From Thermomicrobiales bacterium (GTDB lineage: Bacteria; Chloroflexota; Chloroflexia; Thermomicrobiales; UBA6265), in NCBI GenBank assembly GCA_020853615.1, contig JADYYO010000016.1, positions 1 through 35,937 on the forward strand: 35,937 nt of DNA, given 5' to 3'. Each line of letters opens with the position of its first letter. The first letter of the stretch is position 1. The notes under the pieces are model-generated. The model was not told the origin of the DNA and did not search any database. It saw nothing but the letters and a program-made list of their open reading frames with translations. Below are positions 1 through 35,937 of the stretch, in pieces. The translations under genes were made by a program, and so were the position numbers.

Positions 1-297
1 CTCGAGCTGGGGCGCAACCTCTCCGGCGTCTCCGGCCGGCAGCGCGGAGCCCGCCGCGGCTGGCCCTGGCGGCGAAGCCGCGACCTCGACGCCACGCCGG
101 TCCCCGCGCCGCCGAACCCGGTCGAGACCGACGCCCTCCTCGCCGCCTGGGCGCCGGCTATCGAGGGCGCCGGGTCGGAGGAACCCTCGCCGCTCGATGC
201 GCTGGAGCGGGACCTGGAGCGCTCCTGGGAGGAGGAGCCGGAGCCGCGTGAGCGCGTCCGCGATCTCGTGACGACAGGCGGAGGCCGTAATGCCTGA
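1..297 (+). CDS. 3' end of an upstream CDS (5' truncated); unassigned, possibly part of the Tad cluster
   Basis: Frame 1 is open from base 1 to TGA at 295-297 (ends ...RDLVTTGGGRNA*). It overlaps the cpaF ATG at 290, which suggests translational coupling. Confidence 0.6.
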   Translation, partial: LELGRNLSGVSGRQRGARRGWPWRRSRDLDATPVPAPPNPVETDALLAAWAPAIEGAGSEEPSPLDALERDLERSWEEEPEPRERVRDLVTTGGGRNA

Positions 298-1903
298 TCG
301 GATGCCTGGCGGCGCGAAGCTGCAGCAGCCCTCCCTGCGCGACTACCTGCTGACGCGCAAGCCAGCCACCGCGCCGGCGAGCCACCCGGCCCCGGAGACG
401 TCCACGGGCGCCGCCGTGCTGGAGGCTCCTCCTCCTCACCGCCCTGAGCCGGAGATCGAGCCGCGCCCGCGCCCGGCCATGATGAACGGGCGGGCGGCGG
501 TCCCGGTCGAGCAGGTCGGGAGGGCGCTCAGCCGCGACGCGGAGCGGCTCCGCTACCGCCTCTACGACCGGCTGATGCAGGAGCTCGACGCGCAGCGGGT
601 CGCCGCGCAGACGAACGAGGCCGAGCACCGGCAGGCGATCGAGGACGCCATCGAGGAGCTGATCAAGCAGAGCGACGTCGAGCTGGCCCGGCCCGAGGTG
701 CTGACGCTGATGCGCGAGATCGCCGACGAGATCATCGCCTTCGGCCCGATCACGGCCCTGCTGCAGGACGACTCGATCTCCGAGGTGATGGTCAACGGCC
801 CGGAGGATGTCTTCTTCGAGCGGAAGGGGATGCTCTACCGCTCGGAGCGGACCTTCCGCGACGACGAGCACGTCAAGCGGATCATCGACCGCATCGTGCA
901 GCCGCTGGGGCGGCGCATCGACGAGTCGTCGCCGATGGTCGACACCCGCCTGCTGGATGGCTCGCGCGTCAACGCCATCATCCCGCCGCTGGCCGTCAAG
1001 GGGCCGTCGCTGACGATCCGCAAGTTCTCCAAGCACAAGCTGACCGACCGCGACCTGATCCGCTTCGGCGCGATGACCGAGGAGCTGGCGGAGTTCCTGC
1101 GCGGCTGCGTCGGCAGCAAGCTGAACATCCTCGTCTCGGGGGGGACCGGCTCGGGCAAGACGACCTTCCTCAACATGCTCGCCGCCTACATCCCGCCGCG
1201 CGAGCGGATCGTCACCATCGAGGACCCGGCCGAGCTGCAACTGTCGCAGGAGAACTGGGTCAGCCTCGAGACGCGCCCGGTCAACATCGAGGGGAAGGGG
1301 CTCGTCACCCAGCGCGATCTGGTCAAGAACTCGCTGCGCATGCGCCCCGACCGGGTGATCATCGGCGAGTGCCGCGGCAGCGAGGCGTTCGACATGCTGC
1401 AGGCGATGAACACCGGCCACGACGGCTCGCTGACGACGATCCACGCCAACACCCCGCGCGATGCGATCAGCCGCGTCGAGAACATGGTCCTGATGGCGAA
1501 CCTCGACCTGCCGGCGAAGGCGATTCGCGAGCAGATCGCCTCGGCGATCCACCTGGTGATCCAGTTGTCGCGCCTCAGCGATGGCTCGCGCCGCGTCACC
1601 CACGTCACCGAGATCGTCGGCATGGAGCAGGAGATCATCTCCATGCAGGAGATCTTCGTCTTCCGCCGCTACGGGCTGGACGAGAACGACAAGGTGATCG
1701 GGGCGCTGGAGCCGACCGGCATCCGCCCGATGTGCGCCGAGAAGCTGGAGCTCTTCGGCTACCCGATGGCGCCGGAGCTCTTCGCCACGCTCGAGAGCCG
1801 GTCGCTCCGCGCCAGCGGCCTCCGCCCCGACTCGGACGAGATGCTCAATGCGCTCGGCCAGTCGGCGCCGCCCGAGCTCTTCGCCACGCCCGATCGGCAC
1901 TGA
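290..1903 (+). CDS. cpaF: Tad/Flp pilus assembly secretion ATPase CpaF/TadA
   Basis: 537 aa. Walker A (SGGTGSGKTTFLNML), Asp box/Walker B region (RMRPDRVIIGECRGSEAFDMLQAMNTGHDGSLTTIHANTPRDAISR) and VMVNGPEDVFFERKG are typical of CpaF. Confidence 0.96.
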   Translation: MPDRMPGGAKLQQPSLRDYLLTRKPATAPASHPAPETSTGAAVLEAPPPHRPEPEIEPRPRPAMMNGRAAVPVEQVGRALSRDAERLRYRLYDRLMQELDAQRVAAQTNEAEHRQAIEDAIEELIKQSDVELARPEVLTLMREIADEIIAFGPITALLQDDSISEVMVNGPEDVFFERKGMLYRSERTFRDDEHVKRIIDRIVQPLGRRIDESSPMVDTRLLDGSRVNAIIPPLAVKGPSLTIRKFSKHKLTDRDLIRFGAMTEELAEFLRGCVGSKLNILVSGGTGSGKTTFLNMLAAYIPPRERIVTIEDPAELQLSQENWVSLETRPVNIEGKGLVTQRDLVKNSLRMRPDRVIIGECRGSEAFDMLQAMNTGHDGSLTTIHANTPRDAISRVENMVLMANLDLPAKAIREQIASAIHLVIQLSRLSDGSRRVTHVTEIVGMEQEIISMQEIFVFRRYGLDENDKVIGALEPTGIRPMCAEKLELFGYPMAPELFATLESRSLRASGLRPDSDEMLNALGQSAPPELFATPDRH

Positions 1904-1911
1904 GGCAGGTG

Positions 1912-2892
1912 ATGGTTCTGGATCGCCTCATGAGCCTCGATGCAGCCGTGGTCGCCACCGTCTTCTGGGCGGTCTTCGCCCTGACGGTCGCCCTCTTCCG
2001 GCTCGACGCCCGCAAGTCGACGCGGCTGCAGGCGCGGCTCGCCCGGCATGCCTACCGCGTCCAGAGCGCCGCGCCGCAGCGGATCAGCCGCGTGCGGGTG
2101 CTGGGCCGCTCGCCGGGGTGCCGGCTGCCCCTGCTCGACCGCTTCGCCTTCACGCGCAAGGCCGAGGTCGATCTGCGCTACGCCAACGTGCAGATGGGGG
2201 TTACCCGCTACCTCCTCATCCGCTCCGGGGCAGCGGCGGTCGCCTTCGCCGCCCTCCTGCTCGTCACCCGCTCGCCGCTTGGGGCGGCGGTCGCGGCGGT
2301 GGTCGGCTTCATGATCCCGCGGTTCGTCCTGCGCAAGAAGGGGGCGCGCCGCTCGGCCGCCTTCGAGAATCTGCTGGCGGAGACGCTCGATCTGCTGGTC
2401 GGCTCGCTGCGCGCCGGGCAGGGGCTGGTGCAGGCGGTCGAATCGATCTCGTACGAGCAGCCGGAGCCGATGCGCTCCGAGCTGCGCCGCATCGTCGGCC
2501 AGGTCAACATGGGGGTCAGCATCACCGACGCGATGGAGGGGCTGACGACCCGCTTCGACAGCCGCGATGTCGACCTGCTCGCCGCCGCGATCGCCATCAA
2601 CCGGGAGACGGGCGGCAACCTGACCGAGGTGCTGGAGCGGCTGGCCAGGACGGTCCGGCAGCGGCGCGAGATCCGGGCCGAGGCGCGCTCGCTGACGGCC
2701 GCGCCGCGCGCGACCGGCTACATCCTGGCGATCCTCCCCTTCGCCATCACCGGCTACACGGTCGCCATCAGCCCGATCTACCGGGAGCAACTCCTCTTCG
2801 CGCCGCTGGGGCGGCTCCTCCTCATCGGCTCGATCGTCTGGTCGCTGGTCGGCTTCGTCATCTCGCAGAAGCTGGCCAAGGCGGAGTACTAG
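1912..2892 (+). CDS. tadB: Type II secretion system F family protein TadB
   Basis: ATG at 1912. Contains LLAETLDLLVGSLRAGQGLVQAVESIS...VDLLAAAIAINRETGGNLTEVLERLARTVRQRREIRAEARSLTAAPRATGYIL, with TM segments at both ends. Confidence 0.92.
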   Translation: MVLDRLMSLDAAVVATVFWAVFALTVALFRLDARKSTRLQARLARHAYRVQSAAPQRISRVRVLGRSPGCRLPLLDRFAFTRKAEVDLRYANVQMGVTRYLLIRSGAAAVAFAALLLVTRSPLGAAVAAVVGFMIPRFVLRKKGARRSAAFENLLAETLDLLVGSLRAGQGLVQAVESISYEQPEPMRSELRRIVGQVNMGVSITDAMEGLTTRFDSRDVDLLAAAIAINRETGGNLTEVLERLARTVRQRREIRAEARSLTAAPRATGYILAILPFAITGYTVAISPIYREQLLFAPLGRLLLIGSIVWSLVGFVISQKLAKAEY

Positions 2893-2943
2893 CATGACGC
2901 AACGCGATCCGGCTCCCCGCCCGAGCGCCACGATGCAACGAGG

Positions 2944-2977
2944 GTGTCATCCTGAGCGCAGCGAAGGATCTCGGCTC
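2944..2977 (+). repeat. Dispersed REP-like half element (GTGTCATCCTGAGCGCAGCGAAGGATCTCGGCTC)
   Basis: Closely similar to arms of the inverted repeats at 27361-27446 and 28185-28267. Confidence 0.7.
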
Positions 2978-3000
2978 CCCAAAACCATGTCGCGCTCACT

Positions 3001-3054
3001 CTCACCCCCAACCGCCACCCAGCGGGTACCCGCTGGGTGGCGGTTGGGGGTGAG
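3001..3054. repeat. 54-bp perfect palindrome with no spacer
   Basis: ctcacccccaaccgccacccagcgggt / acccgctgggtggcggttgggggtgag. The left 27 nt are the exact reverse complement of the right 27 nt. Confidence 0.97.
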
Positions 3055-3147
3055 GACAGGCCGTGGCAACGCGGCGATGAATATCTGAATTCCGTATGAC
3101 ACCGCGTCCACCCGGGATGTCATCCACACGAGGGAGCGACAGCAACC

Positions 3148-4065
3148 ATGACCTTTTCCGCCCTTCTCGATCCGCTCCTGCTGGGGCCGGCGCTGGTCTT
3201 CGTGCTGGTCTTCACGCTGGCGGCCAGCGTGCCACAACGGCAGTCGCGGGTCGCGCTGCGCCTCGCACGGCACGGCGCCGGCATGCCGCTGGTGGTCCCG
3301 GCGCCCGGCCGCACCTCGCGCTGGAAGGCTCACCGGCGCCGGCCGGCGCTCCCCGACCGCCTGACCGGGCTCCTGCGCACCGAGAAGAGCACAGCGGAGG
3401 CGCGCGCGCTCCTCAACCGCGCCGGGTCGCCGATGTCGCTCGAGGCGTTCACCCGCGCGCGGCAGCTCTGCACCCTGGTGGCAGCGCCGACCTTCGCGGC
3501 GCTGGCCATTTTGGCCTTCGGCCTGACGCCGCTCGGCATCGCCGCCGCCCTGGTCGGGCTGCTCGCCGTGCCGCGCCTGCCGACGATCATGCTGAAGCGG
3601 ATCGCGAAGAAGCGCGCGCGCGAGATGGATCTCGTCATCTCCGACGTCCTCGATCTCCTGGTCGTCTGCGTCGAGGGGGGGCAGAGCCTCCCGGCGGCGC
3701 TGATGCAGGTCTCGCAGCGGATGGAGAATGTCGCCTCGGAGGAGTTCGGCCGCCTGCTGGCCGACATCAACAGCGGCATGAGCCGGCGCGACGCCTTCAC
3801 CGCCCTGGCCGACCGCTGTCAGTCGGACGCGCTCAGCGTCACCTGCACGACGGTCATCCACGCCGACAAGGTCGGCATGAGCCTGGCACAGACGCTGCGC
3901 ACGCTGAGCGACATGATGCGCACCCGCCGCCGCCAGGCGGCCGAGACGCGCGCCCGGCAGGCGCCGATCAAGATGATGCCGGTCCTCGTCGGCTTCATGC
4001 TGCCGGCGATGCTGGCGCTCCTGCTCGGGCCCGTGGCGCTCGAGGCGATGAAGGCCTTCCGCTGA
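3148..4065 (+). CDS. tadC: Type II secretion system F family protein TadC
   Basis: 305 aa. Contains AREMDLVISDVLDLLVVCVEGGQSLPAALMQVSQRM...SDALSVTCTTVIHADKVGMSLAQTLRTLSDMMRTRRRQAAETRARQAPIKMMPVLVGFMLPAMLALLLGP. Confidence 0.93.
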   Translation: MTFSALLDPLLLGPALVFVLVFTLAASVPQRQSRVALRLARHGAGMPLVVPAPGRTSRWKAHRRRPALPDRLTGLLRTEKSTAEARALLNRAGSPMSLEAFTRARQLCTLVAAPTFAALAILAFGLTPLGIAAALVGLLAVPRLPTIMLKRIAKKRAREMDLVISDVLDLLVVCVEGGQSLPAALMQVSQRMENVASEEFGRLLADINSGMSRRDAFTALADRCQSDALSVTCTTVIHADKVGMSLAQTLRTLSDMMRTRRRQAAETRARQAPIKMMPVLVGFMLPAMLALLLGPVALEAMKAFR

Positions 4066-4700
4066 ACCCTCTCCCTCTCGCTGCCGTCGCTGGCGCGCTC
4101 GTCGGGTCGGCGTGCTGGGCGGCCGCGAGCCGGCTCACCGCCGGCGCGCGCACCGGCTCCCGGGATGCCCGCGCGCTCCTCCCCGTCTCCGTGCTTGCGG
4201 GGGCGGTCCTGCTCATCGTTGCCGCGCTTCGTGGCGATGGTGATCCCGCGCGGGTGGCGATCGTCGCCATCCTGGCGGCGCCGATCCTGACCACCCTCCT
4301 GACCGATCTCCTGGCGCGGCTGGTTTACCCGGTGGTCGTGCTGCCGGGGCTGCTGGCCACGCTCGCCCTCGCGGCGATTGGCGCGCCGGTCCTCCCCGCG
4401 CTGCCGGCGGCGCTCGCCACCGGGGCCATCGCGGGAAGCATTGCCGTGCTCTTCATCGCCTTCGCGCGCTGGCGCTGGCCCGAGGCGGAGGAGACGCCGC
4501 TCGGCAGCGGGGACGCGCTGATCGCGGCGACAGCCGGGGCGATGCTCGGCCCCGGCCGGGCGCCGGCGGCCCTCTTCGCCGGCATGGCGCTCGGCGCGAT
4601 GGTCGCCCTCTTCCTCGTCACTCGCCAGGCCGATCCCGAGGACCCCATCCCCTACGGCGCGTTCCTCTGCGCGGCCGCACTCGCCGCTCTGGCGCTGTGA
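4062..4700 (+). CDS. Prepilin peptidase, A24/GXGD family (CpaA/TadV-like)
   Basis: Polytopic frame directly downstream of tadC. First Asp region TDLLARLVYPVVVLPGL; second signature PLGSGDALIAATAGAMLGP...IPYGAFLCAAAL. Start codon uncertain (CTG near 4062 or a later GTG). Confidence 0.72.
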   Translation: MNPLPLAAVAGALVGSACWAAASRLTAGARTGSRDARALLPVSVLAGAVLLIVAALRGDGDPARVAIVAILAAPILTTLLTDLLARLVYPVVVLPGLLATLALAAIGAPVLPALPAALATGAIAGSIAVLFIAFARWRWPEAEETPLGSGDALIAATAGAMLGPGRAPAALFAGMALGAMVALFLVTRQADPEDPIPYGAFLCAAALAALAL

Positions 4701-4802
4701 CGCCGGCGGGAGGCGCTGCCTTGTACCCGGCCCGGCGGACCGTCGCGGCATCGGCGTGAATTGGGGTCGCCTTCACGTGCCTGCCCGGATCGACGGACGG
4801 CC

Positions 4803-4921
4803 GTAGGGGCGACGCCTGTGTCGCCCGCCGACGCCGCACCGAACGTTCCGTCCTGGCAACGTCGTTGCCAGAAGCGCGATTTGCGGCGGATCGGCCCGGG
4901 CGGCGCAGGCGTCGCCCCTAC
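4803..4921 (+). repeat. REPIN/MITE-like element, family A, copy 1 (119 bp)
   Basis: Terminal inverted repeats GTAGGGGCGACGCCTGTGTCGCCCG / CGGGCGGCGCAGGCGTCGCCCCTAC, with an internal TGGCAACGTCGTTGCCA palindrome. Confidence 0.85.
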
Positions 4922-5103
4922 GGCTGAATGGCGTCCTTCGACCACGACCGCCCTGGCGCCGGGAAGGCTTGTCGATTCGCGTCGTCTGCATCCACAATGA
5001 AAGCCGCATGAAATTGACACCGGCCGGGCCGACCGCGCGGAACGTGGCATGCTTCGGGCAGATGGGAGACAGTAAGGCTGTTCGGAGGGCAAGGTCGGAA
5101 AAT

Positions 5104-5445
5104 ATGAAGGTCAATCTGGAACCACGACACGGAGGGGTCGCGGTCGCGCGGCTGACCGGCCGGCTCGATTTCGCCTCGGCGCAGACGGCGCGCGGTGAGT
5201 TCAGCGATGCGATCGCGGCCGGCTACCCGAAGCTCGTCATCGATCTCGGCAAGATCGAGTTCGTCGATAGCGCCGGCCTCGGCTCGCTCATCGGCGGCAT
5301 GCGCCGGGCCCGGCAGGCGGGGGGCGACCTGCGCATCGCCAACCCGAACGATCAGGTCAAGACTCTCCTCTCGCTCACCTCGCTGGATCAGGTGCTGAAG
5401 GTCCACCCCACAATCGAGGAGGCCGTCATTGGCTTCTCCCGGTAA
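5104..5445 (+). CDS. rsbV: STAS-domain anti-sigma factor antagonist (RsbV/SpoIIAA-like)
   Basis: 113 aa. LTGRLDFASAQTARGEF...KLVIDLGKIEFVDSAGLGSLIGGMRRARQAGGDLRIANPNDQVKTLLSLTSLDQVLKVH, with the DSAGLG phosphorylation motif. Confidence 0.93.
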   Translation: MKVNLEPRHGGVAVARLTGRLDFASAQTARGEFSDAIAAGYPKLVIDLGKIEFVDSAGLGSLIGGMRRARQAGGDLRIANPNDQVKTLLSLTSLDQVLKVHPTIEEAVIGFSR

Positions 5446-5890
5446 GGACGGCGGGCTCATTCTCGACCTGCGCGTGCCGGCCACGGCCGAGGGGATGGAC
5501 AGCGTGCACGCGGCGCTCGCCGGCTGCTGGCCGACGTTGGGCCAACCGCACCTGGCGGAGAGCCGCTGGTGCGACGAGTTCAATCTCGCAGTCGCCGAGG
5601 TCGCGGCCAACATCATCCAGCACGCCCACGACCCGGAGGCGCCGTTCGTCTCCTTCGACCTCTCGCTGACGCGCTACCCGGATCGCCTGCGGGCGCGCTT
5701 CGTCGACCCGGGCGTCGTGGTCTCCACACCCACTGACCAGACCATGCCGCCGGTCGACGTCCCCTATGACGATCTGGAGGAGCGAGGGCGGGGCCTGGCA
5801 ATCGTGCAGATGACGACCGATCGCTTCGAATACCTGCGCACGGCGCAGGGCGAGAACGTCTGGGTCATCGAGAAGACCTTTCCGGTGTAG
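5429..5890 (+). CDS. rsbW: RsbW-like anti-sigma factor / serine kinase (HATPase_c)
   Basis: TTG start preceded by GAGGAGG and overlapping the STAS gene end. Contains DEFNLAVAEVAANIIQHAHDPEA...LRARFVDPGVVV...EERGRGLAIVQMTTDRFEYLRTAQGENVWVIEKTF. Confidence 0.9.
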   Translation: MASPGKDGGLILDLRVPATAEGMDSVHAALAGCWPTLGQPHLAESRWCDEFNLAVAEVAANIIQHAHDPEAPFVSFDLSLTRYPDRLRARFVDPGVVVSTPTDQTMPPVDVPYDDLEERGRGLAIVQMTTDRFEYLRTAQGENVWVIEKTFPV

Positions 5891-8147
5891 CGGGCGCGGC
5901 TGCCAGCGCGGCCATCGCCTCCTCGCGGCGGATCACGACCAGGGTCAGATCGTCCGGGCGCGCCCCGGCCTCCGCGGCGAGGGCGACGAGGCGCTCGAGC
6001 TTGGCCGCCGCGTTGTGCGCTCCGTCGAGCCGCGCGGCGACGCCGGCTGGATCGAGCTGGAGGTCGGGGCGCGCGTCGGGCAGCCCGTCGCTGTAAAGGA
6101 CCAGGGTGTCGCCCGGCTGCACCATGGCGACCCCGGCCCGATACGCGGTCTCCTCCTGCACGCCGAGGGGCAGCCCCCGCTGCCGCAGCGGCTCCACCTC
6201 CCCGTCCCGCCGCTGGATGAGCGCCATCCCATGCCCCGCATCGACGTAGGTGAGCCTCCCCGTAGCCGGGTCGAGGCTGGCGTGGAAGAGGGTGATGAAG
6301 CTGTCCGACTGGACGAGGTCGGGGTAGAGGACGCGATTGACCGTGTCGATGGCTCCGGGTAGCGGCGCTTCCGCCAGTGAGCGCAACGCGGCGCGCGCCG
6401 TCGCCGTCAGGAGCGAGGCGGGGAGCCCTTTCCCCATGACGTCGCCAAGCGAGACGCGGACCCGGCCATCTGGCGTGCTGACCCAGTCGAAGAAGTCGCC
6501 GCCGACCTGGCGCGCGGGGAGGCAAATGCCGGCAAAGTCGTAGCCGGGGACATCGGGCGCCGCCTGCGGCAGGAGCTGCGCCTGCACCTTGGCGGCTCGC
6601 TGAATCTCCGCCTCGAGCTCGGCGTGCAGCCGGTCGCGCTCCTCTTGCAGGAGGATCTGCTCGGTGATGTCCCGGTTGCTGCCGACGAGGCCGATGATCT
6701 GGCCGGCAGCATCGCGCAGCGGCGCCTTGGTGGCCAGCACCCAGCGCTGGTTGCCCATGACGCTCTGCCGCTCCGGCTTGTTCAGCATCGGCTCCCCGGT
6801 TGCGAAGAGCCGCTGCTCATCGGCCAGATACTCCCGCGCCAGCGACTCCGGGAAGAAGTCGGCGTCCGACTTGCCGATGGCCTGCTCGGGGTCGGCGATG
6901 CCAAGCGTCTGCGCCGTGGCCTGGTTGAGCCGGATGAAGCGCGATGCGGTGTCCTTGACGTAGACAGGGTCGGGGAGATGCGCCATCACCGCCTTCAGCA
7001 GGTCCCGCTCCCGGGCCAATGCCTCCTCGGCGGCGCGGCTGGCCGTGACATCGGTCTGGATGCCGACAAAGTGGGTCAGGACGCCCGCCTCGTCGCGCAC
7101 CGCCGCGACGCGCAGCTCGACCCAGTAGGGCGTGCCGTCCTTCCGATAGTTGAGCAGGGTTTCGGTGACGTCGCGCCCGGCCGAAATCCCCTCCACCAGC
7201 CGCTGGAGCGGCGCCGGGTCAGTGCCGGGACCGCGCAGGAACCCGAATTCGCGGCCGATCACCTCCTCGCGGGTGTAGCCGGTCATCGCCTCGAAGGCCG
7301 GGTTGACGTCGACGATCCGGCTGTACGGCAAGGTCGTGTCGGTGATGACGACGCCGTTCGGGGCAGCGGAGACCGCCCGGTTGCGCAGCCGCAGCGCCTG
7401 CTCCGCATCCCGCAGCGCCGTGATGTCGTAGGCGATGGAGGAGACGGCGACGACGCGGCCGCTCGTGTCGAGCACCGGCGAGACCGAGACGGAGGTGACG
7501 ATGCGCCGGCCATCCCGCGTCATCCGCTCGACTTCGACATTCCGCAGGCTCTCGCCGCGCCTGACCCGCTCGAGCGCCGGGCTGATGGTGTCCTTGCCCC
7601 CGGGCGGCACGAGCATCCTGATCGACTCGCCGATCGCCTCGGCCGTCGTGTAGCCGTAGAGTCGCTCGGCAGCGGGGTTCCAACTGACGATCACCCCGTC
7701 GAGGTCGGAGCCAATGATGGCGGCCGGGCTCGAGGTGACGATGCTGGCCAGGCGCGCCCACGCCGCCTCGGCGCCGCTCCCTTCGTGCAGACTGCGCAGG
7801 AAGACGACAAAGCGGGGGCCGGCATCGGCCGTTTCCGGCAGGAGCGACGAGGCGATGTGGACTGGAATGCGGATATCGTCCTCCCGCCGGACTTCGCCCG
7901 TCACCCACGTCTGGTCGATGCGCGGTGGCCACGACTCGAAGATCTCCGCGGCCGGGCGCTGGAGAAGCTGGTCACGCGAGGAGCCGAGCAGGCCGAGCGC
8001 CTGGGCGTTGGCATCGAGGCAGCGCCCGGTCTCGTCGACGACGAGCACGGCGTCCGGCGTAGAGGCGAGCAGCATCCGATAGGCGGCGGCGCCGTTCACT
8101 GGGGCAGACGCTTCTGCCAACCGGGCCGGGGCGTCGATCTCATGCAT
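5865..8147 (-). CDS. Multi-PAS (PAS-PAS-LOV-like-PAS) PP2C/SpoIIE-type serine phosphatase, RsbU-like
   Basis: 760 aa. Several PAS/PAC repeats, then KVQAQLLPQAAPDVPGYDFAGICLPARQVGGDFFDWVSTPDGRVRVSLGDVMGKGLPASLLTATARAALRSLAE...DTLVLYSDGLPDARPD. Its 3' end overlaps that of rsbW by 26 bp (convergent). Confidence 0.94.
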   Translation of the reverse strand: MHEIDAPARLAEASAPVNGAAAYRMLLASTPDAVLVVDETGRCLDANAQALGLLGSSRDQLLQRPAAEIFESWPPRIDQTWVTGEVRREDDIRIPVHIASSLLPETADAGPRFVVFLRSLHEGSGAEAAWARLASIVTSSPAAIIGSDLDGVIVSWNPAAERLYGYTTAEAIGESIRMLVPPGGKDTISPALERVRRGESLRNVEVERMTRDGRRIVTSVSVSPVLDTSGRVVAVSSIAYDITALRDAEQALRLRNRAVSAAPNGVVITDTTLPYSRIVDVNPAFEAMTGYTREEVIGREFGFLRGPGTDPAPLQRLVEGISAGRDVTETLLNYRKDGTPYWVELRVAAVRDEAGVLTHFVGIQTDVTASRAAEEALARERDLLKAVMAHLPDPVYVKDTASRFIRLNQATAQTLGIADPEQAIGKSDADFFPESLAREYLADEQRLFATGEPMLNKPERQSVMGNQRWVLATKAPLRDAAGQIIGLVGSNRDITEQILLQEERDRLHAELEAEIQRAAKVQAQLLPQAAPDVPGYDFAGICLPARQVGGDFFDWVSTPDGRVRVSLGDVMGKGLPASLLTATARAALRSLAEAPLPGAIDTVNRVLYPDLVQSDSFITLFHASLDPATGRLTYVDAGHGMALIQRRDGEVEPLRQRGLPLGVQEETAYRAGVAMVQPGDTLVLYSDGLPDARPDLQLDPAGVAARLDGAHNAAAKLERLVALAAEAGARPDDLTLVVIRREEAMAALAAAPATPERSSR

Positions 8148-8159
8148 CCGCCGGCCGCC

Positions 8160-8669
8160 TCAGGACCAACGTGACGGCAACGACGAGCAGGCGAACCCGT
8201 CACCGGATGGGTCGAGGTTGAAGGGGTCGCCCGGCGCCTGGTCGTAGACCGTCTGCGCGTCCTCCTGATACTCGAAATCGATGCAGTCGATGTCCTCGAC
8301 CCCCTCGTCTTCGGGCGCTGGCGTCATGGCGCCCACCCGTGGCGGCCCATCTCCCGGATCGAGCTCCCTCTCGACCGAAGCCTTCTCGGCCCGCGCTTTC
8401 GCGGCCGGGGCGACGATCGGCGTCTCGCAGGCGATGCCGTCGAGGTCGACATCAAGCCCATGGGGATCGCTCGGATCGGCATCGAGCGCGGCCTGCGCCT
8501 CGGCCTGGTCGGCGAAATCACTGCAGGTCAGGTCGCGCGGCGCCTCTGCAGCCTGCGCGAGGGACGCGGAGCCGGGGCGCGGCTGCTCGCCCGAGGGGAT
8601 ATCCATTGTCCCTTCACTCGCCAGGAGGCCGAGGAGCAACACCGCGATAACGAACCCGTGCATCGGCAC
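8160..8669 (-). CDS. Secreted protein with two Excalibur-like calcium-binding domains
   Basis: Signal peptide (MPMHGFVIAVLLLGLLASEG). DLTCSDFADQAEAQAALDADPSDPHGLDVDLDGIACE and DIDCIDFEYQEDAQTVYDQAPGDPFNLDPSGDGFACSS match the Excalibur DxDxDGxxCE pattern. Confidence 0.85.
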   Translation of the reverse strand: MPMHGFVIAVLLLGLLASEGTMDIPSGEQPRPGSASLAQAAEAPRDLTCSDFADQAEAQAALDADPSDPHGLDVDLDGIACETPIVAPAAKARAEKASVERELDPGDGPPRVGAMTPAPEDEGVEDIDCIDFEYQEDAQTVYDQAPGDPFNLDPSGDGFACSSLPSRWS

Positions 8670-8843
8670 ACTCGCTCATCCGAACCACGACCTCGTGGCC
8701 GCATTCCTCACGCCGCGCGAAGCGCCGGCTGAGGCGCTCCTTCTTAAGGAATATGCCACGTTTTACGAATCATGGAAATGCGGCGCGGCCGGAAGCTGCG
8801 TCCAGGTGCCGATCGCCATGCGCCGCACAATCCTCATCCCCAG

Positions 8844-8871
8844 CCCTTCTCCCTGTGCGCAGGGAGAAGGG
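8844..8871 (-). terminator. Strong hairpin (12-bp stem, 4-nt loop), possible terminator downstream of the cysteine hydrolase gene, or a dispersed repeat
   Basis: cccttctccctg-tgcg-cagggagaaggg, about 120 bp beyond the hydrolase stop. No clear U-tract. Confidence 0.4.
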
Positions 8872-8990
8872 AGCTTGTCGCGAGCAGTACTGCCGGCAGG
8901 GGCCGGGTTTCCGGTGGGGCATACAGGGAGAACGGGTAGAGTAGGACTGACCCTTGGACGAAAACCACGCCGAGGAGCGACGAGGCCGCG

Positions 8991-9701
8991 CTAGGTCAGC
9001 GAGCGCACGACCTCGATCCCGTTGAGGGCCATATGATAGAGGAAGACCTGGTGGAAGAAGTCGCCAGGATGGGGCATGACTCCGGCCGCCTCGGCCTCGG
9101 CAACGGGGAGATCGTAGGTATCGACCACGTTGGCGGGTACGATGACCGACATCCCGTGGACGTTGCGCGCGTTGTGGCGCAGCCGCAGGTGCATCGCGAG
9201 CTGGTAGACGCAGAGGTCGGTGCAGTCGCCGACGACGATGGCGGTACGCAGCTCGGGGTGCGCGTCGAGCCAGGGATCGAGCTCGGTCTCGAGCGCCGAG
9301 TGGAGCGAGTTCTTCTCCATGATCGTGAAAAGGTCGGCGAAGGGGAGCGCCTTCAACTCCGGGACCGTCTCCGCCTCGACCGTGCCGCGCACGCAGTGGA
9401 CAGGCCAGGAGTCGAACTCGGGCGCCTCCGGGTGATGAGTGTCCTGCGTCAGGACGAAGTGCCGGACGCCGAGGGCGTGCGCGCGCGTGAAGAGATCGAC
9501 GGCTGGCTCGACCAGCGCGCCGACGCGGGGCGAGGAGAGGTTCCCCTGGGTGCAGAAGCCGACGAGCAGGTCGGTCGAGAAGATGGCCGTCGTCGCCGGG
9601 TCGATCGCCTCGGCGAGCGGCCGGGGCTGGAGCTGGGCGTGCCAGTCGGTAATGAATTCGGGCGCCTCGACGGGGAGGGCAGGGGCCACGGGGAGTGACA
9701 C
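8991..9701 (-). CDS. Cysteine hydrolase, isochorismatase/nicotinamidase family
   Basis: 236 aa. TTAIFSTDLLVGFCTQGNL (Asp), TIMEKNSLHSALETEL (Lys) and IVVGDCTDLCVYQLAMHLRLR (Cys) form the family's catalytic triad. Confidence 0.92.
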   Translation of the reverse strand: MSLPVAPALPVEAPEFITDWHAQLQPRPLAEAIDPATTAIFSTDLLVGFCTQGNLSSPRVGALVEPAVDLFTRAHALGVRHFVLTQDTHHPEAPEFDSWPVHCVRGTVEAETVPELKALPFADLFTIMEKNSLHSALETELDPWLDAHPELRTAIVVGDCTDLCVYQLAMHLRLRHNARNVHGMSVIVPANVVDTYDLPVAEAEAAGVMPHPGDFFHQVFLYHMALNGIEVVRSLT

Positions 9702-9810
9702 AGAAGAACTCCTCTCTCAGAGATGGGCTGATTTCAGGTCGCTGGCGCTCGTCGCGCCGGGCCTCTCCCATGAGGATACGCCGGATGGCCAGGAACGGGC
9801 CGTCCCGATC

Positions 9811-9928
9811 GTAGGGGCGACGCCGGCGCCGCCCGGGCCGATCCGCCGCGACCGCTGATGATGACAACAGCGTTGCCAGGAGGTAACGGCCTAGCAGGGG
9901 AGGCGGGCGACACTTGTGTCGCCCCTAC
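9811..9928 (-). repeat. REPIN/MITE-like element, family A, copy 2 (118 bp, reverse orientation)
   Basis: GTAGGGGCGACGCCGGCGCCGCCCG ... CGGGCGACACTTGTGTCGCCCCTAC. Its reverse complement matches copy 1 internally (CCTGGCAACG..GTTG..., GGCGGATCGGCCCGGGCGGCG). Flanking cccgatc/gatcggg extends the inverted repeat. Confidence 0.85.
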
Positions 9929-9957
9929 GATCGGGATTCCAGCCTGAGGGGCGGCCC

Positions 9958-11418
9958 TCACCCGCCGCTGGACGTTGGCGGGTGGATCACGCGCGGCGTT
10001 GGCGTGGGCGGCGCGCTGGTAGCGGCGGTCGGCGAGGGTGCAGGCGTCGAGGTCGGCGGAGGCAGCGTCGGCTGGGCCTCCGGCACCTGGACCGGGATGG
10101 TGTCGGGCACGGGCGTCTCGGTCGGCACCGGAATCGGCGTCGGCGTGACGGCGGGGGGTGGTGATGGCGACGGCGCGGTCGGGGCCGGCGTCGCCGTGGG
10201 AAGCGGCGTGGCGGTCGGCAGCGGCGCAATGGTCGGCGCTGGGAGTGGCGCCCAGGTGGCGGTCGGCGCGGGAGCCGGCTCCATGACCGGCGGGACGCTC
10301 CCTTCCGGCGCCGGGTTGGCGAGGCTCAGGTCGTAGAGCGCCGTGCCGATCGTTTCGACATCGCGGCGAGGGTCGCCGGCGGGCGCGACGCCGGTCACAG
10401 CGAAGAGGAGCGGCCCGCTGCTCAGGTAGAGGGTGAACTCGGTGCCGTTGACCGCCGGCCCGGAAATCGCGGCGCGGCTCTCCCCGAGGTCGAGCGCCGG
10501 GGCCGGGTTCAGCTTCATGCCGCGCGCCCGCGCATCGGCGAACAGGGTGACGGCATCGGCGGCCGCGCGCGCCTCGCCGAACTGGGAGACGCTGACATCG
10601 ACCCAGCCGGCGCTGCCCGGTTTGGCATCGCACGCGAACTGCCGGTAGACGCCGCCGAGCCAGCCGAGATCGCGCAGCGTCGCCTCGGCGTCGGCGAGCC
10701 CGGCCAGCCGCTCGACGATCCCGGCCGCGTCGAGGTCGCCCTGGCCGGCGACGCGGAAGCAGTCGGCATCGGCGAGGGGGAGGGACTCGGGGAGATAGGT
10801 TGCGGCGCTCTGGGTCAGGAGGACGGGCGTCGGCTCCCCGATCGCCCGCGCGAAGATGCCCCGCGCGATGCGGTCGGGCGCGGCGGCGGGGGCGCCGGTG
10901 GCCGAGGTGGCGCTGACACGGAGGAGGAGCGGCCCCGAGCGGGTGAAGAGGGTGAGGTCGTAGCCCTGCGGCGTGTGGCCGTCGATCGCCCGCGCCTCGT
11001 CGCCGATGTGGCCGAGGTTCGGGATCTCGCGCTCGCCGAGGACCGCCGCGCGATCCTCGAGGAAATAGGGGAGCGCGGCGGCGGCGTCCTCGGCGCTGGC
11101 GAAGCGGGTTAGGCTGATGTCGACGGTCGCCGCCGGGGCGTCGCCGGGCGTCTGGCTTGCGCTCTGAAAGAGCTGGAAGATGTTCTCCTGCCAGCGCCAT
11201 TCGGCCAGGAGCCGGGCCGCATCGCCGGCGTTGGCGAAGCCGGTCGCCTGGTCGGCGAGCGGGCGAGCGCGGTTGTCGACCTCCACGAATCCGGGCCCGA
11301 TCTCCTCGGCGGTCGGGAGGAGATCGCGCAGCGAGCGCTCCTGCGCGACGGCGATGAATGCCGGCGCAAGGCCGGCGAGCAGCAGCGCGAGGAGGGCAAT
11401 CGACACGACGAGACGCAT
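9958..11418 (-). CDS. Secreted protein with tandemly duplicated domain and Pro/Thr-rich C-terminal tail
   Basis: 486 aa. Signal peptide MRLVVSIALLALLLAGLAPAFIAVAQ. Two related ~170-aa segments (..VDISLTRFASAEDAAAAL.. / ..VDVSVSQFGEARAAADAV..; ..LTLFTRSGPLLLRVSATSATG.. / ..FTLYLSSGPLLFAVTGVAPAG..). Tail PTATPLPTATPAPTAP... Confidence 0.75.
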   Translation of the reverse strand: MRLVVSIALLALLLAGLAPAFIAVAQERSLRDLLPTAEEIGPGFVEVDNRARPLADQATGFANAGDAARLLAEWRWQENIFQLFQSASQTPGDAPAATVDISLTRFASAEDAAAALPYFLEDRAAVLGEREIPNLGHIGDEARAIDGHTPQGYDLTLFTRSGPLLLRVSATSATGAPAAAPDRIARGIFARAIGEPTPVLLTQSAATYLPESLPLADADCFRVAGQGDLDAAGIVERLAGLADAEATLRDLGWLGGVYRQFACDAKPGSAGWVDVSVSQFGEARAAADAVTLFADARARGMKLNPAPALDLGESRAAISGPAVNGTEFTLYLSSGPLLFAVTGVAPAGDPRRDVETIGTALYDLSLANPAPEGSVPPVMEPAPAPTATWAPLPAPTIAPLPTATPLPTATPAPTAPSPSPPPAVTPTPIPVPTETPVPDTIPVQVPEAQPTLPPPTSTPAPSPTAATSAPPTPTPRVIHPPTSSGG

Positions 11419-11507
11419 GGGACGGCTCCTGATCCTCGGGGCGCGGGTTCATATGCAGGAACGCGCGACCGGCAGGAGGGGTGTCGGAGGGCTCTGGTTG
11501 GCCCCCT

Positions 11508-14500
11508 CTACCCGTTCGCGGCCGTTGCGGAGCGTCGCCGCACCCCGCGTCGGCGCGCGCCGGCATAGCGGGCGGCCGGCAGGGAGAGGGTGAAGGTGGA
11601 GCCGACCTCGGGCATCGACTCGACCGTGATCGTGCCGCCCATCTGCTCGGCGAGCCGGCGGGCGATCGCCAGCCCCAGCCCGGCCCCGCCGTAGCGGCGG
11701 GTGAGGTTGCCGTCGACCTGGCGGAACTCCTCGAAGATGTGCGGCAGCGCCTCCGCGGTGATGCCGATCCCCGTATCCCTCACCGCCACCTGCACAATGC
11801 CGTCGACCGCGTCGGCGGCGATGCTCACCGCGCCCCGCTCGGTGAACTTCACGGCATTCCCCGCCAGATTGAGCAGGATCTGCCGCACCCGGTCCGGGTC
11901 GCCGAGCGCCGGGGCCAGCGCGGCCGGGATATCAATCTCGAGGCGCAAACCCTTCACGGCCGCCTGCGGCGCGATGTCCTGCCGCACCTGCTCCACGATC
12001 TCGCTCACGTCGACCGGCTCGGCCGCCAGCTCCAGCCGTCCCGCCTCCATGCGCGACAGGTCGAGCATCTGCTCGATCAGCCCCATCATGCGGGTCGCCC
12101 CCTGCCGGATGGAGGTCAGGTCCTCCCGCTGCTCCGTCGTCAGCGACGCCGGCGGCCCGAGGAGGAGGAGATCGGCATAGCCGAGGACCGCCTGCAGTGG
12201 CGTGCGCAGCTCGTGGCTCATCATCGAGAGGAAGAGGCTCTTGGCGCGGGTCGCCGCTTGCGCCGCCTCCAGCGCCCGCCGCAGCGACTGCTCGAGCCGC
12301 TTCCGATCGGTCACGTCGCGCAGCGCCGAGATCATTGCCTGCCGCTCGCCCTCGATCTCGATGAAGTCGGAGCGGACCTCGACCTCCCGCTCGGAGCCAT
12401 CCGCTCGCCGCACGCGCAAATCGTAGGTGCGCCGTGAATCGGGCCCGGCGAAGCTGGCGCGGTAGGTCGTCACGGCCGCCTCCCGCTCCCCCTCCGGCAT
12501 GACGACCGCGAAGCTCTGCCCGACCAGCGCCGCCGGGGCGATCCCGTAGAGCTCACCGTAGGCGGGGTTGGCCGCCAGGATGCCCCCCTCCGGGTCGGTG
12601 AGGACCATCGCGTCCTGGGTGCTCTCCCAGACGCCTCGCAAGCGCGCCTCGCTCTCGAGCAGCGTTGCCAGCGCCTCCACCCGCTCGGTGACGTCGTTCT
12701 GGATGCCGACGAAGTGCGTGAGCGCCCCCGCCTCGTCGCGCACGCCCGCGATATGCAGCTCATTCCAGAAGGAGGAGCCGTCCTTGCGGTAATTGAGGAT
12801 CGTCGCGGTAACGTCGTGGCCCCGGGCGATGGCGTCGCGGATGCGTAACTTCACCGCCCAGTCGGTGAAGGGACCTTGCAGGAAGCGGCAATTGCGACCG
12901 ATCACCTCCTCCCGCCCGTAACCGGACATCGCCTCAAAGGCGGGGTTGACATCGATGATCGGGTTGTCGGGCCGGCGCGCATCGGTGATGACAATGCCGT
13001 TGGTGGCGGCGGCGATCGCCCGGTCGCGGATGCGCAGCGCGCGCTCCGCCTGCCGTAGCGCCGTCATATCGCGCGCGATCGAGGCGAGAGCGACGACGTC
13101 CCCGGTGGTGTTGCGGATCGGCGAGAGGGAGAGGGAGACCTCGACGCGGCGGCCGTCGCGCGTCAGCAACTCCGTCTCGACCCCCTCGATGCTCTCTCCG
13201 GCATGGACGCGATCGGCCATGTGGGAGAAGTCGTCGAAGCGCTCTGGCGGGCGCAGCATCGTCACCGGCTGCCCGATCGCCTCCTCGGCGGGATAGCCGT
13301 AGAGCTTCTCGGCGCCCCGGTTCCAACTGGCGATCGTCCAGTCAAGAGTGCAGCTGATGATGGCGTCTTCGGCCGCCTCGACGATCGCGGCGAGGCGCGC
13401 CCGCTCCTCCTCGGCCCGCACCCGCTCGCTGATATCGAACAGGACCCCGTGGAAGCCGACGATCGCGCCGGCCTCGTCGCGAATCGGCACTGACTCGTCG
13501 TGCACCCAGATGTAGCTGCCGTCCTTGCGCCGGTAGCGGTATTCGATGCGCAGCGGCCGGCCCTCGATCAGGGCCAGCCCATCCTCGTCAGCGACCCGCG
13601 CCCGGTCGTCCGGGTGCACCTTCGCCAGCCAGTGCGTCTCGCGCGCCAGCAGCTCCTTGGGTCGGTAGCCGGTCAACGGCTCGAGGTAGGGGCTGAAGTA
13701 GAGGGGCGTCTGCAACTGGTCATTCGCCTGCACGTAGACCAGCGCGGGCAGATGCTGCACCAGATCGCGGTACTTCGCCTCGGAGACGCGCAGGTCGCGC
13801 GCCAGCCGCTTCCGCTCGGTCACGTCCTGGAAGACGACGGAGAGGCCGTTCGGCGAGGGGTAGGCGCGCCCCTCGAACCAGGTGTCGAGCGGCTCGTAGA
13901 AGACCTCGGCCGACGCCGCGACCCCCTCGGCCATCGCCCGGTGGTAGATGTCATAGATGACCGTCTCGACGGTGGGGGGGAACGCCTCCCAGATCGAGAC
14001 GCCGAGCAGATCCTCACGCGACCGGCCGAGCATCCGCTCGGCGGCATCGTTGACATAGGTGAAGCGCCACGCCCGGTCGAGCGCATAGAAGCCGTCGGTG
14101 ATCCGCTCCAGCAGCTCCTGGCTCCGCTCGTGCGCTGCGGCCAGCTCGGCCTCTGCCAGTTTGCGGTCGGTGATATCGCGGGCGATCGCCGAGCTGGCGA
14201 CGATCTCGCCCGCCTCATCGCGAACAGGGAAGACGGAGAGGGAGATATCGAGCCGCTGCCCGTCCCGGACCTGGCCCGAAAGCTCCAGCTTCTCGACGCG
14301 CTCGCCGGCGCGCACCCGCTCCAGCAGCGTATCGAGCAGCGGCGCGAGATCCGGCGGCGTGAGGAGCGCCGCCGGCTGCCCGACCGCCTCGGTGGCGGTG
14401 TAGCCGAAGAGCCGCTCGGCGGCGGGGTTCCAGTCGGTGATGACCCCAGCGAGCGTCGTGCCGACGATCGCATCGGGGCTCGAGGTAACGATGGCGGCCA

Positions 14501-14552
14501 GCCGGGCGCGGGTCAGGTCGCCCTGCCCGGCATCACCCCGGTTGTGGGGCAC
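11508..14552 (-). CDS. Multi-PAS sensor histidine kinase containing a canonical LOV domain
   Basis: 1014 aa. Several PAS/PAC units including IIDVNPAFEAMSGYGREEVIGRNCRFLQGPFTD...ILNYRKDGSSFWNELHIAGVRDEAGALTHFVGIQNDVTER (LOV). HisKA (FLSMMSHELRTPLQAVLGYADLL) and HATPase_c (NLAGNAVKFTERGAVSI...GAGLGLAIARRLAEQMGG). No TM segment and no receiver domain. Confidence 0.95.
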   Translation of the reverse strand: MPHNRGDAGQGDLTRARLAAIVTSSPDAIVGTTLAGVITDWNPAAERLFGYTATEAVGQPAALLTPPDLAPLLDTLLERVRAGERVEKLELSGQVRDGQRLDISLSVFPVRDEAGEIVASSAIARDITDRKLAEAELAAAHERSQELLERITDGFYALDRAWRFTYVNDAAERMLGRSREDLLGVSIWEAFPPTVETVIYDIYHRAMAEGVAASAEVFYEPLDTWFEGRAYPSPNGLSVVFQDVTERKRLARDLRVSEAKYRDLVQHLPALVYVQANDQLQTPLYFSPYLEPLTGYRPKELLARETHWLAKVHPDDRARVADEDGLALIEGRPLRIEYRYRRKDGSYIWVHDESVPIRDEAGAIVGFHGVLFDISERVRAEEERARLAAIVEAAEDAIISCTLDWTIASWNRGAEKLYGYPAEEAIGQPVTMLRPPERFDDFSHMADRVHAGESIEGVETELLTRDGRRVEVSLSLSPIRNTTGDVVALASIARDMTALRQAERALRIRDRAIAAATNGIVITDARRPDNPIIDVNPAFEAMSGYGREEVIGRNCRFLQGPFTDWAVKLRIRDAIARGHDVTATILNYRKDGSSFWNELHIAGVRDEAGALTHFVGIQNDVTERVEALATLLESEARLRGVWESTQDAMVLTDPEGGILAANPAYGELYGIAPAALVGQSFAVVMPEGEREAAVTTYRASFAGPDSRRTYDLRVRRADGSEREVEVRSDFIEIEGERQAMISALRDVTDRKRLEQSLRRALEAAQAATRAKSLFLSMMSHELRTPLQAVLGYADLLLLGPPASLTTEQREDLTSIRQGATRMMGLIEQMLDLSRMEAGRLELAAEPVDVSEIVEQVRQDIAPQAAVKGLRLEIDIPAALAPALGDPDRVRQILLNLAGNAVKFTERGAVSIAADAVDGIVQVAVRDTGIGITAEALPHIFEEFRQVDGNLTRRYGGAGLGLAIARRLAEQMGGTITVESMPEVGSTFTLSLPAARYAGARRRGVRRRSATAANG

Positions 14553-15018
14553 GAGGGTGGTCCTTCCTTTCGCGTCGCGACGCTCATGCCGCGCCTGCTC
14601 CGGCCGCGCCCGGTTCTCGCGCTCGTCCCGCGTAGAGCTGGTCTGCCATGCCCTGGAGCCTGCTAAGAGGAAGCGGAAGCGCGGCGTGCCGGCCGTTCAG
14701 GTTCCGATCATCGTAAACGATTCGTAACGCGTGGCGTTCAACCGGTTCAAGCGATGGGTGATACGGCATCCGGGCTACGGCTTCACGACCGCCGGGAACA
14801 CCGACGTCGACACGACCCTCTCCCGGCCCGATCCGAGAGGTTTCTGGGGTGCGGGCCGCCCGCGCCAGGACGGGGGTGATGCCTGCCATGCCGGATGACA
14901 CGCGAGGAGCCCGGCCCTCGTGACAGTCCCGGCGCCGGGACTTAGGCGGCCGAGCGCGTCATGGCGTGCCCAATGGCGACGCGACACGGTGCCCCCGCCC
15001 GCCGCCAAGCGGCGAGAG

Positions 15019-18000
15019 TCACGCCGCATCCACACCTTCGAGATTCGGCTCGCGAATGGGCCCGACGCGCGGCGGCTCGATCGGCGCGGCGGCCTCCTCG
15101 ATCGGGACGAGGTCGAGCGAGATCGTGTTGCGGTCGCCGACGCGGGCGTTGCCCGGCGTCGTCACCTCGACGATCACGACCACGCGCTGCCCCGGCCCGA
15201 GCGTCAGCTCGTCTCCCTGCCACGCCGGCCCCTCCCGCTGCACGATCTCACCGCGCCATCCCGGCAGGCTGTTGCCGGCGGATGGCCGCACCGTTACCGG
15301 CGCGCTGGCGGTATTCGTCACCTGAAAGCGGTACTGGCTCGGCTCGCCCGGCCTGACTTCCTGATCGACCGTGAGCGCCGCGACCGCAATCGCCTCCGGC
15401 CCGGGGGGACTGACCGTCGCGTTGGGGCTCGGCTCCGGACTCGCGATAGGGCCCGCTTCCGGGATCGCGGCGACCGCCTCCGGGGTTGCTCCAGCCGGCT
15501 CGCCGTCTTCCGGCGCGAGGTCTACCGGCGGCGCTGCCTCGCCCGTGGCAGGGAGCTCCGGCGCCAGCTCGGCCGCTTCAGGCACGGACGTTCCCGGGGG
15601 GAACCCCTCCAGGGCGGGTGTGGCATCCGGCACAGCCGCCGCCGGCGCGAGTTCGATCTGCGCCGGCGATGCCGGCTCCGATTCGGCCGTCGACGTGGCC
15701 GTGGCTTCGGCAACCGGCGATGGCGGCGCCGCGGTCTGCTCCTGCTCCAGCCCCATGATCGTCGGCTCCGTGTCCGTCGTATCTGCTGCCGTGGCGACAG
15801 CTACCGCCGCGATCTCCGCGCCGGTTCTCATCGCGTCGCGATGTTTCGGCGCAACTGGCGGCGCCGCTGGCAAGGGTGTCGGCCTGGCGGTTGCGGCCCG
15901 CGGAGCCAGCGCCGCCTCCGGCTCTCCGGGGGCGATCCCCACGGCCACGGTCGGCGTCGTCCCTGGCACAGGAGTCGCCGGGCCGGGTCCGGGAGGGATT
16001 GCGGCCGGCGGGGAGGGTGTCGCGGTCGGCACGAGCGTCGGGAGCGGGGCCGAGGTCGGCGCGATGCGCACATCGGGCGCGGAGGTCGCCGCGGAAACCG
16101 GAGTCGCCGCCGGCGGCGCAGGGTGGGCCGGGCTCGGGTCGGCGCTGGCGGTCGCGGCCGGCGTCGCCACGCTCTCCATAGCAGACGGGGACGGGACAAT
16201 CGTCGGCTCGGGGCCGGACGATGGGCTTGGTGCTGGCGTCGCGGCGAAGGGGGGATCGAGGAGCGCCACCGGCGTCCCAACCATCGCCCCGTCGTCGGCC
16301 CCCGCGTCCACGCTGGGAAGGAGCAGATCTGGCGTCGGGATCGGCGTGACCGTCTCCGCAGCCGGAGGGAGCGTGGGCGTCCCCACGACGATGGACGGCG
16401 CATCACCAGTCGGAAGCGAGGGCGCGGCCGTGGCTGGGGCGGGCGGCGACGGGAGCACCGCGAGGCCGCTGTTGGTGGGAAGCGCGCCGGCGGGGTCAGC
16501 GTCCGCGTCCCCCTGCTCGCCGGGTTCTCCCGCGATGGCGGATGGCGGTGCCGTCTCCACCGGCGGTGGTGGCGGCGTACCCTCGGGGTCGAGCACTGCC
16601 GCGGGGATCGCGGGCGTGCCCACCGGAGGCGGCGCATGCTCGATTCCGCCCGGCTCCGACTCGGCCGCGTCCGCGTCGCCGACGTCCCGCGGTGCTCCCC
16701 TCGGCGGCGCAGACAGCGAGGAAGGCGTCGGAAGCGTCGCGACGGGCGCGCCGGGCAGGGACAGCTCCATCACATCACGGTCGGCCATCGACGATTCGCT
16801 CTCCCGCTCAGCACTCGGCGCTGGCGCGGGCGTCGCGGCCGGAACGAGTCCCGCTGCCTCCTCGTCCGCCAGCGGCGCGGGCAGCGGCTGGCTCATCGGC
16901 GCCAGCGCAGCCGTCTCGGCCTCGCGCGCCGCGGGCGACGCCGGCGTCGCCGTGGCGACGACAGGCGCGGAGGCGACCGCCGGCGGGGCCGGCATCGGGG
17001 CGGGGCGCGGCCGCGATGCCGGCGCGGGAGCTATCGCGTCGCCGGCCGGCTCGATGAGGATGGGGCTCACGTACGGCGTCGGCGTCAGGCGCGGCGCGGT
17101 CACGGGGATCGCTGTGGGCGTGGCCTCCTCGCCATCAGTCCGCATCGATTCGGCAGGCAGCTCGCGGGTCCGCATCGCCTCGACCGCCTGCTCCGGTTCG
17201 GCCTGTCGCTGCTGGCTCATCCCCTCGGCATCGTGATCCCGCGTCGTGCTCGCCGCTTCCGCCGCACCCAGCACGGGACCGGGTGCGAAGTCCTCCCGCG
17301 CCGATGCGACGGCGACATCCTCGGGGCCGTTCGCCCCGCGGTCCTGTCCGCGCTCCTCCCCGGTAGGGATGCGCTCGCCCTCTGGCGCGCTCGCCCCCCG
17401 CGCGGTATCGTCGGCAGGGTCGGGAAGGATTCCGATCTCTGGTTCCACGGTCGACTTCCGGGCGTCATCCGCGGCCGTCGTCGCGCGCGCCCTCTCCCGC
17501 AACTCCGATGCGTCATCGCGGCCAGTTTGTGCCGCGCTCGCCTGCGCCGGGGCTGTCCCTCGCCCTGATGCTTCCCTCGGCTCGGAATCGGCGATGTCGT
17601 TCAATACGCCGGTCGGCGCCGCCTCCGTCGCCCGAGCCAGCGCGGGTCGGGGGTTCTGCTGCTTCCTCTGGCGCTTGCCGCGCCGGCCGGACGCGCTGGA
17701 TGAGCTGGGAGTCTCGGCGGACGGCGCTCCGTCGCGCGCGCTCCCGGAGTCGGCCTCCGCTCCATCGCGGTTACGGCCTCGCTCTGGCCCGGGCGCGGCG
17801 GATCGCTCCTCCTTCTGAGCAGGCGGCTGCTCATCGGCCAGGCGCGGCTGGGGCGTCTGGAGGGGATGCGTGGCGGCTGGATCGGCCGCTGCCTCCCCCT
17901 CGGGCATCAGCATCCGATCGCGCCGGGCGGCGGCGACAGCATCGCCTTCCACAGGGGTTAGGTCCTCGGCGACGGGATCGGTTGGCCGAGGCGCTTCCAC

Positions 18001-18522
18001 GGCAGCGCGATCGGCCGCGCGCCGCTCCCGCGAGCGCTCGTGCCGCTGGCCGCGCGCCCGCGCCGCCGCGCGATCGCTCTTGTCGCGCTTCCCCTGCTGG
18101 GCGGGTCTCTTCGCGCCCCGCGTTCCGCGCGCTTTCGCCTTTTTCGCCTGCTTCGCCTGCTTCGCGCGCTTCCCCTTCTTCGCCTGCTTCGCGCGCTTCG
18201 TCGATGTCGCCTTCTTTGCCGACCGGGCTCCCCGCTTCGTGCCGGTGGCCGTCCCCCGGCGCTTCTGCCCCTTGCCATCGCGCTCGCCGCGCTGCCCCGT
18301 GCCGTTGGCGTGGCTCGCCCCGTGGGCGTCGCGCGGCGGCTGATGGCGCGAGAGGGCGGCGGGGACCGGGCCGGTGGCAAGGACGAGGACGACGACGAGG
18401 AGCCAGGCGGCGGCGTGCGCGAGCACGCGCCGCGCCACTCCACGTACGGAGGCGCGGATCGGGGCTGGCCGCCCGACCCCGCGTCCGTCCCCGCCGCGCC
18501 CCGGTCGTTCCTTCGTCGTCAT
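15019..18522 (-). CDS. Giant low-complexity exported/surface protein: signal anchor, Lys/Arg-rich segment, Pro/Ala/Thr-rich disordered region, C-terminal Ig-like (NEW3/CARDB-like) domain
   Basis: 1167 aa from ATG at 18522. N-terminal hydrophobic helix VLAHAAAWLLVVVLVLATGPVPAAL; KKATSTKRAKQAKKGKRAKQAKQAKKAKARGTRGAKR; C-terminal ALTVDQEVRPGEPSQYRFQVTNTASAPVTVRPSAG...LTLGPGQRVVVIVEVTTPGNARVGDRNTISLDL. Opposite-strand ORFs here are biased shadows. Confidence 0.75.
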   Translation of the reverse strand: MTTKERPGRGGDGRGVGRPAPIRASVRGVARRVLAHAAAWLLVVVLVLATGPVPAALSRHQPPRDAHGASHANGTGQRGERDGKGQKRRGTATGTKRGARSAKKATSTKRAKQAKKGKRAKQAKQAKKAKARGTRGAKRPAQQGKRDKSDRAAARARGQRHERSRERRAADRAAVEAPRPTDPVAEDLTPVEGDAVAAARRDRMLMPEGEAAADPAATHPLQTPQPRLADEQPPAQKEERSAAPGPERGRNRDGAEADSGSARDGAPSAETPSSSSASGRRGKRQRKQQNPRPALARATEAAPTGVLNDIADSEPREASGRGTAPAQASAAQTGRDDASELRERARATTAADDARKSTVEPEIGILPDPADDTARGASAPEGERIPTGEERGQDRGANGPEDVAVASAREDFAPGPVLGAAEAASTTRDHDAEGMSQQRQAEPEQAVEAMRTRELPAESMRTDGEEATPTAIPVTAPRLTPTPYVSPILIEPAGDAIAPAPASRPRPAPMPAPPAVASAPVVATATPASPAAREAETAALAPMSQPLPAPLADEEAAGLVPAATPAPAPSAERESESSMADRDVMELSLPGAPVATLPTPSSLSAPPRGAPRDVGDADAAESEPGGIEHAPPPVGTPAIPAAVLDPEGTPPPPPVETAPPSAIAGEPGEQGDADADPAGALPTNSGLAVLPSPPAPATAAPSLPTGDAPSIVVGTPTLPPAAETVTPIPTPDLLLPSVDAGADDGAMVGTPVALLDPPFAATPAPSPSSGPEPTIVPSPSAMESVATPAATASADPSPAHPAPPAATPVSAATSAPDVRIAPTSAPLPTLVPTATPSPPAAIPPGPGPATPVPGTTPTVAVGIAPGEPEAALAPRAATARPTPLPAAPPVAPKHRDAMRTGAEIAAVAVATAADTTDTEPTIMGLEQEQTAAPPSPVAEATATSTAESEPASPAQIELAPAAAVPDATPALEGFPPGTSVPEAAELAPELPATGEAAPPVDLAPEDGEPAGATPEAVAAIPEAGPIASPEPSPNATVSPPGPEAIAVAALTVDQEVRPGEPSQYRFQVTNTASAPVTVRPSAGNSLPGWRGEIVQREGPAWQGDELTLGPGQRVVVIVEVTTPGNARVGDRNTISLDLVPIEEAAAPIEPPRVGPIREPNLEGVDAA

Positions 18523-18556
18523 GGCCGCGTCCTCATGGCGTCCCGGCGTCCCCTCG

Positions 18557-19618
18557 CTACCAGCGCGGCTGCCTGCTGCGCACGAGGAGGAGCGCAAGGA
18601 GGAGGGCGATCAGGCCGAGCAGCCCGGCGATGAGGTAGAGCATCCAGGGCTGGATCGGCGCGGCGGCGGGCAGCGCGGCAGGTGCAGCAACTCGCGACTC
18701 CTCGCCCGGCGCGGGCTGCGCGACCGGCGCGTCGTCGCTGACGGTGAGCGTGCCGCTGTAGCGGGCGATCTTGTCGTTGGCGTAGCGCAGCTCGACCTCG
18801 ACGCCATAGTCGCCGCCCTGCGGGACGCCCGGCCAGGCGACGGGGTAGGTGATGCCGGAGCCGGTGATGAAGGTGCCGAGCTCGATCGGCTCGCTCAGGA
18901 TGGGGGTCGCCTCGGCGTTGCTCAATGTCACCGACCCTTTCGGCCAGAGGAAGGTGTCGCCGTCGTTGCGGATGGCGATGCCGAGCTTCGTCCCGCTCGG
19001 CTGCTCGAGCGCGCTCGCCCCGGTGATCGTCAGCGAGGGGGTCCATGCGCCCGGCACATCGACCTCGACCCCGATGACGTAGCGCGGCTGCACGATGATG
19101 GAGGCGCCGGCGCTCGCGTCGCCAGCCGTTGGCGTCCCCGCCCGCTCGACCGGAATAAAGGCCGCGATGCCAGCGAGATACTGGCCGGGCGTCGTCTCCT
19201 TCGGCACCTGCACCGCAAAGTGGACGAGCGCCTCTTCACCCGGCGCGAGGGAGATCCGCGATTCGTCCAGGCTGAGCCACGCGCCGGCGGCAGCCGGTTC
19301 GATATCCGAGGGGCTGTACGCGGTTCCGCCGAGTTGCGCCGTGTCGGCATCGACCGTGGCAAATTCGACCGTCACCGGTTCGTCGTCCGGATTCCGCAGC
19401 CGGATGCTTCCGGTCGCCTCGGCCCCGGCGGCAAGCTCGTAGACGAAATAGCCCTTCGCGGTGATTCCGGGATCGGCCTGGGGCTCCGGAGCGATCTCCA
19501 GCCCGCTCGCCACCGGCGTACTGGTCGGAGTGGCGACGGCGGTTTCCTGCGCGGGGATGCGAGCCGGCGTGGCGAAGAGGGCAAAGAGCGCGAGAGCGAG
19601 GGGAACAAGGCGACGCAT
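18557..19618 (-). CDS. DUF916-like (WxL-associated) surface protein with C-terminal TM anchor
   Basis: Signal peptide MRRLVPLALALFALFATPARIPAQ. GYFVYELAAGAEATGSIRLRNPDDEPVTVEFATVDADTAQ...WLSLDESRISLAPGEEALVHFAVQVPKETTPGQYLAGIAAFIPVE resembles DUF916. C-terminal MLYLIAGLLGLIALLLALLLVRSRQPRW. Confidence 0.72.
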   Translation of the reverse strand: MRRLVPLALALFALFATPARIPAQETAVATPTSTPVASGLEIAPEPQADPGITAKGYFVYELAAGAEATGSIRLRNPDDEPVTVEFATVDADTAQLGGTAYSPSDIEPAAAGAWLSLDESRISLAPGEEALVHFAVQVPKETTPGQYLAGIAAFIPVERAGTPTAGDASAGASIIVQPRYVIGVEVDVPGAWTPSLTITGASALEQPSGTKLGIAIRNDGDTFLWPKGSVTLSNAEATPILSEPIELGTFITGSGITYPVAWPGVPQGGDYGVEVELRYANDKIARYSGTLTVSDDAPVAQPAPGEESRVAAPAALPAAAPIQPWMLYLIAGLLGLIALLLALLLVRSRQPRW

Positions 19619-19694
19619 GAACTGCTCCAGGAGGGGATGGGAGGGACCGCTGGCCCGCGGCCCCTCCACGACTCGGCGACGCGGGCCGAGCCTG

Positions 19695-20288
19695 CTATTG
19701 ACCTGCTCCGGTGGGGCCAACGGCCAATGTCAGCGAGATGACGCTGGTGTACGTATCTGCCTTGACATCGCCCGGGAGGCTCAAGGTGAGCCCAGCCGGA
19801 TCGAAGTCGTACGTACCCATGCCTGTATCCGCCGCGGCACTGGCGATCTGGATAGGGCCATCGTCGATGACGCTCGACCCCGAGGGAAGGATGGAGGGTG
19901 CGGGCGACGCGACCCCGGCCTTCGCCTTCACGGTCGGCTTGGCTAATTGCAGCGAACCAGTCGCCAGCGTATTCCCAGTGTCGACGTTCTTGAACTGGCT
20001 CGCCTCGATGGTCACCTGCCAGCCCGCTCCGGTCCCGGTCAGGTCGGAGACGCTGAACCCGCCCAACTCGGCGGCCGTGTTTTGAGCAAGACCAGTGACG
20101 TTCACATCATCGAAGTTCGTTGTGCCGGTGGGATCGGTGATCGTCCGGAATCCCGGCTTGACCGTGGCGGTCGTGGTGGCCGATGCGCTCAGGTCATCGG
20201 CCGCGACTGCCGGGGTCACCAGCAGCAGGCTCAGCGCCGCCGCGCCAACCATTCCCAGCAGTGGGTGGCGCTTCCTTCGCTCGAACAT
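19695..20288 (-). CDS. WxL-domain-like secreted surface protein
   Basis: Signal peptide MFERRKRHPLLGMVGAAALSLLLVTPAVAADD. C-terminal MGTYDFDPAGLTLSLPGDVKADTYTSVISLTLAVGPTGAGQ matches the WxL-domain end in layout, but has no Trp at the signature position. Confidence 0.68.
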   Translation of the reverse strand: MFERRKRHPLLGMVGAAALSLLLVTPAVAADDLSASATTTATVKPGFRTITDPTGTTNFDDVNVTGLAQNTAAELGGFSVSDLTGTGAGWQVTIEASQFKNVDTGNTLATGSLQLAKPTVKAKAGVASPAPSILPSGSSVIDDGPIQIASAAADTGMGTYDFDPAGLTLSLPGDVKADTYTSVISLTLAVGPTGAGQ

Positions 20289-20391
20289 GAGAGTTCCTTT
20301 CGCGCGCCCCTTCAGCGCGCTTGGCGTTCCCAGCTCCGGCCGGGCCGCCCGGCCGGGATCCTGCACGGATGCCTGGGAAATGAATGGACGC

Positions 20392-20410
20392 TTCCCGGAA
20401 GTTCCAGGAA
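20392..20410. promoter_or_regulatory. Candidate operator: two TTCCNGGAA palindromes with 10-bp period
   Basis: TTCCCGGAA-G-TTCCAGGAA, about 104 bp upstream of the WxL-like ATG, in the divergent intergenic region. Confidence 0.4.
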
Positions 20411-20593
20411 TCGTGAAGATTCTGCCTCTCCGCGCGCCGCAGGGGCGTGGCAGCGCGGATCGCCCGCGTTGCAAGTTCATGCCAATCGGCGAGGAACCGC
20501 GCTGATCTCGCGCGTAGGGAAGCCAGCGGGCACGCCGGGCGTAGCGCGATTTATCAAATCGTCACCCAAAAGTCCCGTTCTGATAAGCATTGA

Positions 20594-20623
20594 TTGAGCA
20601 AGACATAAGCTTAGTGCTACTAT
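20594..20623 (+). promoter_or_regulatory. Possible sigma70-like promoter for the GAF kinase/regulator operon
   Basis: TTGAGC - 18 nt - TACTAT in an unusually AT-rich stretch. Would put transcription start just upstream of the ATG at 20754. Confidence 0.3.
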
Positions 20624-20753
20624 GGTAGAGGAGTCACATCCCGGCGGATTCGCTGAGCGCCTCTCTCGTGCATCGCACTTCGCTCCGCATCCTGTCGTGC
20701 CCCGCGGCGGGTGGAGAGCCGCGAGGCAAGCGGAACCGAGGGAGTTTGGAGGC

Positions 20754-22400
20754 ATGGTCGCCGGGGACCGCGATCCGGGGAACCAGAGGAGCCAGGATAT
20801 TGCGGCCTACGAGGCCGCGCTCACTATCGCCGAGGAGACCACACCGGGCGCCGTGCTGCAGCGCGTCGTCGATCTGGCGCGCAGGGTCGTTCCCGCCCGC
20901 TACGCGGCGCTCGGCGTCGCCGATGACTCGGGGCGCATCTGCCAGTTCATGACCTCGGGCATCACCCCTGAGGAACGAGCGAGGTTCGGGCCGATTCCCG
21001 AGGGGCACGGGCTGCTGCGCGAGCTGATCGAGCAGCGCGTGCCGCTCCTCATCCCCGATATCGCCGCCGACCCGCGCTCGGTCGGCTTCCCTCCCGGCCA
21101 CCCCCCGATGCGCACCCTCATCGGCGTGCCGCTCGTCCTCGGCGAACGGGTGCTAGGGAATCTCTATCTGACCGAGCGCCTCGATGGCGAGCCATTCGAC
21201 GTGCGCGACCTGCAGGCGCTCCAGATCCTCGCGGTCCACGCCGCCGCGGCCATCGACCGGGCGAGCGCCTATCAGCGCGTCGAGGCGCAGCGCGACCAGC
21301 TCCGCATCATCCTCGACAGCCTGCCAGCCGGTGTCCTCATCGTCACCGCGCCCGACGCCCGGATCGAGCTGACCAACCGGGCCCTGACGACCATGCTCTT
21401 TGGGCCCGCGTCGCCGCCTGGCCGCCTGCCGGTCTATGGCCGCGATCTGCGCCTCCTGCAGAGCGACGGCACGCCGCTGTTGCACGATGAGCGGCCGTCG
21501 GTCCGCGCCCTGAAGGGGGAGGTGCTGCACAATCAGCAGTTCCTGGTCGAGAGCGGCCGCGTCCAGCATATCCCGGTCCTGACTCAGGCGATGCCCCTCC
21601 CCAATGCCAGCGGTGAAGTGGAGCGGGCGGTCCTCGTTTTCCAGGACATCACGCGGCTGCGCGAGGCGGAGCAACTCAAGGACGACTTCCTCTCGCTCGT
21701 CTCGCACGAGGTGCGCACGCCGCTGACGACCATTCACGGCGGGGCCCATCTCCTCCTCGATCAGGGTGAGGCGCTGAGCGAGCAGACCCGCCATGAGCTC
21801 CTTTGCGACATCGTCGAGGAGAGCAACCGGCTCGACCGGATGATGGCCAACATGCTGGTCCTGACCGACGTGATGGCCGGCCGGTTGGCGCCGCGCACCG
21901 AGCCGCTGCTGGTGGAGCCGCTGGCGCGCGAGGTCGCCGCCGACGTCGCCGAGCGCGCCCCGGATCACACCTTCGTCGTCGAGATGCCGCGCGGCATGCC
22001 GGCAGCGGAAGGGGATCCCGAACTGCTGTCGCAGGTGCTCCACAACCTTTACGAAAATGCCGTCAAATACTCCCCGGATGGCGGCCAGATTCGCACCACC
22101 GCGCGCAGCAACGGCTGCACCGTCACGATCGAGGTGGCGGATCAGGGAATCGGCCTCGACCCGGGGGATGTCGACCAGGTCTTCGAGCGCTTCTACCGGA
22201 CCGGCTCGCACGGCGGCGTGCGCGGCACCGGTCTCGGGCTCTACCTCAGCCGCCACCTCGTGCAGGCGCAGGGTGGCAAGATCGCGGCCTGGTCCGCGGG
22301 GCACGGCAAAGGGTCGGTTTTCACCATCACGCTGCCGGCCGCGCGGGAGTGGGCAGACAGCCTGGAGGAGCAACTCGCCGCGACCGCGAATCCGAGGTAA
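20754..22400 (+). CDS. Soluble GAF(-PAS) sensor histidine kinase with DevS/DosS-like GAF
   Basis: Preferred ATG at 20754 with GGAG upstream (frame open from 20622). GAF: RRVVPARYAALGVADDSGRICQFMTSGITPEERARFGPIPEGHGLL...VGFPPGHPPMRTLIGVPLVLGERVLGNLYLTE. HisKA: FLSLVSHEVRTPLTTIHGGAHLLL. HATPase: GTGLGLYLSRHLVQAQGG. Confidence 0.93.
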   Translation: MVAGDRDPGNQRSQDIAAYEAALTIAEETTPGAVLQRVVDLARRVVPARYAALGVADDSGRICQFMTSGITPEERARFGPIPEGHGLLRELIEQRVPLLIPDIAADPRSVGFPPGHPPMRTLIGVPLVLGERVLGNLYLTERLDGEPFDVRDLQALQILAVHAAAAIDRASAYQRVEAQRDQLRIILDSLPAGVLIVTAPDARIELTNRALTTMLFGPASPPGRLPVYGRDLRLLQSDGTPLLHDERPSVRALKGEVLHNQQFLVESGRVQHIPVLTQAMPLPNASGEVERAVLVFQDITRLREAEQLKDDFLSLVSHEVRTPLTTIHGGAHLLLDQGEALSEQTRHELLCDIVEESNRLDRMMANMLVLTDVMAGRLAPRTEPLLVEPLAREVAADVAERAPDHTFVVEMPRGMPAAEGDPELLSQVLHNLYENAVKYSPDGGQIRTTARSNGCTVTIEVADQGIGLDPGDVDQVFERFYRTGSHGGVRGTGLGLYLSRHLVQAQGGKIAAWSAGHGKGSVFTITLPAAREWADSLEEQLAATANPR

Positions 22401-22405
22401 TTGGC

Positions 22406-23107
22406 ATGGTGCGCAAGACGCTGATCCTGATCGTCGACGACGAGCCGGCCATCGTCCGCCTCGTGCGGGCCAAGTTGCAGGCCGACGGCTACGCGGTGGT
22501 GACGGCCAGCCGGGGCGAAGCGGCCATCGAGTTACTGGAGGAGACCCGGCCCGATCTCATCATCCTCGACCTGATGATGCCCGGCATGGGCGGGTTCGAG
22601 ACGCTGCGCCGGATTCGCTCGCGCGGGCAGATCCCGGTCATCATGCTGACGGCGCGGGCCGGCGATGCCGACAAGCTGAAGGGCCTGCAGGGCGGCGCCG
22701 ACGACTACGTCACCAAGCCGTTCAACCCGGACGAGCTGGCGGCGCGCGTGGCGGCGGTGCTGCGGCGGGTGACCGGCGGCGGGACGGGGAACGAGCAGGG
22801 CATCCTGCGCTACCCCGGCGTCGAGATCGATCTGGAGCGCCGCCGCGTGCTGGTCGCCGGCGACGAGGTCCGCCTCAGCCGGACGGAGTGGGCGCTCCTC
22901 GAGCAACTGGCGGCGAACGCCGGGCGCGTCATGCTGCACAGCGAGCTTCTGACGCGCATCTGGGGCCCGGAGTTCCGCGACGAGGCGTCGTATCTGCGGA
23001 CCTGGGTCAGCCGCCTGCGGGCGAAGCTGAAGCCCAACCCCGGCACCAACGCGCTGATCACTACTTTCCCGGCCATCGGCTACCGCCTCGAACCACCGGG
23101 CGACTAG
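22406..23107 (+). CDS. OmpR/PhoB-family response regulator
   Basis: Receiver (ILIVDDEPAIVRLVRAKLQADGYAVVTASRG...LIILDLMMPGMGGFETLRRIR...VIMLTARAGDADKLKGLQGGADDYVTKPFNPDELAARVAAVLRR) plus winged helix (VRLSRTEWALLEQLAANAGRVMLHSELLTRIWGPEF...YLRTWVSRLRAKL...GYRLEPPGD). Confidence 0.96.
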   Translation: MVRKTLILIVDDEPAIVRLVRAKLQADGYAVVTASRGEAAIELLEETRPDLIILDLMMPGMGGFETLRRIRSRGQIPVIMLTARAGDADKLKGLQGGADDYVTKPFNPDELAARVAAVLRRVTGGGTGNEQGILRYPGVEIDLERRRVLVAGDEVRLSRTEWALLEQLAANAGRVMLHSELLTRIWGPEFRDEASYLRTWVSRLRAKLKPNPGTNALITTFPAIGYRLEPPGD

Positions 23108-23166
23108 GCTCTACCCGGGCCGGTGACAGTGGCCCTCGGAGCCGATCTCGCGGGATTGCTCCGTTA

Positions 23167-23594
23167 CTAACGGGCTTCATCCTCCAACCGCGTTAGAAAC
23201 TCGCGCGGGGAGAGGATGGCGACGCCGCGAAAGGCGCCAACCGCGCGCAGCTTGCGGTCGCCGGTAACGAGGTAGGAAGCGCGGCAGGCAACGGCGGTGG
23301 CGAGGATCAGGTCGTCCTCGGGGTGCGTGGCCACGCCTACCACCTCGACCGTGAGAGGCGCTACGATCGCCGTAGAGCGCAGCAGCGCGAGCGCCTCCGC
23401 GCGCTCCGCAGGGAAGAAGCGAACGGCCGGCCCAGTAGGGATCGCGCCACGCCTCGACCAACTCGGCGAGGATGGGCTCGGAGACGGCCAGGCGGTAGGC
23501 CTCGGCTCGCCACAGGTCAATGAGGCTGGCGGGCACGCCGCCGCGCGGGGAAGCCGGAAACCAGGGCGTTGGTGTCCAGGACGGCAACGATCAC
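23167..23594 (-). pseudogene. PIN-domain (VapC-like) toxin disrupted by two frameshifts
   Basis: PIN segments lie in three frames: VIVAVLDTNALVSGF (GTG at 23594), PRGGVPASLIDLWRAEAYRLAVSEPILAELVEAWRDPYWAG, and GPAVRFFPAERAEALALLRSTAIVAPLTVEVVGVATHPEDDLILATAVACRASYLVTGDRKLRAVGAFRGVAILSPREFLTRLEDEAR*. Confidence 0.8.
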
Positions 23595-23920
23595 GCGGAG
23601 CCGGCCGCAGGCACGCGCTGTCGCAGGCGTTCGCGGGCCTCGGCCACCGAGCGTTCGGCCTCCCGCTCGATCTCTTCCGCCGGGACGTCGGCGAAGGCCT
23701 CCCGCAGGCGATCGATCACGGCGAAGCGCTCTTCCCGCTCCCGCTCGAGCCGGGCGAAGCGCTCCAGGTCGTCCATCGAGATGATGGCCGCGACCGGGAT
23801 GCCGCTCTTCTCCACCAGCACGCGGGTCTCCTTGCGGTAGACCTGAGTCATGACGCGGGAGCGGGCGTTCTTGACCTCGGAGATCGTCATCGTCCTGGTT
23901 ACGGGTTCGTGCTCGCGCAC
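23591..23920 (-). CDS. Phd/YefM-type antitoxin
   Basis: 109 aa. TMTISEVKNARSRVMTQVYRKETRVLVEKSGIPVAAIISMDDLERFARLEREREERF. Its TGA overlaps the GTG of the toxin remnant (GTGA). Confidence 0.82.
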   Translation of the reverse strand: MREHEPVTRTMTISEVKNARSRVMTQVYRKETRVLVEKSGIPVAAIISMDDLERFARLEREREERFAVIDRLREAFADVPAEEIEREAERSVAEARERLRQRVPAAGSA

Positions 23921-24081
23921 GGCATTCCCTTTCGTCTGGGCCTAAATGGTGCACGTCGGGGCATCATGGGCCTCTTCTCCATCAACCGGCGGGCGTTTCA
24001 ACACGGCGGCAGGCCGCGCCGCGCGATGTTATGCACTGCTCTCTGCCCTAGTCTCAACTACAGACCGGCCGCGAGGACGTG

Positions 24082-24477
24082 TCAGCGCGGCTGGTAGAGC
24101 CGGAGTTCGGCGATGCGCGCAAAGTGGCGCGTGTTACGGGTTAGCAGCGTTGGGTCGCGCTGCAGCGCGGTGGCGGCGATCAGCAGGTCGAGGTCGGGGA
24201 TAAGCTGGCCCCGGCGGCGCAGATCGGCCCGGAGGTAGGCGAAGCGTTCCTTGGTGGGATCGTCGAGTGGGAGCAGGGCGAGGCGGGCCAGGAAGCGGCG
24301 AACGCGCGCCAACTCCGTCGCGGGATCCGGTGCGCCAACGGCGCCTTCGAAGAGTTCACCGTAAGAGACGATGCTGACGGCCAGGCCGTCGTCGCGGAGT
24401 TGGGCCATCAGGTTGACCGCTGTAGGGACGCCGAGGAAGGCATCGATCAGCCAGTCGGAGTCGATCAGATAGCTCAC
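24082..24477 (-). CDS. PIN-domain ribonuclease toxin (VapC family)
   Basis: 131 aa. MSYLIDSDWLIDAFLG...VSIVSYGELFEGAV...LIPDLDLLIAATALQRDPTLLTRNTRHFARIAELRL retains the conserved acidic residues. Confidence 0.9.
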   Translation of the reverse strand: MSYLIDSDWLIDAFLGVPTAVNLMAQLRDDGLAVSIVSYGELFEGAVGAPDPATELARVRRFLARLALLPLDDPTKERFAYLRADLRRRGQLIPDLDLLIAATALQRDPTLLTRNTRHFARIAELRLYQPR

Positions 24478-24752
24478 GGGCGGTCGATGGGGCGCGTCTC
24501 TTCCTCACGCCCACGGTAGATGAGCTCCTTCATTCGCTCCCCCTCTTCCGGGGTGAGCGTGCCGGCGATCTCGCACAGGCCTTCCAGAACGGCCTCGGGG
24601 TCGTAATCGGCCCACGGATCATCGGCATCGCGGGTGATGCGGAAGCGCGCGGCGCCCCGCACCAGAACGACCGGCTCGCCCTCGGCCTCGTCCAGGGCGC
24701 GGCCGAGTTCGCTATCCGGATCGATGGTGATGGTCAGGGGTGCTTTCGCCAT
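24474..24752 (-). CDS. Antitoxin paired with the downstream PIN toxin
   Basis: MAKAPLTITIDPDSELGRALDEAEGEPVVLVRGAARFRITRDADDPWADYDPEAVLEGLCEIAGTLTPEEGERMKELIYRGREEETRPIDRP. Overlaps the toxin start (ATGA). Confidence 0.78.
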   Translation of the reverse strand: MAKAPLTITIDPDSELGRALDEAEGEPVVLVRGAARFRITRDADDPWADYDPEAVLEGLCEIAGTLTPEEGERMKELIYRGREEETRPIDRP

Positions 24753-24931
24753 GGCCAGGAGACCTCCTCGCTCGGCAGGATAGCAAAATGCACATGACGC
24801 TCCCGACATTCGAGATCGCCGTGCCAGCGTAATCGGCAGGGCGTCAGTCGCCCGGCTCTGCGCCCCCGATGGCATGCTGCACTACCGGAACCTATACGGC
24901 GCTCATGTTCGGTTTCGTCTCTCCTTAACTT

Positions 24932-24968
24932 GGCGAGGAATCTCGCCGCGCAACGTTGTTGCGCTTTT
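24932..24968 (+). terminator. Tandem hairpins followed by a T-tract (intrinsic terminator/attenuator candidate)
   Basis: GGCGAG-gaat-CTCGCC immediately followed by GCGCAAC-gtt-GTTGCGC then TTTTGTAATCTTTT, upstream of the PPOX-family gene. Confidence 0.45.
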
Positions 24969-25056
24969 GTAATCTTTTCCTGGCTCGGCAGACGGGAATG
25001 CCATGCCCCATTCGCTACAGTGGCAGCGGTCACTGCACGGGCCGGAAGGAGCCGCA

Positions 25057-25470
25057 ATGGTCGGGCAGTTGAGCCCGGATGAGATCGAAGGCTTGTTGCG
25101 GCGGCAGCGGGTCGGTCGGATCGCCTACATCATCGACGATCAGCCCTATATCGTGCCGGTCAATTACGCCTACGACGGTGCGGCCGTCTACGTGGCGAGT
25201 GGCGAGGGGCAGAAGATCGCGGTAATGCGGGCGCGGCCACGCGTCTGTTTCGAGATCGATGACATCGACCAGTCCGCGATCTGGCGCAGCGTCGTGGCGA
25301 TCGGGGTGTACGAGGAGTTGACATGCGACTGCGAGCGGCGCGCCGCGCTCGCGCGCATCGGCCCGGAGTGGGAGACGCGGATTCCGGATGAGTGGGACGT
25401 TCCCGATGATGTCGTCGTCTTCCGGATTCGCCTGCTCGAAAAGAGCGGCCGGTTCGGGCGCGAGGAGTAG
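25057..25470 (+). CDS. Pyridoxamine 5'-phosphate oxidase (PPOX)/FMN-binding split-barrel family protein
   Basis: 137 aa from ATG at 25057. MVGQLSPDEIEGLLRRQRVGRIAYIIDDQPYIVPVNYAYDGAAVYVASGEGQKIAVMRARPRVCFEIDDID...WRSVVAIGVYEEL. Confidence 0.88.
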   Translation: MVGQLSPDEIEGLLRRQRVGRIAYIIDDQPYIVPVNYAYDGAAVYVASGEGQKIAVMRARPRVCFEIDDIDQSAIWRSVVAIGVYEELTCDCERRAALARIGPEWETRIPDEWDVPDDVVVFRIRLLEKSGRFGREE

Positions 25471-25474
25471 GGGG

Positions 25475-26164
25475 TTGGCGCGCCTGGCCAGGCTCGTCGC
25501 GGGCGGCGCGCTGGCGCTCCTCGTCGGCGCGCCGCTGGCCGGGCCGCCCGTCTCGGCCGCGCACCTGTCACCAAGCGTGCCGATGGCTGGCGCGATCGCA
25601 CGGTGGCAGACGGGGGAGCACGAGGACGAGACGGCCGTGCTGAGCCGGCAGGGCGCAGAGGGGATGGCCGCTCTGCAACGGCTGACCGCCGTCGAGGTGG
25701 ACAACCCGCTGCCCGCACCGGAAGTGACCATCGATTTTGGGGCGACCGCGACGGCAGAGGCCGTCGCCAGCGCGACCGCCGTGGCGAATATCGACGCGAC
25801 GGCGACCGCCGCGGCCGCGACGACGGTCGCGCTGGCGGTCGAGGCGACGATGGAGGCCGAAGCCACGTCCGCCGCAAGCACCGCCACCGCCATCGCCCGG
25901 CAGGAGGCGGCAGCGAGCGCGACGGCGGAGGCCGAGCAGCGCGCGGCGGAGCGCGCGACCGCGACGGCTAGGGCGCGACGAGCCACGCCGGCAGCAGCGG
26001 TCATGGCGGCCGTTCCACCCGCTGCCGGCGACGCGCCGGGAGCAGGCCGCGAAGCCCTCCTCCCGATTGCGCTCCTGCCGCCGCTCGCCAGCCTGCTCGG
26101 CGTGGCGATCTGGCGCCGGCAGCGGGAGCCGTTCCTGCTGAAGGCGAAACCGGCCCGGGGATAG
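25475..26164 (+). CDS. Exported Ala/Thr-rich low-complexity protein with C-terminal hydrophobic anchor
   Basis: TTG start candidate 25475. Signal-like LARLVAGGALALLVGAPLAGPPVSAAH, then ATATAEAVASATAVANIDATATAAAATTVALAVEATMEAEATSAASTATA..., ending LLPIALLPPLASLLGVAIWRRQRE. Confidence 0.6.
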   Translation: MARLARLVAGGALALLVGAPLAGPPVSAAHLSPSVPMAGAIARWQTGEHEDETAVLSRQGAEGMAALQRLTAVEVDNPLPAPEVTIDFGATATAEAVASATAVANIDATATAAAATTVALAVEATMEAEATSAASTATAIARQEAAASATAEAEQRAAERATATARARRATPAAAVMAAVPPAAGDAPGAGREALLPIALLPPLASLLGVAIWRRQREPFLLKAKPARG

Positions 26165-26177
26165 GAGGTTCGCACGG

Positions 26178-26735
26178 GTGAATGCGAGGCGAACGGTAGT
26201 TGTCGCCGAGGAGGACGCTGGCGCGGCAGAGGCCACCCCTCGGGTGGCGCCCATCGAGTACCTGTTCGGGCCGGGGGAGGAGGCGCCGGCCGACGCCGGC
26301 GAGGCGATTCGCTACGAGCGGGGCGCGCTGATCTACGCGGTCGATGGTCCGATCGGGACGCTGAAGCACCTGGTGATCGACGAGGAGATGGCCGAGGTCA
26401 AGGCGCTCGTGGTGCGCGTGACGGCGCGGAACGAATCGGTGCTGGTGCCGCCCGACCTGGTCGACCGGAGCGCCGGCGGCGCGCTGCTGCTGACCGTGAC
26501 GCAGGAGCAGTTCGCCAGGGGGGCGAGCCGCTCGCCCCGCTTCGAGACGCGAATGTTCACCCGGGCGAGCGCGGAGACGGTCGGCAAGATCATCCCGATG
26601 GTCTTCCGCGGCGACGCGCGGCGGTCGGTGGCGGCCATCTCGCGCAACCACGTCGAAACCGCCGCCTCACGCGATGCGCTGCCGCCGGCGCCAAACGAGC
26701 GCCGCCCGTGGAAGCGGCTCTTCGCCCGGGGTTGA
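26178..26735 (+). CDS. PRC-barrel-like domain protein
   Basis: GTG start. RYERGALIYAVDGPIGTLKHLVIDEEMAEVKALVVRVTARNESVLVPPDLVDRSAGGALLLTVTQEQF resembles PRC-barrel. Confidence 0.65.
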   Translation: MNARRTVVVAEEDAGAAEATPRVAPIEYLFGPGEEAPADAGEAIRYERGALIYAVDGPIGTLKHLVIDEEMAEVKALVVRVTARNESVLVPPDLVDRSAGGALLLTVTQEQFARGASRSPRFETRMFTRASAETVGKIIPMVFRGDARRSVAAISRNHVETAASRDALPPAPNERRPWKRLFARG

Positions 26736-26749
26736 CAGACCACACGGCT

Positions 26750-26868
26750 GTAGGGGCGACGCCTGCGTCGCCCGCCTTCCGCAGCCGGGGCGGTCCCTTC
26801 TGGCAGCGCCATTGCCATCATCGACATGCGCGGCGGGTTGGGCCGGGCGACGCAGGCGTCGCCCCTAC
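26750..26868 (+). repeat. REPIN/MITE-like element, family A, copy 3 (119 bp)
   Basis: GTAGGGGCGACGCCTGCGTCGCCCG ... CGGGCGACGCAGGCGTCGCCCCTAC (perfect 25-bp terminal inverted repeats), with internal TGGCAGCGCCATTGCCA. Confidence 0.88.
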
Positions 26869-26930
26869 GACCGGGAGGACTCTGGCGGCATCACCTCGGA
26901 AGCCGTCAACCTTGGTCCCTGGGCGATTGG

Positions 26931-27284
26931 ATGAAACAGCATCCCTTGAAAGCGATCAACTGCCGGAACGAGCGCGTCTTTCTCGACGATCTGCGCGAGG
27001 CGAAGGGGTTCTGGCGCACGTTCGCCGGGCTCATGCTACGCCCTGCGCTTCCCGCCGGCGAGGGGCTCCTCTTCCGGCCGGGGCGCAGCGTGCACACCCA
27101 CTTCATGCGCTTCCCGATCGACCTGGTCTTTCTCGACGAGGAGGGGCGGGTGCAGGCGATCCGGGAGGCGATGCCGCCCTGGCGCTTCGACCTGCGCAAC
27201 GCGGCGGTCCTGATCGAGGCGAACGTGGGCGCCGCGCGCGCCGCTGATCTGCACGTGGGCGACCGCCTGCGCTTCGACGCCTGA
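26931..27284 (+). CDS. DUF192 family protein
   Basis: 117 aa. REAKGFWRTFAGLMLRPALPAGEGLLFRPGRSVHTHFMRFPIDLVFLDEEGRVQAIREAMPPWRFDLRNAAVLIEANVGAARAADLHVGDRL. Confidence 0.9.
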   Translation: MKQHPLKAINCRNERVFLDDLREAKGFWRTFAGLMLRPALPAGEGLLFRPGRSVHTHFMRFPIDLVFLDEEGRVQAIREAMPPWRFDLRNAAVLIEANVGAARAADLHVGDRLRFDA

Positions 27285-27360
27285 TCGGAGGCAACGTCCG
27301 CCGATTCGCGCACGGCGTCCTGACGCACCCGCGATCCAGCACCAGTCCGCCGGGGCATTC

Positions 27361-27446
27361 GTGTCTTCCTGAACGAAGCGAAGGATCTCGGCTCTCTGAA
27401 ACGGCGTTACTCCGGAGCCGAGATGCTTCGTTCCCCGGCATGACAC
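27361..27446. repeat. REPIN-like inverted repeat, family B
   Basis: gtgtcttcctgaacgaagcgaaggatctcggctc ... gagccgagatgcttcgttccccggcatgacac, imperfect inverted arms of ~32 bp between convergent genes. Confidence 0.75.
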
Positions 27447-27499
27447 ATGTCTTGGGCGTTGATCCTCTCAACGGAATGATCGTATTCAGGACGCCGGAA

Positions 27500-28108
27500 T
27501 CAGGAGCCCGCTGGCATCCCGCCGAGCTGGCTGGCCGGGATCAGGAAGGCCGGCACCTCCGAGCCATCGATGTCGATGAGGAGGGCGAGATCGCCAGGAG
27601 ACCGGGCCACCGGGATGCGAAAGGCGGCGGCAATGGCAGCTCCGGAGGCGAGCTGGCTCGGCGTGGCGCACGATGCCGCCGCACCGCCGCTGCCGCCACT
27701 CAGGATGTCGCTCAGCTCGGGGTTCGGGCGCAGCCGAGTGTCCGGGGCGATCAACGTCAACTGCTGGCAGCCGACGCTCGCCGCCGACTCGCCGTCCGCC
27801 GCCTGCAGCGTGCAGCCGATGAGGCGGTAGTTGCCGCCCACCTCGCCGATGCAGACGGCGACCAGCCGCAGGCCGGGGATGCAGGCGGAGTGCCCTGCCG
27901 CCCAGCGGGTGCTGATGTCGGCCGGCATGTTCACCTCGCGCGGGGTCGAGATGCCGATGCCGTTGCAGCCGGGGCCGTAGTCGGCGTTCCGCTGCTTCAA
28001 CTCCTCGATGTAGCGAAGCTGCGAGCCCTCCTGCGCGCGCGCCGGCACGATGCCGGCCGCCAGCGCGAGCAGGGCAACGGCGAGCGTCATGAGAAGCGAG
28101 CGAACCAT
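27500..28108 (-). CDS. Secreted hypothetical protein
   Basis: Start taken at the Met of MVRSLLMTLAVALLALAAGIVPARAQ (signal peptide) within the 27500-28138 ORF. Cys-containing mature region; no family recognised. Confidence 0.6.
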   Translation of the reverse strand: MVRSLLMTLAVALLALAAGIVPARAQEGSQLRYIEELKQRNADYGPGCNGIGISTPREVNMPADISTRWAAGHSACIPGLRLVAVCIGEVGGNYRLIGCTLQAADGESAASVGCQQLTLIAPDTRLRPNPELSDILSGGSGGAAASCATPSQLASGAAIAAAFRIPVARSPGDLALLIDIDGSEVPAFLIPASQLGGMPAGS

Positions 28109-28184
28109 CGGGGCGAGCCTCCAGACCATGACGCGCAATCAGCTCACCATCCTCACGATCGCGTGCTCGCGCCGCGCCGGCATC

Positions 28185-28267
28185 GCGTCATGCTGAGCGT
28201 GCGAAGCATCTCGATCCGGGGCGCGTGCGTCCGAAGGCGAGATCCCTCGCTCCGCTCAGGATGCCAC
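28185..28267. repeat. REPIN-like inverted repeat, family B
   Basis: gcgtcatgctgagcgtgcgaagcatctcgat ... gcgagatccctcgctccgctcaggatgccac, imperfect inverted arms between genes. Confidence 0.7.
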
Positions 28268-28287
28268 GGATTACGCGGCGCCGCACT

Positions 28288-30417
28288 CTAGCGCCGCAGG
28301 AGGAGGAGCGAGCGCGCTGGCATGTCGAAGGGCTCGCCGGCGGTGATGATCCGCGCGCCGACCGGGTCGACCGTGCCGGCGGCCGTGTCGACGACGACCT
28401 GCCACTCGTCGTTCCCCTCCGGCGGCAGGCAGAACTGCACCGGCTCGTAGTGGCCGTTGAGGAGGAGGAAGAGATCGTCGTCGACAACGCGGTTCCCCTC
28501 GGCGTCGACCTCGAGCAGCGCCTTGCCGCCGAGGCGCATGGCGATGGCGCGCGCCCATCCCTCCTCCCACTCCTGGTCGGTCATCGGCTGGCCGTCGGGG
28601 CGGAACCAGGCGAGGTCCTCCACCTCGGAGCCGCGAATCTTTCGCCCCTGGAAGAAGCGGGGCCGACCGAGGCTCGGGTGGCGCTCGCGGACAGCGATCA
28701 GCGCGCGCATGAACTCGAGGAAGGCGCGCTTCCGGTCGTCGAGGGTCCAGTCGACCCAACTGATCTCGTTGTCCTGCGCGTAGACGTTGTTGTTCCCGCA
28801 TTGTGTGCGGCTCAGCTCGTCGCCGTGCGAGATCATCGGCACCCCCTGTGAGAGGAGGAGGGTTGCCATCAGGTTCCGCTTCGTCTGCTCGCGGGCGGCG
28901 ACGATCGCCGGGTCGTTGGTCGGCCCCTCGACGCCATGGTTCCACGACAGGTTGTGGTCGATGCCGTCGCGGTTCCCCTCGCCGTTCGCCTCGTTGTGCT
29001 TCTCGTTGTAGCTGACCAGATCCTGCAGGGTAAAGCCGTCGTGGGCGGTGACGAAGTTGATGCTGGCGTAGGGGCGGCGGCCGTCCCCCTGGTAGAGGTC
29101 GGAGGAGCCAGTGAGACGGTAGGCGAGCTCGGAGATGGCGACGTCGCCTCCCTTCCAGTAGTCGCGCACGCTGTCGCGGAACTTGTCGTTCCACTCGCTC
29201 CAGAGAGCGGGGAAGTTGCCGACCTGGTACCCCCCCTCGCCGATGTCCCACGGCTCGCCGATCAGCTTGACGCGGGAGAGGACCGGGTCCTGGTGGATGA
29301 CGTCGAAGAAGGAGCCGAGGCGGTCGACGTCGTGGAACTCGCGCGCCAGCGCCGAGGCGAGGTCGAAGCGGAAGCCGTCGACGTGCATCTCCTCCACCCA
29401 GTAGCGGAGCGAGTCCATGATCAACTGCAGCACCTGCGGGTGGACGGCGTTGAGGGTATTGCCGGTGCCGGTGTAGTCCATGTAGTAGCGGGGGTTGTCG
29501 GGGACGAGCCGATAGTAGCTGGCGTTGTCGATGCCGCGGAAGGAGAGGGTCGGCCCGAGCTGGTTCCCCTCGGCGGTGTGGTTGTAGACGACGTCGAGGA
29601 TCACCTCGATGCCGGCGGCGTGCAGCGCCTTCACCATCTGCTTGAACTCGGTCACCTGCCCGCCCTGGTCGCCGCTGCTGGAGTAGCGCGCCTCCGGAGC
29701 GAAGTAGCCGATCGTGTTGTAGCCCCAGTAGTTGGTCAGCCCCTGTTCCAGCAGGTGCCGGTCGTCGAGGAAGGCGTGCACCGGCAGCAGCTCGACGGCG
29801 GTGACGCCCAGCTCCTTGAGGTAGGCGATCACCGGCGGCGCGGCCAGGCCGGCGTAGGTGCCCCGCAGGTCGTCGGGCAGGTCCGGGTGGCGCGCGGTAA
29901 AGCCTTTTACGTGCATTTCGTAAATGACGGAGTCGTGCAGCGGGGTGTCGGGCCGGCGGTCGTCGCCCCAGTCGAACGTGCCGTCGATGACGATCGCCTT
30001 CGGCACGCCGCGGGCGTCGTCTTTCCTCCCCTGGGTCAGGTCGTCCTTGCCGAGACGATAGCCGAAGACGGGCGCGTTCCAGTCGACGCCGCCGGAGATG
30101 GCGCGGGCGTAGGGATCGATGAGGAGCTTGGCCGCGTTGAAGCGGTGCCCCGCCTTCGGCTCCCACGGCCCATGGACGCGATAGCCGTATCGCTGGCCGG
30201 GGCCAACCCCGGGCAGGTAGCCGTGCCAGATGTGGGCGGTCATCTCGTGCAGCGGCACGCAGCCGGTCTGCTTCCCCTTCTCGTCGAAGAGGCAGAGCTC
30301 CACGTCCGTCGCATTCTCGCTGAAGAGGGCGAAGTTCGTTCCCTCCGCGTCGGGCGTCGCGCCGAGCGGGAATCGCGTCCCGGGCAGGACGCGATGCTCC
30401 GTGGTCACGCCACGCAT
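28288..30417 (-). CDS. glgX: Glycogen debranching enzyme GlgX
   Basis: 709 aa. [125 protein letters not shown]. Confidence 0.97.
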
Positions 30418-30626
30418 TCATCTTCCTCCAGAACCTCACGAATCATGCGGGAAGCCACCCTACCACGCGCGCGGGGAAGCGCACATCTCGTGCCGGGCCA
30501 GTGCCGGTGCCGTGGAGGGTAGCCCGAGCTTCCCGATCGGGCGCGGTGGCACCTGTCGTGCGATGACCGAAGGCGAGGCGGAGAACCGCCGACACACGAT
30601 TGAGTGCATTCAGGAGTACCGTTTCG

Positions 30627-31142
30627 ATGGCGATGACGACGCCGCGGGATCTCTTCATCCACGACCTGTCGGACGCGATGAGCGCCGAGCAGCAGATCCT
30701 CAAGATGCTGCCGGAGCTGGCGAAGGAGTCGCAGATCCCGGAGATTCGGCAGGCCTATCAGCAGCACGAGCAGGAGACGCAGCAGCACGTGCAGCGCCTG
30801 CAGCAGGTCTTCCAGCTCCTCGGCAAGCAGCCGGAGAAGACGACCTGCTTCGCGATCCAGGGGATCGCCGAGGAGCACCGGGCGCTGCACAAGGAGCAGC
30901 CCGCGCCGCCGGTGCTGGAGATGGCCAACCTCGGTGGCGCCGACCAGACCGAGCACCTCGAGATGGCAATGTACACCTCGCTGGTGCAGATGGCGAAGGA
31001 TCTCGGCCAGCAGCAGACGGCGCAACTGCTGCAGCAGAACCTCGATCAGGAGAAGGCGATGGCCAAGCGGATCGAGGGTTTCTCGAAGTCGCTCGGCAAG
31101 CAGATGGCGAGCAGCGCGAGCGGCGCCCACGCGGCCCGCTAG
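30627..31142 (+). CDS. DUF892 (YciE/YciF-like) ferritin-like protein
   Basis: 171 aa from ATG at 30627. TPRDLFIHDLSDAMSAEQQILKMLPELAKESQIPEIRQAYQQHEQETQQHVQRLQQVFQLLGKQPEKTTCFAIQGIAEEH. Confidence 0.92.
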   Translation: MAMTTPRDLFIHDLSDAMSAEQQILKMLPELAKESQIPEIRQAYQQHEQETQQHVQRLQQVFQLLGKQPEKTTCFAIQGIAEEHRALHKEQPAPPVLEMANLGGADQTEHLEMAMYTSLVQMAKDLGQQQTAQLLQQNLDQEKAMAKRIEGFSKSLGKQMASSASGAHAAR

Positions 31143-31253
31143 GCAGTCGAGACAGGCGCGCCGCGCTCGATAATCAGGCCCCGGTGCAGATTGCCCGCTT
31201 CCCGGTCCTCGAGCCGGGCGGCGGGCAGTCGCTTCGTGTAACGAGGACGAGGA

Positions 31254-33206
31254 ATGGCGCAGGAACGCGCGGCAGAGCAGAGCGAGAGGCCAGGGCGGCG
31301 CCGCGCGGTCGGCGTCGAGGTGCTGCCAGACGGGGCGGTCCACGCCCGCGTCTGGGCGCCTTTTGCTGGAGAGCGAGGCATCGCGGTCGCGCTCGAGGGC
31401 GGCCCCGGCACGGAAGATGGCGAGCCGGTCATCGTGCCGCTGCAGCCGGAGCCGCGCGGCTACTTCTCTGGTTTCCTGCCGAGCGCCGGCCCCGGCACGC
31501 ACTACCGCTTCCGTCTCGGCGGCGAGGATCTCGCCGCCGACCCGGCCTCGCGTTTCCAACCGGAGGGGGTGCACGGGCCCTCGCAGGTCGTCGATCTCGC
31601 GGCCTTCCCCTGGGAGATCGATCAGTGGCAGCTTCCCCCCTTCCCCGAGTGGATGATCTACGAGCTGCACGTCGGCGCCTTCACTCCGGAGGGGACCTTC
31701 GAGGCGATCATCCCGCGCCTGCCGTACCTGAAAGAGCTCGGCGTGACCGTCATCGAGCTGATGCCGGTCGCCCAGTTCCCGGGGCAGCGGAACTGGGGCT
31801 ACGACGGCGTCTTCCCCTATGCCGCGCAGAACAGTTACGGCGGTCCCGTAGGGCTGCAGCGGCTGGTCGACGCCGCGCACCGGGAGGAGATCGGCATCCT
31901 CCTCGACGTCGTCTACAACCACCTCGGCCCGGAAGGGAACGTGCTTCACCGCTTCGGCCCCTACTTCACCGACCGCTACTGCACCCCCTGGGGCGACGCC
32001 CTCAACTACGACGGGCCGGACAGCGACGAGGTGCGCGCTTTCTTTATCGATAGCGCCCTGATGTGGCTGGAGGAGTTCCGCGTCGACGGCTTCCGGCTCG
32101 ACGCCGTCCACCAGATCTACGACCCGCACGCGCAACCCTTCCTGGCCGAGCTAGCCGACGCGGTCCACGAGCGGGCGGGGGAGCTGGGGCGGCCGGCGGT
32201 ACTGATTGCCGAGAGCGACCTCAACGACCCGAAGCTGATCCTGCCCCGCTCGATCGGCGGCTACGAGCTCGACGCGCAGTGGGCCGACGACTTCTGTCAC
32301 GCGCTGGAGGCGCAGCTCATCGGTGAATCGAGCACCTACGCCCCCGACTTCGGCGCGTTCGCGGCGCTCGGCAAGGCGATGCGCGAGGCCTTCGTCTTCA
32401 CCGGCCAGTACAGCCAGATGCGCCGCCGCCACTACGGCCGGCCCTCGGAGCCGGCGACGAGCGCACAGTTCGTCGTCTTCCTGCAGAACCACGATCAGGT
32501 CGGCAACCGGCCCGGCGGGCTGCGGCTGGGGCGCCACATCATCTTCGCCCAGCGCAAGCTCGGCGCGGCGACCGTCCTCCTCTCCCCGTATGTGCCCCTC
32601 CTCTTCATGGGGGAGGAGTACGGGGAGCCGAACCCCTTCCTCTACGTCACTGACCACAGCGACCAGGCCTTGATCGAGGGGGTGCGCGCCGGCCGGCTCG
32701 CCGATTTCGCGCATTGGGATTGGAGCGCCGAGGACGCCGCGCCCGACCCCCAGGATCTCACCAGCCTCGAGCGCTCGCGGCTGCAGCTCGACCTGCACAA
32801 GGACCAGACGGAATCGGCGGCGGAGTATCGCGCCCTCTACCAGTGGTACCGGACGCTGCTGGCGCTGCGGCGCGCCCTGCCCGCGCTGACCGACCCGGAG
32901 GCGACGCGCGAGGTGATCACCTGGGACGACGAGCGGGTGCTCCTCATGCAGAGCCTGAGCCACGACCGCGCGAGCGAGACGCTGGTGATCCTCGCCTTCG
33001 ACGCTGGAGAGCAAACCGTGACGCTGCCGGCGTTGCAGGGGGAGTGGATCAAGCGCCTCGACGCCGGCGACGCCCACTTCCTCGGCGATCGCCCCGGCGG
33101 CCCCGATCGGCTCGATGCCGACGCCCCGGCCGCGCTCACCCTGGCGTCGTATGCAGCGCTCCTGTACGAGCGCGTCGATTCGGGATGCCCGTCGGCCTCC
33201 TCGTGA
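31254..33206 (+). CDS. treZ: Malto-oligosyltrehalose trehalohydrolase TreZ
   Basis: 650 aa. GVEVLPDGAVHARVWAPFA, VDGFRLDAVHQIYD, VLIAESDLNDPKLI, QFVVFLQNHDQVGNRPGGLRLG, LLSPYVPLLFMGEEYGEPNPFLYVTDHSD. Confidence 0.94.
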   Translation: MAQERAAEQSERPGRRRAVGVEVLPDGAVHARVWAPFAGERGIAVALEGGPGTEDGEPVIVPLQPEPRGYFSGFLPSAGPGTHYRFRLGGEDLAADPASRFQPEGVHGPSQVVDLAAFPWEIDQWQLPPFPEWMIYELHVGAFTPEGTFEAIIPRLPYLKELGVTVIELMPVAQFPGQRNWGYDGVFPYAAQNSYGGPVGLQRLVDAAHREEIGILLDVVYNHLGPEGNVLHRFGPYFTDRYCTPWGDALNYDGPDSDEVRAFFIDSALMWLEEFRVDGFRLDAVHQIYDPHAQPFLAELADAVHERAGELGRPAVLIAESDLNDPKLILPRSIGGYELDAQWADDFCHALEAQLIGESSTYAPDFGAFAALGKAMREAFVFTGQYSQMRRRHYGRPSEPATSAQFVVFLQNHDQVGNRPGGLRLGRHIIFAQRKLGAATVLLSPYVPLLFMGEEYGEPNPFLYVTDHSDQALIEGVRAGRLADFAHWDWSAEDAAPDPQDLTSLERSRLQLDLHKDQTESAAEYRALYQWYRTLLALRRALPALTDPEATREVITWDDERVLLMQSLSHDRASETLVILAFDAGEQTVTLPALQGEWIKRLDAGDAHFLGDRPGGPDRLDADAPAALTLASYAALLYERVDSGCPSASS

Positions 33207-33330
33207 CTATCGTCTTCCACACGGATCTCTCTCAGAGAGAGATGGAGAATCCGTCCTTGCCGTAGTGCTGGGGATGGTGGGGATAACCGGGAATCCGCGC
33301 GCCAGCGCGACGATTTCCGAGTGAAGAGGG

Positions 33331-33652
33331 TGTGGATAGGTTGTCCACATCTCCCCGCCGGGCCCCATGCCGCCCGGGCCAGACCTGTGCCAATTCACGC
33401 ACACCCCCTCTGCCGCCCACGTGCCGTGTCCCGCTCATCCCCGACGGGAAGCGGCTTTTCCGCACCCTTTTCCCCAGCCTGAATGCGTTATCCACATCGG
33501 CTGTCCACTTATCCACATCGGCCCGCACGGCTGTGACAGACCGGCAGGGCCGGTGCCTGACGTGCACGCATGGTTCCGCGGTGACAGCAGCTGTGCCAGA
33601 CCGTGACAGCGCGGCGACCGGCAGGCACGGGATGTGGATAACCGGTGGATAG
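33331..33652. other. DnaA-box cluster (candidate oriC or DnaA-binding region)
   Basis: TTATCCACA at 33488-33496 and 33509-33517 (+); TGTGGATAA at 33633-33641 (perfect, -). One-mismatch boxes TGTGGATAG (33331-33339) and TTGTCCACA (33341-33349). Weaker GGTGGATAG (33644-33652). Confidence 0.6.
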
Positions 33653-33847
33653 CCGCAGGAGGGTTGCTGGCGGAGCGTCGGCTGGTTGACCGAAGCGCAA
33701 TCGGCTGAATCCAGACTGGCGGCGCGTCAACGGGCGGGGAAGTCGTGGCCGGTCGCCTCTGGTAGACTATGAAGATGACATAAATGCTGACCCGAGGGGT
33801 CGGATATGCCCGGCGCGGCGGCCTGAGCTTCGCGGAATGGGGAAGCG

Positions 33848-35937
33848 GTGAACGAGGAGCGACGAGTCGGTAGTGGTCCCGGGACGGTGGAGCGCGAGGC
33901 GCGGGCGCCGGACGGGCATGGTGACGGAGGCGTGGTCGCGACGCGGGCGGCCCGGATGCCGGCGATCGATGACGAATCGCTGGCGGTGTTCCATGCGACG
34001 ACGGAGCACCGGAAGGCCGAGGGAGCGCCTGCCCCGGCGCGGCCGCTCGGCGTGGAGACTGAGAGCTGGTGGGAGCGCTGGAGCCTCGCCAGCGCGGCCG
34101 TCCTCTGCTGGACCTTCCTCGGGCTGGCGCTGATCGCCGATTTCCTTCTCGGCGCGCCGACGCCGGTGGTGACCGCCCTCTTTGCCCTCTCCTACATCGC
34201 GGGCGGCACCTTTGCTACCTACAACGCGCTGCGCGACCTCGTCTTCGAGCGGAAGGTCAGCGTCGACTTCCTGATGATCACCGCCGCCATCGGCGCGGCG
34301 ATCGTCGGCCACTGGGAAGAGGGGGCGATCCTGCTCGGCCTCTTCTCGACCTCGAACGCGCTGGAGCACCACGCCCTCGGCCGCACACAGCGGGCGGTGC
34401 GCGCGCTGATGGAGCTGTCGCCGGCGGTGGCGACGGTCCTGCGCGATGGGGAAGAGCGGGTGGTGCCGGTCGAGACGCTGCGCCTCGGCGATCTGGTTCT
34501 GGTGCGGCCGGGCGAACGGGTGGCGGTCGACGGCGCGGTGCTGGCAGGCGAGACGGCGATCGACCAGTCGGCGATCACGGGCGAGTCGGTGCCGGTCAAC
34601 AAGTCCACTGGCGACAGCGTCTTCGCCGGGACGATCAACGGCTACGGCGCCATTCAGGTGCGGGTCGACCGGTTGTCCCAGGAGAGCACGCTGGCGAAGA
34701 TCGTCCAGTTCGTCGAGGAGGCGCAGGCGGAGAAGAGCGCCACGCAGCGTTTCACCGATCGCTTCGAGGGGTGGTACGCGGTCGGCGTCATCCTCTTCTC
34801 GATTCTCGTCGGCGTCGTCCCGGTCCTCCTCTTCGGGCAGGAGTGGGGCGCCTCGATCTACCGGGCGATCACCCTGCTCGTCGTCGCCTCCCCCTGCGCG
34901 CTGGTCATCTCGACCCCCGCCTCGACCCTCTCGGCGCTGGCGAACGCGGCGCGCAACGGCATCCTCTTCAAGGGGAGCGCCTACCTGGAGGACATCGGCC
35001 AGACGCGGACGATCGCCTTCGACAAGACGGGCACGCTGACCTACGGTCGACCGGCCCTGACCGACGTCGTGTCGCTGGGGAATGGCTGGAGCGAGGAGCG
35101 GGTGCTGCGCCTGGCGGCGAGCGCCGAGCACTTCTCCGAGCACCACATGGCGACGGCGATCGTGCGCGGGGCGGGCGAGCGGGGGATCCCGCTGGAGGAG
35201 GCGGAGGCGTTCCGCGCCCTCCCCGGCAAGGGGATCGCCGCCGAGGCGGACGGCAACGAGGTGCTGGTCGGCAACGCGATGCTCTTCGCCGAGTTCGGCG
35301 TGCCGATCCCGTCCGAGGCAGAGGCGGTGGCGAACCGGCTGCGCGACGAGGGGAAGACGGCGGTCTTCGCCGGCGACCGGCAGGCGGTGCGTGGGCTGGT
35401 CGCCGTCGCCGACACGCTGCGGCCAAGCGCGCGGAGCGTGGTGCAGGCGCTGCGCGAGTCAGGCGTCGGCCGCATCGTCGTTCTCACCGGTGACAACCAG
35501 CGGGTGGCGGACGCCATCTGCGCCGAGCTGGGGGTCGACGAGGTCTACGCCGACCTGCTGCCGCACGAGAAGCTGCGCATCATCGAGGAGCTGAAGCGGG
35601 AGGGCCCGGTGACGATGGTCGGCGACGGCGTCAACGACGCGCCGGCGCTGGCGACGGCGAGCATCGGAGTGGCGATGGGGGGCGCCGGGACCGACGTGGC
35701 GCTGGAGACGGCGGACGTGGTGCTGATGGCCGACGACCTGAGCAAGCTCCCCTACGCGATCGACCTGAGCCGGCGCACGCGGCGCATCATCCGCCAGAAC
35801 CTCACCTTCTCGCTGGCGGTGATCGCCACGCTGGTCACGGCGACGCTGACCCGTGGCATCCCCCTCCCCCTCGGCGTCGTCGGCCACGAGGGGAGCACGG
35901 TCATCGTCGTCCTCAACGGCCTGCGCCTGCTGCGGAC
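33848..35937 (+). CDS. Heavy-metal P-type ATPase, P1B-4 (CtpD/CzcP-like) signature; 3' truncated by window end
   Basis: GTG at 33848; frame open to window end, so absent from the ORF track. AITGESVPVNKSTGDSVFAGTING, VVASPCALVISTPA (SPC), TIAFDKTGTLTYG, TMVGDGVNDAPALATASIGVAMGG, VVGHEGSTVIVVLNGLRLL (HEGST). Confidence 0.94.
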   Translation, partial: MNEERRVGSGPGTVEREARAPDGHGDGGVVATRAARMPAIDDESLAVFHATTEHRKAEGAPAPARPLGVETESWWERWSLASAAVLCWTFLGLALIADFLLGAPTPVVTALFALSYIAGGTFATYNALRDLVFERKVSVDFLMITAAIGAAIVGHWEEGAILLGLFSTSNALEHHALGRTQRAVRALMELSPAVATVLRDGEERVVPVETLRLGDLVLVRPGERVAVDGAVLAGETAIDQSAITGESVPVNKSTGDSVFAGTINGYGAIQVRVDRLSQESTLAKIVQFVEEAQAEKSATQRFTDRFEGWYAVGVILFSILVGVVPVLLFGQEWGASIYRAITLLVVASPCALVISTPASTLSALANAARNGILFKGSAYLEDIGQTRTIAFDKTGTLTYGRPALTDVVSLGNGWSEERVLRLAASAEHFSEHHMATAIVRGAGERGIPLEEAEAFRALPGKGIAAEADGNEVLVGNAMLFAEFGVPIPSEAEAVANRLRDEGKTAVFAGDRQAVRGLVAVADTLRPSARSVVQALRESGVGRIVVLTGDNQRVADAICAELGVDEVYADLLPHEKLRIIEELKREGPVTMVGDGVNDAPALATASIGVAMGGAGTDVALETADVVLMADDLSKLPYAIDLSRRTRRIIRQNLTFSLAVIATLVTATLTRGIPLPLGVVGHEGSTVIVVLNGLRLLR

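Follow-up and report, generated by a model that had tools for sequence, protein, structure and literature searches.

Cysteine-less LOV domains and LOV-coupled phosphatases have each been described. Yee et al. (2015; PMC4682037) listed about 70 natural Cys-less LOV-like domains and designated as LOV* those in which the photoactive cysteine is absent but at least nine other conserved LOV residues are present; a Cys-less LOV can signal through the neutral semiquinone. An example are the halobacterial BAT-LOV* domains, which have the LOV fold and sequence, carry an unreactive residue at the adduct cysteine and are part of a multi-domain regulator (PMC4682037). LOV-SpoIIE phosphatases, named in PMC4844311, unite a LOV-family unit and a SpoIIE/PP2C domain in one protein. 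The RsbU- and RsbP-type phosphatases share with the protein described here intact SpoIIE motifs and adjacent RsbV- and RsbW-like genes. RsbU itself is not known to carry a chain of PAS or LOV domains. A literature search for papers that treat a LOV domain together with SpoIIE, a phosphatase and RsbU found none. What is new in the present locus is the combination of a phenylalanine at the cysteine site, a decayed pocket and a nearby relative that has kept the cysteine.

The window (the whole stretch of DNA analyzed, 35,937 nt) is the entire contig JADYYO010000016.1 of a Thermomicrobiales bacterium genome (GCA_020853615.1), which comprises 413 contigs and is about 86% complete. According to its translation and Pfam, the phosphatase has the order PAS1 - PAS2 - LOV-like - PAS4 - SpoIIE/PP2C; Pfam finds four PAS stretches, the third being the LOV-like unit, and one SpoIIE/PP2C domain. 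The features of the gene and its upstream neighbor are as follows:

8160-8669, minus strand: Excalibur-domain gene, upstream of the phosphatase gene
5865-8147, minus strand: phosphatase gene, 760 aa
7416-7757, minus strand: PAS2, about residues 131-244
7044-7388, minus strand: LOV-derived PAS unit, about residues 254-368, ending in a D-V-T signal motif
7230-7256, minus strand: GREFGFLRG, residues 298-306, in place of GRNCRFLQG
7245-7247, minus strand: Phe301 at the position of the LOV photoactive cysteine, codon TTC
7119-7121, minus strand: Val343, where the flavin-ring asparagine (YtvA N104) is expected
6657-6980, minus strand: PAS4, residues 390-497
6483-6503, minus strand: GGDFFDW motif, residues 549-555, directly ahead of the Pfam SpoIIE/PP2C domain
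5925-6473, minus strand: SpoIIE/PP2C domain (Pfam residues 559-741) with the motifs GDVMGKG, YSDGLPD and PDDLTLV

The SpoIIE/PP2C domain carries the conserved acidic motifs, which were all located, and matches PF07228 with an E-value of 3e-40. All sampled actinobacterial LOV-SpoIIE proteins (L035, L037, L045, L057, and L070) keep the cysteine, whereas in the phosphatase described here it is lost and the LOV unit stands third among four PAS units. An earlier note on this DNA placed the unit at 7072-7420. These limits are shifted by about 30 bases: they take in the end of PAS2 and drop most of the last strand, THFVGIQTDVT, which lies at 7044-7076.

The phenylalanine that the earlier note had read at the cysteine position is indeed encoded there, flanked by the codons of E300 (7248-7250) and G302 (7242-7244), and the nonapeptide around it contains four substitutions (N300E, C301F, R302G, and Q305R). 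Besides C62 of YtvA, nine residues have been named as conserved (G59, N61, R63, F64, L65, Q66, N94, N104, and Q123) (Yee et al., 2015; PMC4682037). At these positions the LOV-like unit has G, E, G, F, L, R, N, V, and Q, respectively, and thus keeps five of nine, having lost N61 (to E), R63 (to G), Q66 (to R), and N104 (to V) in addition to the cysteine. Most sampled Cys-bearing LOV domains score 8-9 on the same scale and four of them 6-7, while non-LOV PAS units score 2-6. Within the pocket set (N61, R63, Q66, N94, N104, and Q123) only the equivalents of N94 and Q123 (N333 and Q364) remain; the loss of all flavin-contact residues, which the earlier note had set against its own reading, is therefore not what is found. 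The equivalent of R467 of AsLOV2 is Val318, a position at which one LOV of the family has a serine.

The cysteine is present in all ten other LOV domains found in the family. Eight of the 23 columns that are invariant in these ten are altered in the LOV-like unit (P277R, N300E, C301F, R302G, Q305R, F341Y, N343V, and R370S), compared to 0-3 altered columns for each of the ten in a leave-one-out control. To judge from known LOV structures, seven of the eight probably lie at or beside the flavin pocket. Among the invariant columns, the enrichment of changes at the ten core sites is not significant on its own (Fisher p = 0.18); more weight falls on the excess of changes relative to the leave-one-out controls. 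The equivalents of R302 and Q305 presumably touch the ribityl-phosphate end of the flavin and that of N343 its ring, and their loss together with the cysteine argues against ordinary flavin binding. A sequencing error as the source of Phe301 was ruled out, since five of the ten defining positions differ. The DVT motif that closes LOV and PAS units is kept and is followed by a charged helix, so that passage of a signal through the unit stays plausible.

We therefore consider it the best explanation, with a probability of about 0.6, that this is an RsbU-type phosphatase with four PAS units, the third being a former LOV of histidine-kinase ancestry, no longer capable of canonical flavin photochemistry and now serving as a structural or otherwise sensing PAS. 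To judge from its residues, the unit is most likely photochemically dead, probably flavin-poor or flavin-free, and kept as a structural or alternative-ligand PAS. It would form no flavin-cysteine adduct and have at best a weak affinity for flavin; its present role may be in structure or dimerization and in passing on a signal, or in sensing something besides blue light, and the other PAS units in the chain would set the activity of the phosphatase. Features that speak against this explanation are the retained equivalents of Q123 and N94, which contact the flavin ring, and Arg305, which could supply a positive charge for a phosphate. The open reading frame and the confident fold of the AlphaFold2 model (44 related sequences, pLDDT 94) would fit flavin loss and a changed use alike.

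The earlier note had left two alternatives, a redox- or residual-light-sensing LOV or a domain that has lost flavin. The loss of the N61, R63, Q66, and N104 equivalents besides the cysteine favors the latter and weakens the former. If the unit were a working Cys-less LOV with bound flavin, it would signal through photoreduction or the redox state of the cell, like the Cys-less variants of Vivid and YF1, and the phosphatase would sense redox or, weakly, light; semiquinone signaling, the natural Cys-less domains already listed, the LOV fold, the DVT exit motif and the two retained pocket residues are all in line with this reading. We nevertheless regard it as unlikely, as only five of the nine named residues are present in the unit, short of the at least nine demanded for LOV* (PMC4682037), and as phenylalanine is bulkier than alanine or proline and would probably clash with the flavin. 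The listed LOV* domains, in contrast, keep nearly all other LOV-conserved residues, and the LOV-like unit further differs from them by its phenylalanine at the cysteine site and its PP2C phosphatase output.

Slightly less probable is a repurposing of the pocket for a different small ligand, which would make the unit a new type of LOV-derived PAS sensor. Y341, V343, and R277 are residues often found in non-LOV PAS domains of a class that has proline at the cysteine site (e.g., L085, L097, and L098), as if the pocket had been remodeled and not merely eroded. However, no orthologue with the same pocket was found, so selection for a new ligand is not apparent, nor does the genome context suggest a ligand. 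In particular, no Cys-less copy was found at the search threshold in any other genome of the family, and no second copy with the residues of the LOV-like unit was found in the family genomes or in 158 genomes of the class, so that the altered pocket is represented by a single copy. A search of these 158 genomes with the LOV unit and the start of PAS4 returned only already known loci. The DNA pattern for G-R-x-F-x-F-L-x-G-P has five matches in them (the LOV-like unit and four others), a number similar to that of a reversed-pattern control.

Two cyanobacterial LOV units (L028:4001-4372 and L039:4001-4372) have serine (GKNSRFLQG) or isoleucine (GKNIRFLQG) at the cysteine position with the other nine residues intact. 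Judged by these residues, both are candidates for true Cys-less LOV* domains.

The nearest relatives of the LOV-like unit are the LOV domains of two histidine kinases (64-65% identity), one of them in the window and the other in G001, a genome of the same genus. Both differ from it in having kept the photochemical residues and in their kinase output. The features of the kinase in the window are:

11508-14552, minus strand: six-PAS histidine kinase (P0002), in which a later PAS unit is a LOV with all defining residues
12681-13031, minus strand: LOV domain of this kinase, reading GRNCRFLQG, 64% identical to the Cys-less unit

The kinase gene lies about 3.4 kb from the phosphatase gene. At the threshold used, a search of the genome found only two LOV units, both in the window; a third match was weak and corresponds to an ordinary PAS unit of the kinase. 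The LOV of G001 sits in a kinase and reads GRNCRFLQC. The corresponding phosphatase of G001 contains no LOV: PAS2 and PAS4 are adjacent, a further PAS unit follows PAS4, and the gene is preceded by an Excalibur-type gene as in the window. PAS4 is 70% identical between both phosphatases and, like PAS2, has its best match there. Residues 125-371 of the phosphatase match the kinase at 57%, but a joint transfer of PAS2 and LOV from the kinase was rejected, as PAS2 has its best match in PAS2 of the G001 phosphatase (61%) and is more distant from the kinase PAS (54%), so that it was the LOV unit alone that was gained in the phosphatase described here or lost in G001. A LOV of the histidine-kinase lineage may thus have been inserted between PAS2 and PAS4 (unless it was lost in G001), after which the pocket would have been lost in the copy described here.

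With a Cys-bearing and a Cys-less relative in one window, the locus offers a natural comparison for the residues that separate a flavin-binding LOV from a flavin-free PAS. Under the preferred explanation, it would show a light sensor that was copied into a new signaling protein, lost its sense and kept its place in the signal chain. It is a long shot that the photoactive kinase LOV and the photo-dead phosphatase LOV form a natural pair in which the dead one either pairs directly with the live one or responds to a new ligand, one partner-switching pathway thereby integrating light and a second signal.

The unit is LOV-derived, as shown by its profile matches, predicted fold and position in the tree; with the translation, these agree with the earlier note that the third sensor unit is a LOV derivative without the cysteine. 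Profile searches, a check proposed there, do not place it with generic PAS domains. Profiles of LOV-bearing families match the LOV-like unit at 1e-29 to 1e-32, and its best solved relatives are LOV crystal structures, with matches at 1e-32. In NCBIfam the YtvA-family LOV model reaches 112.5 bits versus 71.3 for the generic S-box model; the kinase LOV of the same window reaches 142-143 bits with LOV models versus 67 with the generic S-box model. Superposition of the predicted unit and 9vf7_C, a LOV structure from Meiothermus ruber, gives a TM score of 0.96 and an rmsd of 0.8. A tree of 51 domains separates LOV from the GxxP PAS class (support 99/97) and puts the LOV-like unit with the LOVs, next to the kinase LOVs from the same genome and from G001 (95/72); its branch has about twice the length of theirs. 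Without the pocket columns, it falls in the starred set of ten rows, of which the other nine are all LOVs of the family. That it never was a LOV but a generic GxxP-class PAS, LOV-like by convergence, is very improbable: V343, Y341, and R277 are common to that class and an AU test over all columns did not reject the grouping (p = 0.32), but the grouping was rejected without the pocket columns (p = 0.026) and identity to five GxxP members compared is 40-48%, so that a generic PAS origin was ruled out on the pocket-free tree and identity.

The PAS domains with proline at or near the cysteine position (L071, L081, L085, L088, L089, L097, L098, and L100), often with a YWVEL-like strand, stand apart from LOV in the tree. 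BAT-LOV* likewise has proline at the cysteine site, and some of these PAS domains may thus bind flavin.

Directly beside the end of the phosphatase gene, and convergent with it, are two genes that point to its role:

5104-5445, plus strand: RsbV-like STAS anti-sigma-factor antagonist, phosphoacceptor serine in DSAGLG (AGC, 5269-5271)
5429-5890, plus strand: RsbW-like HATPase_c_2 serine-kinase/anti-sigma gene, its 3' end overlapping that of the phosphatase gene by 26 bp

The RsbV-like protein scores above the cut-offs of PF01740 and TIGR00377, and its reading frame stays open up to an upstream TTG at 4969. The RsbW-like protein scores above the cut-off of PF13581 and below those of the RsbW equivalog models, and is thus assigned at the family level only. 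The STAS match (5125-5424, plus strand) is one of only two in the genome, and no HATPase_c_2 match in the genome is better than the one at 5567-5866 (plus strand). At the threshold used, a related RsbV was found in three other genomes of the family (G010, G019, and G031). In all three, it is on one contig with a PP2C phosphatase that has a receiver-type input, at a distance of at most about 3.5 kb, and an RsbW-like gene is next. This recurrent linkage shows a conserved pairing in which the input domains change. No RsbV above threshold was found in G001, where the phosphatase is located at a contig end. In the genome, which is 86% complete, no match to a SigB/F/G-type sigma factor was found above the cut-off.

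As judged from the adjacent genes and the recurrent linkage, a partner-switching role of the phosphatase is well supported, which strengthens the RsbU-like assignment of the earlier note. The presumably active phosphatase would dephosphorylate the RsbV-like protein of the convergent neighboring gene; in its dephosphorylated form, this protein would then bind the RsbW-like kinase and free the target of that kinase.

In G031 and G010 (L134:3212-5323 and L135:2397-4496), a glycosyltransferase gene, cellulose-synthase-like by eye, lies between the phosphatase and RsbV genes, a position that hints at control of exopolysaccharide by the partner switch. In the window, the partner-switching genes adjoin a Tad/type IV pilus-like cluster (290-4700, plus strand) of T2SSE ATPase, T2SSF and type IV leader peptidase-like genes. 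Further away, the window encodes WxL-domain and WxL-interacting surface proteins (18557-20480, minus strand), which are mainly known from Firmicutes, and isoamylase-type and alpha-amylase-type genes (28288-33206), probably of glycogen or trehalose metabolism.
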